Virus record (IMG/VR): IMGVR_UViG_3300046010_006354
Coordinates: 1-25,312 of that record
DNA: 25,312 nt
From: a virus
Direction: 5' to 3' (one strand)
Below, one piece after another: positions 1 through 25,312 of the stretch. A model generated the notes under the pieces. It saw only the letters and a program-made list of their open reading frames with translations. It was not told where the DNA came from and searched no databases. Each line of letters opens with the position of its first letter. The stretch's first letter is position 1. Position numbers and translations under genes: made by a program.

Positions 1-54
1 AGAGTCAAGCGTATTGACACTTTGCCAATCATCACTAAAATAGGTTTAAAATGA
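1..54 (+). CDS. 3' end of an unidentified upstream gene
   Basis: Frame 1 is open from the window edge and ends at TGA (52-54), giving 17 residues that finish with the residues KIGLK. The stop overlaps the nrdA start as ATGA, the same coupling used at many other junctions here, which is the main reason to treat it as a real gene end. The fragment is too short to identify. Its position suggests it belongs to the nucleotide-metabolism block, but that is inference only. Confidence 0.5.
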   Translation, partial: RVKRIDTLPIITKIGLK

Positions 55-2369
55 AAATATACGTTACAAAACGATCAGGACAGCAAGAAATACTCACACT
101 AGAAAAATGGCAAGCGCAGATAGCAAAAATTTGTACGGGAATAGCTGATGTAAGTCAATCCATGATAGAAATTAAGGCTCAACCACATTTCTATGATGGA
201 ATTACAACAAGAGAAATAGATGAAATTACACTAAGAGCAGTTGTTGATTTGATTGATGTAGAATCAAATCCGGACATCGGGCATACTAATTACCAGTATG
301 TTGCTGGAAAACAAAGACTAAGCATGTTGCGTAAAGATGTTTACGGAGATTATAATCCTCCGCGTCTATACGAAATAGTAAAAAGAAATGTAGAAACAGG
401 ACTGTATACCAATGACTTATTGAATTGGTACACCGAAGAAGAATGGGATAAGATGGACACGTTCATCGACCATGCCAAAGACGAACAATATAGTTATGCT
501 GCTATTGAGCAATTAATTGAGAAGTATCTTGTAAAAAATCGTTCAACAAAGCAAACATATGAAACTCCTCAAGTAAGATACATGATTGCGGCTGCTACTG
601 TTTTTCACAAAGAAGAACCGTTATCTGCTAGAATGCGTTATATAAAGGAATACTACAATGCTGCGTCGGATGGTTTATTCACTCTCGCTACTCCTGTTCT
701 TGCTGGCCTTGGTACCCCAACCAAACAATTTAGTTCATGTGTTCTTATACGTAGTGACGATGATCTCGATAGTATTTTTGCTAGTGGTGAAATGATGGCT
801 AAGTATGCTAGCAAACGAGCTGGCATTGGTTTAGAGATTGGTCGTCTAAGACCACTGGGCTCGCCTATTCGTGGTGGTGAGATTATGCACACGGGTATGA
901 TACCTTTTTTGAAAAAATGGTTTGGCGACTTACGCAGTTGCAGTCAGGGAGGTATTCGCAATGCTAGTGCTACAGTTTTTTATCCTATATGGCATCATCA
1001 GTTTGATGATCTTATTGTACTTAAAAACAATCAAGGAACCGAAGAAACAAGAGTCCGTCATATGGATTATGGGGTTGTGTTGTCGAGTTTCTTTTGGAGA
1101 CGATTTAGAAACAAAGAAAACATTACCTTTTTCGACCCTAACGAAGTTCCCGACCTCTACGAAGCATTCTACAAAAACACAAAACGATTCGAAGAATTGT
1201 ATGTAAAATATGAGAAACAATCAGGTTTGCGTAAGAAAACGATTAGCGCAGAAGAAGTTTTTAAAAGTGGAATATTAAAAGAGAGAACAGATACAGGTCG
1301 TATCTATCTCGTATTCATTGATAACGTCATGAATCAAGGTCCGTTCGATCCTGAATATCATACAATCTATCAATCAAATCTATGCTGTGAAATACTATTA
1401 CCTACTCGTCCTTTTAAGCGCCTTGATGACGATTCCGGTCGCATTGCATTATGTACACTCGGCAGTATTAACTGGGGGTCGTTTCGCAACCCTGAAGATA
1501 TGCGTAGGGCTTGCCGCATTTTGCAGCGCAGCCTATGCAATATCCTCGACTATCAGGATTTTCTAAGCATTCAAAGTAAACTAAGCAACGATGAAATACA
1601 ACCATTGGGCATTGGAGTCACCAATCTAGCATACTGGCATGCAAAGCGTGGACTAAAGTATGGCGAGAAGGATGCACTACAAGAAGTAAAGAGTTGGATG
1701 GAACATCAAGCCTTCTATCTTACAGAAGCCACAGTTGAACTTGCTAAAGAACGCGGGAAATGTGTAGACAGCGATAAGACACGATATGGTCAAGGAATCT
1801 TTCCATGGGAGTTAAGAGCCAGTGGAGTAAACGAATTAACTAATTTTACTCCTGAATTAGATTGGGAAAGTTTGCGAAATGAAATGAAGAAACATGGAGT
1901 ACGCAATGCAACATTGATGGCTATCGCACCTGTAGAAAGTAGTTCAGTTGTTATAAATTCTACAAACGGCATTGAAATGCCTATGTCTCTGATTTCGGTT
2001 AAAGAATCTAAGGCGGGATCATTTACACAAGTAGTGCCAGAATATCATAAACTTAAAAACAAATATCAATTAATGTGGGAGCAAAAAGACTGTGTGGGAT
2101 ATCTCAAGACTGCTGCTGTACTTGCAGCATATGTTGATCAAAGTATTTCTACCAATACTTTTTATAACCCTGCTCATTTCGCAAATCGTAAGGTACCTAC
2201 TACGCTGATTGCAAAAAATCTCATGCAAAGTCATTTATGGGGTATAAAAACTTTTTATTATAGTTTGATTAATAAACAAGGTGCAAAAGCTGTAGAGCAG
2301 GAAGAGCCTGTACAATCACAAACCGTTGAAGCATTTGACGAAGAGGATTGTGAGGCTTGTAAGTTATGA
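51..2369 (+). CDS. nrdA: Ribonucleoside-diphosphate reductase, class Ia, alpha (large) subunit
   Basis: Reduces ribonucleoside diphosphates to deoxyribonucleotides with NrdB. The 772 residues are close to the usual 760 and follow E. coli NrdA along the whole length. An N-terminal ATP-cone-like region (about 1-95) starts MKIYVTKRSG. The active-site cysteines are visible: Cys230 in FSSCVLI, Cys445 in NLCCEILLPT (with Asn443 and Glu447 as the other catalytic positions), and Cys468 in IALCTLGS. A tyrosine pair (KTFYYSL) fits the radical-transfer path. The C-terminus EDCEACKL carries a redox-active cysteine pair as CxxC, closer together than the E. coli CESGACKI tail. There is no intein or frameshift, although phage nrdA genes often host inteins. 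The ATG at 51 overlaps the upstream stop and an AGG precedes it. The gene is coupled by ATGA to the next gene, and nrdB and glutaredoxin follow. Confidence 0.97.
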   Translation: MKIYVTKRSGQQEILTLEKWQAQIAKICTGIADVSQSMIEIKAQPHFYDGITTREIDEITLRAVVDLIDVESNPDIGHTNYQYVAGKQRLSMLRKDVYGDYNPPRLYEIVKRNVETGLYTNDLLNWYTEEEWDKMDTFIDHAKDEQYSYAAIEQLIEKYLVKNRSTKQTYETPQVRYMIAAATVFHKEEPLSARMRYIKEYYNAASDGLFTLATPVLAGLGTPTKQFSSCVLIRSDDDLDSIFASGEMMAKYASKRAGIGLEIGRLRPLGSPIRGGEIMHTGMIPFLKKWFGDLRSCSQGGIRNASATVFYPIWHHQFDDLIVLKNNQGTEETRVRHMDYGVVLSSFFWRRFRNKENITFFDPNEVPDLYEAFYKNTKRFEELYVKYEKQSGLRKKTISAEEVFKSGILKERTDTGRIYLVFIDNVMNQGPFDPEYHTIYQSNLCCEILLPTRPFKRLDDDSGRIALCTLGSINWGSFRNPEDMRRACRILQRSLCNILDYQDFLSIQSKLSNDEIQPLGIGVTNLAYWHAKRGLKYGEKDALQEVKSWMEHQAFYLTEATVELAKERGKCVDSDKTRYGQGIFPWELRASGVNELTNFTPELDWESLRNEMKKHGVRNATLMAIAPVESSSVVINSTNGIEMPMSLISVKESKAGSFTQVVPEYHKLKNKYQLMWEQKDCVGYLKTAAVLAAYVDQSISTNTFYNPAHFANRKVPTTLIAKNLMQSHLWGIKTFYYSLINKQGAKAVEQEEPVQSQTVEAFDEEDCEACKL

Positions 2370-3187
2370 AAATAGGAATATACGGAGACAGCTACGCATC
2401 ATCAAATAGTAAAGAGGCTGTAAAATGGTTTGAATTAGTTGCTGATGGATTAGAAAAAATGTCTAATCCTAATAAAAAATCATGGTTATCATTTCTTAAA
2501 AAAGATAAACCATTGTATGATTTGCAATACGGAGAAAAAAATACAGTTACATTGTACTCTTTGGCGGGTAGTTCTTTCTTTTACACATATACAAAATTTT
2601 TAGAAACATATAAGGACAATGATCTTAACATTGTGCTTGTAACAGGTGCTACAAGATACAGCAAATTTGTAAACTTAACCAGTGTAAAATTTAATCATGT
2701 GGTCACAGGTGAAGGCCATATTGATGCATTGATAAAAATGTACGGCGACAAACTTACTCCAGTTGACAAAAATAAACTTATACATCTTCGAGGTTGGTTT
2801 AGATCGGTAGACGAAGAATATCACAAAGTTGCTACAGATTTAATGTTAGATAACATGGAGAGATTACATAAAAATACAATTTTCTTTCCATCATTTTCAG
2901 GAGCATTAATAACCAAGGAAAGAGAACAAAAACAGGGCATTATTGCTGACATGCATTATATGCATTCTTTTTGGCTTAGACAATTAGAACTTCTAAATTT
3001 ACCTTTAGAAAATTTTAATAGCCCTGAAACAGGAAACTTGTGCGGGCATTTAGGTCCAGAATTCAATGAATTTTTTGCAAACATGATCTTACAAAAACTA
3101 AAAACTGGTGTATGGAATCACGATGGTTTCATGGACATTAAATTAAAAAATTCACTTACATTTTATTATAAGGTAGAAAATAAATGA
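2366..3187 (+). CDS. SGNH/GDSL-hydrolase-like phage protein
   Basis: A 273-residue protein lying between nrdA and nrdB and overlapping both by ATGA. The N-terminus MKIGIYGDSYASS places a GDSY motif at residues 7-10 after a hydrophobic beta strand, as in block I of SGNH hydrolases. Near the C-terminus, GHLGPEFNEFFANMI offers a His in the position expected for the catalytic His block. A central hydrophobic segment (NIVLVTGATRYSKF) looks like another Rossmann-type strand with an Asn/Arg-rich loop. The family normally cleaves esters or acyl groups, but no substrate can be inferred here. Insertion inside the reductase operon suggests co-expression, not necessarily a shared function. The fold assignment rests on two short motifs only; it may be an inactive homologue. 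Confidence 0.55.
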   Translation: MKIGIYGDSYASSNSKEAVKWFELVADGLEKMSNPNKKSWLSFLKKDKPLYDLQYGEKNTVTLYSLAGSSFFYTYTKFLETYKDNDLNIVLVTGATRYSKFVNLTSVKFNHVVTGEGHIDALIKMYGDKLTPVDKNKLIHLRGWFRSVDEEYHKVATDLMLDNMERLHKNTIFFPSFSGALITKEREQKQGIIADMHYMHSFWLRQLELLNLPLENFNSPETGNLCGHLGPEFNEFFANMILQKLKTGVWNHDGFMDIKLKNSLTFYYKVENK

Positions 3188-4284
3188 GTAAACAACAATA
3201 CAATCTAAAAACAAAAACAAATTATCTTACACGCAAAATGTTTTTGGATCCCGAAGGCCCGGTAACCATTCAACGGTTTGAAGAAGTTAAGTACAATAAG
3301 ATTCAAAAATTAGAGCAAACTGCCCGAGGTTTCTTTTGGGTGCCTGAAGAAATTAGTCTTACTAAAGACGCACAAGATTTTAAAGATGCAAGTGATACAG
3401 TAAAACATATTTTTACTAGTAATCTATTAAGACAGACAGCATTGGATAGTTTGCAGGGTCGTGGACCCAGTCAAATTTTTACACCGGTTATATCATTGCC
3501 TGAATTAGAAGCCTTAGTATATAACTGGACATTCTTTGAAACTAACATACACAGTCGCAGTTATAGTCATATCATTCGTAATATCTATAATGTACCTAAA
3601 GAAGTATTCAACACTATTCACGATACAAAAGAAATTGTAGATATGGCAAGTAGTGTTGGGAAATATTATGATAGGTTACACCAAATTAACTGTGCAGCAG
3701 AACTAGATGGTCACATTGCAGAAGAAGATCATATTAAAGCAATCTATCTAGCTCTGCACGCCAGTTATGCATTAGAGGCATTCCGATTCATGGTGTCGTT
3801 CGCTACAAGCCTAGCAATGGTAGAGAACAAAATCTTTATCGGTAATGGTAATATTATCAGTCTCATTTTACAAGACGAACTGCTGCATAAAGAATGGACT
3901 GCTTTTTTAATTAATCAAGTAGTCAAAGAAGATTCAAGATTTGCTCAGGCCAAGCAGGAATGCGAAGCAGAAGTTTATCAAATTTATATGGATGTAATTA
4001 GAGAAGAAAAAGAGTGGGCTGATTACTTGTTCAAATTTGGTCCTGTAATAGGGTTGAATGCACAAATTCTTAAAGATTTTGTAGATTATACTGCCTTTCA
4101 CGCATTAAAAGAGATTGGTATCAAGTATAATCAATCAGCACCCAAAACTACTCCTATACCGTGGTTCAATAAACACAGCGATACAAGCAAAAAACAAACT
4201 GCGTTACAGGAAAATGAAAGTACTAATTACATTATTGGTGTTATGAGTGACCAGCTTAATTATGATGAATTACCACAATTATAA
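3184..4284 (+). CDS. nrdB: Ribonucleoside-diphosphate reductase, class Ia, beta (small) subunit
   Basis: Houses the diiron-tyrosyl radical cofactor that starts catalysis in NrdA. At 366 residues it has the usual length (E. coli 376) and aligns throughout. Metal ligands: Asp88 (ALDSLQGR), Glu119 and His123 (FFETNIHSRSY), Glu198 (YALEAFRF), Glu232 and His235 (QDELLHKEW). The radical tyrosine is Tyr127. The first Glu and His are separated by three residues (ETNIH), whereas E. coli has two (ETIH), so one residue is inserted in the ligand helix. The acidic tail NYDELPQL matches the peptide that docks on NrdA. The start overlaps the upstream stop as ATGA. A glutaredoxin gene follows after 14 bases. 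Confidence 0.96.
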   Translation: MSKQQYNLKTKTNYLTRKMFLDPEGPVTIQRFEEVKYNKIQKLEQTARGFFWVPEEISLTKDAQDFKDASDTVKHIFTSNLLRQTALDSLQGRGPSQIFTPVISLPELEALVYNWTFFETNIHSRSYSHIIRNIYNVPKEVFNTIHDTKEIVDMASSVGKYYDRLHQINCAAELDGHIAEEDHIKAIYLALHASYALEAFRFMVSFATSLAMVENKIFIGNGNIISLILQDELLHKEWTAFLINQVVKEDSRFAQAKQECEAEVYQIYMDVIREEKEWADYLFKFGPVIGLNAQILKDFVDYTAFHALKEIGIKYNQSAPKTTPIPWFNKHSDTSKKQTALQENESTNYIIGVMSDQLNYDELPQL

Positions 4285-4298
4285 GAAAGGAAATAAAA

Positions 4299-4523
4299 AT
4301 GAAAGCAGTTGTTTGGAGTAAGTATCATTGCACATTTTGTGATCAGGCAAAAGCACTTTTAAATCAAAAGGGTATACCTTTTGAAGAAAGAAAAATAGGA
4401 GACGGTTGGACAACCGAAGAACTATTAGAAGCTGTACCAACAGCTAGGACAGTTCCACAAATATTTTTAAATGAAGAATATGTTGGTGGATTTATGGAAT
4501 TAAAACAGCGGTTAGCTGCATAA
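4299..4523 (+). CDS. Glutaredoxin
   Basis: A small thiol-disulfide oxidoreductase of 74 residues, compact like other phage glutaredoxins. The redox motif is C11-T-F-C14 (YHCTFCDQAK). The TVPQIF segment supplies the cis-proline that binds glutathione, and GGF near the C-terminus is the usual GG turn. Its position directly after nrdB, with an AAGGAAAT ribosome site, fits the known role of reducing the C-terminal cysteine pair of NrdA after each turnover. The CTFC active site differs from the CPYC common in cellular glutaredoxins, which may tune its redox potential. Confidence 0.92.
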   Translation: MKAVVWSKYHCTFCDQAKALLNQKGIPFEERKIGDGWTTEELLEAVPTARTVPQIFLNEEYVGGFMELKQRLAA

Positions 4524-4531
4524 GGAAAATA

Positions 4532-4831
4532 ATGGAAATAATAGTTGATGAAGTGTTTAGTTTTAAACTAAACAGCGGAGAAGAACTTATCGCAAAAGTT
4601 AAAATAATTGATAATAATGCAATTATTGTAGAGGAACCTGTATCTGTGGCTCCGGGACCACAAGGTATGGGATTAGTTCCAAGTCTTTTTACTGCTGAAC
4701 CTCATGGTTTAGTAAGACTAAATACTAATAGTATTTCTTTAATTGCACCTACTGAAGATAATGTCAAGATGAAGTATCTTGAAGCTACAACAGGAATTAA
4801 GGTGCCTAGTAAAAAAATAGTATTAGGATAA
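4532..4831 (+). CDS. Small beta-rich protein, possibly Sm-like fold
   Basis: A 99-residue protein preceded by an AAGGAAAAT site, eight bases after the glutaredoxin stop. The opening FSFKLNSGEELIAKVKI, followed by NAIIVEEPVSV, resembles the alternating beta strands of Sm/LSm-like barrels, a pattern seen in many small T4-like marine phage proteins that start with a 'K-L-x-x-G-E-E-x-I-A' motif. The remainder (LVRLNTNSISLIAPTED) continues the strand pattern. No catalytic residues, signal peptide or membrane segment are visible. It could bind RNA or be a small virion or assembly protein. The fold assignment is tentative and the function unknown. Confidence 0.55.
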   Translation: MEIIVDEVFSFKLNSGEELIAKVKIIDNNAIIVEEPVSVAPGPQGMGLVPSLFTAEPHGLVRLNTNSISLIAPTEDNVKMKYLEATTGIKVPSKKIVLG

Positions 4832-4833
4832 CT

Positions 4834-5115
4834 ATGCCACAATTAAGTCGAAAAGGTGATAAAAATACAACAGGTGGACAAATTGTACGAGGGGCAGCGA
4901 CTGTCTTTTGTAACAATATTCCTGTTGGATTGCATTCAAGTTTAATAACGCCTCATTCACCTTTCGGCAAACCACATCCTCCGCACAGGGCAGCGCAAAC
5001 AACTGAGGGTAGTCCTACAGTTTATGCAGAAAATTGTCCTGTGTTGCGAGTAGGATCTGGAAATACATGCGGGCATAAAATAATTCAAGGTAGTTCTGAC
5101 GTTTTCTGCCCATGA
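4834..5115 (+). CDS. PAAR-domain spike-tip protein
   Basis: PAAR proteins form the sharp metal-bound cone that caps the central spike of contractile tails (T4 gp5.4) and type VI secretion systems. This 93-residue protein is a stand-alone PAAR domain. RKGDKNTTGG near the start, GAATVFCNNIPV in the middle, and CGHKIIQGSSDVF at the end are the usual repeated glycine-rich elements. The His and Cys residues that bind the tip metal are available (HSSLITPHS, HPPH, CGH). It lies 2 bases after the preceding gene and overlaps the next gene by ATGA, so the spike tip is made together with the large Hint-bearing protein. This is the best indication of a contractile-tail phage. Confidence 0.85.
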   Translation: MPQLSRKGDKNTTGGQIVRGAATVFCNNIPVGLHSSLITPHSPFGKPHPPHRAAQTTEGSPTVYAENCPVLRVGSGNTCGHKIIQGSSDVFCP

Positions 5116-6953
5116 CAACAGCAAAAGAAACACCCTTAGGAATAAATTTACATTCTGGATTCCTGCAAAATTGTGGATTAACAATTAATCCCGATGCCGC
5201 AGCGCACATGGGCACAAGTTGTAACAATTTAAGATATAAATTTGGTAGTGTTGTTAATTCTTCGTGTTTGTTTTGGATTACATGGGCCATACACGATGCG
5301 TACAATCGAGGTGTAGTATTACAATCACCAGCCGGAACAAGTGTATATGACAATCTAATTTCTATAGGAAGTGGCGTTTCTGAGTTACTTGGAAATAGTA
5401 AGCCCCCTACTTATAATGCACAAGATCCAAGTGATGCTCAAATTCCTGCTGATACTCCTACATGGTATCATGAAGGAGAACCAGCTACAACTGGTTTTGC
5501 GATTGCAGGTATAGGTGGTTCAGAAGGACAGGGACAGACTGCCAGTTGGCTCCCCTACAATATGACAAATCCAAATCATTCTGTAACGCAATGGGGATTT
5601 GTGCGTTGTTGGGCATTACAGGCAAATAATGAATTTAATTGGAATGGTGGCACACTTGCTACAGGTAATTCTTGCTCACCGGTTCAGTATAAAGATTTTT
5701 TAGCATCGTTTGATACTGTAGCATCTTTTATCGATTATAATAATATTTCTGCATGTTTAATAGAGAATGCACCGGAATACCTTAAGGGTGTTTATAGTAA
5801 TATGAACGACCTTACAAGTGCAGACGTTTTAGGTGTCTCATTAAGTGATTGTTTTGGAACAGATTGTATTACAGCAGGTAAAGTCATCGATTTGTCCAAA
5901 ATAGATAAATTTGGTTTGCCCTCAGTACTATTACAGACCATTTACAAAAATCATGCGATGTCACAATCTTTAAATCTAGCTTTACTTTCTGCTGGATTAT
6001 CTCCTGAAGAAATTATTGATATCAGTAATGAAACTGCTACATTTGTAACAAAAGACCAAGAAGTACAAATTTATGGAGCTTTTTTGGTAATTGTAGGATC
6101 AGATTTACAGGACATTCTTGTACCGTTGAATTGTAAAACACCGGGACTTATAACATTGGCAGATGTGTTGGATGTACGAAAATTATTTCCGTGTAGTTAC
6201 AAATCTATTACAGTTCCTGTGTATAATACTACCCCCGGGCCAACAAATAGTAAAACTTATTATCCAGTATTTGAAAATGAAGGAACAAGCCCTAGACTCA
6301 ACAATCCTGTAATTGTTGAACAAGTAGGAACTGTTGTTCCTGCAGGTGATCCCCCTGTTGTTCCAAGAGATACACCTCCTGTCACTGTTGAAGCTGTCAA
6401 ACCTGTCGCGCCTAATGCACCTTTGAATCCTGTAGTAGTTTCACCTCCTGCTGTTGTAGAAGCGCCGCAAGGCGGTGGTGGTTGTGTAGCATTGGAAAGT
6501 TATGTTCCTTATGTAGAGCAACAAATTTATAACGAACAACCATTACAATTTGCCTATCAATTATGTGAGGGACACTCAATTTATTTGGCTGATGAAGTTA
6601 CGCTAGAAACAAAACTAGGTAAAATTACAACAGCTATAAATGAATTACAGCCATGTGTCAGAATAATTACAGAGGAAGGTATATCTTTAGTATGTTCTAC
6701 AACTGCTCCTATCCCTACACAGGAGAATGGAATAGTAAAAGCACCGCAAACATTATTGGAAAAGGTTGGTGTTTTGCGTAACAAGCAAGTTTATTGGAGT
6801 ACGGTTGTAAAAGTAGAAAGTGTTGGGTATAAATTTGTTAGAGCCATAGATACTGGAGACAATAGTTTTTGGGCTGGAGAACAACCTGATTCATTTATTT
6901 TACATCATAATATCAGAGTTAATCTTGAAAATGCGGAAATAAGAAAGAACTAA
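5112..6953 (+). CDS. Virion-type protein with a C-terminal Hint (intein/hedgehog-like) domain
   Basis: A 613-residue protein with three visible parts. Residues 1 to about 410 form an unrecognised domain rich in Gly, Asn and aromatic residues with many cysteines, typical of phage structural proteins. About 410-453 is a proline/valine-rich linker ending in four glycines. From Cys458 onward is a Hint-like domain: GGGGCVALESYVP gives the leading Cys, ADEVTLETKLGK resembles the conserved strand after it, CVRIITEEG and VCSTTAPIPT match the block-B region, and the module closes with ILHHN (His599-Asn600). Only 13 residues follow Asn600. Leading Cys and terminal His-Asn are the self-processing residues of inteins, but the residue after Asn is Ile, so splicing is unlikely while cleavage remains possible. 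It overlaps the PAAR gene by ATGA, suggesting a tail or spike role. Confidence 0.7.
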   Translation: MTTAKETPLGINLHSGFLQNCGLTINPDAAAHMGTSCNNLRYKFGSVVNSSCLFWITWAIHDAYNRGVVLQSPAGTSVYDNLISIGSGVSELLGNSKPPTYNAQDPSDAQIPADTPTWYHEGEPATTGFAIAGIGGSEGQGQTASWLPYNMTNPNHSVTQWGFVRCWALQANNEFNWNGGTLATGNSCSPVQYKDFLASFDTVASFIDYNNISACLIENAPEYLKGVYSNMNDLTSADVLGVSLSDCFGTDCITAGKVIDLSKIDKFGLPSVLLQTIYKNHAMSQSLNLALLSAGLSPEEIIDISNETATFVTKDQEVQIYGAFLVIVGSDLQDILVPLNCKTPGLITLADVLDVRKLFPCSYKSITVPVYNTTPGPTNSKTYYPVFENEGTSPRLNNPVIVEQVGTVVPAGDPPVVPRDTPPVTVEAVKPVAPNAPLNPVVVSPPAVVEAPQGGGGCVALESYVPYVEQQIYNEQPLQFAYQLCEGHSIYLADEVTLETKLGKITTAINELQPCVRIITEEGISLVCSTTAPIPTQENGIVKAPQTLLEKVGVLRNKQVYWSTVVKVESVGYKFVRAIDTGDNSFWAGEQPDSFILHHNIRVNLENAEIRKN

Positions 6954-6954
6954 A

Positions 6955-9033
6955 ATGGCAAACACTCCAAACTTTCAAAAACCACCTGAGGGATTAGGAA
7001 GTTACCTTGCAGGTATACTTCCTGAAGATGTAGGACTTGCAGCCGGAGCATTTTCATGGACAATGCAACAAGTCAAAAATATTAGAAATGTTGATTTTGA
7101 AAAATTTGCACAGGTCGCTGCGTCAATCGAAGTCACAAATGCTAGATTGAATTTAATTAATGGAACTGATGTACCTGTTAACAAACCTAAAGCTGCTGAA
7201 GCTGCAATTATATTACAATTAGGTAGTGGACCAAATGGTACTTATACGGCGAGTGACTTTTTTGGCTGCATGTCTGGGCTTCCGTATAGCTGGAGAGAAC
7301 TGCAATCAACACTATTAGCAGCACAAACAACAAAATTACAAAACATTTACCAAGAATTATTCTTAGCTGTAACTTGGGAAGGAGCTGAAGTTTCAGTTAT
7401 TGTTGAAACTAGACAAGTTGAAATTGCTCCGGGGCCTCCCCCTGTTTATCAAACAGAATATAGATGTGCAGGTTTTACTATAGTAAATAAAGGCGGTGGC
7501 TACCATAGAGGTACAGCAGTTAATCCAATCATTACTGCAAGTAACGGCGGTTCAGGTACAGGTATTGTAGGAACTAGTCCCTCGGGAGCACAGTCACTTG
7601 GTGGAGGAACTTACGGCAGAGTAAATTCCGCTACACTAACAAGTCCGGGCAGCTGGGTATTATCTCCTCCTACTGCGACAATTGAATATCCTCCAACTAG
7701 CACACTACCTGTACAGGCTAGCGGAACAAAATCTACCGGAGGCTCAAATACTGCTTATGGTACTGTTGGTTGGCCTAGTCCAATGAACACGGTAGTGCAA
7801 GCGTATATAAATCAAGCAAATGCAGAAATAGTTTTTATAAGTCAGTCAAAACGCCCAACTGTTCAAAAATTAAATACCATTTATAATTATAATGGAACAC
7901 AACTTGAGATTGAACAACGAGCAAGATACCAAGCATTAGATCCGGTACCTATTCCTAGAGATCGCTGGGTAACGCATTATCCTACAAATATTTCGGCATT
8001 TGTTGATAATATAGGCACCAGTTATGCTCATTCTACAAAACCACACATGTATGCTCAAACTTTAGAAGCTATTGCTGATTTATCTAATGTATGCGGTCAA
8101 AGTTTAGTGGGTTTAATGAGACAAGAGCGCAATCGTGAACGTTTAGAAAGTCTGCCTATACCATTAGATAATACAGTGCCATGCGAAAATGATGCATTAG
8201 CTCCGTTGTTAATAAGTAATGGAACAGCAGCAGCCGGTATAAAAGGAGTTGGTGTGCCAGTAAATGGCATTAACGGAAACCCGAATGATCCTACAACTAC
8301 ATTTACATCCCCTGCAAGTTTAGTTCAAAAGTTAAACTCATCTCCGCCTGTGCCTTTAGCAAATGTAGCAATTACTGGAACAGGTGGCACTATAAGTTTT
8401 GATCAACCTAATAGTACAGTACAACGCGGACAACCTGTAGTGGTTAATGGCAATCCTAGTGGCACCGGCACAATACCTAGTTATGTGAACCCCACAACAT
8501 TTTTTATTACAGATACAAATGGTACCACTACAGCAACGCTGTCGCCGACTAAAAATGGTAGCCCAGTTCCTACGACAGCTGGAACTACAACAGGACTTAC
8601 ATTTACTATAACACCGGAAAGTCCAGCCGATAGCACAATTAATCCTATTCCAGCTGGATATTTTGATCCCAATACAAATAGATACATTTTAACAAATGCG
8701 GTAACACCTTTAGTAGATTCAAGTCCTGTAGGAGCAATCCTTAAGGTACAAAATTTAAATCCAAACACAAACACCAATCTACTAGGTCCACCCGGAATCA
8801 ATCCAATAGCAGTTGTGTTTACTGGGGCAGTTACACCAACCGGTCAGGGTACACCATTAGATAACGGCAGACCTGCTTTTCCTGGAAGTTTTGCAGGATC
8901 ACCAATTTCAAATGCTTTACCACCGGAACTCAATGCTAAATATACTTCTGCTATATTACTACCCAGTACATATACCACAGCAGAAGCTATTGATGAAGTA
9001 ATTAAATGTAATTGCGATTGTTGGGTAGATTAA
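6955..9033 (+). CDS. Large Gly/Thr/Pro-rich virion-type structural protein
   Basis: A 692-residue protein starting two bases after the preceding stop. The N-terminal 170 residues look alpha-helical and globular. From about 175 to 275 the sequence becomes glycine-rich (GFTIVNKGGGYHRG, NGGSGTGIVG), like the glycine-rich beta modules of marine phage tail proteins. Around 470-558 is a Thr/Gly module (ITGTGGTISF, TTFFITDTNGTTTATLS, TTAGTTTGLTFTI), a beta-sandwich-like repeat that recurs in many marine phage virion proteins. The C-terminus ends CNCDCWVD, a tight cysteine cluster. Composition and location after the PAAR gene indicate a tail, baseplate or fibre component. The exact position in the virion cannot be assigned. 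Confidence 0.6.
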   Translation: MANTPNFQKPPEGLGSYLAGILPEDVGLAAGAFSWTMQQVKNIRNVDFEKFAQVAASIEVTNARLNLINGTDVPVNKPKAAEAAIILQLGSGPNGTYTASDFFGCMSGLPYSWRELQSTLLAAQTTKLQNIYQELFLAVTWEGAEVSVIVETRQVEIAPGPPPVYQTEYRCAGFTIVNKGGGYHRGTAVNPIITASNGGSGTGIVGTSPSGAQSLGGGTYGRVNSATLTSPGSWVLSPPTATIEYPPTSTLPVQASGTKSTGGSNTAYGTVGWPSPMNTVVQAYINQANAEIVFISQSKRPTVQKLNTIYNYNGTQLEIEQRARYQALDPVPIPRDRWVTHYPTNISAFVDNIGTSYAHSTKPHMYAQTLEAIADLSNVCGQSLVGLMRQERNRERLESLPIPLDNTVPCENDALAPLLISNGTAAAGIKGVGVPVNGINGNPNDPTTTFTSPASLVQKLNSSPPVPLANVAITGTGGTISFDQPNSTVQRGQPVVVNGNPSGTGTIPSYVNPTTFFITDTNGTTTATLSPTKNGSPVPTTAGTTTGLTFTITPESPADSTINPIPAGYFDPNTNRYILTNAVTPLVDSSPVGAILKVQNLNPNTNTNLLGPPGINPIAVVFTGAVTPTGQGTPLDNGRPAFPGSFAGSPISNALPPELNAKYTSAILLPSTYTTAEAIDEVIKCNCDCWVD

Positions 9034-9045
9034 TATCCAAATTTC

Positions 9046-9074
9046 TTGTTGTATTTTATGATAAAACATATAAT
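9046..9074 (+). promoter_or_regulatory. Sigma70-like promoter upstream of the lysis genes
   Basis: TTGTTG (9046-9051), a 17-base spacer and a perfect TATAAT (9069-9074) lie in the 94-base gap before the cell-wall hydrolase. An inverted repeat TTGCCA/TGGCAA sits just upstream of the ribosome site. The element would let host RNA polymerase transcribe the lysis pair independently of the structural operon. AT-rich DNA can mimic such sites, so it is a candidate. Confidence 0.45.
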
Positions 9075-9127
9075 GTAACATGTCAATTTTCTTGCCATTT
9101 CTTTGGCAAAGTAGAAAGGAGTTGAAA

Positions 9128-9682
9128 ATGGAAACAACTATAAAAACATTCAACAAACTTTTGGGTTTGTTGTTGCTCGCATTCATAGTGAATGCTATTA
9201 CAAATTGGAAATTAGAAAGCACAGGTAATGAAAGTTTACTTGAAGTTACCAAAAAAACAAAGTCGTATGTTTCTGCTGGTAATGTAGACAGAACACTTGA
9301 TTGCCTTGCTATGAATGTATATAAAGAAGCAGGAGGAGAACCTTTTGAAGGAAAGGTCGCCGTAGCACAAGTAACACTCAACCGAGTTGACCATCCTGCT
9401 TTTCCTAAAGACGTTTGTGCTGTAGTATATCAAAAAAATATGATCATGGAGAAAGTAGTATGTCAATTTAGTTGGTATTGCGAAGCCCATAATACAAAAA
9501 AGCCTAAAGACAAAATTTACGAAGAAAGTTATGCAGTAGCTAAAAAGGTTTTGTTAGAAGGATTTCGTTTAGATTCACTACAAGATGCACTTTATTTTCA
9601 CGCAGTTCATGTAAACCCAAGATGGCCACATGAAAAAATTACAAAAATTGGTAACCATATTTTCTATAGGAGCAGAACATGA
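9128..9682 (+). CDS. Cell-wall hydrolase, SleB-type endolysin with N-terminal membrane anchor
   Basis: A 184-residue protein of the SleB/CwlJ hydrolase family, which cuts the peptidoglycan glycan backbone. The catalytic domain begins at about residue 55: LDCLAMNVYKEAGGEPFEGK followed by VAVAQVTLNRV is the family signature, with Glu67 the likely catalytic acid. The later segment ALYFHAV and the ending KIGNHIFYR are also typical. Residues 9-24 (NKLLGLLLLAFIVNAI) form a hydrophobic stretch preceded by lysines, so it is a signal-anchor or cleavable signal; the hydrolase may reach the periplasm through the host Sec system. An ATG at 9080 in the same frame is possible, but the strong AAAGGAG site seven bases before 9128 decides for this start. 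It overlaps the next gene by ATGA. Confidence 0.85.
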   Translation: METTIKTFNKLLGLLLLAFIVNAITNWKLESTGNESLLEVTKKTKSYVSAGNVDRTLDCLAMNVYKEAGGEPFEGKVAVAQVTLNRVDHPAFPKDVCAVVYQKNMIMEKVVCQFSWYCEAHNTKKPKDKIYEESYAVAKKVLLEGFRLDSLQDALYFHAVHVNPRWPHEKITKIGNHIFYRSRT

Positions 9683-9990
9683 CATATGTTATTACAGCTA
9701 TGAATTTTGTTAAAGATTTTATCTACAACAAACTTAATAAAATTTCAGCAGAAACACTAGGATGGCTAGCGAATATTTCGTTACATGCCGCAACAATACC
9801 TTCATTTTTTGCACTTATGACAGGGTTGACTGATAAACCACCAGCTGTTGATTTGGTTTTGATGATCTGGGCTACATTGGGTCTATTGTTTTTTAAGGCA
9901 GTATTGCTTAAAGATTTGCTAAACATTGTGACCATTGGTGTTGGGTTTGTGTTACAGGCAACTGTAATGGCTTTGATATTTTTTAAGTGA
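9679..9990 (+). CDS. Small membrane protein, holin candidate
   Basis: A 103-residue protein with three hydrophobic segments at about 27-50 (TLGWLANISLHAATIPSFFA), 57-78 (VDLVLMIWATLGLLFFKAVLL) and 80-102 (LNIVTIGVGFVLQATVMALI). The N-terminal 25 residues are amphipathic with three lysines. Size, three membrane spans and ATGA coupling to the SleB-type lysin fit a class I holin, which forms the lesion that triggers lysis. No sequence family was recognised, so the holin role is inferred from neighbourhood and topology. It could instead be an unrelated phage membrane protein. Confidence 0.5.
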   Translation: MTYVITAMNFVKDFIYNKLNKISAETLGWLANISLHAATIPSFFALMTGLTDKPPAVDLVLMIWATLGLLFFKAVLLKDLLNIVTIGVGFVLQATVMALIFFK

Positions 9991-10000
9991 AGTAGTATTA

Positions 10001-10008
10001 ATTAAATA
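10001..10008 (+). promoter_or_regulatory. Late-promoter-like TAAATA motif before metK
   Basis: ATTAAATA followed by C lies 18 bases before the metK ATG, in a 36-base gap after the holin candidate. It resembles the T4 late -10 consensus TATAAATA and shares the core TAAATA with sites at other gene-block starts here. It overlaps an imperfect palindrome (AGTATT / AATACT). Confidence 0.35.
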
Positions 10009-10026
10009 CTTTACTTAAGGAGAGTT

Positions 10027-11127
10027 ATGAGTTATTTATTTACAAGCGAAAGCGTTAGTGAAGGTCATCCTGATAAGGTAGCTGATGCTATTAGTGATGC
10101 GATTCTTGATTTAATGATGGAGCACAGAGATCCTTCATTAAGATGTGCATGTGAAACACTTGTCACTACAAACAAGGTTGTAGTTGCAGGCGAGTTTAAA
10201 GGTACTTTACATCCTTTACATGTCGATAGCGCAGTTCGCAAAGTTGTAAAACAAATTGGATATGAGCAAGAAGGATTTGATTGGCGAAAACTTACTGTAG
10301 ATAATCTACTACACGGGCAAAGTGCAGATATTGCACTTGGTACTGACAGTTTTGGTGCAGGTGATCAAGGCTTGATGTTTGGGTATGCATGTAATGAAAC
10401 TTCAGCATATATGCCAAGTGCAATATATTGGAGTCACCGTATTGTAGAAAAATTAACAGAACTTAGAAAAAACGGCGTAATGTCATGTCTAGGTCCAGAT
10501 GCAAAAAGTCAGGTAACCTTTGAATATGATGAAAATAACAAACCACTAAGAATTGCTAAGGTAGTTTGTTCAACACAACATACAGAAGATACTGAAATTA
10601 ATGCATTACGAAAGGCTGTTGAAGGCGTAATTCGTGCTTTACTACCACCGAACTATATAGATAATGATACTCAATTTTTTATTAATCCTACTGGTCGTTT
10701 TGTTATTGGTGGTCCCGATGGCGATACTGGTCTCACTGGAAGAAAAATTATTGTCGATACTTATGGGGGCTATAGTCCTCACGGTGGCGGCGCTTTTAGT
10801 GGTAAAGATCCTACTAAAGTCGATAGGTCAGCCGCTTATATGATGCGCTATATTGCTAAGAATATTGTAGCAAGTGGTCGTGCAGATTGGGCTACATGTC
10901 AAATTAGTTATGCTATTGGATTAAAAGATCCTATGAGTTTTTACATAGAATGTGAGGACAAAGCACTAGCAAGAGACTTAACAAATTTAATTCCAAAAGT
11001 GGTTGATCTTACCCCTAAAGGAATTATTGATAGATTTGATTTATTTCAACCAATTTATAGTAAGACAACAAACTATGGTCATTTCGGTAAACCTGATTTG
11101 CCATGGGAAAAGATAGACTTATTTTAA
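10027..11127 (+). CDS. metK: S-adenosylmethionine synthetase
   Basis: Makes S-adenosylmethionine from methionine and ATP. The 366 residues cover the three-domain MetK fold; the E. coli enzyme has 384. Signatures are SEGHPDKVADAISDAILD (His14, Asp16, Lys17), GAGDQGLMFGYACNET, GGPDGDTGLTGRKIIVDTYGG and HGGGAFSGKDPTKVDRSAAY, which hold the phosphate- and metal-binding residues. The flexible loop before GAGDQG is shortened (GTDSF versus about nine residues in E. coli) and the C-terminal helix is missing. An AAGGAGAG ribosome site precedes the ATG. It opens a gene block. A SAM supply could serve the methyltransferases nearby (13995-15215 and possibly 24622-25312) or DNA modification. The complete set of catalytic motifs suggests an active enzyme. 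Confidence 0.95.
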   Translation: MSYLFTSESVSEGHPDKVADAISDAILDLMMEHRDPSLRCACETLVTTNKVVVAGEFKGTLHPLHVDSAVRKVVKQIGYEQEGFDWRKLTVDNLLHGQSADIALGTDSFGAGDQGLMFGYACNETSAYMPSAIYWSHRIVEKLTELRKNGVMSCLGPDAKSQVTFEYDENNKPLRIAKVVCSTQHTEDTEINALRKAVEGVIRALLPPNYIDNDTQFFINPTGRFVIGGPDGDTGLTGRKIIVDTYGGYSPHGGGAFSGKDPTKVDRSAAYMMRYIAKNIVASGRADWATCQISYAIGLKDPMSFYIECEDKALARDLTNLIPKVVDLTPKGIIDRFDLFQPIYSKTTNYGHFGKPDLPWEKIDLF

Positions 11128-11615
11128 TGGATGAAGATAAAAGCAATCTTGCCAAAGGTAGAGATAGCTTTGATGCTACAATAGGCAACAACCTCGTCCA
11201 ATTTTTTAATAAAAACATTACCCCCTACCCTACTGAGGTAGGGGCTCCCAAATTTGACCTTGTTCCTGTAACAAAACAAAAGGACATAATGGTCAATGTT
11301 GCACGATTACATGCTCAACAAGAGTATGATAGAATTATGCAACTTGTTGAAGTATTACAAAAACAAGCGCAAGAAATTAAGCGTAGGCTTGATCTCACTA
11401 ATATGGTAAATCAAGCTAAATATGATTTTCAGACCTATCATGGACAATTTTATTGGTTAGTATTTGATCATAAAAAAAATTTTACGAGACTTACATTAAT
11501 GGGTCCTAAAGATTGGTCAACTGGAAAACCAGAAGAATATGAATACATATGTAGAGTAAAGTGGTTGGGTGATTATACTTGGTTAGAAGTAGACAATGAA
11601 GGAAATCCGATATGA
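11127..11615 (+). CDS. DUF2452-like protein of unknown function
   Basis: A 162-residue protein. I chose the ATG at 11127, which shares one base with the metK stop (TAATG); an in-frame ATG at 11103 would overlap metK by 25 bases and add eight unlikely residues. A helical region (about 62-90) rich in Gln, Glu and Arg is followed by AKYDFQTYHGQFYWLVFDH and RLTLMGPKDW, a pattern I associate with DUF2452 (aromatic beta strands followed by a '-P-x-x-W' motif). The function of that family is unknown. The first part contains a GC-rich perfect hairpin in the coding sequence (11222-11244). Confidence 0.6.
   Translation: MDEDKSNLAKGRDSFDATIGNNLVQFFNKNITPYPTEVGAPKFDLVPVTKQKDIMVNVARLHAQQEYDRIMQLVEVLQKQAQEIKRRLDLTNMVNQAKYDFQTYHGQFYWLVFDHKKNFTRLTLMGPKDWSTGKPEEYEYICRVKWLGDYTWLEVDNEGNPI
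11222..11244 (+). repeat. GC-rich perfect inverted repeat inside a coding region
   Basis: CCCCTACC (11222-11229) and GGTAGGGG (11237-11244) are exact reverse complements separated by seven bases. An alternative, CCTAC/GTAGG with a TGAG loop, fits within the same stretch. It falls about 95 bases into the DUF2452-like gene and encodes ITPYPTEVGAP. No T-run follows, so it is not a standard terminator. Confidence 0.7.
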
Positions 11616-12157
11616 TATCTAAAAGTCCTGCTAGAGGAACTTTTCAACAAGAAAGTTCAAAAAAGAAACTTCTTGATCCTACTAAAAGTGAGGAAGAAAG
11701 ACAATCCGCCATTGACCTTTTAGAATTATATTCCTCTTGGGATGCTACAAGAAATGAGCAGGAAAACGATCCCAAATGGCAAAAAAATAATTTGGAGTAT
11801 AACCTGCGTTCTACTGGTTGGATTTTAGAAAAAGTTCGTAGTAGCGACAAATATGCACAAAATTTATACGCTGCCATGTGCAACAGAGACTTTACAAAAA
11901 ATGATGTTTGGCCTATACTAATAGAACAAAAATGGAGCTGCTCATGGAGACACGCAGGCGGAATTATTGCTGACATGAGACAAGAAGGTGATTACATTGA
12001 TTGGTATTGTTCAGGAATAGGCGACGGATTGGGTAACGGAGACAAGACCGGGGAAAAGGGATATGTGCCTGAGGGTGTTGTAACAGATGAGATTCGTGAG
12101 GACTTATTTAAATTAGGCTGGATTGTTTTAGATGATGAGGATAATTTAGATGTATAA
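11612..12157 (+). CDS. Conserved-looking phage protein of unknown function
   Basis: A 181-residue soluble protein that overlaps the previous gene by ATGA. The first 35 residues are charged and probably disordered. The rest is rich in Trp (DPKWQKN, STGWILEK, NDVWPILIEQKWSCSWRHAGG). The segment SWRHAGGIIADMR followed by GDYIDWYCSGIGDG, and VVTDEIREDLFKLGW near the end, look like conserved blocks. No catalytic signature, membrane span or signal peptide is visible. It sits between a DUF2452-like gene and the Fe-S genes, which does not define its role. Confidence 0.6.
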   Translation: MISKSPARGTFQQESSKKKLLDPTKSEEERQSAIDLLELYSSWDATRNEQENDPKWQKNNLEYNLRSTGWILEKVRSSDKYAQNLYAAMCNRDFTKNDVWPILIEQKWSCSWRHAGGIIADMRQEGDYIDWYCSGIGDGLGNGDKTGEKGYVPEGVVTDEIREDLFKLGWIVLDDEDNLDV

Positions 12158-12311
12158 ATATCTTGTGTGGGTTAGAATTAATCCATATCAAACAGCAAAT
12201 ACTTATGTGTATGCTAACAATGATTATGAAGCAAAAATGTTAGCAGAAGCACAATATGGTGTAGGGAACGTTCTTAACTATACGAGGGTACACGAAGATG
12301 GCATACAGTGA
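12150..12311 (+). CDS. Very small phage protein (53 residues)
   Basis: A short frame between two genes, overlapping the previous one by 8 bases and iscU by 14. The product begins MYKYLVWVRINPYQTANTYV and continues YANNDYEAKMLAEAQYGVGN before ending at TGA. It reads like a compact beta-alpha-beta domain and resembles the short 'V-x-A-x-x-x-x-x-A-K-x-x-A-E-A-Q-Y-G' proteins of T4-like marine phages. It fills a gap that would otherwise be the only large one in this block. No ribosome site is obvious, so translation is probably coupled to the upstream gene. Function unknown. Confidence 0.6.
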   Translation: MYKYLVWVRINPYQTANTYVYANNDYEAKMLAEAQYGVGNVLNYTRVHEDGIQ

Positions 12312-12693
12312 AAAGGTAATTGATCATTACGAAAATCCAAGAAATGTTGGTAGTTTTGGTAAGGATGATGAAGATGTTGGAACAGGTATGGTTGGTGCAC
12401 CTGCATGCGGTGATGTTATGAAACTGCAAATAAAAGTAAATCCAAATACGGGGTTAATAGAAGATGCGAAATTTAAGACATATGGGTGCGGGTCAGCAAT
12501 TGCTAGCTCTAGTCTTGTCACGGAGTGGGTTAAAGGAAAATCCCTCAACGAGGCAGCGACAATTAGAAATACACAAATCGCGGAAGAACTCGCCCTCCCC
12601 CCAGTCAAAATCCATTGTTCAATCTTGGCCGAAGATGCGATAAAGGCTGCTATAGATGACTATAGAAGTAAACATCAAATCGCCGTGCAATAA
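12298..12693 (+). CDS. iscU: Fe-S cluster assembly scaffold IscU
   Basis: IscU is the scaffold on which Fe-S clusters are built with cysteine desulfurase IscS before transfer by the HscA/HscB chaperones. This 131-residue protein has the normal length and starts MAYSEKVIDHYENPRNVGSF like bacterial IscU. The cluster ligands are present: Cys37 and Asp39 (PACGD), Cys64 (TYGCGSAIASSS), His106 and Cys107. The chaperone-recognition motif LPPVK is intact (residues 100-104), so host HscA could act on it. A GAGG site precedes the ATG. Part of the gene (12541-12600) is about 53% GC by hand count, well above its neighbours, suggesting recent acquisition from a host. It overlaps the DUF1289 gene by 38 bases. 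Confidence 0.95.
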   Translation: MAYSEKVIDHYENPRNVGSFGKDDEDVGTGMVGAPACGDVMKLQIKVNPNTGLIEDAKFKTYGCGSAIASSSLVTEWVKGKSLNEAATIRNTQIAEELALPPVKIHCSILAEDAIKAAIDDYRSKHQIAVQ

Positions 12694-12838
12694 TATATGT
12701 AAATTGAATAGTGATTATGTTTGTATAGGATGTAAGAGGACTATTGATGAAATATCAAGTTGGTCCTCTTATACCAATTTACAACGACAACAAATAATCG
12801 ATAGGCTTAACAATGAGCAACGAGCAAACAAAAATTAA
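12656..12838 (+). CDS. DUF1289-family small Cys-motif protein
   Basis: A 60-residue protein with four cysteines arranged as PC-N-N-IC (Cys11, Cys15) and VCIGCKRT (Cys23, Cys26), followed by IDEISSWSSYTNLQRQQIIDRL. This is the layout of DUF1289 proteins (short proteobacterial proteins with CxxxC, CxGCxRT and a 'DEI-x-x-W' helix). The four cysteines could hold a metal or Fe-S cluster, but the family's function is not established. It overlaps iscU by 38 bases and the next gene by 26. The pairing with IscU raises the idea of a client or partner, which is inference. Confidence 0.8.
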   Translation: MTIEVNIKSPCNNICKLNSDYVCIGCKRTIDEISSWSSYTNLQRQQIIDRLNNEQRANKN

Positions 12839-13130
12839 AACTTCAAAACGCCGTCACCGCGATGAAAATGCAGTAAAACGGCAAGTACGCATAGCAAAAC
12901 AAAATGGATTACATTTTAATGATAAATTAATTAAAGAACCTCATAGATTAGAAAAACACCATGCTATGGATTGTGGAGATCCCGGATGTATTTTATGTGG
13001 TAATCCCAGACGAAATAAAATGTTTAAAACTAAAGATAAATTAACAGCACAAGAACGAAGAATGTTTCAGGATGCAGATACCCCCAATGATAAACATAGT
13101 AATGGACTGCCACCTGCAGATGATAAATGA
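12813..13130 (+). CDS. Small basic protein with Cys/His motif, unknown function
   Basis: A 105-residue, strongly basic protein. The N-terminal third is rich in Lys and Arg (KTSKRRHRDENAVKRQVRIAK). The centre reads PHRLEKHHAMDCGDPGCILC followed by GNPRRNK, where three cysteines and nearby histidines could bind zinc. The segment KLTAQERRMFQD follows and the tail is disordered. It may bind nucleic acid, but that is only suggested by charge and the Cys/His cluster. The start overlaps the preceding gene by 26 bases and the end overlaps the next by ATGA. Confidence 0.6.
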   Translation: MSNEQTKIKTSKRRHRDENAVKRQVRIAKQNGLHFNDKLIKEPHRLEKHHAMDCGDPGCILCGNPRRNKMFKTKDKLTAQERRMFQDADTPNDKHSNGLPPADDK

Positions 13131-14029
13131 AAGTATTGTTACTTGGCGGAAATGGTTATATAGGATCAAAATATTTTAGAAATTGTAAATTTACAATTCA
13201 AAGTGTAGATATTTGTTTATTTAATAAAAATTTGAATTACTCTTATCCAGTTAATTATGATTTTTTAGACATAAGTAATTTTGATGTAATAGTTTGTTTA
13301 GCAGGGCACAGTAGTGTTCCTATGTGTGAACACAGCCCCGAAATAAGTTGGGTTAATAATGTCACATATTTTAAAAATCTTTGTCAAAAATTAAAACATA
13401 ATCAAAAATTAATTTATGCTTCAAGTGCTAGCGTATATGGAACATCTGCCGGAGTTTCTACTGAACAGTCACAAATAAACTTTAATGTGTTAAATCACTA
13501 TGATCTTCAAAAAATAACTATAGATTTAATTGCCAATAAATATATTGCCGAGGGTAAAAATATAATTGGATTAAGATTTGGCACTGTTAATGGTGCCAGT
13601 CCTAATACTAGAAGTGATTTGATGATTAATTCTATGGTTATTTCTGCTATTAACAACGGGATTGTTAATGTAAAAAATTCTCATATAAGGCGTGCAATTT
13701 TGGGTATTAATGATTTATGCAACGCTTTAGATATCTGTATAGAAAAATCTGTAAAACCTGGACAGTATAATCTTTCATCTTTTAATAGTACAGTAAATGA
13801 AATAGCACACCAAGTTTCAGAAATTACAGGTGCTAAAATTGTTACTTTGCCTAATGACAAATTAGCATACGATTTTGAGTTGAGTACAGACAAGTTTTCA
13901 GAAGAAACTGGTTATACTTTTGTAGATACAATATCTTATTTAATTACAGACTTAAAAAATCAAATGCATAAACTTAATTTTGATGTGAGAGACAATGACA
14001 GATTCTTTAAACTATACTATACTCAATAA
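13127..14029 (+). CDS. NAD-dependent sugar epimerase/dehydratase (extended SDR)
   Basis: A 300-residue Rossmann enzyme that acts on nucleotide sugars. The dinucleotide-binding motif GGNGYIG is at residues 7-13. YASSASVYG (97-105) carries the catalytic Ser/Thr region, and Y125-D-L-Q-K129 is the catalytic Tyr-x-x-x-Lys pair. RFGTVNGAS corresponds to the substrate-binding segment. The length fits the family, and it could be an epimerase, 4,6-dehydratase or reductase; the substrate cannot be read from sequence. It is the first of three sugar genes (epimerase, C-methyltransferase, glycosyltransferase) and overlaps the following gene by 35 bases. Confidence 0.85.
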   Translation: MKVLLLGGNGYIGSKYFRNCKFTIQSVDICLFNKNLNYSYPVNYDFLDISNFDVIVCLAGHSSVPMCEHSPEISWVNNVTYFKNLCQKLKHNQKLIYASSASVYGTSAGVSTEQSQINFNVLNHYDLQKITIDLIANKYIAEGKNIIGLRFGTVNGASPNTRSDLMINSMVISAINNGIVNVKNSHIRRAILGINDLCNALDICIEKSVKPGQYNLSSFNSTVNEIAHQVSEITGAKIVTLPNDKLAYDFELSTDKFSEETGYTFVDTISYLITDLKNQMHKLNFDVRDNDRFFKLYYTQ

Positions 14030-15215
14030 TTGTTTATGTTGCGGTAGTACAAATCTAACAAAAGTTTTAGATTTAAAAGATCAACCTCTTGCCAATTCAT
14101 ATGTTGAAAACATTGATAATACAGAAAATTATTATCCATTAGCACTAAACTATTGTAATGACTGTACACATTTACAATTAACAGTAGGAGTTGATCCTGA
14201 CTTATTATTTAAAAATTATCTTTATGTAAGTGGTACAACTAAAACATTGCGAGACTATTTTCAGCGTTTTGTTAATATAGTTCAAAATCATATGCCTTAT
14301 ACGGGTCCATATCATGTGTTGGACATTGCATGTAATGATGGATCACAATTGGATGCATTTAAAGCACAAGGGCATCATACATATGGAATTGATCCTGCTG
14401 AAAATTTACACAAATTAAGTAGCATAAACCACAAAGTTATCTGTGACTACTTCACTAAAGAATCTGTAGAAAAATTAGGAGTTAGTAATTTTGATGTTAT
14501 TATAGGGCAAAATGTATTTGCACATAATACATATCCTAAAGAGTTTTTACAATTATGTTATGATAAACTTAATTCAAATGGACGATTGTATATACAAACA
14601 AGTCAGGCTGATATGGTAAAATATGGTCAGTTTGATACAATCTATCATGAACATATTTCTTTCTTTAATATCAAGTCTATGGCAACATTAGCCAATAGTG
14701 TAAATTTTTATTTAGAAGATGTTTTTAAAACCGACATACATGGTACAAGTTATGTTTTTGTTTTAACGAAAGATATTAATTACGACAACACAAAAATTTG
14801 TATCGAAAAAGAACCTAACCAAACACTTGAGAGTGTTAAAGAATTTGCTGATAAAGCAATTAGTGTGGTAACTAAACTTAAAGAAGAATTATCATTATTT
14901 AAATTTTGTTATACAGTTGGATATGGTGCTGCAGCCAAAGGAAATACTCTTTTAAATTTTGGAGAAATAGACTTTGATTACATTGTTGATGATAACCCTC
15001 TAAAAGTGGGGCTTTACACACCCGGAAGAAAAATAAAAATAGTGTCTTTGGATGAAATGGTTAAAATTGCAGATGATAAATCTGTAGTTTGGGTACCGTT
15101 ATCTTGGAATTTTTTTGATGAGATACAAAAAAGAATCAAAGACAAATATAGCCATCCAACTGCTTTTGTTAAATACTTTCCGTCAATGCAAGTAATATTG
15201 GAACCAAACGAATGA
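13995..15215 (+). CDS. SAM-dependent sugar C-methyltransferase-like protein
   Basis: A 406-residue protein laid out like NDP-hexose C-methyltransferases. An N-terminal zinc-binding domain has C13-L-C-C16 and C54-N-D-C57. The SAM-binding domain shows HVLDIACNDGSQLDAF (motif I, about 107-122) and YGIDPAEN. GQNVFAHN and YIQTSQADM correspond to later motifs, and YHEHISFFN is a typical His-rich active-site segment. The C-terminal third (VGYGAAAKGNTLLNFG, then DYIVDDNPLKVGLYTPG) is the accessory Rossmann-like domain of this family. It probably methylates a keto-sugar made by the upstream SDR. It starts 35 bases inside that gene and is coupled by ATGA to the glycosyltransferase. Confidence 0.85.
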   Translation: MTDSLNYTILNNCLCCGSTNLTKVLDLKDQPLANSYVENIDNTENYYPLALNYCNDCTHLQLTVGVDPDLLFKNYLYVSGTTKTLRDYFQRFVNIVQNHMPYTGPYHVLDIACNDGSQLDAFKAQGHHTYGIDPAENLHKLSSINHKVICDYFTKESVEKLGVSNFDVIIGQNVFAHNTYPKEFLQLCYDKLNSNGRLYIQTSQADMVKYGQFDTIYHEHISFFNIKSMATLANSVNFYLEDVFKTDIHGTSYVFVLTKDINYDNTKICIEKEPNQTLESVKEFADKAISVVTKLKEELSLFKFCYTVGYGAAAKGNTLLNFGEIDFDYIVDDNPLKVGLYTPGRKIKIVSLDEMVKIADDKSVVWVPLSWNFFDEIQKRIKDKYSHPTAFVKYFPSMQVILEPNE

Positions 15216-15952
15216 AAACTGTAATTACACATTTTTATAATGAAGAATATTTATTACCGTGGTGGTTAGAACACCATAAAAAACTTTTTGATTTTGGCGT
15301 GCTTATTGATTACCATAGTACAGACCGATCTGTAGAAATCTGTAAAGAAATCTGCCCTCATTGGCAAGTTGTTAAATCAATGCACACACAGTTTGATAGT
15401 GCCGCATGCGATTATGAAATAATGTTTTATGAAAATCAACTTAGTGGTTGGAGAATAGCACTCACTACAACAGAATTTTTAGTTGGTAATGTTGATTTAC
15501 TTGCTCATAATTTACCTAACAAACAACAGCATATTATACCCGGTATAAGATTTACAAAATGGGATCCAATGGGATCGTTGGATAAAAACAAGCCATTGTG
15601 GGAACAAATACACACTGGAATAAATTATTACGAAAATCCTACCGCACACCAAGGCAGAAGTTTTCACAATTTTAGTTTTTTAGAGTATCCAGTGGGTAGG
15701 CATTACTGGCCACCTACAACAGAAGCAGCAATTATATTTCACTATGCTAATTGTTTAGTTGGTGCTCCTATGTTAAAACGAAGATTGCAAATTCAGCATA
15801 AAATATCCGATAGAGATAGAGAAAAATTAATAGGAAATCATCATTTTGTTGATAACGGGGGTTTAAATTTTACTAACCTTTATATCATGCACCGCGATTA
15901 CATTTCTATCGGAGAAACAGATTGTAGTGATTTAATGGCAAAAGTTTTATAA
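15212..15952 (+). CDS. Glycosyltransferase family 2-like protein
   Basis: A 246-residue protein starting MKTVITHFYNEEYLLPWWLE, then HHKKLFDFGVLIDYHSTDRS. The N-E-E-x-x-L-P-W-W start and D-Y-x-S-x-D-x-S motif are those of short GT2-type transferases (a nucleotide-sugar-binding half with an Asp-x-x-Asp-like site). TTEFLVGNVDLL and several His/Trp segments (RHYWPPTTEAAIIFHYAN) follow. There is no membrane anchor, so it is probably cytosolic. With the preceding epimerase and methyltransferase it likely attaches a modified sugar to a phage or cell-surface acceptor. It is the last gene before the Pho-box gap. Confidence 0.75.
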   Translation: MKTVITHFYNEEYLLPWWLEHHKKLFDFGVLIDYHSTDRSVEICKEICPHWQVVKSMHTQFDSAACDYEIMFYENQLSGWRIALTTTEFLVGNVDLLAHNLPNKQQHIIPGIRFTKWDPMGSLDKNKPLWEQIHTGINYYENPTAHQGRSFHNFSFLEYPVGRHYWPPTTEAAIIFHYANCLVGAPMLKRRLQIQHKISDRDREKLIGNHHFVDNGGLNFTNLYIMHRDYISIGETDCSDLMAKVL

Positions 15953-15954
15953 CA

Positions 15955-15999
15955 TTGTCATCAAATTGTAATAATTTTGTAGTACAATTTCTGTAAATA
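15955..15999 (+). promoter_or_regulatory. Pho-box-like PhoB site and promoter upstream of pstS
   Basis: Three heptamers spaced exactly 11 bases apart, TTGTCAT (15955), TTGTAAT (15966) and TTGTAGT (15977), are separated by four-base AT-rich spacers. This is the direct-repeat geometry of a PhoB-bound Pho box (consensus near CTGTCAT, four bases, CTGTCAC). The last heptamer ends ten bases before TAAATA (15994-15999), the distance expected between a Pho box and its -10. The TAAATA also fits the late-promoter core seen elsewhere here, so it may serve both uses. The pstS ATG is 26 bases further on. Confidence 0.65.
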
Positions 16000-16025
16000 C
16001 TAGTGTTCAACACAAGGAGAAAAGT

Positions 16026-17018
16026 ATGAACAAAATATTCGCTATGTTATTAGCGTTTGTGACAATTACATCACACGCACAGACAATTAATGGAGCCGGG
16101 GCAACTTTCCCGGCCCCACTTTATTCTAAATGGGCTGAAGCCTATAATAAAGAAACAGGAGTAAGACTTAATTATCAGAGTATCGGCAGCGGTGCCGGTA
16201 TTAGACAAATCGAAGGTAAAACAGTTACCTTCGGTGCAAGTGACATGCCACTCAAAGATGATAAATTAGCAAGTTTGGGAGCGACACAGTTTCCTACTGC
16301 CATCGGAGGAGTGGTTCCAATTATTAATATGAAGGATATCAAGCCAGGCGAAATGAAGTTGACTGGTCCAGTTTTAGCAGAAATTTATTTAGGTAAAATT
16401 AAAAAATGGAACGATCCTGCAATTATTAAACTAAACCCCACATTGAAACTGCCCGATCAAGATATCATGGTTGTCCGTAGAGCAGACGGTAGTGGTACTA
16501 CTTTTATTTGGACTAACTACCTAAGTAAAGTAAGCAAAGAATTTAAAGAAGCAATAGGAGAAGGTACTGCTGTTAACTGGCGAGTAGGAGCAGGCGGTAA
16601 GGGTAATGAAGGTGTTGCACAAATGGTTCGCCAATTACCAGGTTCATTGGGTTATGTTGAATATGCATATGTTAAACAAACTAAAATGAATTGGGTACAA
16701 GTGCAAAATCGTGACGGTGTTTGGGTCGCCCCAGATGATGAAACATTTAAAGCTGCTGCTGCAAATGCTACTTGGGATAAAACATTTTATCAAATACTAA
16801 CGGATCAGCCGGGTAAAAATAGTTGGCCAATCACAGGTGCAACTTTTATCATTATGTATTTAAACAATGGTAATAATTCTAAAGATGCACAAGAAGCATT
16901 GAAATTCTTTAGATGGGCATTTGCTAAAGGTGACAAAATGGCAGAGGATTTAGATTATGTTCCTTTGCCAGATTCTGTAGTTGCGTTAGTTGAAAAAGAA
17001 ATAAGTAAGATAAAATAA
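16026..17018 (+). CDS. pstS: Periplasmic phosphate-binding protein PstS
   Basis: Binds phosphate in the periplasm and delivers it to the host PstCAB transporter. The 330 residues include a signal peptide (MNKIFAMLLAFVTITSHA, cleavage after SHA). The mature protein begins QTINGAGATFPAP and follows E. coli PstS closely. The phosphate-binding elements are present: GAGATFPAP, SIGSGAGIRQIEG, GASDMPL, and VVRRADGSGTTFIW. The ending DLDYVPLPDSVV is also typical. The ATG follows a strong AAGGAGA. It stands alone between a Pho-box-like promoter and an intrinsic terminator, so it is a separate unit. Phage pstS genes are known in marine cyanophages, where host PhoB/R activates them under phosphate stress. 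Confidence 0.97.
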   Translation: MNKIFAMLLAFVTITSHAQTINGAGATFPAPLYSKWAEAYNKETGVRLNYQSIGSGAGIRQIEGKTVTFGASDMPLKDDKLASLGATQFPTAIGGVVPIINMKDIKPGEMKLTGPVLAEIYLGKIKKWNDPAIIKLNPTLKLPDQDIMVVRRADGSGTTFIWTNYLSKVSKEFKEAIGEGTAVNWRVGAGGKGNEGVAQMVRQLPGSLGYVEYAYVKQTKMNWVQVQNRDGVWVAPDDETFKAAAANATWDKTFYQILTDQPGKNSWPITGATFIIMYLNNGNNSKDAQEALKFFRWAFAKGDKMAEDLDYVPLPDSVVALVEKEISKIK

Positions 17019-17031
17019 TAAAACTATCTAG

Positions 17032-17056
17032 AAAAAGCCGCTTAGCGGCTTTTTTT
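17032..17056 (+). terminator. Intrinsic terminator after pstS
   Basis: AAAAAGCCGC (17032-17041), TTA loop, GCGGCTTTTT (17045-17054), then more T to 17056. A ten-pair stem with a GC-rich core and a T-run of seven makes a textbook Rho-independent terminator, 14 bases after the pstS stop. Confidence 0.95.
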
Positions 17057-17083
17057 ATGGGTAAATGTAGCCTTCATAAGTAA

Positions 17084-17091
17084 TATAAATA
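17084..17091 (+). promoter_or_regulatory. Late-promoter-like TATAAATA before ahpC
   Basis: TATAAATA followed by G is an exact match to the T4 late -10 sequence. It lies after the pstS terminator and 52 bases before the ahpC ATG, so it is a natural start for the 17144-20814 operon. Confidence 0.6.
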
Positions 17092-17143
17092 GCTATGAGT
17101 ATATAAACTCAAATACAGACTATAACACACAAGGAGAACCAAT

Positions 17144-17704
17144 ATGAAAACAGTCGGCGATAAATTGACAGCATTTACAATTACTGGCGTAAAGCCAGGT
17201 CAACCAGAAGATGCATTCTTCCCAATCACAGAAAAAAGTTTTGAAGGCAAATGGAAAGTAATTGTATACTATCCAAAAGACTTCACATTTGTATGCCCTA
17301 CAGAAATTGTAGCATATGATAAGTTATTTAAAGATTTTGAGGATCGTGATGCAGTTCTATTAACAGGTAGTACAGATAACGAGTTCTGTAAAGTTGCTTG
17401 GCAAAAGCATCATCCAGACCTACGCGGTATTCGTCATATTCAATTCGCAGATACTGCCCGTCATCAAACAGGTGAAGAACGTGGAAGTGTCAGCTTGATT
17501 GAGCAACTAGGTGTATTCTATGCGCCTGCTGGTGCAGCACTACGCGCCACTTTTATCATTGACCCGGACAATGTTATTCAGCATGTTACAGTTAACAATT
17601 TAAATGTTGGCCGTAGTCCAGAAGAAACGTTGCGTGTTTTAGACGCTTGCCAAACAGGAGAACTATGTCCATGTAGTCGTCCTATAGGTGGAGACACATT
17701 GTAA
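17144..17704 (+). CDS. ahpC: Alkyl hydroperoxide reductase AhpC (peroxiredoxin, AhpD-linked type)
   Basis: A thiol peroxidase that reduces hydrogen peroxide, organic peroxides and peroxynitrite. The 186 residues have the normal length. The peroxidatic Cys51 sits in YPKDFTFVCPTEI, and RATFIIDPDNVIQHV is the conserved Arg/strand region. The C-terminus has DACQTGELCPCSRP with Cys169, Cys175 and Cys177; the LCxC pair is the arrangement of M. tuberculosis AhpC (ELCACNW), the type recycled by AhpD rather than AhpF. Only the ahpD gene at 20257 is found, which agrees. An AAGGAGAACC site precedes the ATG, and a terminator and a TATAAATA motif separate it from pstS. The two HldE-half genes follow. Confidence 0.95.
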   Translation: MKTVGDKLTAFTITGVKPGQPEDAFFPITEKSFEGKWKVIVYYPKDFTFVCPTEIVAYDKLFKDFEDRDAVLLTGSTDNEFCKVAWQKHHPDLRGIRHIQFADTARHQTGEERGSVSLIEQLGVFYAPAGAALRATFIIDPDNVIQHVTVNNLNVGRSPEETLRVLDACQTGELCPCSRPIGGDTL

Positions 17705-17707
17705 TAG

Positions 17708-18100
17708 ATGAAAAAGATTTTTGTAAATGGAACCTTCGATGTCCTACATGTAGGACATTTGGCCCTATTAAACTTTGCAAAGAATTTGGGCGATCACTTA
17801 ATTGTTGGTATTGATAGTGACGAAAGAGTTAAAGATTTAAAAGGAAAACATAGGCCAATTAACAATGTGTATGAGCGAAGGGTCATGTTACAAAATCTAA
17901 AGGCAGTAGATGAAGTTGCTATATTTGACACTGATGAAGAATTAATTGAATTAATTAAACAAAGTGATATTATGGTAAAAGGCGGAGACTATAGCAACTT
18001 ACCAATTATAGGTAAAGAATATACAACTGTTGTTTTGTTTGAAAGAATTAATGGATATTCAAGCACAGAGAAAATTCAAGATATTATTAATCGGGGATAA
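17708..18100 (+). CDS. D-glycero-D-manno-heptose 1-phosphate adenylyltransferase (HldE C-terminal half)
   Basis: A 130-residue nucleotidyltransferase. MKKIFVNGTFDVLHVGHLAL has the HxGH motif (His14-His17), DSDERVKDLKGKHRPINN is the second conserved region, and MVKGGDYSN and INGYSSTEKIQ (with the STxxI signature) follow. This matches the RfaE domain II of HldE, which transfers AMP to heptose 1-phosphate to give ADP-heptose; related enzymes include glycerol-3-phosphate cytidylyltransferase. In E. coli it is fused behind the kinase as one protein. Here it is free-standing and comes before the kinase gene, which starts 50 bases inside it. Confidence 0.85.
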   Translation: MKKIFVNGTFDVLHVGHLALLNFAKNLGDHLIVGIDSDERVKDLKGKHRPINNVYERRVMLQNLKAVDEVAIFDTDEELIELIKQSDIMVKGGDYSNLPIIGKEYTTVVLFERINGYSSTEKIQDIINRG

Positions 18101-18821
18101 CTGTACTGATGTGTATCATTATGGTACAGTCGATAGAATTAGTCCTGAAGCACCTGTTCCTATATTTAAATTTAGTCACGGTGAATCTAAATCAGGTATG
18201 GCTGGCAATGTGCTTAAAAATCTAGAGGCTTTGGGATGCACAGTACATTTTGTATCTAGTGAAAAAATTAGTACTAAAACACGACTTATTGATATTCGTA
18301 GCAAACAACAGTTACTAAGAATTGATAATGATGTAGAGGCTGAGCCAATAGATATCAATCAATTTGAACATTTTAATTATGATGCAATTGTTATAAGTGA
18401 CTATAACAAGGGTGCAATCACTTATGAACTTATTGAATCTTTGCGTAAACAATTTGTAGGTCCGATGTTTTTAGATACAAAAAAGCAAGATATTTCTAGA
18501 TTTCATGGTATCTATGTAAAAATTAATGAATTAGAATATAAAAATAGGTATAGTATTAATGATAGTTTGATTGTTACATTGGGTAATAAAGGTGCTATGT
18601 ATAAGACAGGTAGAGATTCTAAATACGAAATTTTTTATCCTACTCCTGTTGTTGAAGTTTCAGACGTGTGCGGTGCAGGAGACACTTTTTTAGCTGCTCT
18701 TACATATCAATTTCTTGATACTATGGATATAAGTTATGCAATTGAATTTGCAAACAACGCTGCATCAATTACGGTTCAGCATTTGGGCAATTACGCTCCC
18801 ACACTAGAGGAAATATCATGA
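18051..18821 (+). CDS. D-glycero-beta-D-manno-heptose 7-phosphate kinase (HldE N-terminal half, PfkB family)
   Basis: A 256-residue sugar kinase. I start at the ATG at 18051; the frame is open further upstream only through a TTG at 18030. ILLIGDNCTDVYHYGTVDRI and then SPEAPVPIFKF is the HldE kinase opening, and VCGAGDTFLAAL near the end carries the PfkB catalytic GAGD (208-211). KTRLIDIRSKQQLLRID and VISDYNKGAI also match. About 25-35 residues are missing between SFVSS-type strand (VHFVSS) and KTRL compared with E. coli, so the lid loop is shortened. It phosphorylates heptose 7-phosphate at C1 before adenylyl transfer. The start overlaps the adenylyltransferase gene by 50 bases and the stop overlaps the cupin gene by ATGA. 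Confidence 0.85.
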   Translation: MDIQAQRKFKILLIGDNCTDVYHYGTVDRISPEAPVPIFKFSHGESKSGMAGNVLKNLEALGCTVHFVSSEKISTKTRLIDIRSKQQLLRIDNDVEAEPIDINQFEHFNYDAIVISDYNKGAITYELIESLRKQFVGPMFLDTKKQDISRFHGIYVKINELEYKNRYSINDSLIVTLGNKGAMYKTGRDSKYEIFYPTPVVEVSDVCGAGDTFLAALTYQFLDTMDISYAIEFANNAASITVQHLGNYAPTLEEIS

Positions 18822-19180
18822 CAACAAGATTAGAAGGATTTGTTGAAAAAGGTTGGGGACATGAATTTATTTTTGCTACAAACGAAAAGTATTGCGGTAA
18901 AATATTAAAATTTAACAAGGGCGCAAAATTCAGTATGCATTTTCATGCTGAAAAGGACGAAACATGGTTCGTGTTAGAAGGAAAATTTATTGTAAAATAT
19001 ATTGATACTAAAACAGCAACAGAACATGAACAAGAACTTAATCAAAATGATGTATGGCGTAATTTACCATTATTCCCGCATCAAGTGATTTGTGTCGAGG
19101 AAGGTGTTATAATTGAAGTCTCTACACCTGATAGTGTAGAGGACAATTATAGAGTAGCAAAGGGTGACAGTCAAAAATGA
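18818..19180 (+). CDS. Cupin-domain protein, sugar-phosphate isomerase-like
   Basis: A 120-residue single cupin. VEKGWGHEFIF resembles the start of type II phosphomannose isomerase cupins, ILKFNKGAKFSMHFHAEKDE contains the HxH...E metal motif, TWFVLEGKFIV follows, and FPHQVICVEE supplies the second cupin His. The ending STPDSVEDNYRVAKGDSQK is typical of sugar-nucleotide-linked cupins. The metal-binding residues are intact. Within the heptose cluster it might isomerise or epimerise a sugar phosphate, but a GmhA-type isomerase is structurally different, so this is not evidence for that step. ATGA overlaps join it to both neighbours. Confidence 0.75.
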   Translation: MTTRLEGFVEKGWGHEFIFATNEKYCGKILKFNKGAKFSMHFHAEKDETWFVLEGKFIVKYIDTKTATEHEQELNQNDVWRNLPLFPHQVICVEEGVIIEVSTPDSVEDNYRVAKGDSQK

Positions 19181-19473
19181 AAACATACATCGTTGATATA
19201 GATAATACTATTTGCATTTCATCAAACAGTGATTATGCTAATAGCCAACCTATATATGAGCGCATAGCAAAAATTAACAAATTGTATGACGATGGAAATA
19301 CTATTATTTACTGGACTGCCAGAGGTGGCAACAGTGGTATAGATTGGACAGATAAAACACATAGTCAGTTAGCGGCTTGGGGATGTAAATATAATGAAAT
19401 CCGTATGAATAAACCTGTATACGATTTATGGATTGATGATAAGGCAATTAACAGCGAGGAATATTTTAAATGA
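19177..19473 (+). CDS. Small HAD-superfamily phosphatase
   Basis: A 98-residue minimal HAD enzyme. VDIDNTI gives the catalytic DxDxT (Asp7, Asp9, Thr11), YWTARGG contains the motif II Thr47, Lys79 in NKPVYD is the motif III lysine, and WIDDKA has the acidic motif IV pair. It has no cap insertion, so it should act on an accessible substrate. Proteins like this are found in capsule and LPS gene sets. In this operon the missing HldE-linked step is dephosphorylation of heptose 1,7-bisphosphate (GmhB in E. coli); this protein could fill it, but the sequence does not prove that. Confidence 0.7.
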   Translation: MKTYIVDIDNTICISSNSDYANSQPIYERIAKINKLYDDGNTIIYWTARGGNSGIDWTDKTHSQLAAWGCKYNEIRMNKPVYDLWIDDKAINSEEYFK

Positions 19474-20255
19474 AAATACTACTCACAGGACATAACGGCT
19501 TTATAGGTTCTAACATGTTAAAAGCCCTACATGAGCATGAGGTTACAACTTTTGAATGGGGCGATCTCTTGCCTGATGTTTCGGGTCATCAATGGGTAAT
19601 ACACATGGGTGCAAACAGTTCAACCACTGAAAGAAACATTGAAAAAATAATGATGCAAAATGTTGATTTTAGTGTATGGTTGCTTAGAGAATGTATTAAA
19701 AACGGAGTCGATTTTCAGTATTCTAGTAGTGCAAGTGTTTATGGATTGCGTACAAGTAACTTCACAGAGGATGCTCCTGTTGATCCTAGAAATCCATATG
19801 CGTGGACAAAATATTTATTAGAAAGACATGTTGAAAATATTCCAGTCAAAGACAGAAAAGGCATACGAATTCAAGGTTTTAGATATTTTAATGTATATGG
19901 ATTAAACGAGGATCATAAAAAAGATATGGCTAGTCCATATCATAAATTTGCAAAACAATTTAAAGAAACAGGTAAAATTAAACTCTTTGAAAATAGTGAC
20001 AAATATTATAGAGATTTTGTTCCAGTCGAGCAAGTGTGCCAAACTCATCTAGATTTTTTAACTGTAAAAGAATCAGGAGTTTGGAATATAGGCACAGGTG
20101 TACCCAAAAGTTTTTATGATGTGGCACTTAGTATTGCACCCAAAGAATGTATAGAATTTATACCTATGCCAGATAATTTGCGAGATAGTTATCAAGCATA
20201 TACCTGCGCAGATATGACAAAAACAAACAATAGTTTACAACAAAAAGGAAATTAA
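19470..20255 (+). CDS. hldD: ADP-L-glycero-D-manno-heptose 6-epimerase
   Basis: Converts ADP-D-glycero-D-manno-heptose to the L-glycero form used in LPS inner core. The 261 residues are shorter than the E. coli protein (about 310) but carry its signatures: LLTGHNGFIGSN (NAD/NADP site), HMGANSSTTERN, YSSSASVYG, Y110-A-W-T-K114, RYFNVYGLNEDHKKDMASP (with the second catalytic Lys at 150), KLFENSDKYYRDFVPVEQV and DNLRDSYQAYTCADM. The match to HldD is stronger than to generic epimerases. It follows the HAD gene by ATGA and precedes ahpD, giving the phage three consecutive-pathway enzymes with the HldE halves. Confidence 0.9.
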   Translation: MKILLTGHNGFIGSNMLKALHEHEVTTFEWGDLLPDVSGHQWVIHMGANSSTTERNIEKIMMQNVDFSVWLLRECIKNGVDFQYSSSASVYGLRTSNFTEDAPVDPRNPYAWTKYLLERHVENIPVKDRKGIRIQGFRYFNVYGLNEDHKKDMASPYHKFAKQFKETGKIKLFENSDKYYRDFVPVEQVCQTHLDFLTVKESGVWNIGTGVPKSFYDVALSIAPKECIEFIPMPDNLRDSYQAYTCADMTKTNNSLQQKGN

Positions 20256-20256
20256 A

Positions 20257-20814
20257 ATGGAAGCAATGGCATCAGTTCCTCCTATTACAATTGGTGGAAA
20301 TTGGGTAGAACAAGTAAAGGAAAGTATTCCTGATCATGCAAAAGATATTAAATTGAATTTAGATGCAGTGATAAATCGCAGTGGGTTAGACCCTGTAGAT
20401 ACTCACGCAATTGCATATACAGCAGCATTGGCCGCAGGTAATGGTGGTTTGGCTTTTGAAATTGAGCATAACAGTCCATTATTTAAAAATGAGCCTGAAA
20501 GATTAGCAGCAAAGACTGCCGCCGCATTAATGGGGATGAATAATACTTATTATCCATTTGTAGAAATGACAGGTGATGCAGACCTTAAGGGATTGCCGCC
20601 CGGACTACGAATGAATGCGTATGCAACGCACGGTGGAGTGTCAAAGAAAAAGTTTGAGATGTATGCATTGGCTGCAAGTATTGTAGGCAAATGTCATTTT
20701 TGTGTAAAAAACCACTATGATGTTTTAAAGAAAGAAGGTATGACAGTTGCAGAGTTGCAAATGGTGGGTAAAATTGCAAGTGTAATTAATGCTATTGGTA
20801 AAATTGCGGTATAA
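20257..20814 (+). CDS. ahpD: Alkyl hydroperoxidase adaptor AhpD
   Basis: In mycobacteria AhpD carries electrons from lipoylated SucB/Lpd to AhpC. This 185-residue protein (177 in M. tuberculosis) has the same layout: HAKDIKLNLDAVINRSGLD, ERLAAKTAAALMGMNNTYYP, and KKFEMYALAASIVGKCHFCV followed by KNH. The active-site residues are in place: Glu134, Cys146, Cys149 and His153, with Glu and the first Cys 12 apart as in the mycobacterial enzyme. An AAGGAAAT site lies eight bases before the ATG. It ends the operon that begins with ahpC, so the pair is separated by the heptose genes. The TAA stop overlaps a TATAAATA motif. Confidence 0.93.
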   Translation: MEAMASVPPITIGGNWVEQVKESIPDHAKDIKLNLDAVINRSGLDPVDTHAIAYTAALAAGNGGLAFEIEHNSPLFKNEPERLAAKTAAALMGMNNTYYPFVEMTGDADLKGLPPGLRMNAYATHGGVSKKKFEMYALAASIVGKCHFCVKNHYDVLKKEGMTVAELQMVGKIASVINAIGKIAV

Positions 20815-20817
20815 ATA
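20810..20817 (+). promoter_or_regulatory. Late-promoter-like TATAAATA before the zinc-ribbon gene
   Basis: TATAAATA followed by G is an exact T4-late-type -10 that overlaps the ahpD stop codon and lies 24 bases before the next ATG. The spacing suits a short leader carrying the AGAGGG ribosome site. Confidence 0.55.
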
Positions 20818-20841
20818 GTATTAGATTTCTAGAGGGAAAGT

Positions 20842-21078
20842 ATGTTAGAAAAGTTACGGGCTAAAATAACGGAAAAAGCCGGGCAAATGGTGGAAGTAGT
20901 TAAAGTTCCCGATCATGTGCGTGAAGAAAGGCTAAACATTTGCCTTGCATGTGATGATTTAGTTCCAAAAATTAACATGTGTAATAATTGTGGTTGTATT
21001 GTAAATGCAAAAACATGGATTCCTTCTACTAAATGCCCGATAGACAAATGGGGTAGATATCCTATCAAATCTGTTTAG
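20842..21078 (+). CDS. Small zinc-ribbon-like protein
   Basis: A 78-residue protein. After a Lys/Glu-rich N-terminal helix, the cysteines are C-L-A-C, then CNNCGC, then KCPIDKWGR, in the segment ICLACDDLVPKINMCNNCGC and onward. This is a compact Cys-knuckle pair ending in a 'CP-x-x-KW' motif that is frequent in small marine phage proteins. It probably binds zinc. There is no evidence of enzymatic function. It is a short unit between a TATAAATA motif and the subtilase promoter. Confidence 0.7.
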   Translation: MLEKLRAKITEKAGQMVEVVKVPDHVREERLNICLACDDLVPKINMCNNCGCIVNAKTWIPSTKCPIDKWGRYPIKSV

Positions 21079-21101
21079 TCCAAGGTTTTATTATTAATCA
21101 G

Positions 21102-21109
21102 CATAAATA
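21102..21109 (+). promoter_or_regulatory. Late-promoter-like CATAAATA before the subtilase
   Basis: CATAAATA followed by TATT matches the late -10 at seven of eight positions. It lies 21 bases before the ATG, in the 52-base gap after the zinc-ribbon gene. Confidence 0.5.
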
Positions 21110-21130
21110 TATTGTACGAAGGAAAAACAC

Positions 21131-22747
21131 ATGAAATTCATCATCGATTTTAAAAACGATTTATCAGAACAAGAAATCACTAACTACATTACCTCAGTAA
21201 ATGGAACAGTAGTTAAGACTTTTCAGTTAACAGAAAAAACTTTTTTGGTAGATTGCCCATCAGAACCAACTTTTGATGCTACCATACACGAACATATTAT
21301 TAATGATGATGAACATCATGTGCAATTACTTAATTCTACTGTAATATTTGACCAGACATGGGGATCAACCACTCTAGCAGGTCCTACAGTTACTATTTCT
21401 ACAACTGATAATAATGATTGGTGGAAAAATTATGTAATTAAAAAACCAAAATTTGATGAACCTTCGTATACTGTTGATAGAAAAGGCACAGGATATGTAG
21501 TTTATGTTATGGATAGTGGTTGCGATATATCCCATCCTGATTTTGTTGGAAGACCGATAAGTAATTTGTTTTCTTTTACTGGTAACTTTACTGATTCAAA
21601 TGGTCATGGTACCGGACTTGCTAGTGTTATAACTGGTAATACCTGTGGCATTTCTAATGCCACTGTCAAAGTTGTTAAAATTTTCCAAAATGACACACCA
21701 ACTAAACAAAGTGATATGGTTAATGCGTTAGACGCAATTTATAACGATTTTATACAAAATGATTACGAAAATGCTGTAATAAATTGCAGTTGGACAATAA
21801 GCAAGAATACCTTTATAGAATCGAAATTTCAAATTTTACATAATATGGGATGTGTAATTGTAGCAGCCGCTGGAAACAATGGCACACCTATTGAGGATGT
21901 AACTCCTGCTAGTATGAATAGTGCAATCACGATAGGAAGTTATAATCAAGATTTGCAACCATGTGATTTTAGTAACTACACAGGTAGTGCTGTAAGTGTT
22001 ACACAAGCAGCTACAAATCACGGGGCGTTAGATGGGTGGGCTCCTGGTATTGATATTTATGTAGCTTTAATTAACAACGGTTACGGATTAATGGCAGGAA
22101 CAAGTATTTCGACTGCCATTCAAAGTGCAGTAATAGCCTATAATTTGACAACTTATGCATTATCGGTACCTAGAAATCTACCACATAATGATTTTGTAGC
22201 ACAATCAAGTTTGTCAAGATTAAATATTTTAGACCTTAGTGATCCTAAATACGTTGATTCAAAAAATGCTATAGCCACTGTTCATACTGAAGTTGCTGAT
22301 GTAACTAACGGGTCATATTCTGCTGCGTCATTGGCATATTCTGGAACAAACTTCTCACAGCGCATATGCGATCCTAGAGCATATAAACGCCTTGAAATTA
22401 ATGGAAATTTACCAGCTGGATTTACAGTTGACCAGTACGCTATGTTTGGCGGAGGCCCAGCACAAACAGTTACTGAAATTACTACAGTTGAAGTTCCTTT
22501 CGTATTGATTGACAACGAAGATAAAGAGTTTCCTTTTATGTTTAAAATAGTAACTGTCCCTAGTGACTGGAATATAGGTGACGGTACGAATGATCCAACG
22601 CTGGATTTGATCTTACAGGGCGGCTGTAGTCAACGAGACTGTTCAAATCCAGGCTGCTTTAATAATTGTGGAGCCTTCTTATGCAATCAATATCCTGACA
22701 AAGGTTGTGCTTATGGTGTCGGCGCACGGTGCGAATGTTATTTCTAA
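21131..22747 (+). CDS. Subtilisin-like serine protease (peptidase S8)
   Basis: A 538-residue protease. Residues 1-65 resemble an I9-type propeptide/inhibitor domain (MKFIIDFKNDLSEQEITNYI). The catalytic triad is visible: Asp128 (VMDSGCDISHPDF), His159 (SNGHGTGLASV) and Ser325 (MAGTSISTAIQ), with Asn249 in VAAAGNNG as the oxyanion residue. There is no signal peptide, so it acts in the cytosol or as part of the virion. The last 41 residues contain eight cysteines (GGCSQRDCSNPGCFNNCG and on), an unusual tail. The middle part 380-500 is a beta-rich extra domain. It may process structural proteins or help entry; no substrate can be named. An AAGGAA ribosome site precedes the ATG. Confidence 0.88.
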   Translation: MKFIIDFKNDLSEQEITNYITSVNGTVVKTFQLTEKTFLVDCPSEPTFDATIHEHIINDDEHHVQLLNSTVIFDQTWGSTTLAGPTVTISTTDNNDWWKNYVIKKPKFDEPSYTVDRKGTGYVVYVMDSGCDISHPDFVGRPISNLFSFTGNFTDSNGHGTGLASVITGNTCGISNATVKVVKIFQNDTPTKQSDMVNALDAIYNDFIQNDYENAVINCSWTISKNTFIESKFQILHNMGCVIVAAAGNNGTPIEDVTPASMNSAITIGSYNQDLQPCDFSNYTGSAVSVTQAATNHGALDGWAPGIDIYVALINNGYGLMAGTSISTAIQSAVIAYNLTTYALSVPRNLPHNDFVAQSSLSRLNILDLSDPKYVDSKNAIATVHTEVADVTNGSYSAASLAYSGTNFSQRICDPRAYKRLEINGNLPAGFTVDQYAMFGGGPAQTVTEITTVEVPFVLIDNEDKEFPFMFKIVTVPSDWNIGDGTNDPTLDLILQGGCSQRDCSNPGCFNNCGAFLCNQYPDKGCAYGVGARCECYF

Positions 22748-22750
22748 AAA

Positions 22751-23605
22751 ATGCATTGGGCAAAAATAAATGGCAATGTAGTAGATTTTAGTGTCGCAGA
22801 ATTAAATAGATGTTCTGTGCAGGAAGCTGCAAAATTAACCATAACTAAAATTCTTCAAAACTATCCTCCACCTTATAATTTAATGATAAGTGGAGGAATA
22901 GATAGTCAAGCCATGTTATATTTATGGAATAAATTTGGTTCTGACTTTATACCCACATCAGTCCTTTATAATTCAAATTTAAATTTGTACGATGTGATGG
23001 ATTTAAATAATTTAAATGTTAAATACAATTTTAAAATTAAGTATATAAATTTTGATATTTTATCTTTTTATGAAAAAGAGGTTCATGATTATGCCTTAAA
23101 ATACAAATGTAGCAGCCCTTGTATTAACGCACATATTAAAATGTCAGAAAACCTTCAAGGCACCGTTATATTTTCCGGAGATTTTATAGCAGCACAGAAA
23201 CCAGTTTTATCAAATGCTATATTAGGATTGTATAGGGCAAGTTTACAAAGGGAGAATTTAATCCCATATTTTTTTCTGCACACGCCTGAGTTAGCATACT
23301 CTATGCAAAAACCAATAATATCTGAGCCAACTTATGCCGACATTGAACAAGTTGGCTATGATTTTAAAATTGCTAACTATAAAAATAACCATCTTCCGAT
23401 AACACCTCAAAAACAAAAATCGACTGGCTTTGAAAAAATCAAAGATATTTATGATGAAAAATATGCACATCTAGTTCCGCCAATTAATAGGCTTAGGTTT
23501 GCTAAAAAAGCTAGTAAGAGAACATTTGATTTACTGTTAAGGTATCCGTATGAAATTATGTTCGGAGACCAGCCGCTTCAGTTTATAATTAACAAATTGG
23601 GCTAA
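22751..23605 (+). CDS. PP-loop ATPase, asparagine synthetase-like domain without glutaminase
   Basis: A 284-residue protein. MISGGIDSQAM (about 45-55) is the PP-loop SGGxDS motif of N-type ATP pyrophosphatases such as the synthetase half of asparagine synthetase. Adenylation of a carboxylate or similar substrate is expected. No N-terminal glutaminase (Cys2) domain is present, so it would need free ammonia, another nucleophile or a sulfur donor. CSSPCINAH has two cysteines that might take part. The C-terminus is basic (FAKKASKRTF). It starts 3 bases after the subtilase stop, with no clear ribosome site, so translation is probably coupled. Similar stand-alone PP-loop proteins occur in large marine phages. 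Confidence 0.7.
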   Translation: MHWAKINGNVVDFSVAELNRCSVQEAAKLTITKILQNYPPPYNLMISGGIDSQAMLYLWNKFGSDFIPTSVLYNSNLNLYDVMDLNNLNVKYNFKIKYINFDILSFYEKEVHDYALKYKCSSPCINAHIKMSENLQGTVIFSGDFIAAQKPVLSNAILGLYRASLQRENLIPYFFLHTPELAYSMQKPIISEPTYADIEQVGYDFKIANYKNNHLPITPQKQKSTGFEKIKDIYDEKYAHLVPPINRLRFAKKASKRTFDLLLRYPYEIMFGDQPLQFIINKLG

Positions 23606-23612
23606 TGAGTGT

Positions 23613-23641
23613 TTGACTTTTATTAAAACTTGATATATAAT
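23613..23641 (+). promoter_or_regulatory. Sigma70-type promoter at the start of the non-coding region
   Basis: TTGACT (23613-23618), 17 bases, TATAAT (23636-23641): 11 of 12 consensus positions with ideal spacing. Transcription would begin near 23648. A TAAATA motif (23665-23670) just downstream could add a late start. It is followed by no long gene, only a short ORF and a hairpin. Confidence 0.65.
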
Positions 23642-23677
23642 TACACAATATTAATTCACAGGACTAAATAAATTACT

Positions 23678-23812
23678 ATGATAAACTTTACTTGTAACAT
23701 ACTAAAACATCAGGCATTATGGTCTATTCAAGCCATGAATACCTTTGCGCCAGTATATCCAACAAGTAACCGTGGCACAGAGGATTCAAGAGGTGACCAG
23801 GGGACTAGGTAA
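23678..23812 (+). CDS. Possible 44-residue peptide
   Basis: ATG at 23678 opens 44 codons to TAA, beginning MINFTCNILKHQALW and ending RGDQGTR. An AGGA lies 14 bases upstream, further than usual. It resembles no family I know. It sits entirely inside the candidate short RNA, and its last codons overlap the first CCAGGGG element, so translation could affect which hairpin forms. It may also be a chance frame. Confidence 0.3.
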   Translation: MINFTCNILKHQALWSIQAMNTFAPVYPTSNRGTEDSRGDQGTR

Positions 23813-23836
23813 AGTCTAAGTAGTAAAAGATTTATC

Positions 23837-23870
23837 AAGCCCCTGGGAAACTAAAAAGTCCCAGGGGTTT
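23837..23870 (+). terminator. Strong hairpin, terminator-like
   Basis: AAGCCCCTGGGA (23837-23848) pairs with TCCCAGGGGTTT (23859-23870) over 12 bases with one G-T pair and a ten-base loop. The T-run after it is only three, so termination strength is uncertain. It separates the first short transcript from the second promoter. Confidence 0.6.
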
Positions 23871-23888
23871 CCAATTACATAGTTATAT

Positions 23889-23917
23889 TTGACAAAAAAT
23901 GGAGAATAAAGTAGAAT
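23889..23917 (+). promoter_or_regulatory. Sigma70-type promoter upstream of the tRNA region
   Basis: A perfect TTGACA (23889-23894), a 17-base spacer and TAGAAT (23912-23917) match 11 of 12 consensus positions. Transcription would begin near 23924 and read through the structured segment and the four tRNAs. It overlaps the first codons of the 53-residue frame, so that frame would lack its start on this transcript. Confidence 0.6.
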
Positions 23918-24060
23918 TCAAAACTTACAAATTTACAGATTGGTCGAGGCACACTTTTTTGACACCAGAACAACGAAAACAGTTGTTGACTGAAAAAATT
24001 GAACGTGCTAAGATGCAATATCTTGCTAATCAAAAATGTCCGGCTAGGGCATTTAGATGA
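23899..24060 (+). CDS. Small protein of 53 residues, unknown function
   Basis: Starts MENKVEFKTYKFTDWSRHTF, continues LTPEQRKQLLTEKIERAKMQ and ends KCPARAFR. The composition (helical, charged, PEQRKQ-type turn) looks like a real small phage protein. No ribosome site is visible before the ATG, and a sigma70-type promoter overlaps its first six codons. It would have to be translated from a transcript starting upstream, or the promoter is spurious. No family is recognised. Confidence 0.45.
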   Translation: MENKVEFKTYKFTDWSRHTFLTPEQRKQLLTEKIERAKMQYLANQKCPARAFR

Positions 24061-24282
24061 TTAGAAGCGTGACAAGGCAACGAGGGCCGGCACACAACGC
24101 TATATAAAATGTGACGAACGGGCGGACTGTAGGATGGAGTCTCTTTTGTGAGACAAAAAATTACAGGCTAGTGTATAACACTAGCATAGCGTAGAAATAC
24201 GCTATTCTATAATATATTGAAGAACAACGCCCTTGGAACACGAAACTAAGACCAGCACTCAGTATATTATAGAATAGTGTAT
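24061..24282 (+). ncRNA. Structured non-coding segment upstream of the tRNAs
   Basis: This stretch has no convincing ORF on either strand but dense inverted repeats: AGCGT/ACGCT (24066-24070 with 24097-24101); GTCTC/GAGAC (24139-24154); GCTAGTGT/ACACTAGC with a three-base loop (24167-24185); ATAGCGTA/TACGCTAT closed by a GAAA tetraloop (24186-24205); and an 18-pair stem (24202-24219 with 24260-24277, one T-G pair) enclosing 40 bases. The last three helices abut, the fourth and fifth sharing four bases. It ends six bases before tRNA-Gln. It may be a structured RNA or a processing leader; its class is unknown. Confidence 0.5.
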
Positions 24283-24357
24283 AGGGGGTTCGCCAAGTGG
24301 TAAGGCATCTGATTTTGATTCAGACATTCGGTGGTTCGATCCCATCACCCTCTGCCA
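24283..24357 (+). tRNA. tRNA-Gln (anticodon TTG)
   Basis: A 75-base cloverleaf. Acceptor AGGGGGT pairs with ACCCTCT with one G-T pair; D stem GCC/GGC; anticodon stem TCTGA/TCAGA with loop TTTTGAT; T stem GGTGG/CCATC with loop TTCGATC. Discriminator G and encoded CCA follow. Reads CAA, an AT-rich-favoured Gln codon. Confidence 0.95.
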
Positions 24358-24365
24358 AACAATTT

Positions 24366-24440
24366 GCCTCATTAGCTCAGTGGTAGAGCACCGTCTTGAT
24401 AAGGCGTAGGTCCGTGGATCGTTCCCACGATGAGGCACCA
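24366..24440 (+). tRNA. tRNA-Ile (anticodon GAT)
   Basis: A 75-base cloverleaf eight bases after tRNA-Gln. Acceptor GCCTCAT/ATGAGGC is perfect; D stem GCTC/GAGC; anticodon loop TTGATAA; T stem CGTGG/CCACG. Encoded CCA is present. Two oddities: pair 27-43 is C-T, and the T loop is ATCGTTC instead of the usual TTCGA-type, so positions 54 and 58 are A and T rather than T and A. Confidence 0.88.
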
Positions 24441-24447
24441 AACAATT

Positions 24448-24523
24448 GGGGGATTAGCTCATCTGGGAGAGCGCCTGTTTTGCAAGCAGGAGGTGATCGG
24501 TTCGAGTCCGATATCTTCCACCA
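24448..24523 (+). tRNA. tRNA-Ala (anticodon TGC)
   Basis: A 76-base cloverleaf. Acceptor GGGGGAT/ATCTTCC contains two G-T pairs; D arm GCTC/GAGC; anticodon stem CCTGT/GCAGG with loop TTTGCAA; T stem ATCGG/CCGAT with loop TTCGAGT. Discriminator A and encoded CCA follow. It is seven bases from tRNA-Ile. Confidence 0.95.
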
Positions 24524-24529
24524 ATATAA

Positions 24530-24605
24530 CTCCGTATAGCGTAATCTGGTAGCGTTCCTGGTTTGGGGCCAGGCGGTTGGGGTTCAAATCCTCATACGGA
24601 GACCA
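24530..24605 (+). tRNA. tRNA-Pro (anticodon TGG)
   Basis: A 76-base cloverleaf. Acceptor CTCCGTA/TACGGAG is perfect; anticodon stem CCTGG/CCAGG with loop TTTGGGG; the T loop begins TTCAAAT. Discriminator A and encoded CCA are present. It ends the cluster; a protein gene begins 17 bases later. Confidence 0.94.
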
Positions 24606-24621
24606 ATAAAAAAGGAATGAT

Positions 24622-25312
24622 ATGCTAACAGATAGTATAGAAATACCACTTGAGTATTTTTCATGTACTTCAGGAGATACTGAACTTAGAGTAAATGAAA
24701 ATCATATCTCATTATATGAGAATGGCCAAAGTTGGATGGGTTTAAATTTAACAACAAAATGGCAAGCTAATGAATTTGTTTTTGAACTAAGTGAAGCTAA
24801 TGGCATTTGTATTACCACTGGATTAGGTTTAGGAGTGATTCAAACCTTATTGCTTAAAAATCCAAAGGTCACTAAAGTTGTAGTATATGAAAAAAATAAA
24901 AATGTAATCAATATTTTTCATGAACTTGTTAGTAAAAATAAGTTTGACATATCTAAACTTGAAATTATACATTTTAATGCTGATGACATACAAAATGTTT
25001 CATGTGATTGTATGTTTTTAGATCATTTTGAACATGAACCTTATAATGAAATTGTAGATCGGGTAAAAAATATTTCAGAACAAAATACCTGTAATTTATT
25101 GTGGTATTGGCCGGGAGTAAAACATTTCACTACATTCTGTGTATCGTCAAGTTTACCATTGAATAATTCTTCGTTTCAAATTTGGAAAAATTTAACTGGT
25201 ATCAAAAATTTGCCCAATGAATTGACAGATTTGCAATTGAATTACATTACTAAAGTTCGCACGGTATACATTGACCTCTTTAAGGGTTATCAAAAAACAG
25301 AAACTGAAAATC
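24622..25312 (+). CDS. Methyltransferase-like Rossmann protein, cut off by the window end
   Basis: An open frame from ATG at 24622 to the window edge, 230 codons without a stop. An AAAAAAGGA ribosome site lies a few bases upstream. The product begins MLTDSIEIPLEYFSCTSGDT. The segment ICITTGLGLGVIQTLLLK looks like the glycine-rich SAM-binding motif, followed by VVVYEKNKNVINIF (acidic residue at the end of strand 2) and CDCMFLDHFEHEPYNE (strand 4 and catalytic region), an order typical of class I methyltransferases and spermidine-synthase-like folds. The substrate is unknown and the C-terminus lies outside the window. Confidence 0.6.
   Translation, partial: MLTDSIEIPLEYFSCTSGDTELRVNENHISLYENGQSWMGLNLTTKWQANEFVFELSEANGICITTGLGLGVIQTLLLKNPKVTKVVVYEKNKNVINIFHELVSKNKFDISKLEIIHFNADDIQNVSCDCMFLDHFEHEPYNEIVDRVKNISEQNTCNLLWYWPGVKHFTTFCVSSSLPLNNSSFQIWKNLTGIKNLPNELTDLQLNYITKVRTVYIDLFKGYQKTETEN

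Follow-up and report, generated by a model that had tools for sequence, protein, structure and literature searches.

A pseudoknotted RNA of a new family at the head of phage tRNA arrays

Results

Identification of the RNA directly before a tRNA array

Comparative analysis of a stretch of viral DNA (IMG/VR record IMGVR_UViG_3300046010_006354, 25,312 nucleotides, hereafter the window) revealed an RNA directly 5' of an array of four tRNA genes that almost certainly represents a genuine new structured RNA family. Its existence and structure are near certain from the alignments described below, and homologues were found in more than 100 phage loci of IMG/VR. We give roughly an even chance to the reading that this family consists of structured leader RNAs with which phage tRNA-array transcripts begin and which act in cis, and the RNA is called the leader here.

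The plus strand of the window was without genes from position 24061, the stop of a small open reading frame lying at 24060. The segment 24061-24282 folded with -67.8 kcal/mol, compared with -42.5 ± 4.1 kcal/mol in dinucleotide shuffles (z -6.2, 0/200). An initial annotation had noticed about 220 bases without a gene here, with dense RNA structure beside phage tRNAs and three abutting hairpins, and this description was borne out by the fold and by the homologues, which also head tRNA arrays. Its eight-pair hairpin with a three-base loop corresponds to P7 and its eight-pair hairpin with a GAAA tetraloop to P8 (Table 1). The third stem, given as 18 pairs enclosing 40 bases and sharing four bases with P8, does exist and does overlap P8, but it has 24 bp, encloses 38 nt and shares 8 nt (24198-24205). 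The more important part was absent from that description, namely a pseudoknotted core that occupies the first ~100 nt (24066-24166) and was not visible to minimum-free-energy folding.

Table 1. Features of the leader locus in the window
Feature	Position	Strand	Remarks
ORF1, 44 aa	23678..23812	+	conserved in L004; related short ORFs precede the terminator in other loci
Strong G+C hairpin, then TTTCC	23837..23870	+	at the position that an intrinsic terminator takes before the leaders of other phages
Sigma70-type promoter, TTGACA-17-TAGAAT	23889..23917	+	11/12
ORF2, 53 aa, family LTxEQxxKLIxxKxERA	23899..24060	+	stop 5 nt before P1
Leader core, covariance model R1 match	24055..24173	+	92.3 bits; window among the sequences R1 was built from
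P1, 5' strand	24066..24070	+	partner 24097-24101
P2 hairpin, GGC-AACGAGG-GCC	24076..24088	+	heptaloop AACGNGR conserved
Loop L2, final base	24085	+	predicted contact with 24119; covarying G-C/A-U, second pseudoknot
P3, 5' strand	24091..24096	+	CACA in CACACA, register ambiguous here; by inspection and family-wide test
P1, 3' strand	24097..24101	+	within the P3 loop, giving the P1 x P3 pseudoknot
P3, 3' strand, UGUG	24110..24113	+	by inspection and family-wide test
Junction GAACGGGCGG	24116..24125	+	conserved
P5, 5' strand, CUGUA	24127..24131	+	
GGAUGGA	24132..24138	+	conserved; internal loop between P5 and P6
P6 hairpin, GUCUC-UUUUGU-GAGAC	24139..24154	+	100% paired; two-sided changes in 4/5 pairs
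P5, 3' strand, UACAG	24162..24166	+	
P7 hairpin	24167..24185	+	24167-24174/24178-24185, 8 bp, 3-nt loop
P8 hairpin, AUAGCGUA-GAAA-UACGCUAU	24186..24205	+	24186-24193/24198-24205, 8 bp; 3' strand common to P9
P9, 5' arm	24197..24220	+	24-bp long stem; pairs with 24259-24282, 38 nt enclosed
P9, 3' arm	24259..24282	+	last bases AUAGUGUA copy the P8 5' strand AUAGCGUA, strand exchange possible; end flush with the tRNA-Gln start at 24283
tRNA array, Gln(UUG), Ile(GAU), Ala(UGC), Pro(UGG)	24283..24605	+	

Architecture and covariation of the core

The elements of the core (about 115 nt) followed the order P1a, P2 hairpin with the loop AACGNGR, P3a, P1b, an A-rich loop and P3b, and then RAAYGGGCGG, P5a, GGAUGRA, the P6 hairpin, AAAAAU and P5b. 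P1 and P3 crossed each other to form an H-type pseudoknot. P3 was perfect over at least 4 bp in 55 of 63 sequences, whereas swapping of the partners gave a mean of 12.5 and a maximum of 22 in 2000 shuffles; its count in alignment A1 (42%) was too low because P3, together with the P1 of the window, was misplaced by the sequence-only alignment. P2, P5 and P6 were paired in 96-100% of the cells of A1, with many two-sided changes. In A1, 88.3% of the cells were paired (68.7% when shuffled, at most 46.4% when slid), and the covariation was 0.553 (0.189 when shuffled). Since kinship among the sequences inflates the covariation statistics (effective number 47.5 of 63), weight was put on the slid controls and on a second sample. 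In alignment A3, whose sequences were selected through the ORF2 protein, P2, P5 and a pair between L2 and the junction were 97.7% paired against 66.9%, and the covariation was 0.819, against 0.224 when shuffled and at most 0.142 when slid. The initial annotation had made covariation among homologues the test of its proposal, and such covariation was found in both alignments. The closing pair of P5 occurred as C-G, A-U, U-A and G-C in A3; one side of it was held constant in A1 by the DNA search patterns.

Outside the helices, the strongest coupling in A1 linked the last base of L2 with the base preceding GGGCGG (GC 38, AT 23, GA 2), and the same pair was GC in 21 and AU in 5 sequences of A3 with zero exceptions. 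These two positions are read from their covariation as a second, loop-to-junction contact. G-U cells numbered 51 in P6, with 0 A-C cells, and 96 in the long stems described below, compared with 5 A-C cells; changes to G-U without changes to A-C indicate that the functional molecule is the plus-strand RNA. The same bias, together with an orientation fixed with transcription, makes an element acting at the DNA level (a replication origin, recombination or packaging site) extremely improbable, although a single copy per genome and large inverted repeats would suit one. The G+C skew was unchanged at the leader in two records, and a replication origin was rejected on this basis. Also rejected was a short open reading frame starting from the conserved AUG in GGAUG, whose frame was not kept open as judged by eye, and the changes in P6 were compensatory.

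Homologues and their link to tRNA arrays

An IMG/VR locus found through a relative of the small ORF (L004) carried the same RNA before a tRNA-Gln gene, with compensatory changes visible. A scan of viral contigs with four DNA patterns from the most conserved stretch, none of them involving tRNA, yielded 68 distinct cores. Downstream tRNAs on the same strand were present for 62 of these and tRNAs on the opposite strand for none, and the remaining six lost their sequence within 52-318 nt. The first tRNA was of many kinds, and the distance from the core to the first recognised tRNA ranged from about 50 to more than 1000 nt. A search with a single ORF2 protein gave 46 loci, and the leader came right after ORF2 in all 46 (one clipped by the contig end); tRNAs were found in 43, while the other three stopped at most 264 nt past the core. 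Because 27 of the 37 distinct leaders displayed from this search were invisible to the DNA patterns, the patterns cannot have created the association with tRNAs or the conservation of the core.

Covariance model R1 recovered the homologues and, in addition, a divergent subgroup with a different P6 loop, which also preceded tRNAs where the sequence permitted; the GGCCUGUAGG type was the commoner leader type. Exactly one R1 match was obtained in each of 24 phage records (55-524 kb), which contained 4-61 tRNA matches. Two records were examined over almost their full length, and the leader preceded 23 of 24 tRNAs in one and 18 of 19 in the other; tRNAs elsewhere in leader-carrying genomes had no leader. 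Throughout the more than 100 loci, wherever they contained enough sequence, the leader stood at the head of the array and never inside or after it, which favours a cis role.

Genes resembling tRNA-Tyr(GUA) and undetected by ARAGORN were seen after the leader in L039, L054, L162 and L067, and in place of the usual D arm they seem to have a pairing of the CCCC/GGGG type that spans the anticodon arm.

Database searches and comparison with known systems

The Rfam scan proposed in the initial annotation (Rfam 15 cmscan, gathering and permissive modes) matched only the tRNAs in the window and no leader family. At curated thresholds the leader had no Rfam match in the window, in L004 or in ten additional homologues, and the sub-threshold matches in the window and L004 were at chance level. 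Searches with blastn using the element, a second element of L004 (see below) and two other cores gave nothing real among 50,697 phage records and nothing among plasmid records. A scan of genome contigs of 84,980 species, with a pattern (A after GGCGG) that covers only part of the leader family, returned 65 stretches with no tRNAs and at most 19 bits in the covariance model, which look like chance. No leader was found by the covariance model with strict filters in 200 genomes of the order Burkholderiales, and no match was obtained in Xanthomonas phage X1 or Stenotrophomonas phage Moby, close cultured relatives by ribonucleotide reductase. The leader phages are uncultured, and many of their records exceed 100 kb. 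No description of the leader was found in the literature available as open-licence papers. The leader was counted as new because no tested family or described system contains it; its broad role as leader RNA may yet turn out to be of a known kind.

As for possible hosts, a tmRNA gene (ARAGORN tmRNA*) was located upstream of ORF2 and the leader in L249 (65-481), L250 (65-481) and L255 (732-1158). The tmRNA of L255 matched the permuted tmRNA and beta_tmRNA families of Rfam, and this betaproteobacterial type hints, as a lead only, at betaproteobacterial hosts. Translations from 10027-17704 of the window, assigned by eye, included SAM synthetase, an IscU-like scaffold, PstS-like and AhpC-like proteins, all host-like metabolic genes.

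The initial annotation had raised GOLLD and ROOL, structured phage and prophage RNAs often found near tRNA islands (PMC12286853). The leader resembles them in being a structured phage RNA near tRNAs, but GOLLD and ROOL are much larger (many GOLLD RNAs exceed 800 nt), form cages and are not fixed at the array head, whereas the leader has a core of about 115 nt with a variable stem, always heads the array and is usually accompanied by a partner ORF. With no Rfam covariance-model match in gathering or E-value modes, and no ornate RNA of several hundred nucleotides, the relation to GOLLD and ROOL was dropped.

Theta ribozymes are HDV-like, pseudoknotted RNAs beside phage tRNAs with a proposed role in processing, and the tRNA-associated ones cleave within 5 nt of the tRNA 3' end (PMC10879173). 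They are about 56 nt long, occur at tRNA 3' ends, mostly in gut phages, and have another topology, whereas the leader lies upstream of the array. A theta or HDV-like identity was rejected on two grounds, the helix order P1a-P2-P3a-P1b-P3b, which is unlike the nested double pseudoknot of HDV (P1 P2 P3 P1.1 P4), and the constant position upstream of the array instead of at a tRNA 3' end. Any self-cleaving ribozyme maturing the array appears very improbable, even though the leader has unpaired bases that do not vary and two contacts resembling pseudoknots, and theta ribozymes do occur beside phage tRNAs (PMC10879173). No ribozyme family was matched, the helix order and position differ as described, and the first recognised tRNA lies at widely differing distances.

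In HK022 put, Bacillus EAR and the lambda N/nut system, a structured RNA lies close to the 5' end of the transcript, and a small protein encoded in the same operon may or may not take part. The leader would similarly lie close to where a long transcript begins, as suggested by promoters before about a third of the loci; however, it precedes tRNAs rather than protein genes, and no family was matched. Its likeness to boxA was hardly higher than in shuffles (7.5 versus 7.0 of 12). The resemblance to put, EAR and N/nut antitermination is a functional speculation drawn from position only. ToxI of type III toxin-antitoxin systems is likewise a pseudoknot RNA beside a small gene, but the leader has a single core without tandem repeats and no ToxN-like endoribonuclease. 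This identity was rejected, since both the RNA repeats and a ToxN/CptN/TenpN gene are absent and ORF2, with ~53 aa, has no Pfam or PHROG family.

Small ORFs and transcription signals around the leader

The usual order of the locus was ORF1 (about 45 aa), terminator, ORF2, leader and array. ORF2 (~50 aa) usually ended 0-17 nt before the leader. It was found by pattern in 37 of 58 loci and was missing in about a third; in some phages without ORF2, the terminator was located about 10 nt before P1. A profile of ORF2 (alignment A2) matched 16 of the 24 phage records, once each and in 15 directly before the leader, and the match in G005 was partial and not directly before it. Changes at codon positions 1-3 of ORF2 numbered 144, 113 and 198, a third-position bias that suggests a modest coding signal. 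AlphaFold predicted one confident helix (residues 23-46), and the model had no Foldseek match; no Pfam or PHROG family was found for the protein. The ORF2 proteins form a new small protein family.

A terminator pattern was present upstream of the leader in 41 of 58 loci. The hairpin of the window in this position has too short a T run to match the pattern. Upstream of 19 of 62 leaders, sigma70-type promoters with a 17-nt spacer were found, compared with 2.05 in shuffles, and those of L164 and its relatives ended just before P1. In the window, the ATG of ORF2 lies inside the promoter spacer, so that transcripts from that promoter could not start translation there. A second promoter was detected between the leader and the first tRNA in 6 of 49 phages. 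In five of these (L027, L047, L050, L056 and L061), only 4-8 nt separate the end of the sigma70 -10 element from that tRNA, and the transcript would therefore start near the tRNA 5' end. No strong intrinsic terminators were seen within the one array scanned (L079).

The long stem and the exchange between P8 and P9

The core was followed by one or more stems up to the first tRNA, and in nearly every homologue one of them had 15-25 bp. In the homologues' sequence 3' of these long stems no U tract was found, and a reading of the long stem as the stem of an intrinsic terminator or attenuator was rejected on this ground. Long stems alone would fit an ordinary untranslated spacer with processing hairpins, as in any tRNA precursor, but such a spacer would leave both the pseudoknotted, sequence-conserved core and the strict linkage to ORF2 unexplained, and it is a highly improbable explanation.

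In the clade of the window, the 3' strand of P8 doubled as the base of P9, and the 3' arm of P9 repeated the 5' strand of P8. The P8 5', P8 3' and P9 3' strands were AUAGCGUA/UACGCUAU/AUAGUGUA in the window, AUAGCAAA/UUUGCUAU/AUAGUAAA in L011, AUAGCAUC/GAUGCUAU/AUAGCAUU in L012 and AUAGUAUC/GAUACUAU/AUAGUAUU in L014. When counted separately over ten sequences, P7 and P8 were 98.1% paired with a covariation of 0.425 (0.178 shuffled), and P9 was 92.6% paired with a covariation of 0.384 (0.159 shuffled). The shared columns covaried in both pairings, so that the alternative forms, which the initial annotation had thought possible, are read as a conserved switch beside tRNA-Gln. The predicted fold contained P7 and P8 when the 3' arm was absent and P9 in the complete RNA; the complete states had -33.8 (P8) and -37.5 kcal/mol (P9), a gap of 3.7 kcal/mol with coaxial stacking left out. 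In the predicted folds, the P8 state leaves 9 nt unpaired ahead of tRNA-Gln, and the stem abuts the tRNA in the P9 state. The choice between the two states may govern 5' processing. The exchange was found only in the clade of the window.

The bistable P8/P9 would suit a regulatory attenuator or riboswitch, with the core as the sensor and with read-through into the array under the control of ORF1, the terminator, ORF2 or a ligand, as would the conserved upstream terminator with its short ORFs and the high conservation of the unpaired AACGNGR, GGGCGG and GGAUG. This explanation is nevertheless unlikely: the terminator is upstream of the core instead of downstream, the long stems have no U tract, and no single regulatory codon run was found by eye in ORF1 or ORF2.

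Several further observations were made on the long stems. As judged by eye, their apical loops are common to phages with different cores, in the manner of cassettes, for example AAGTGGGTTCATCCATG and variants in L046, L064, L076, L154 and L184. Some loops seem to hold tRNA fragments (L059, L175 and L178), and in L164 a protein-coding insertion appears to break the expected long-stem region between the core and the first tRNA. Between its tRNA-Gln and tRNA-Ile (3458-3603), L004 had a second element with a long stem (23 bp, z -7.5), and hairpins AAACACATT...AGTGTGTTT akin to it were seen in other arrays. Long hairpins between all tRNAs were not general, being present in 14 of 78 gaps compared with 16 in shuffles (best of three each).

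Discussion

The position at the head of tRNA arrays and the usual small gene just upstream make the leader look like a new element for the control or processing of viral tRNA production. The leader would act in cis on the array of the same transcript. RNA polymerase would start at the promoter before the leader, and the core would fold first and present a recognition platform. The core might then protect the polymerase from termination while it transcribes kilobases of untranslated tRNAs, or it might set the 5' end and the order of processing; antitermination and processing control are treated together here. The long stem would keep the leader apart from the tRNA and is likely a site for double-strand cutting of the RNase III type. 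In the clade of the window, an exchange of strands in which P8 and the base of P9 compete would decide whether the 9 nt before tRNA-Gln are single-stranded, the state that 5' processing would favour, or locked in a stem that directly abuts the tRNA. ORF2, where present, is a plausible protein partner. We put forward more tentatively that the leader and the adjacent ~50 aa protein form an RNA-protein module commanding the expression or maturation of the whole array, in the clade of the window by strand exchange at the 5' flank of the first tRNA.

Several observations count against the cis-leader reading. The second promoter after the leader in 6 of 49 phages means that the tRNAs there can be made without it, and this weighs most heavily against the cis role being obligatory. 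The tRNAs without a leader elsewhere in the same genomes, the lack of strong terminators in the scanned L079 array, the loci missing ORF2 and the restriction of the P8/P9 exchange to one clade also count against it.

The main rival is a discrete trans-acting noncoding RNA, which would be the first member of the array, freed by tRNA processing and protected at its 3' end by the long stem. It is in keeping with the compact conserved core, the interchangeable structured loops of the long stem, the one copy per genome and the promoters that some tRNAs have of their own after the leader; moreover, the stem in the clade of the window ends 0-9 nt before the tRNA, so that one RNase P cut would free the RNA. 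We consider it rather unlikely, because an RNA that acts in trans would not have to come first every time, yet the leader was never inside or after the array in more than 100 loci, and it has no terminator of its own.

The leader is a new pseudoknotted RNA fold that covaries well and has no relative in Rfam 15. The tRNAs of a large phage can number in the dozens. A conserved RNA at the array head in many phages, usually with a small protein gene, provides a concrete handle on the transcription, maturation and timing of these arrays and can be used as a marker for tRNA-array phages.
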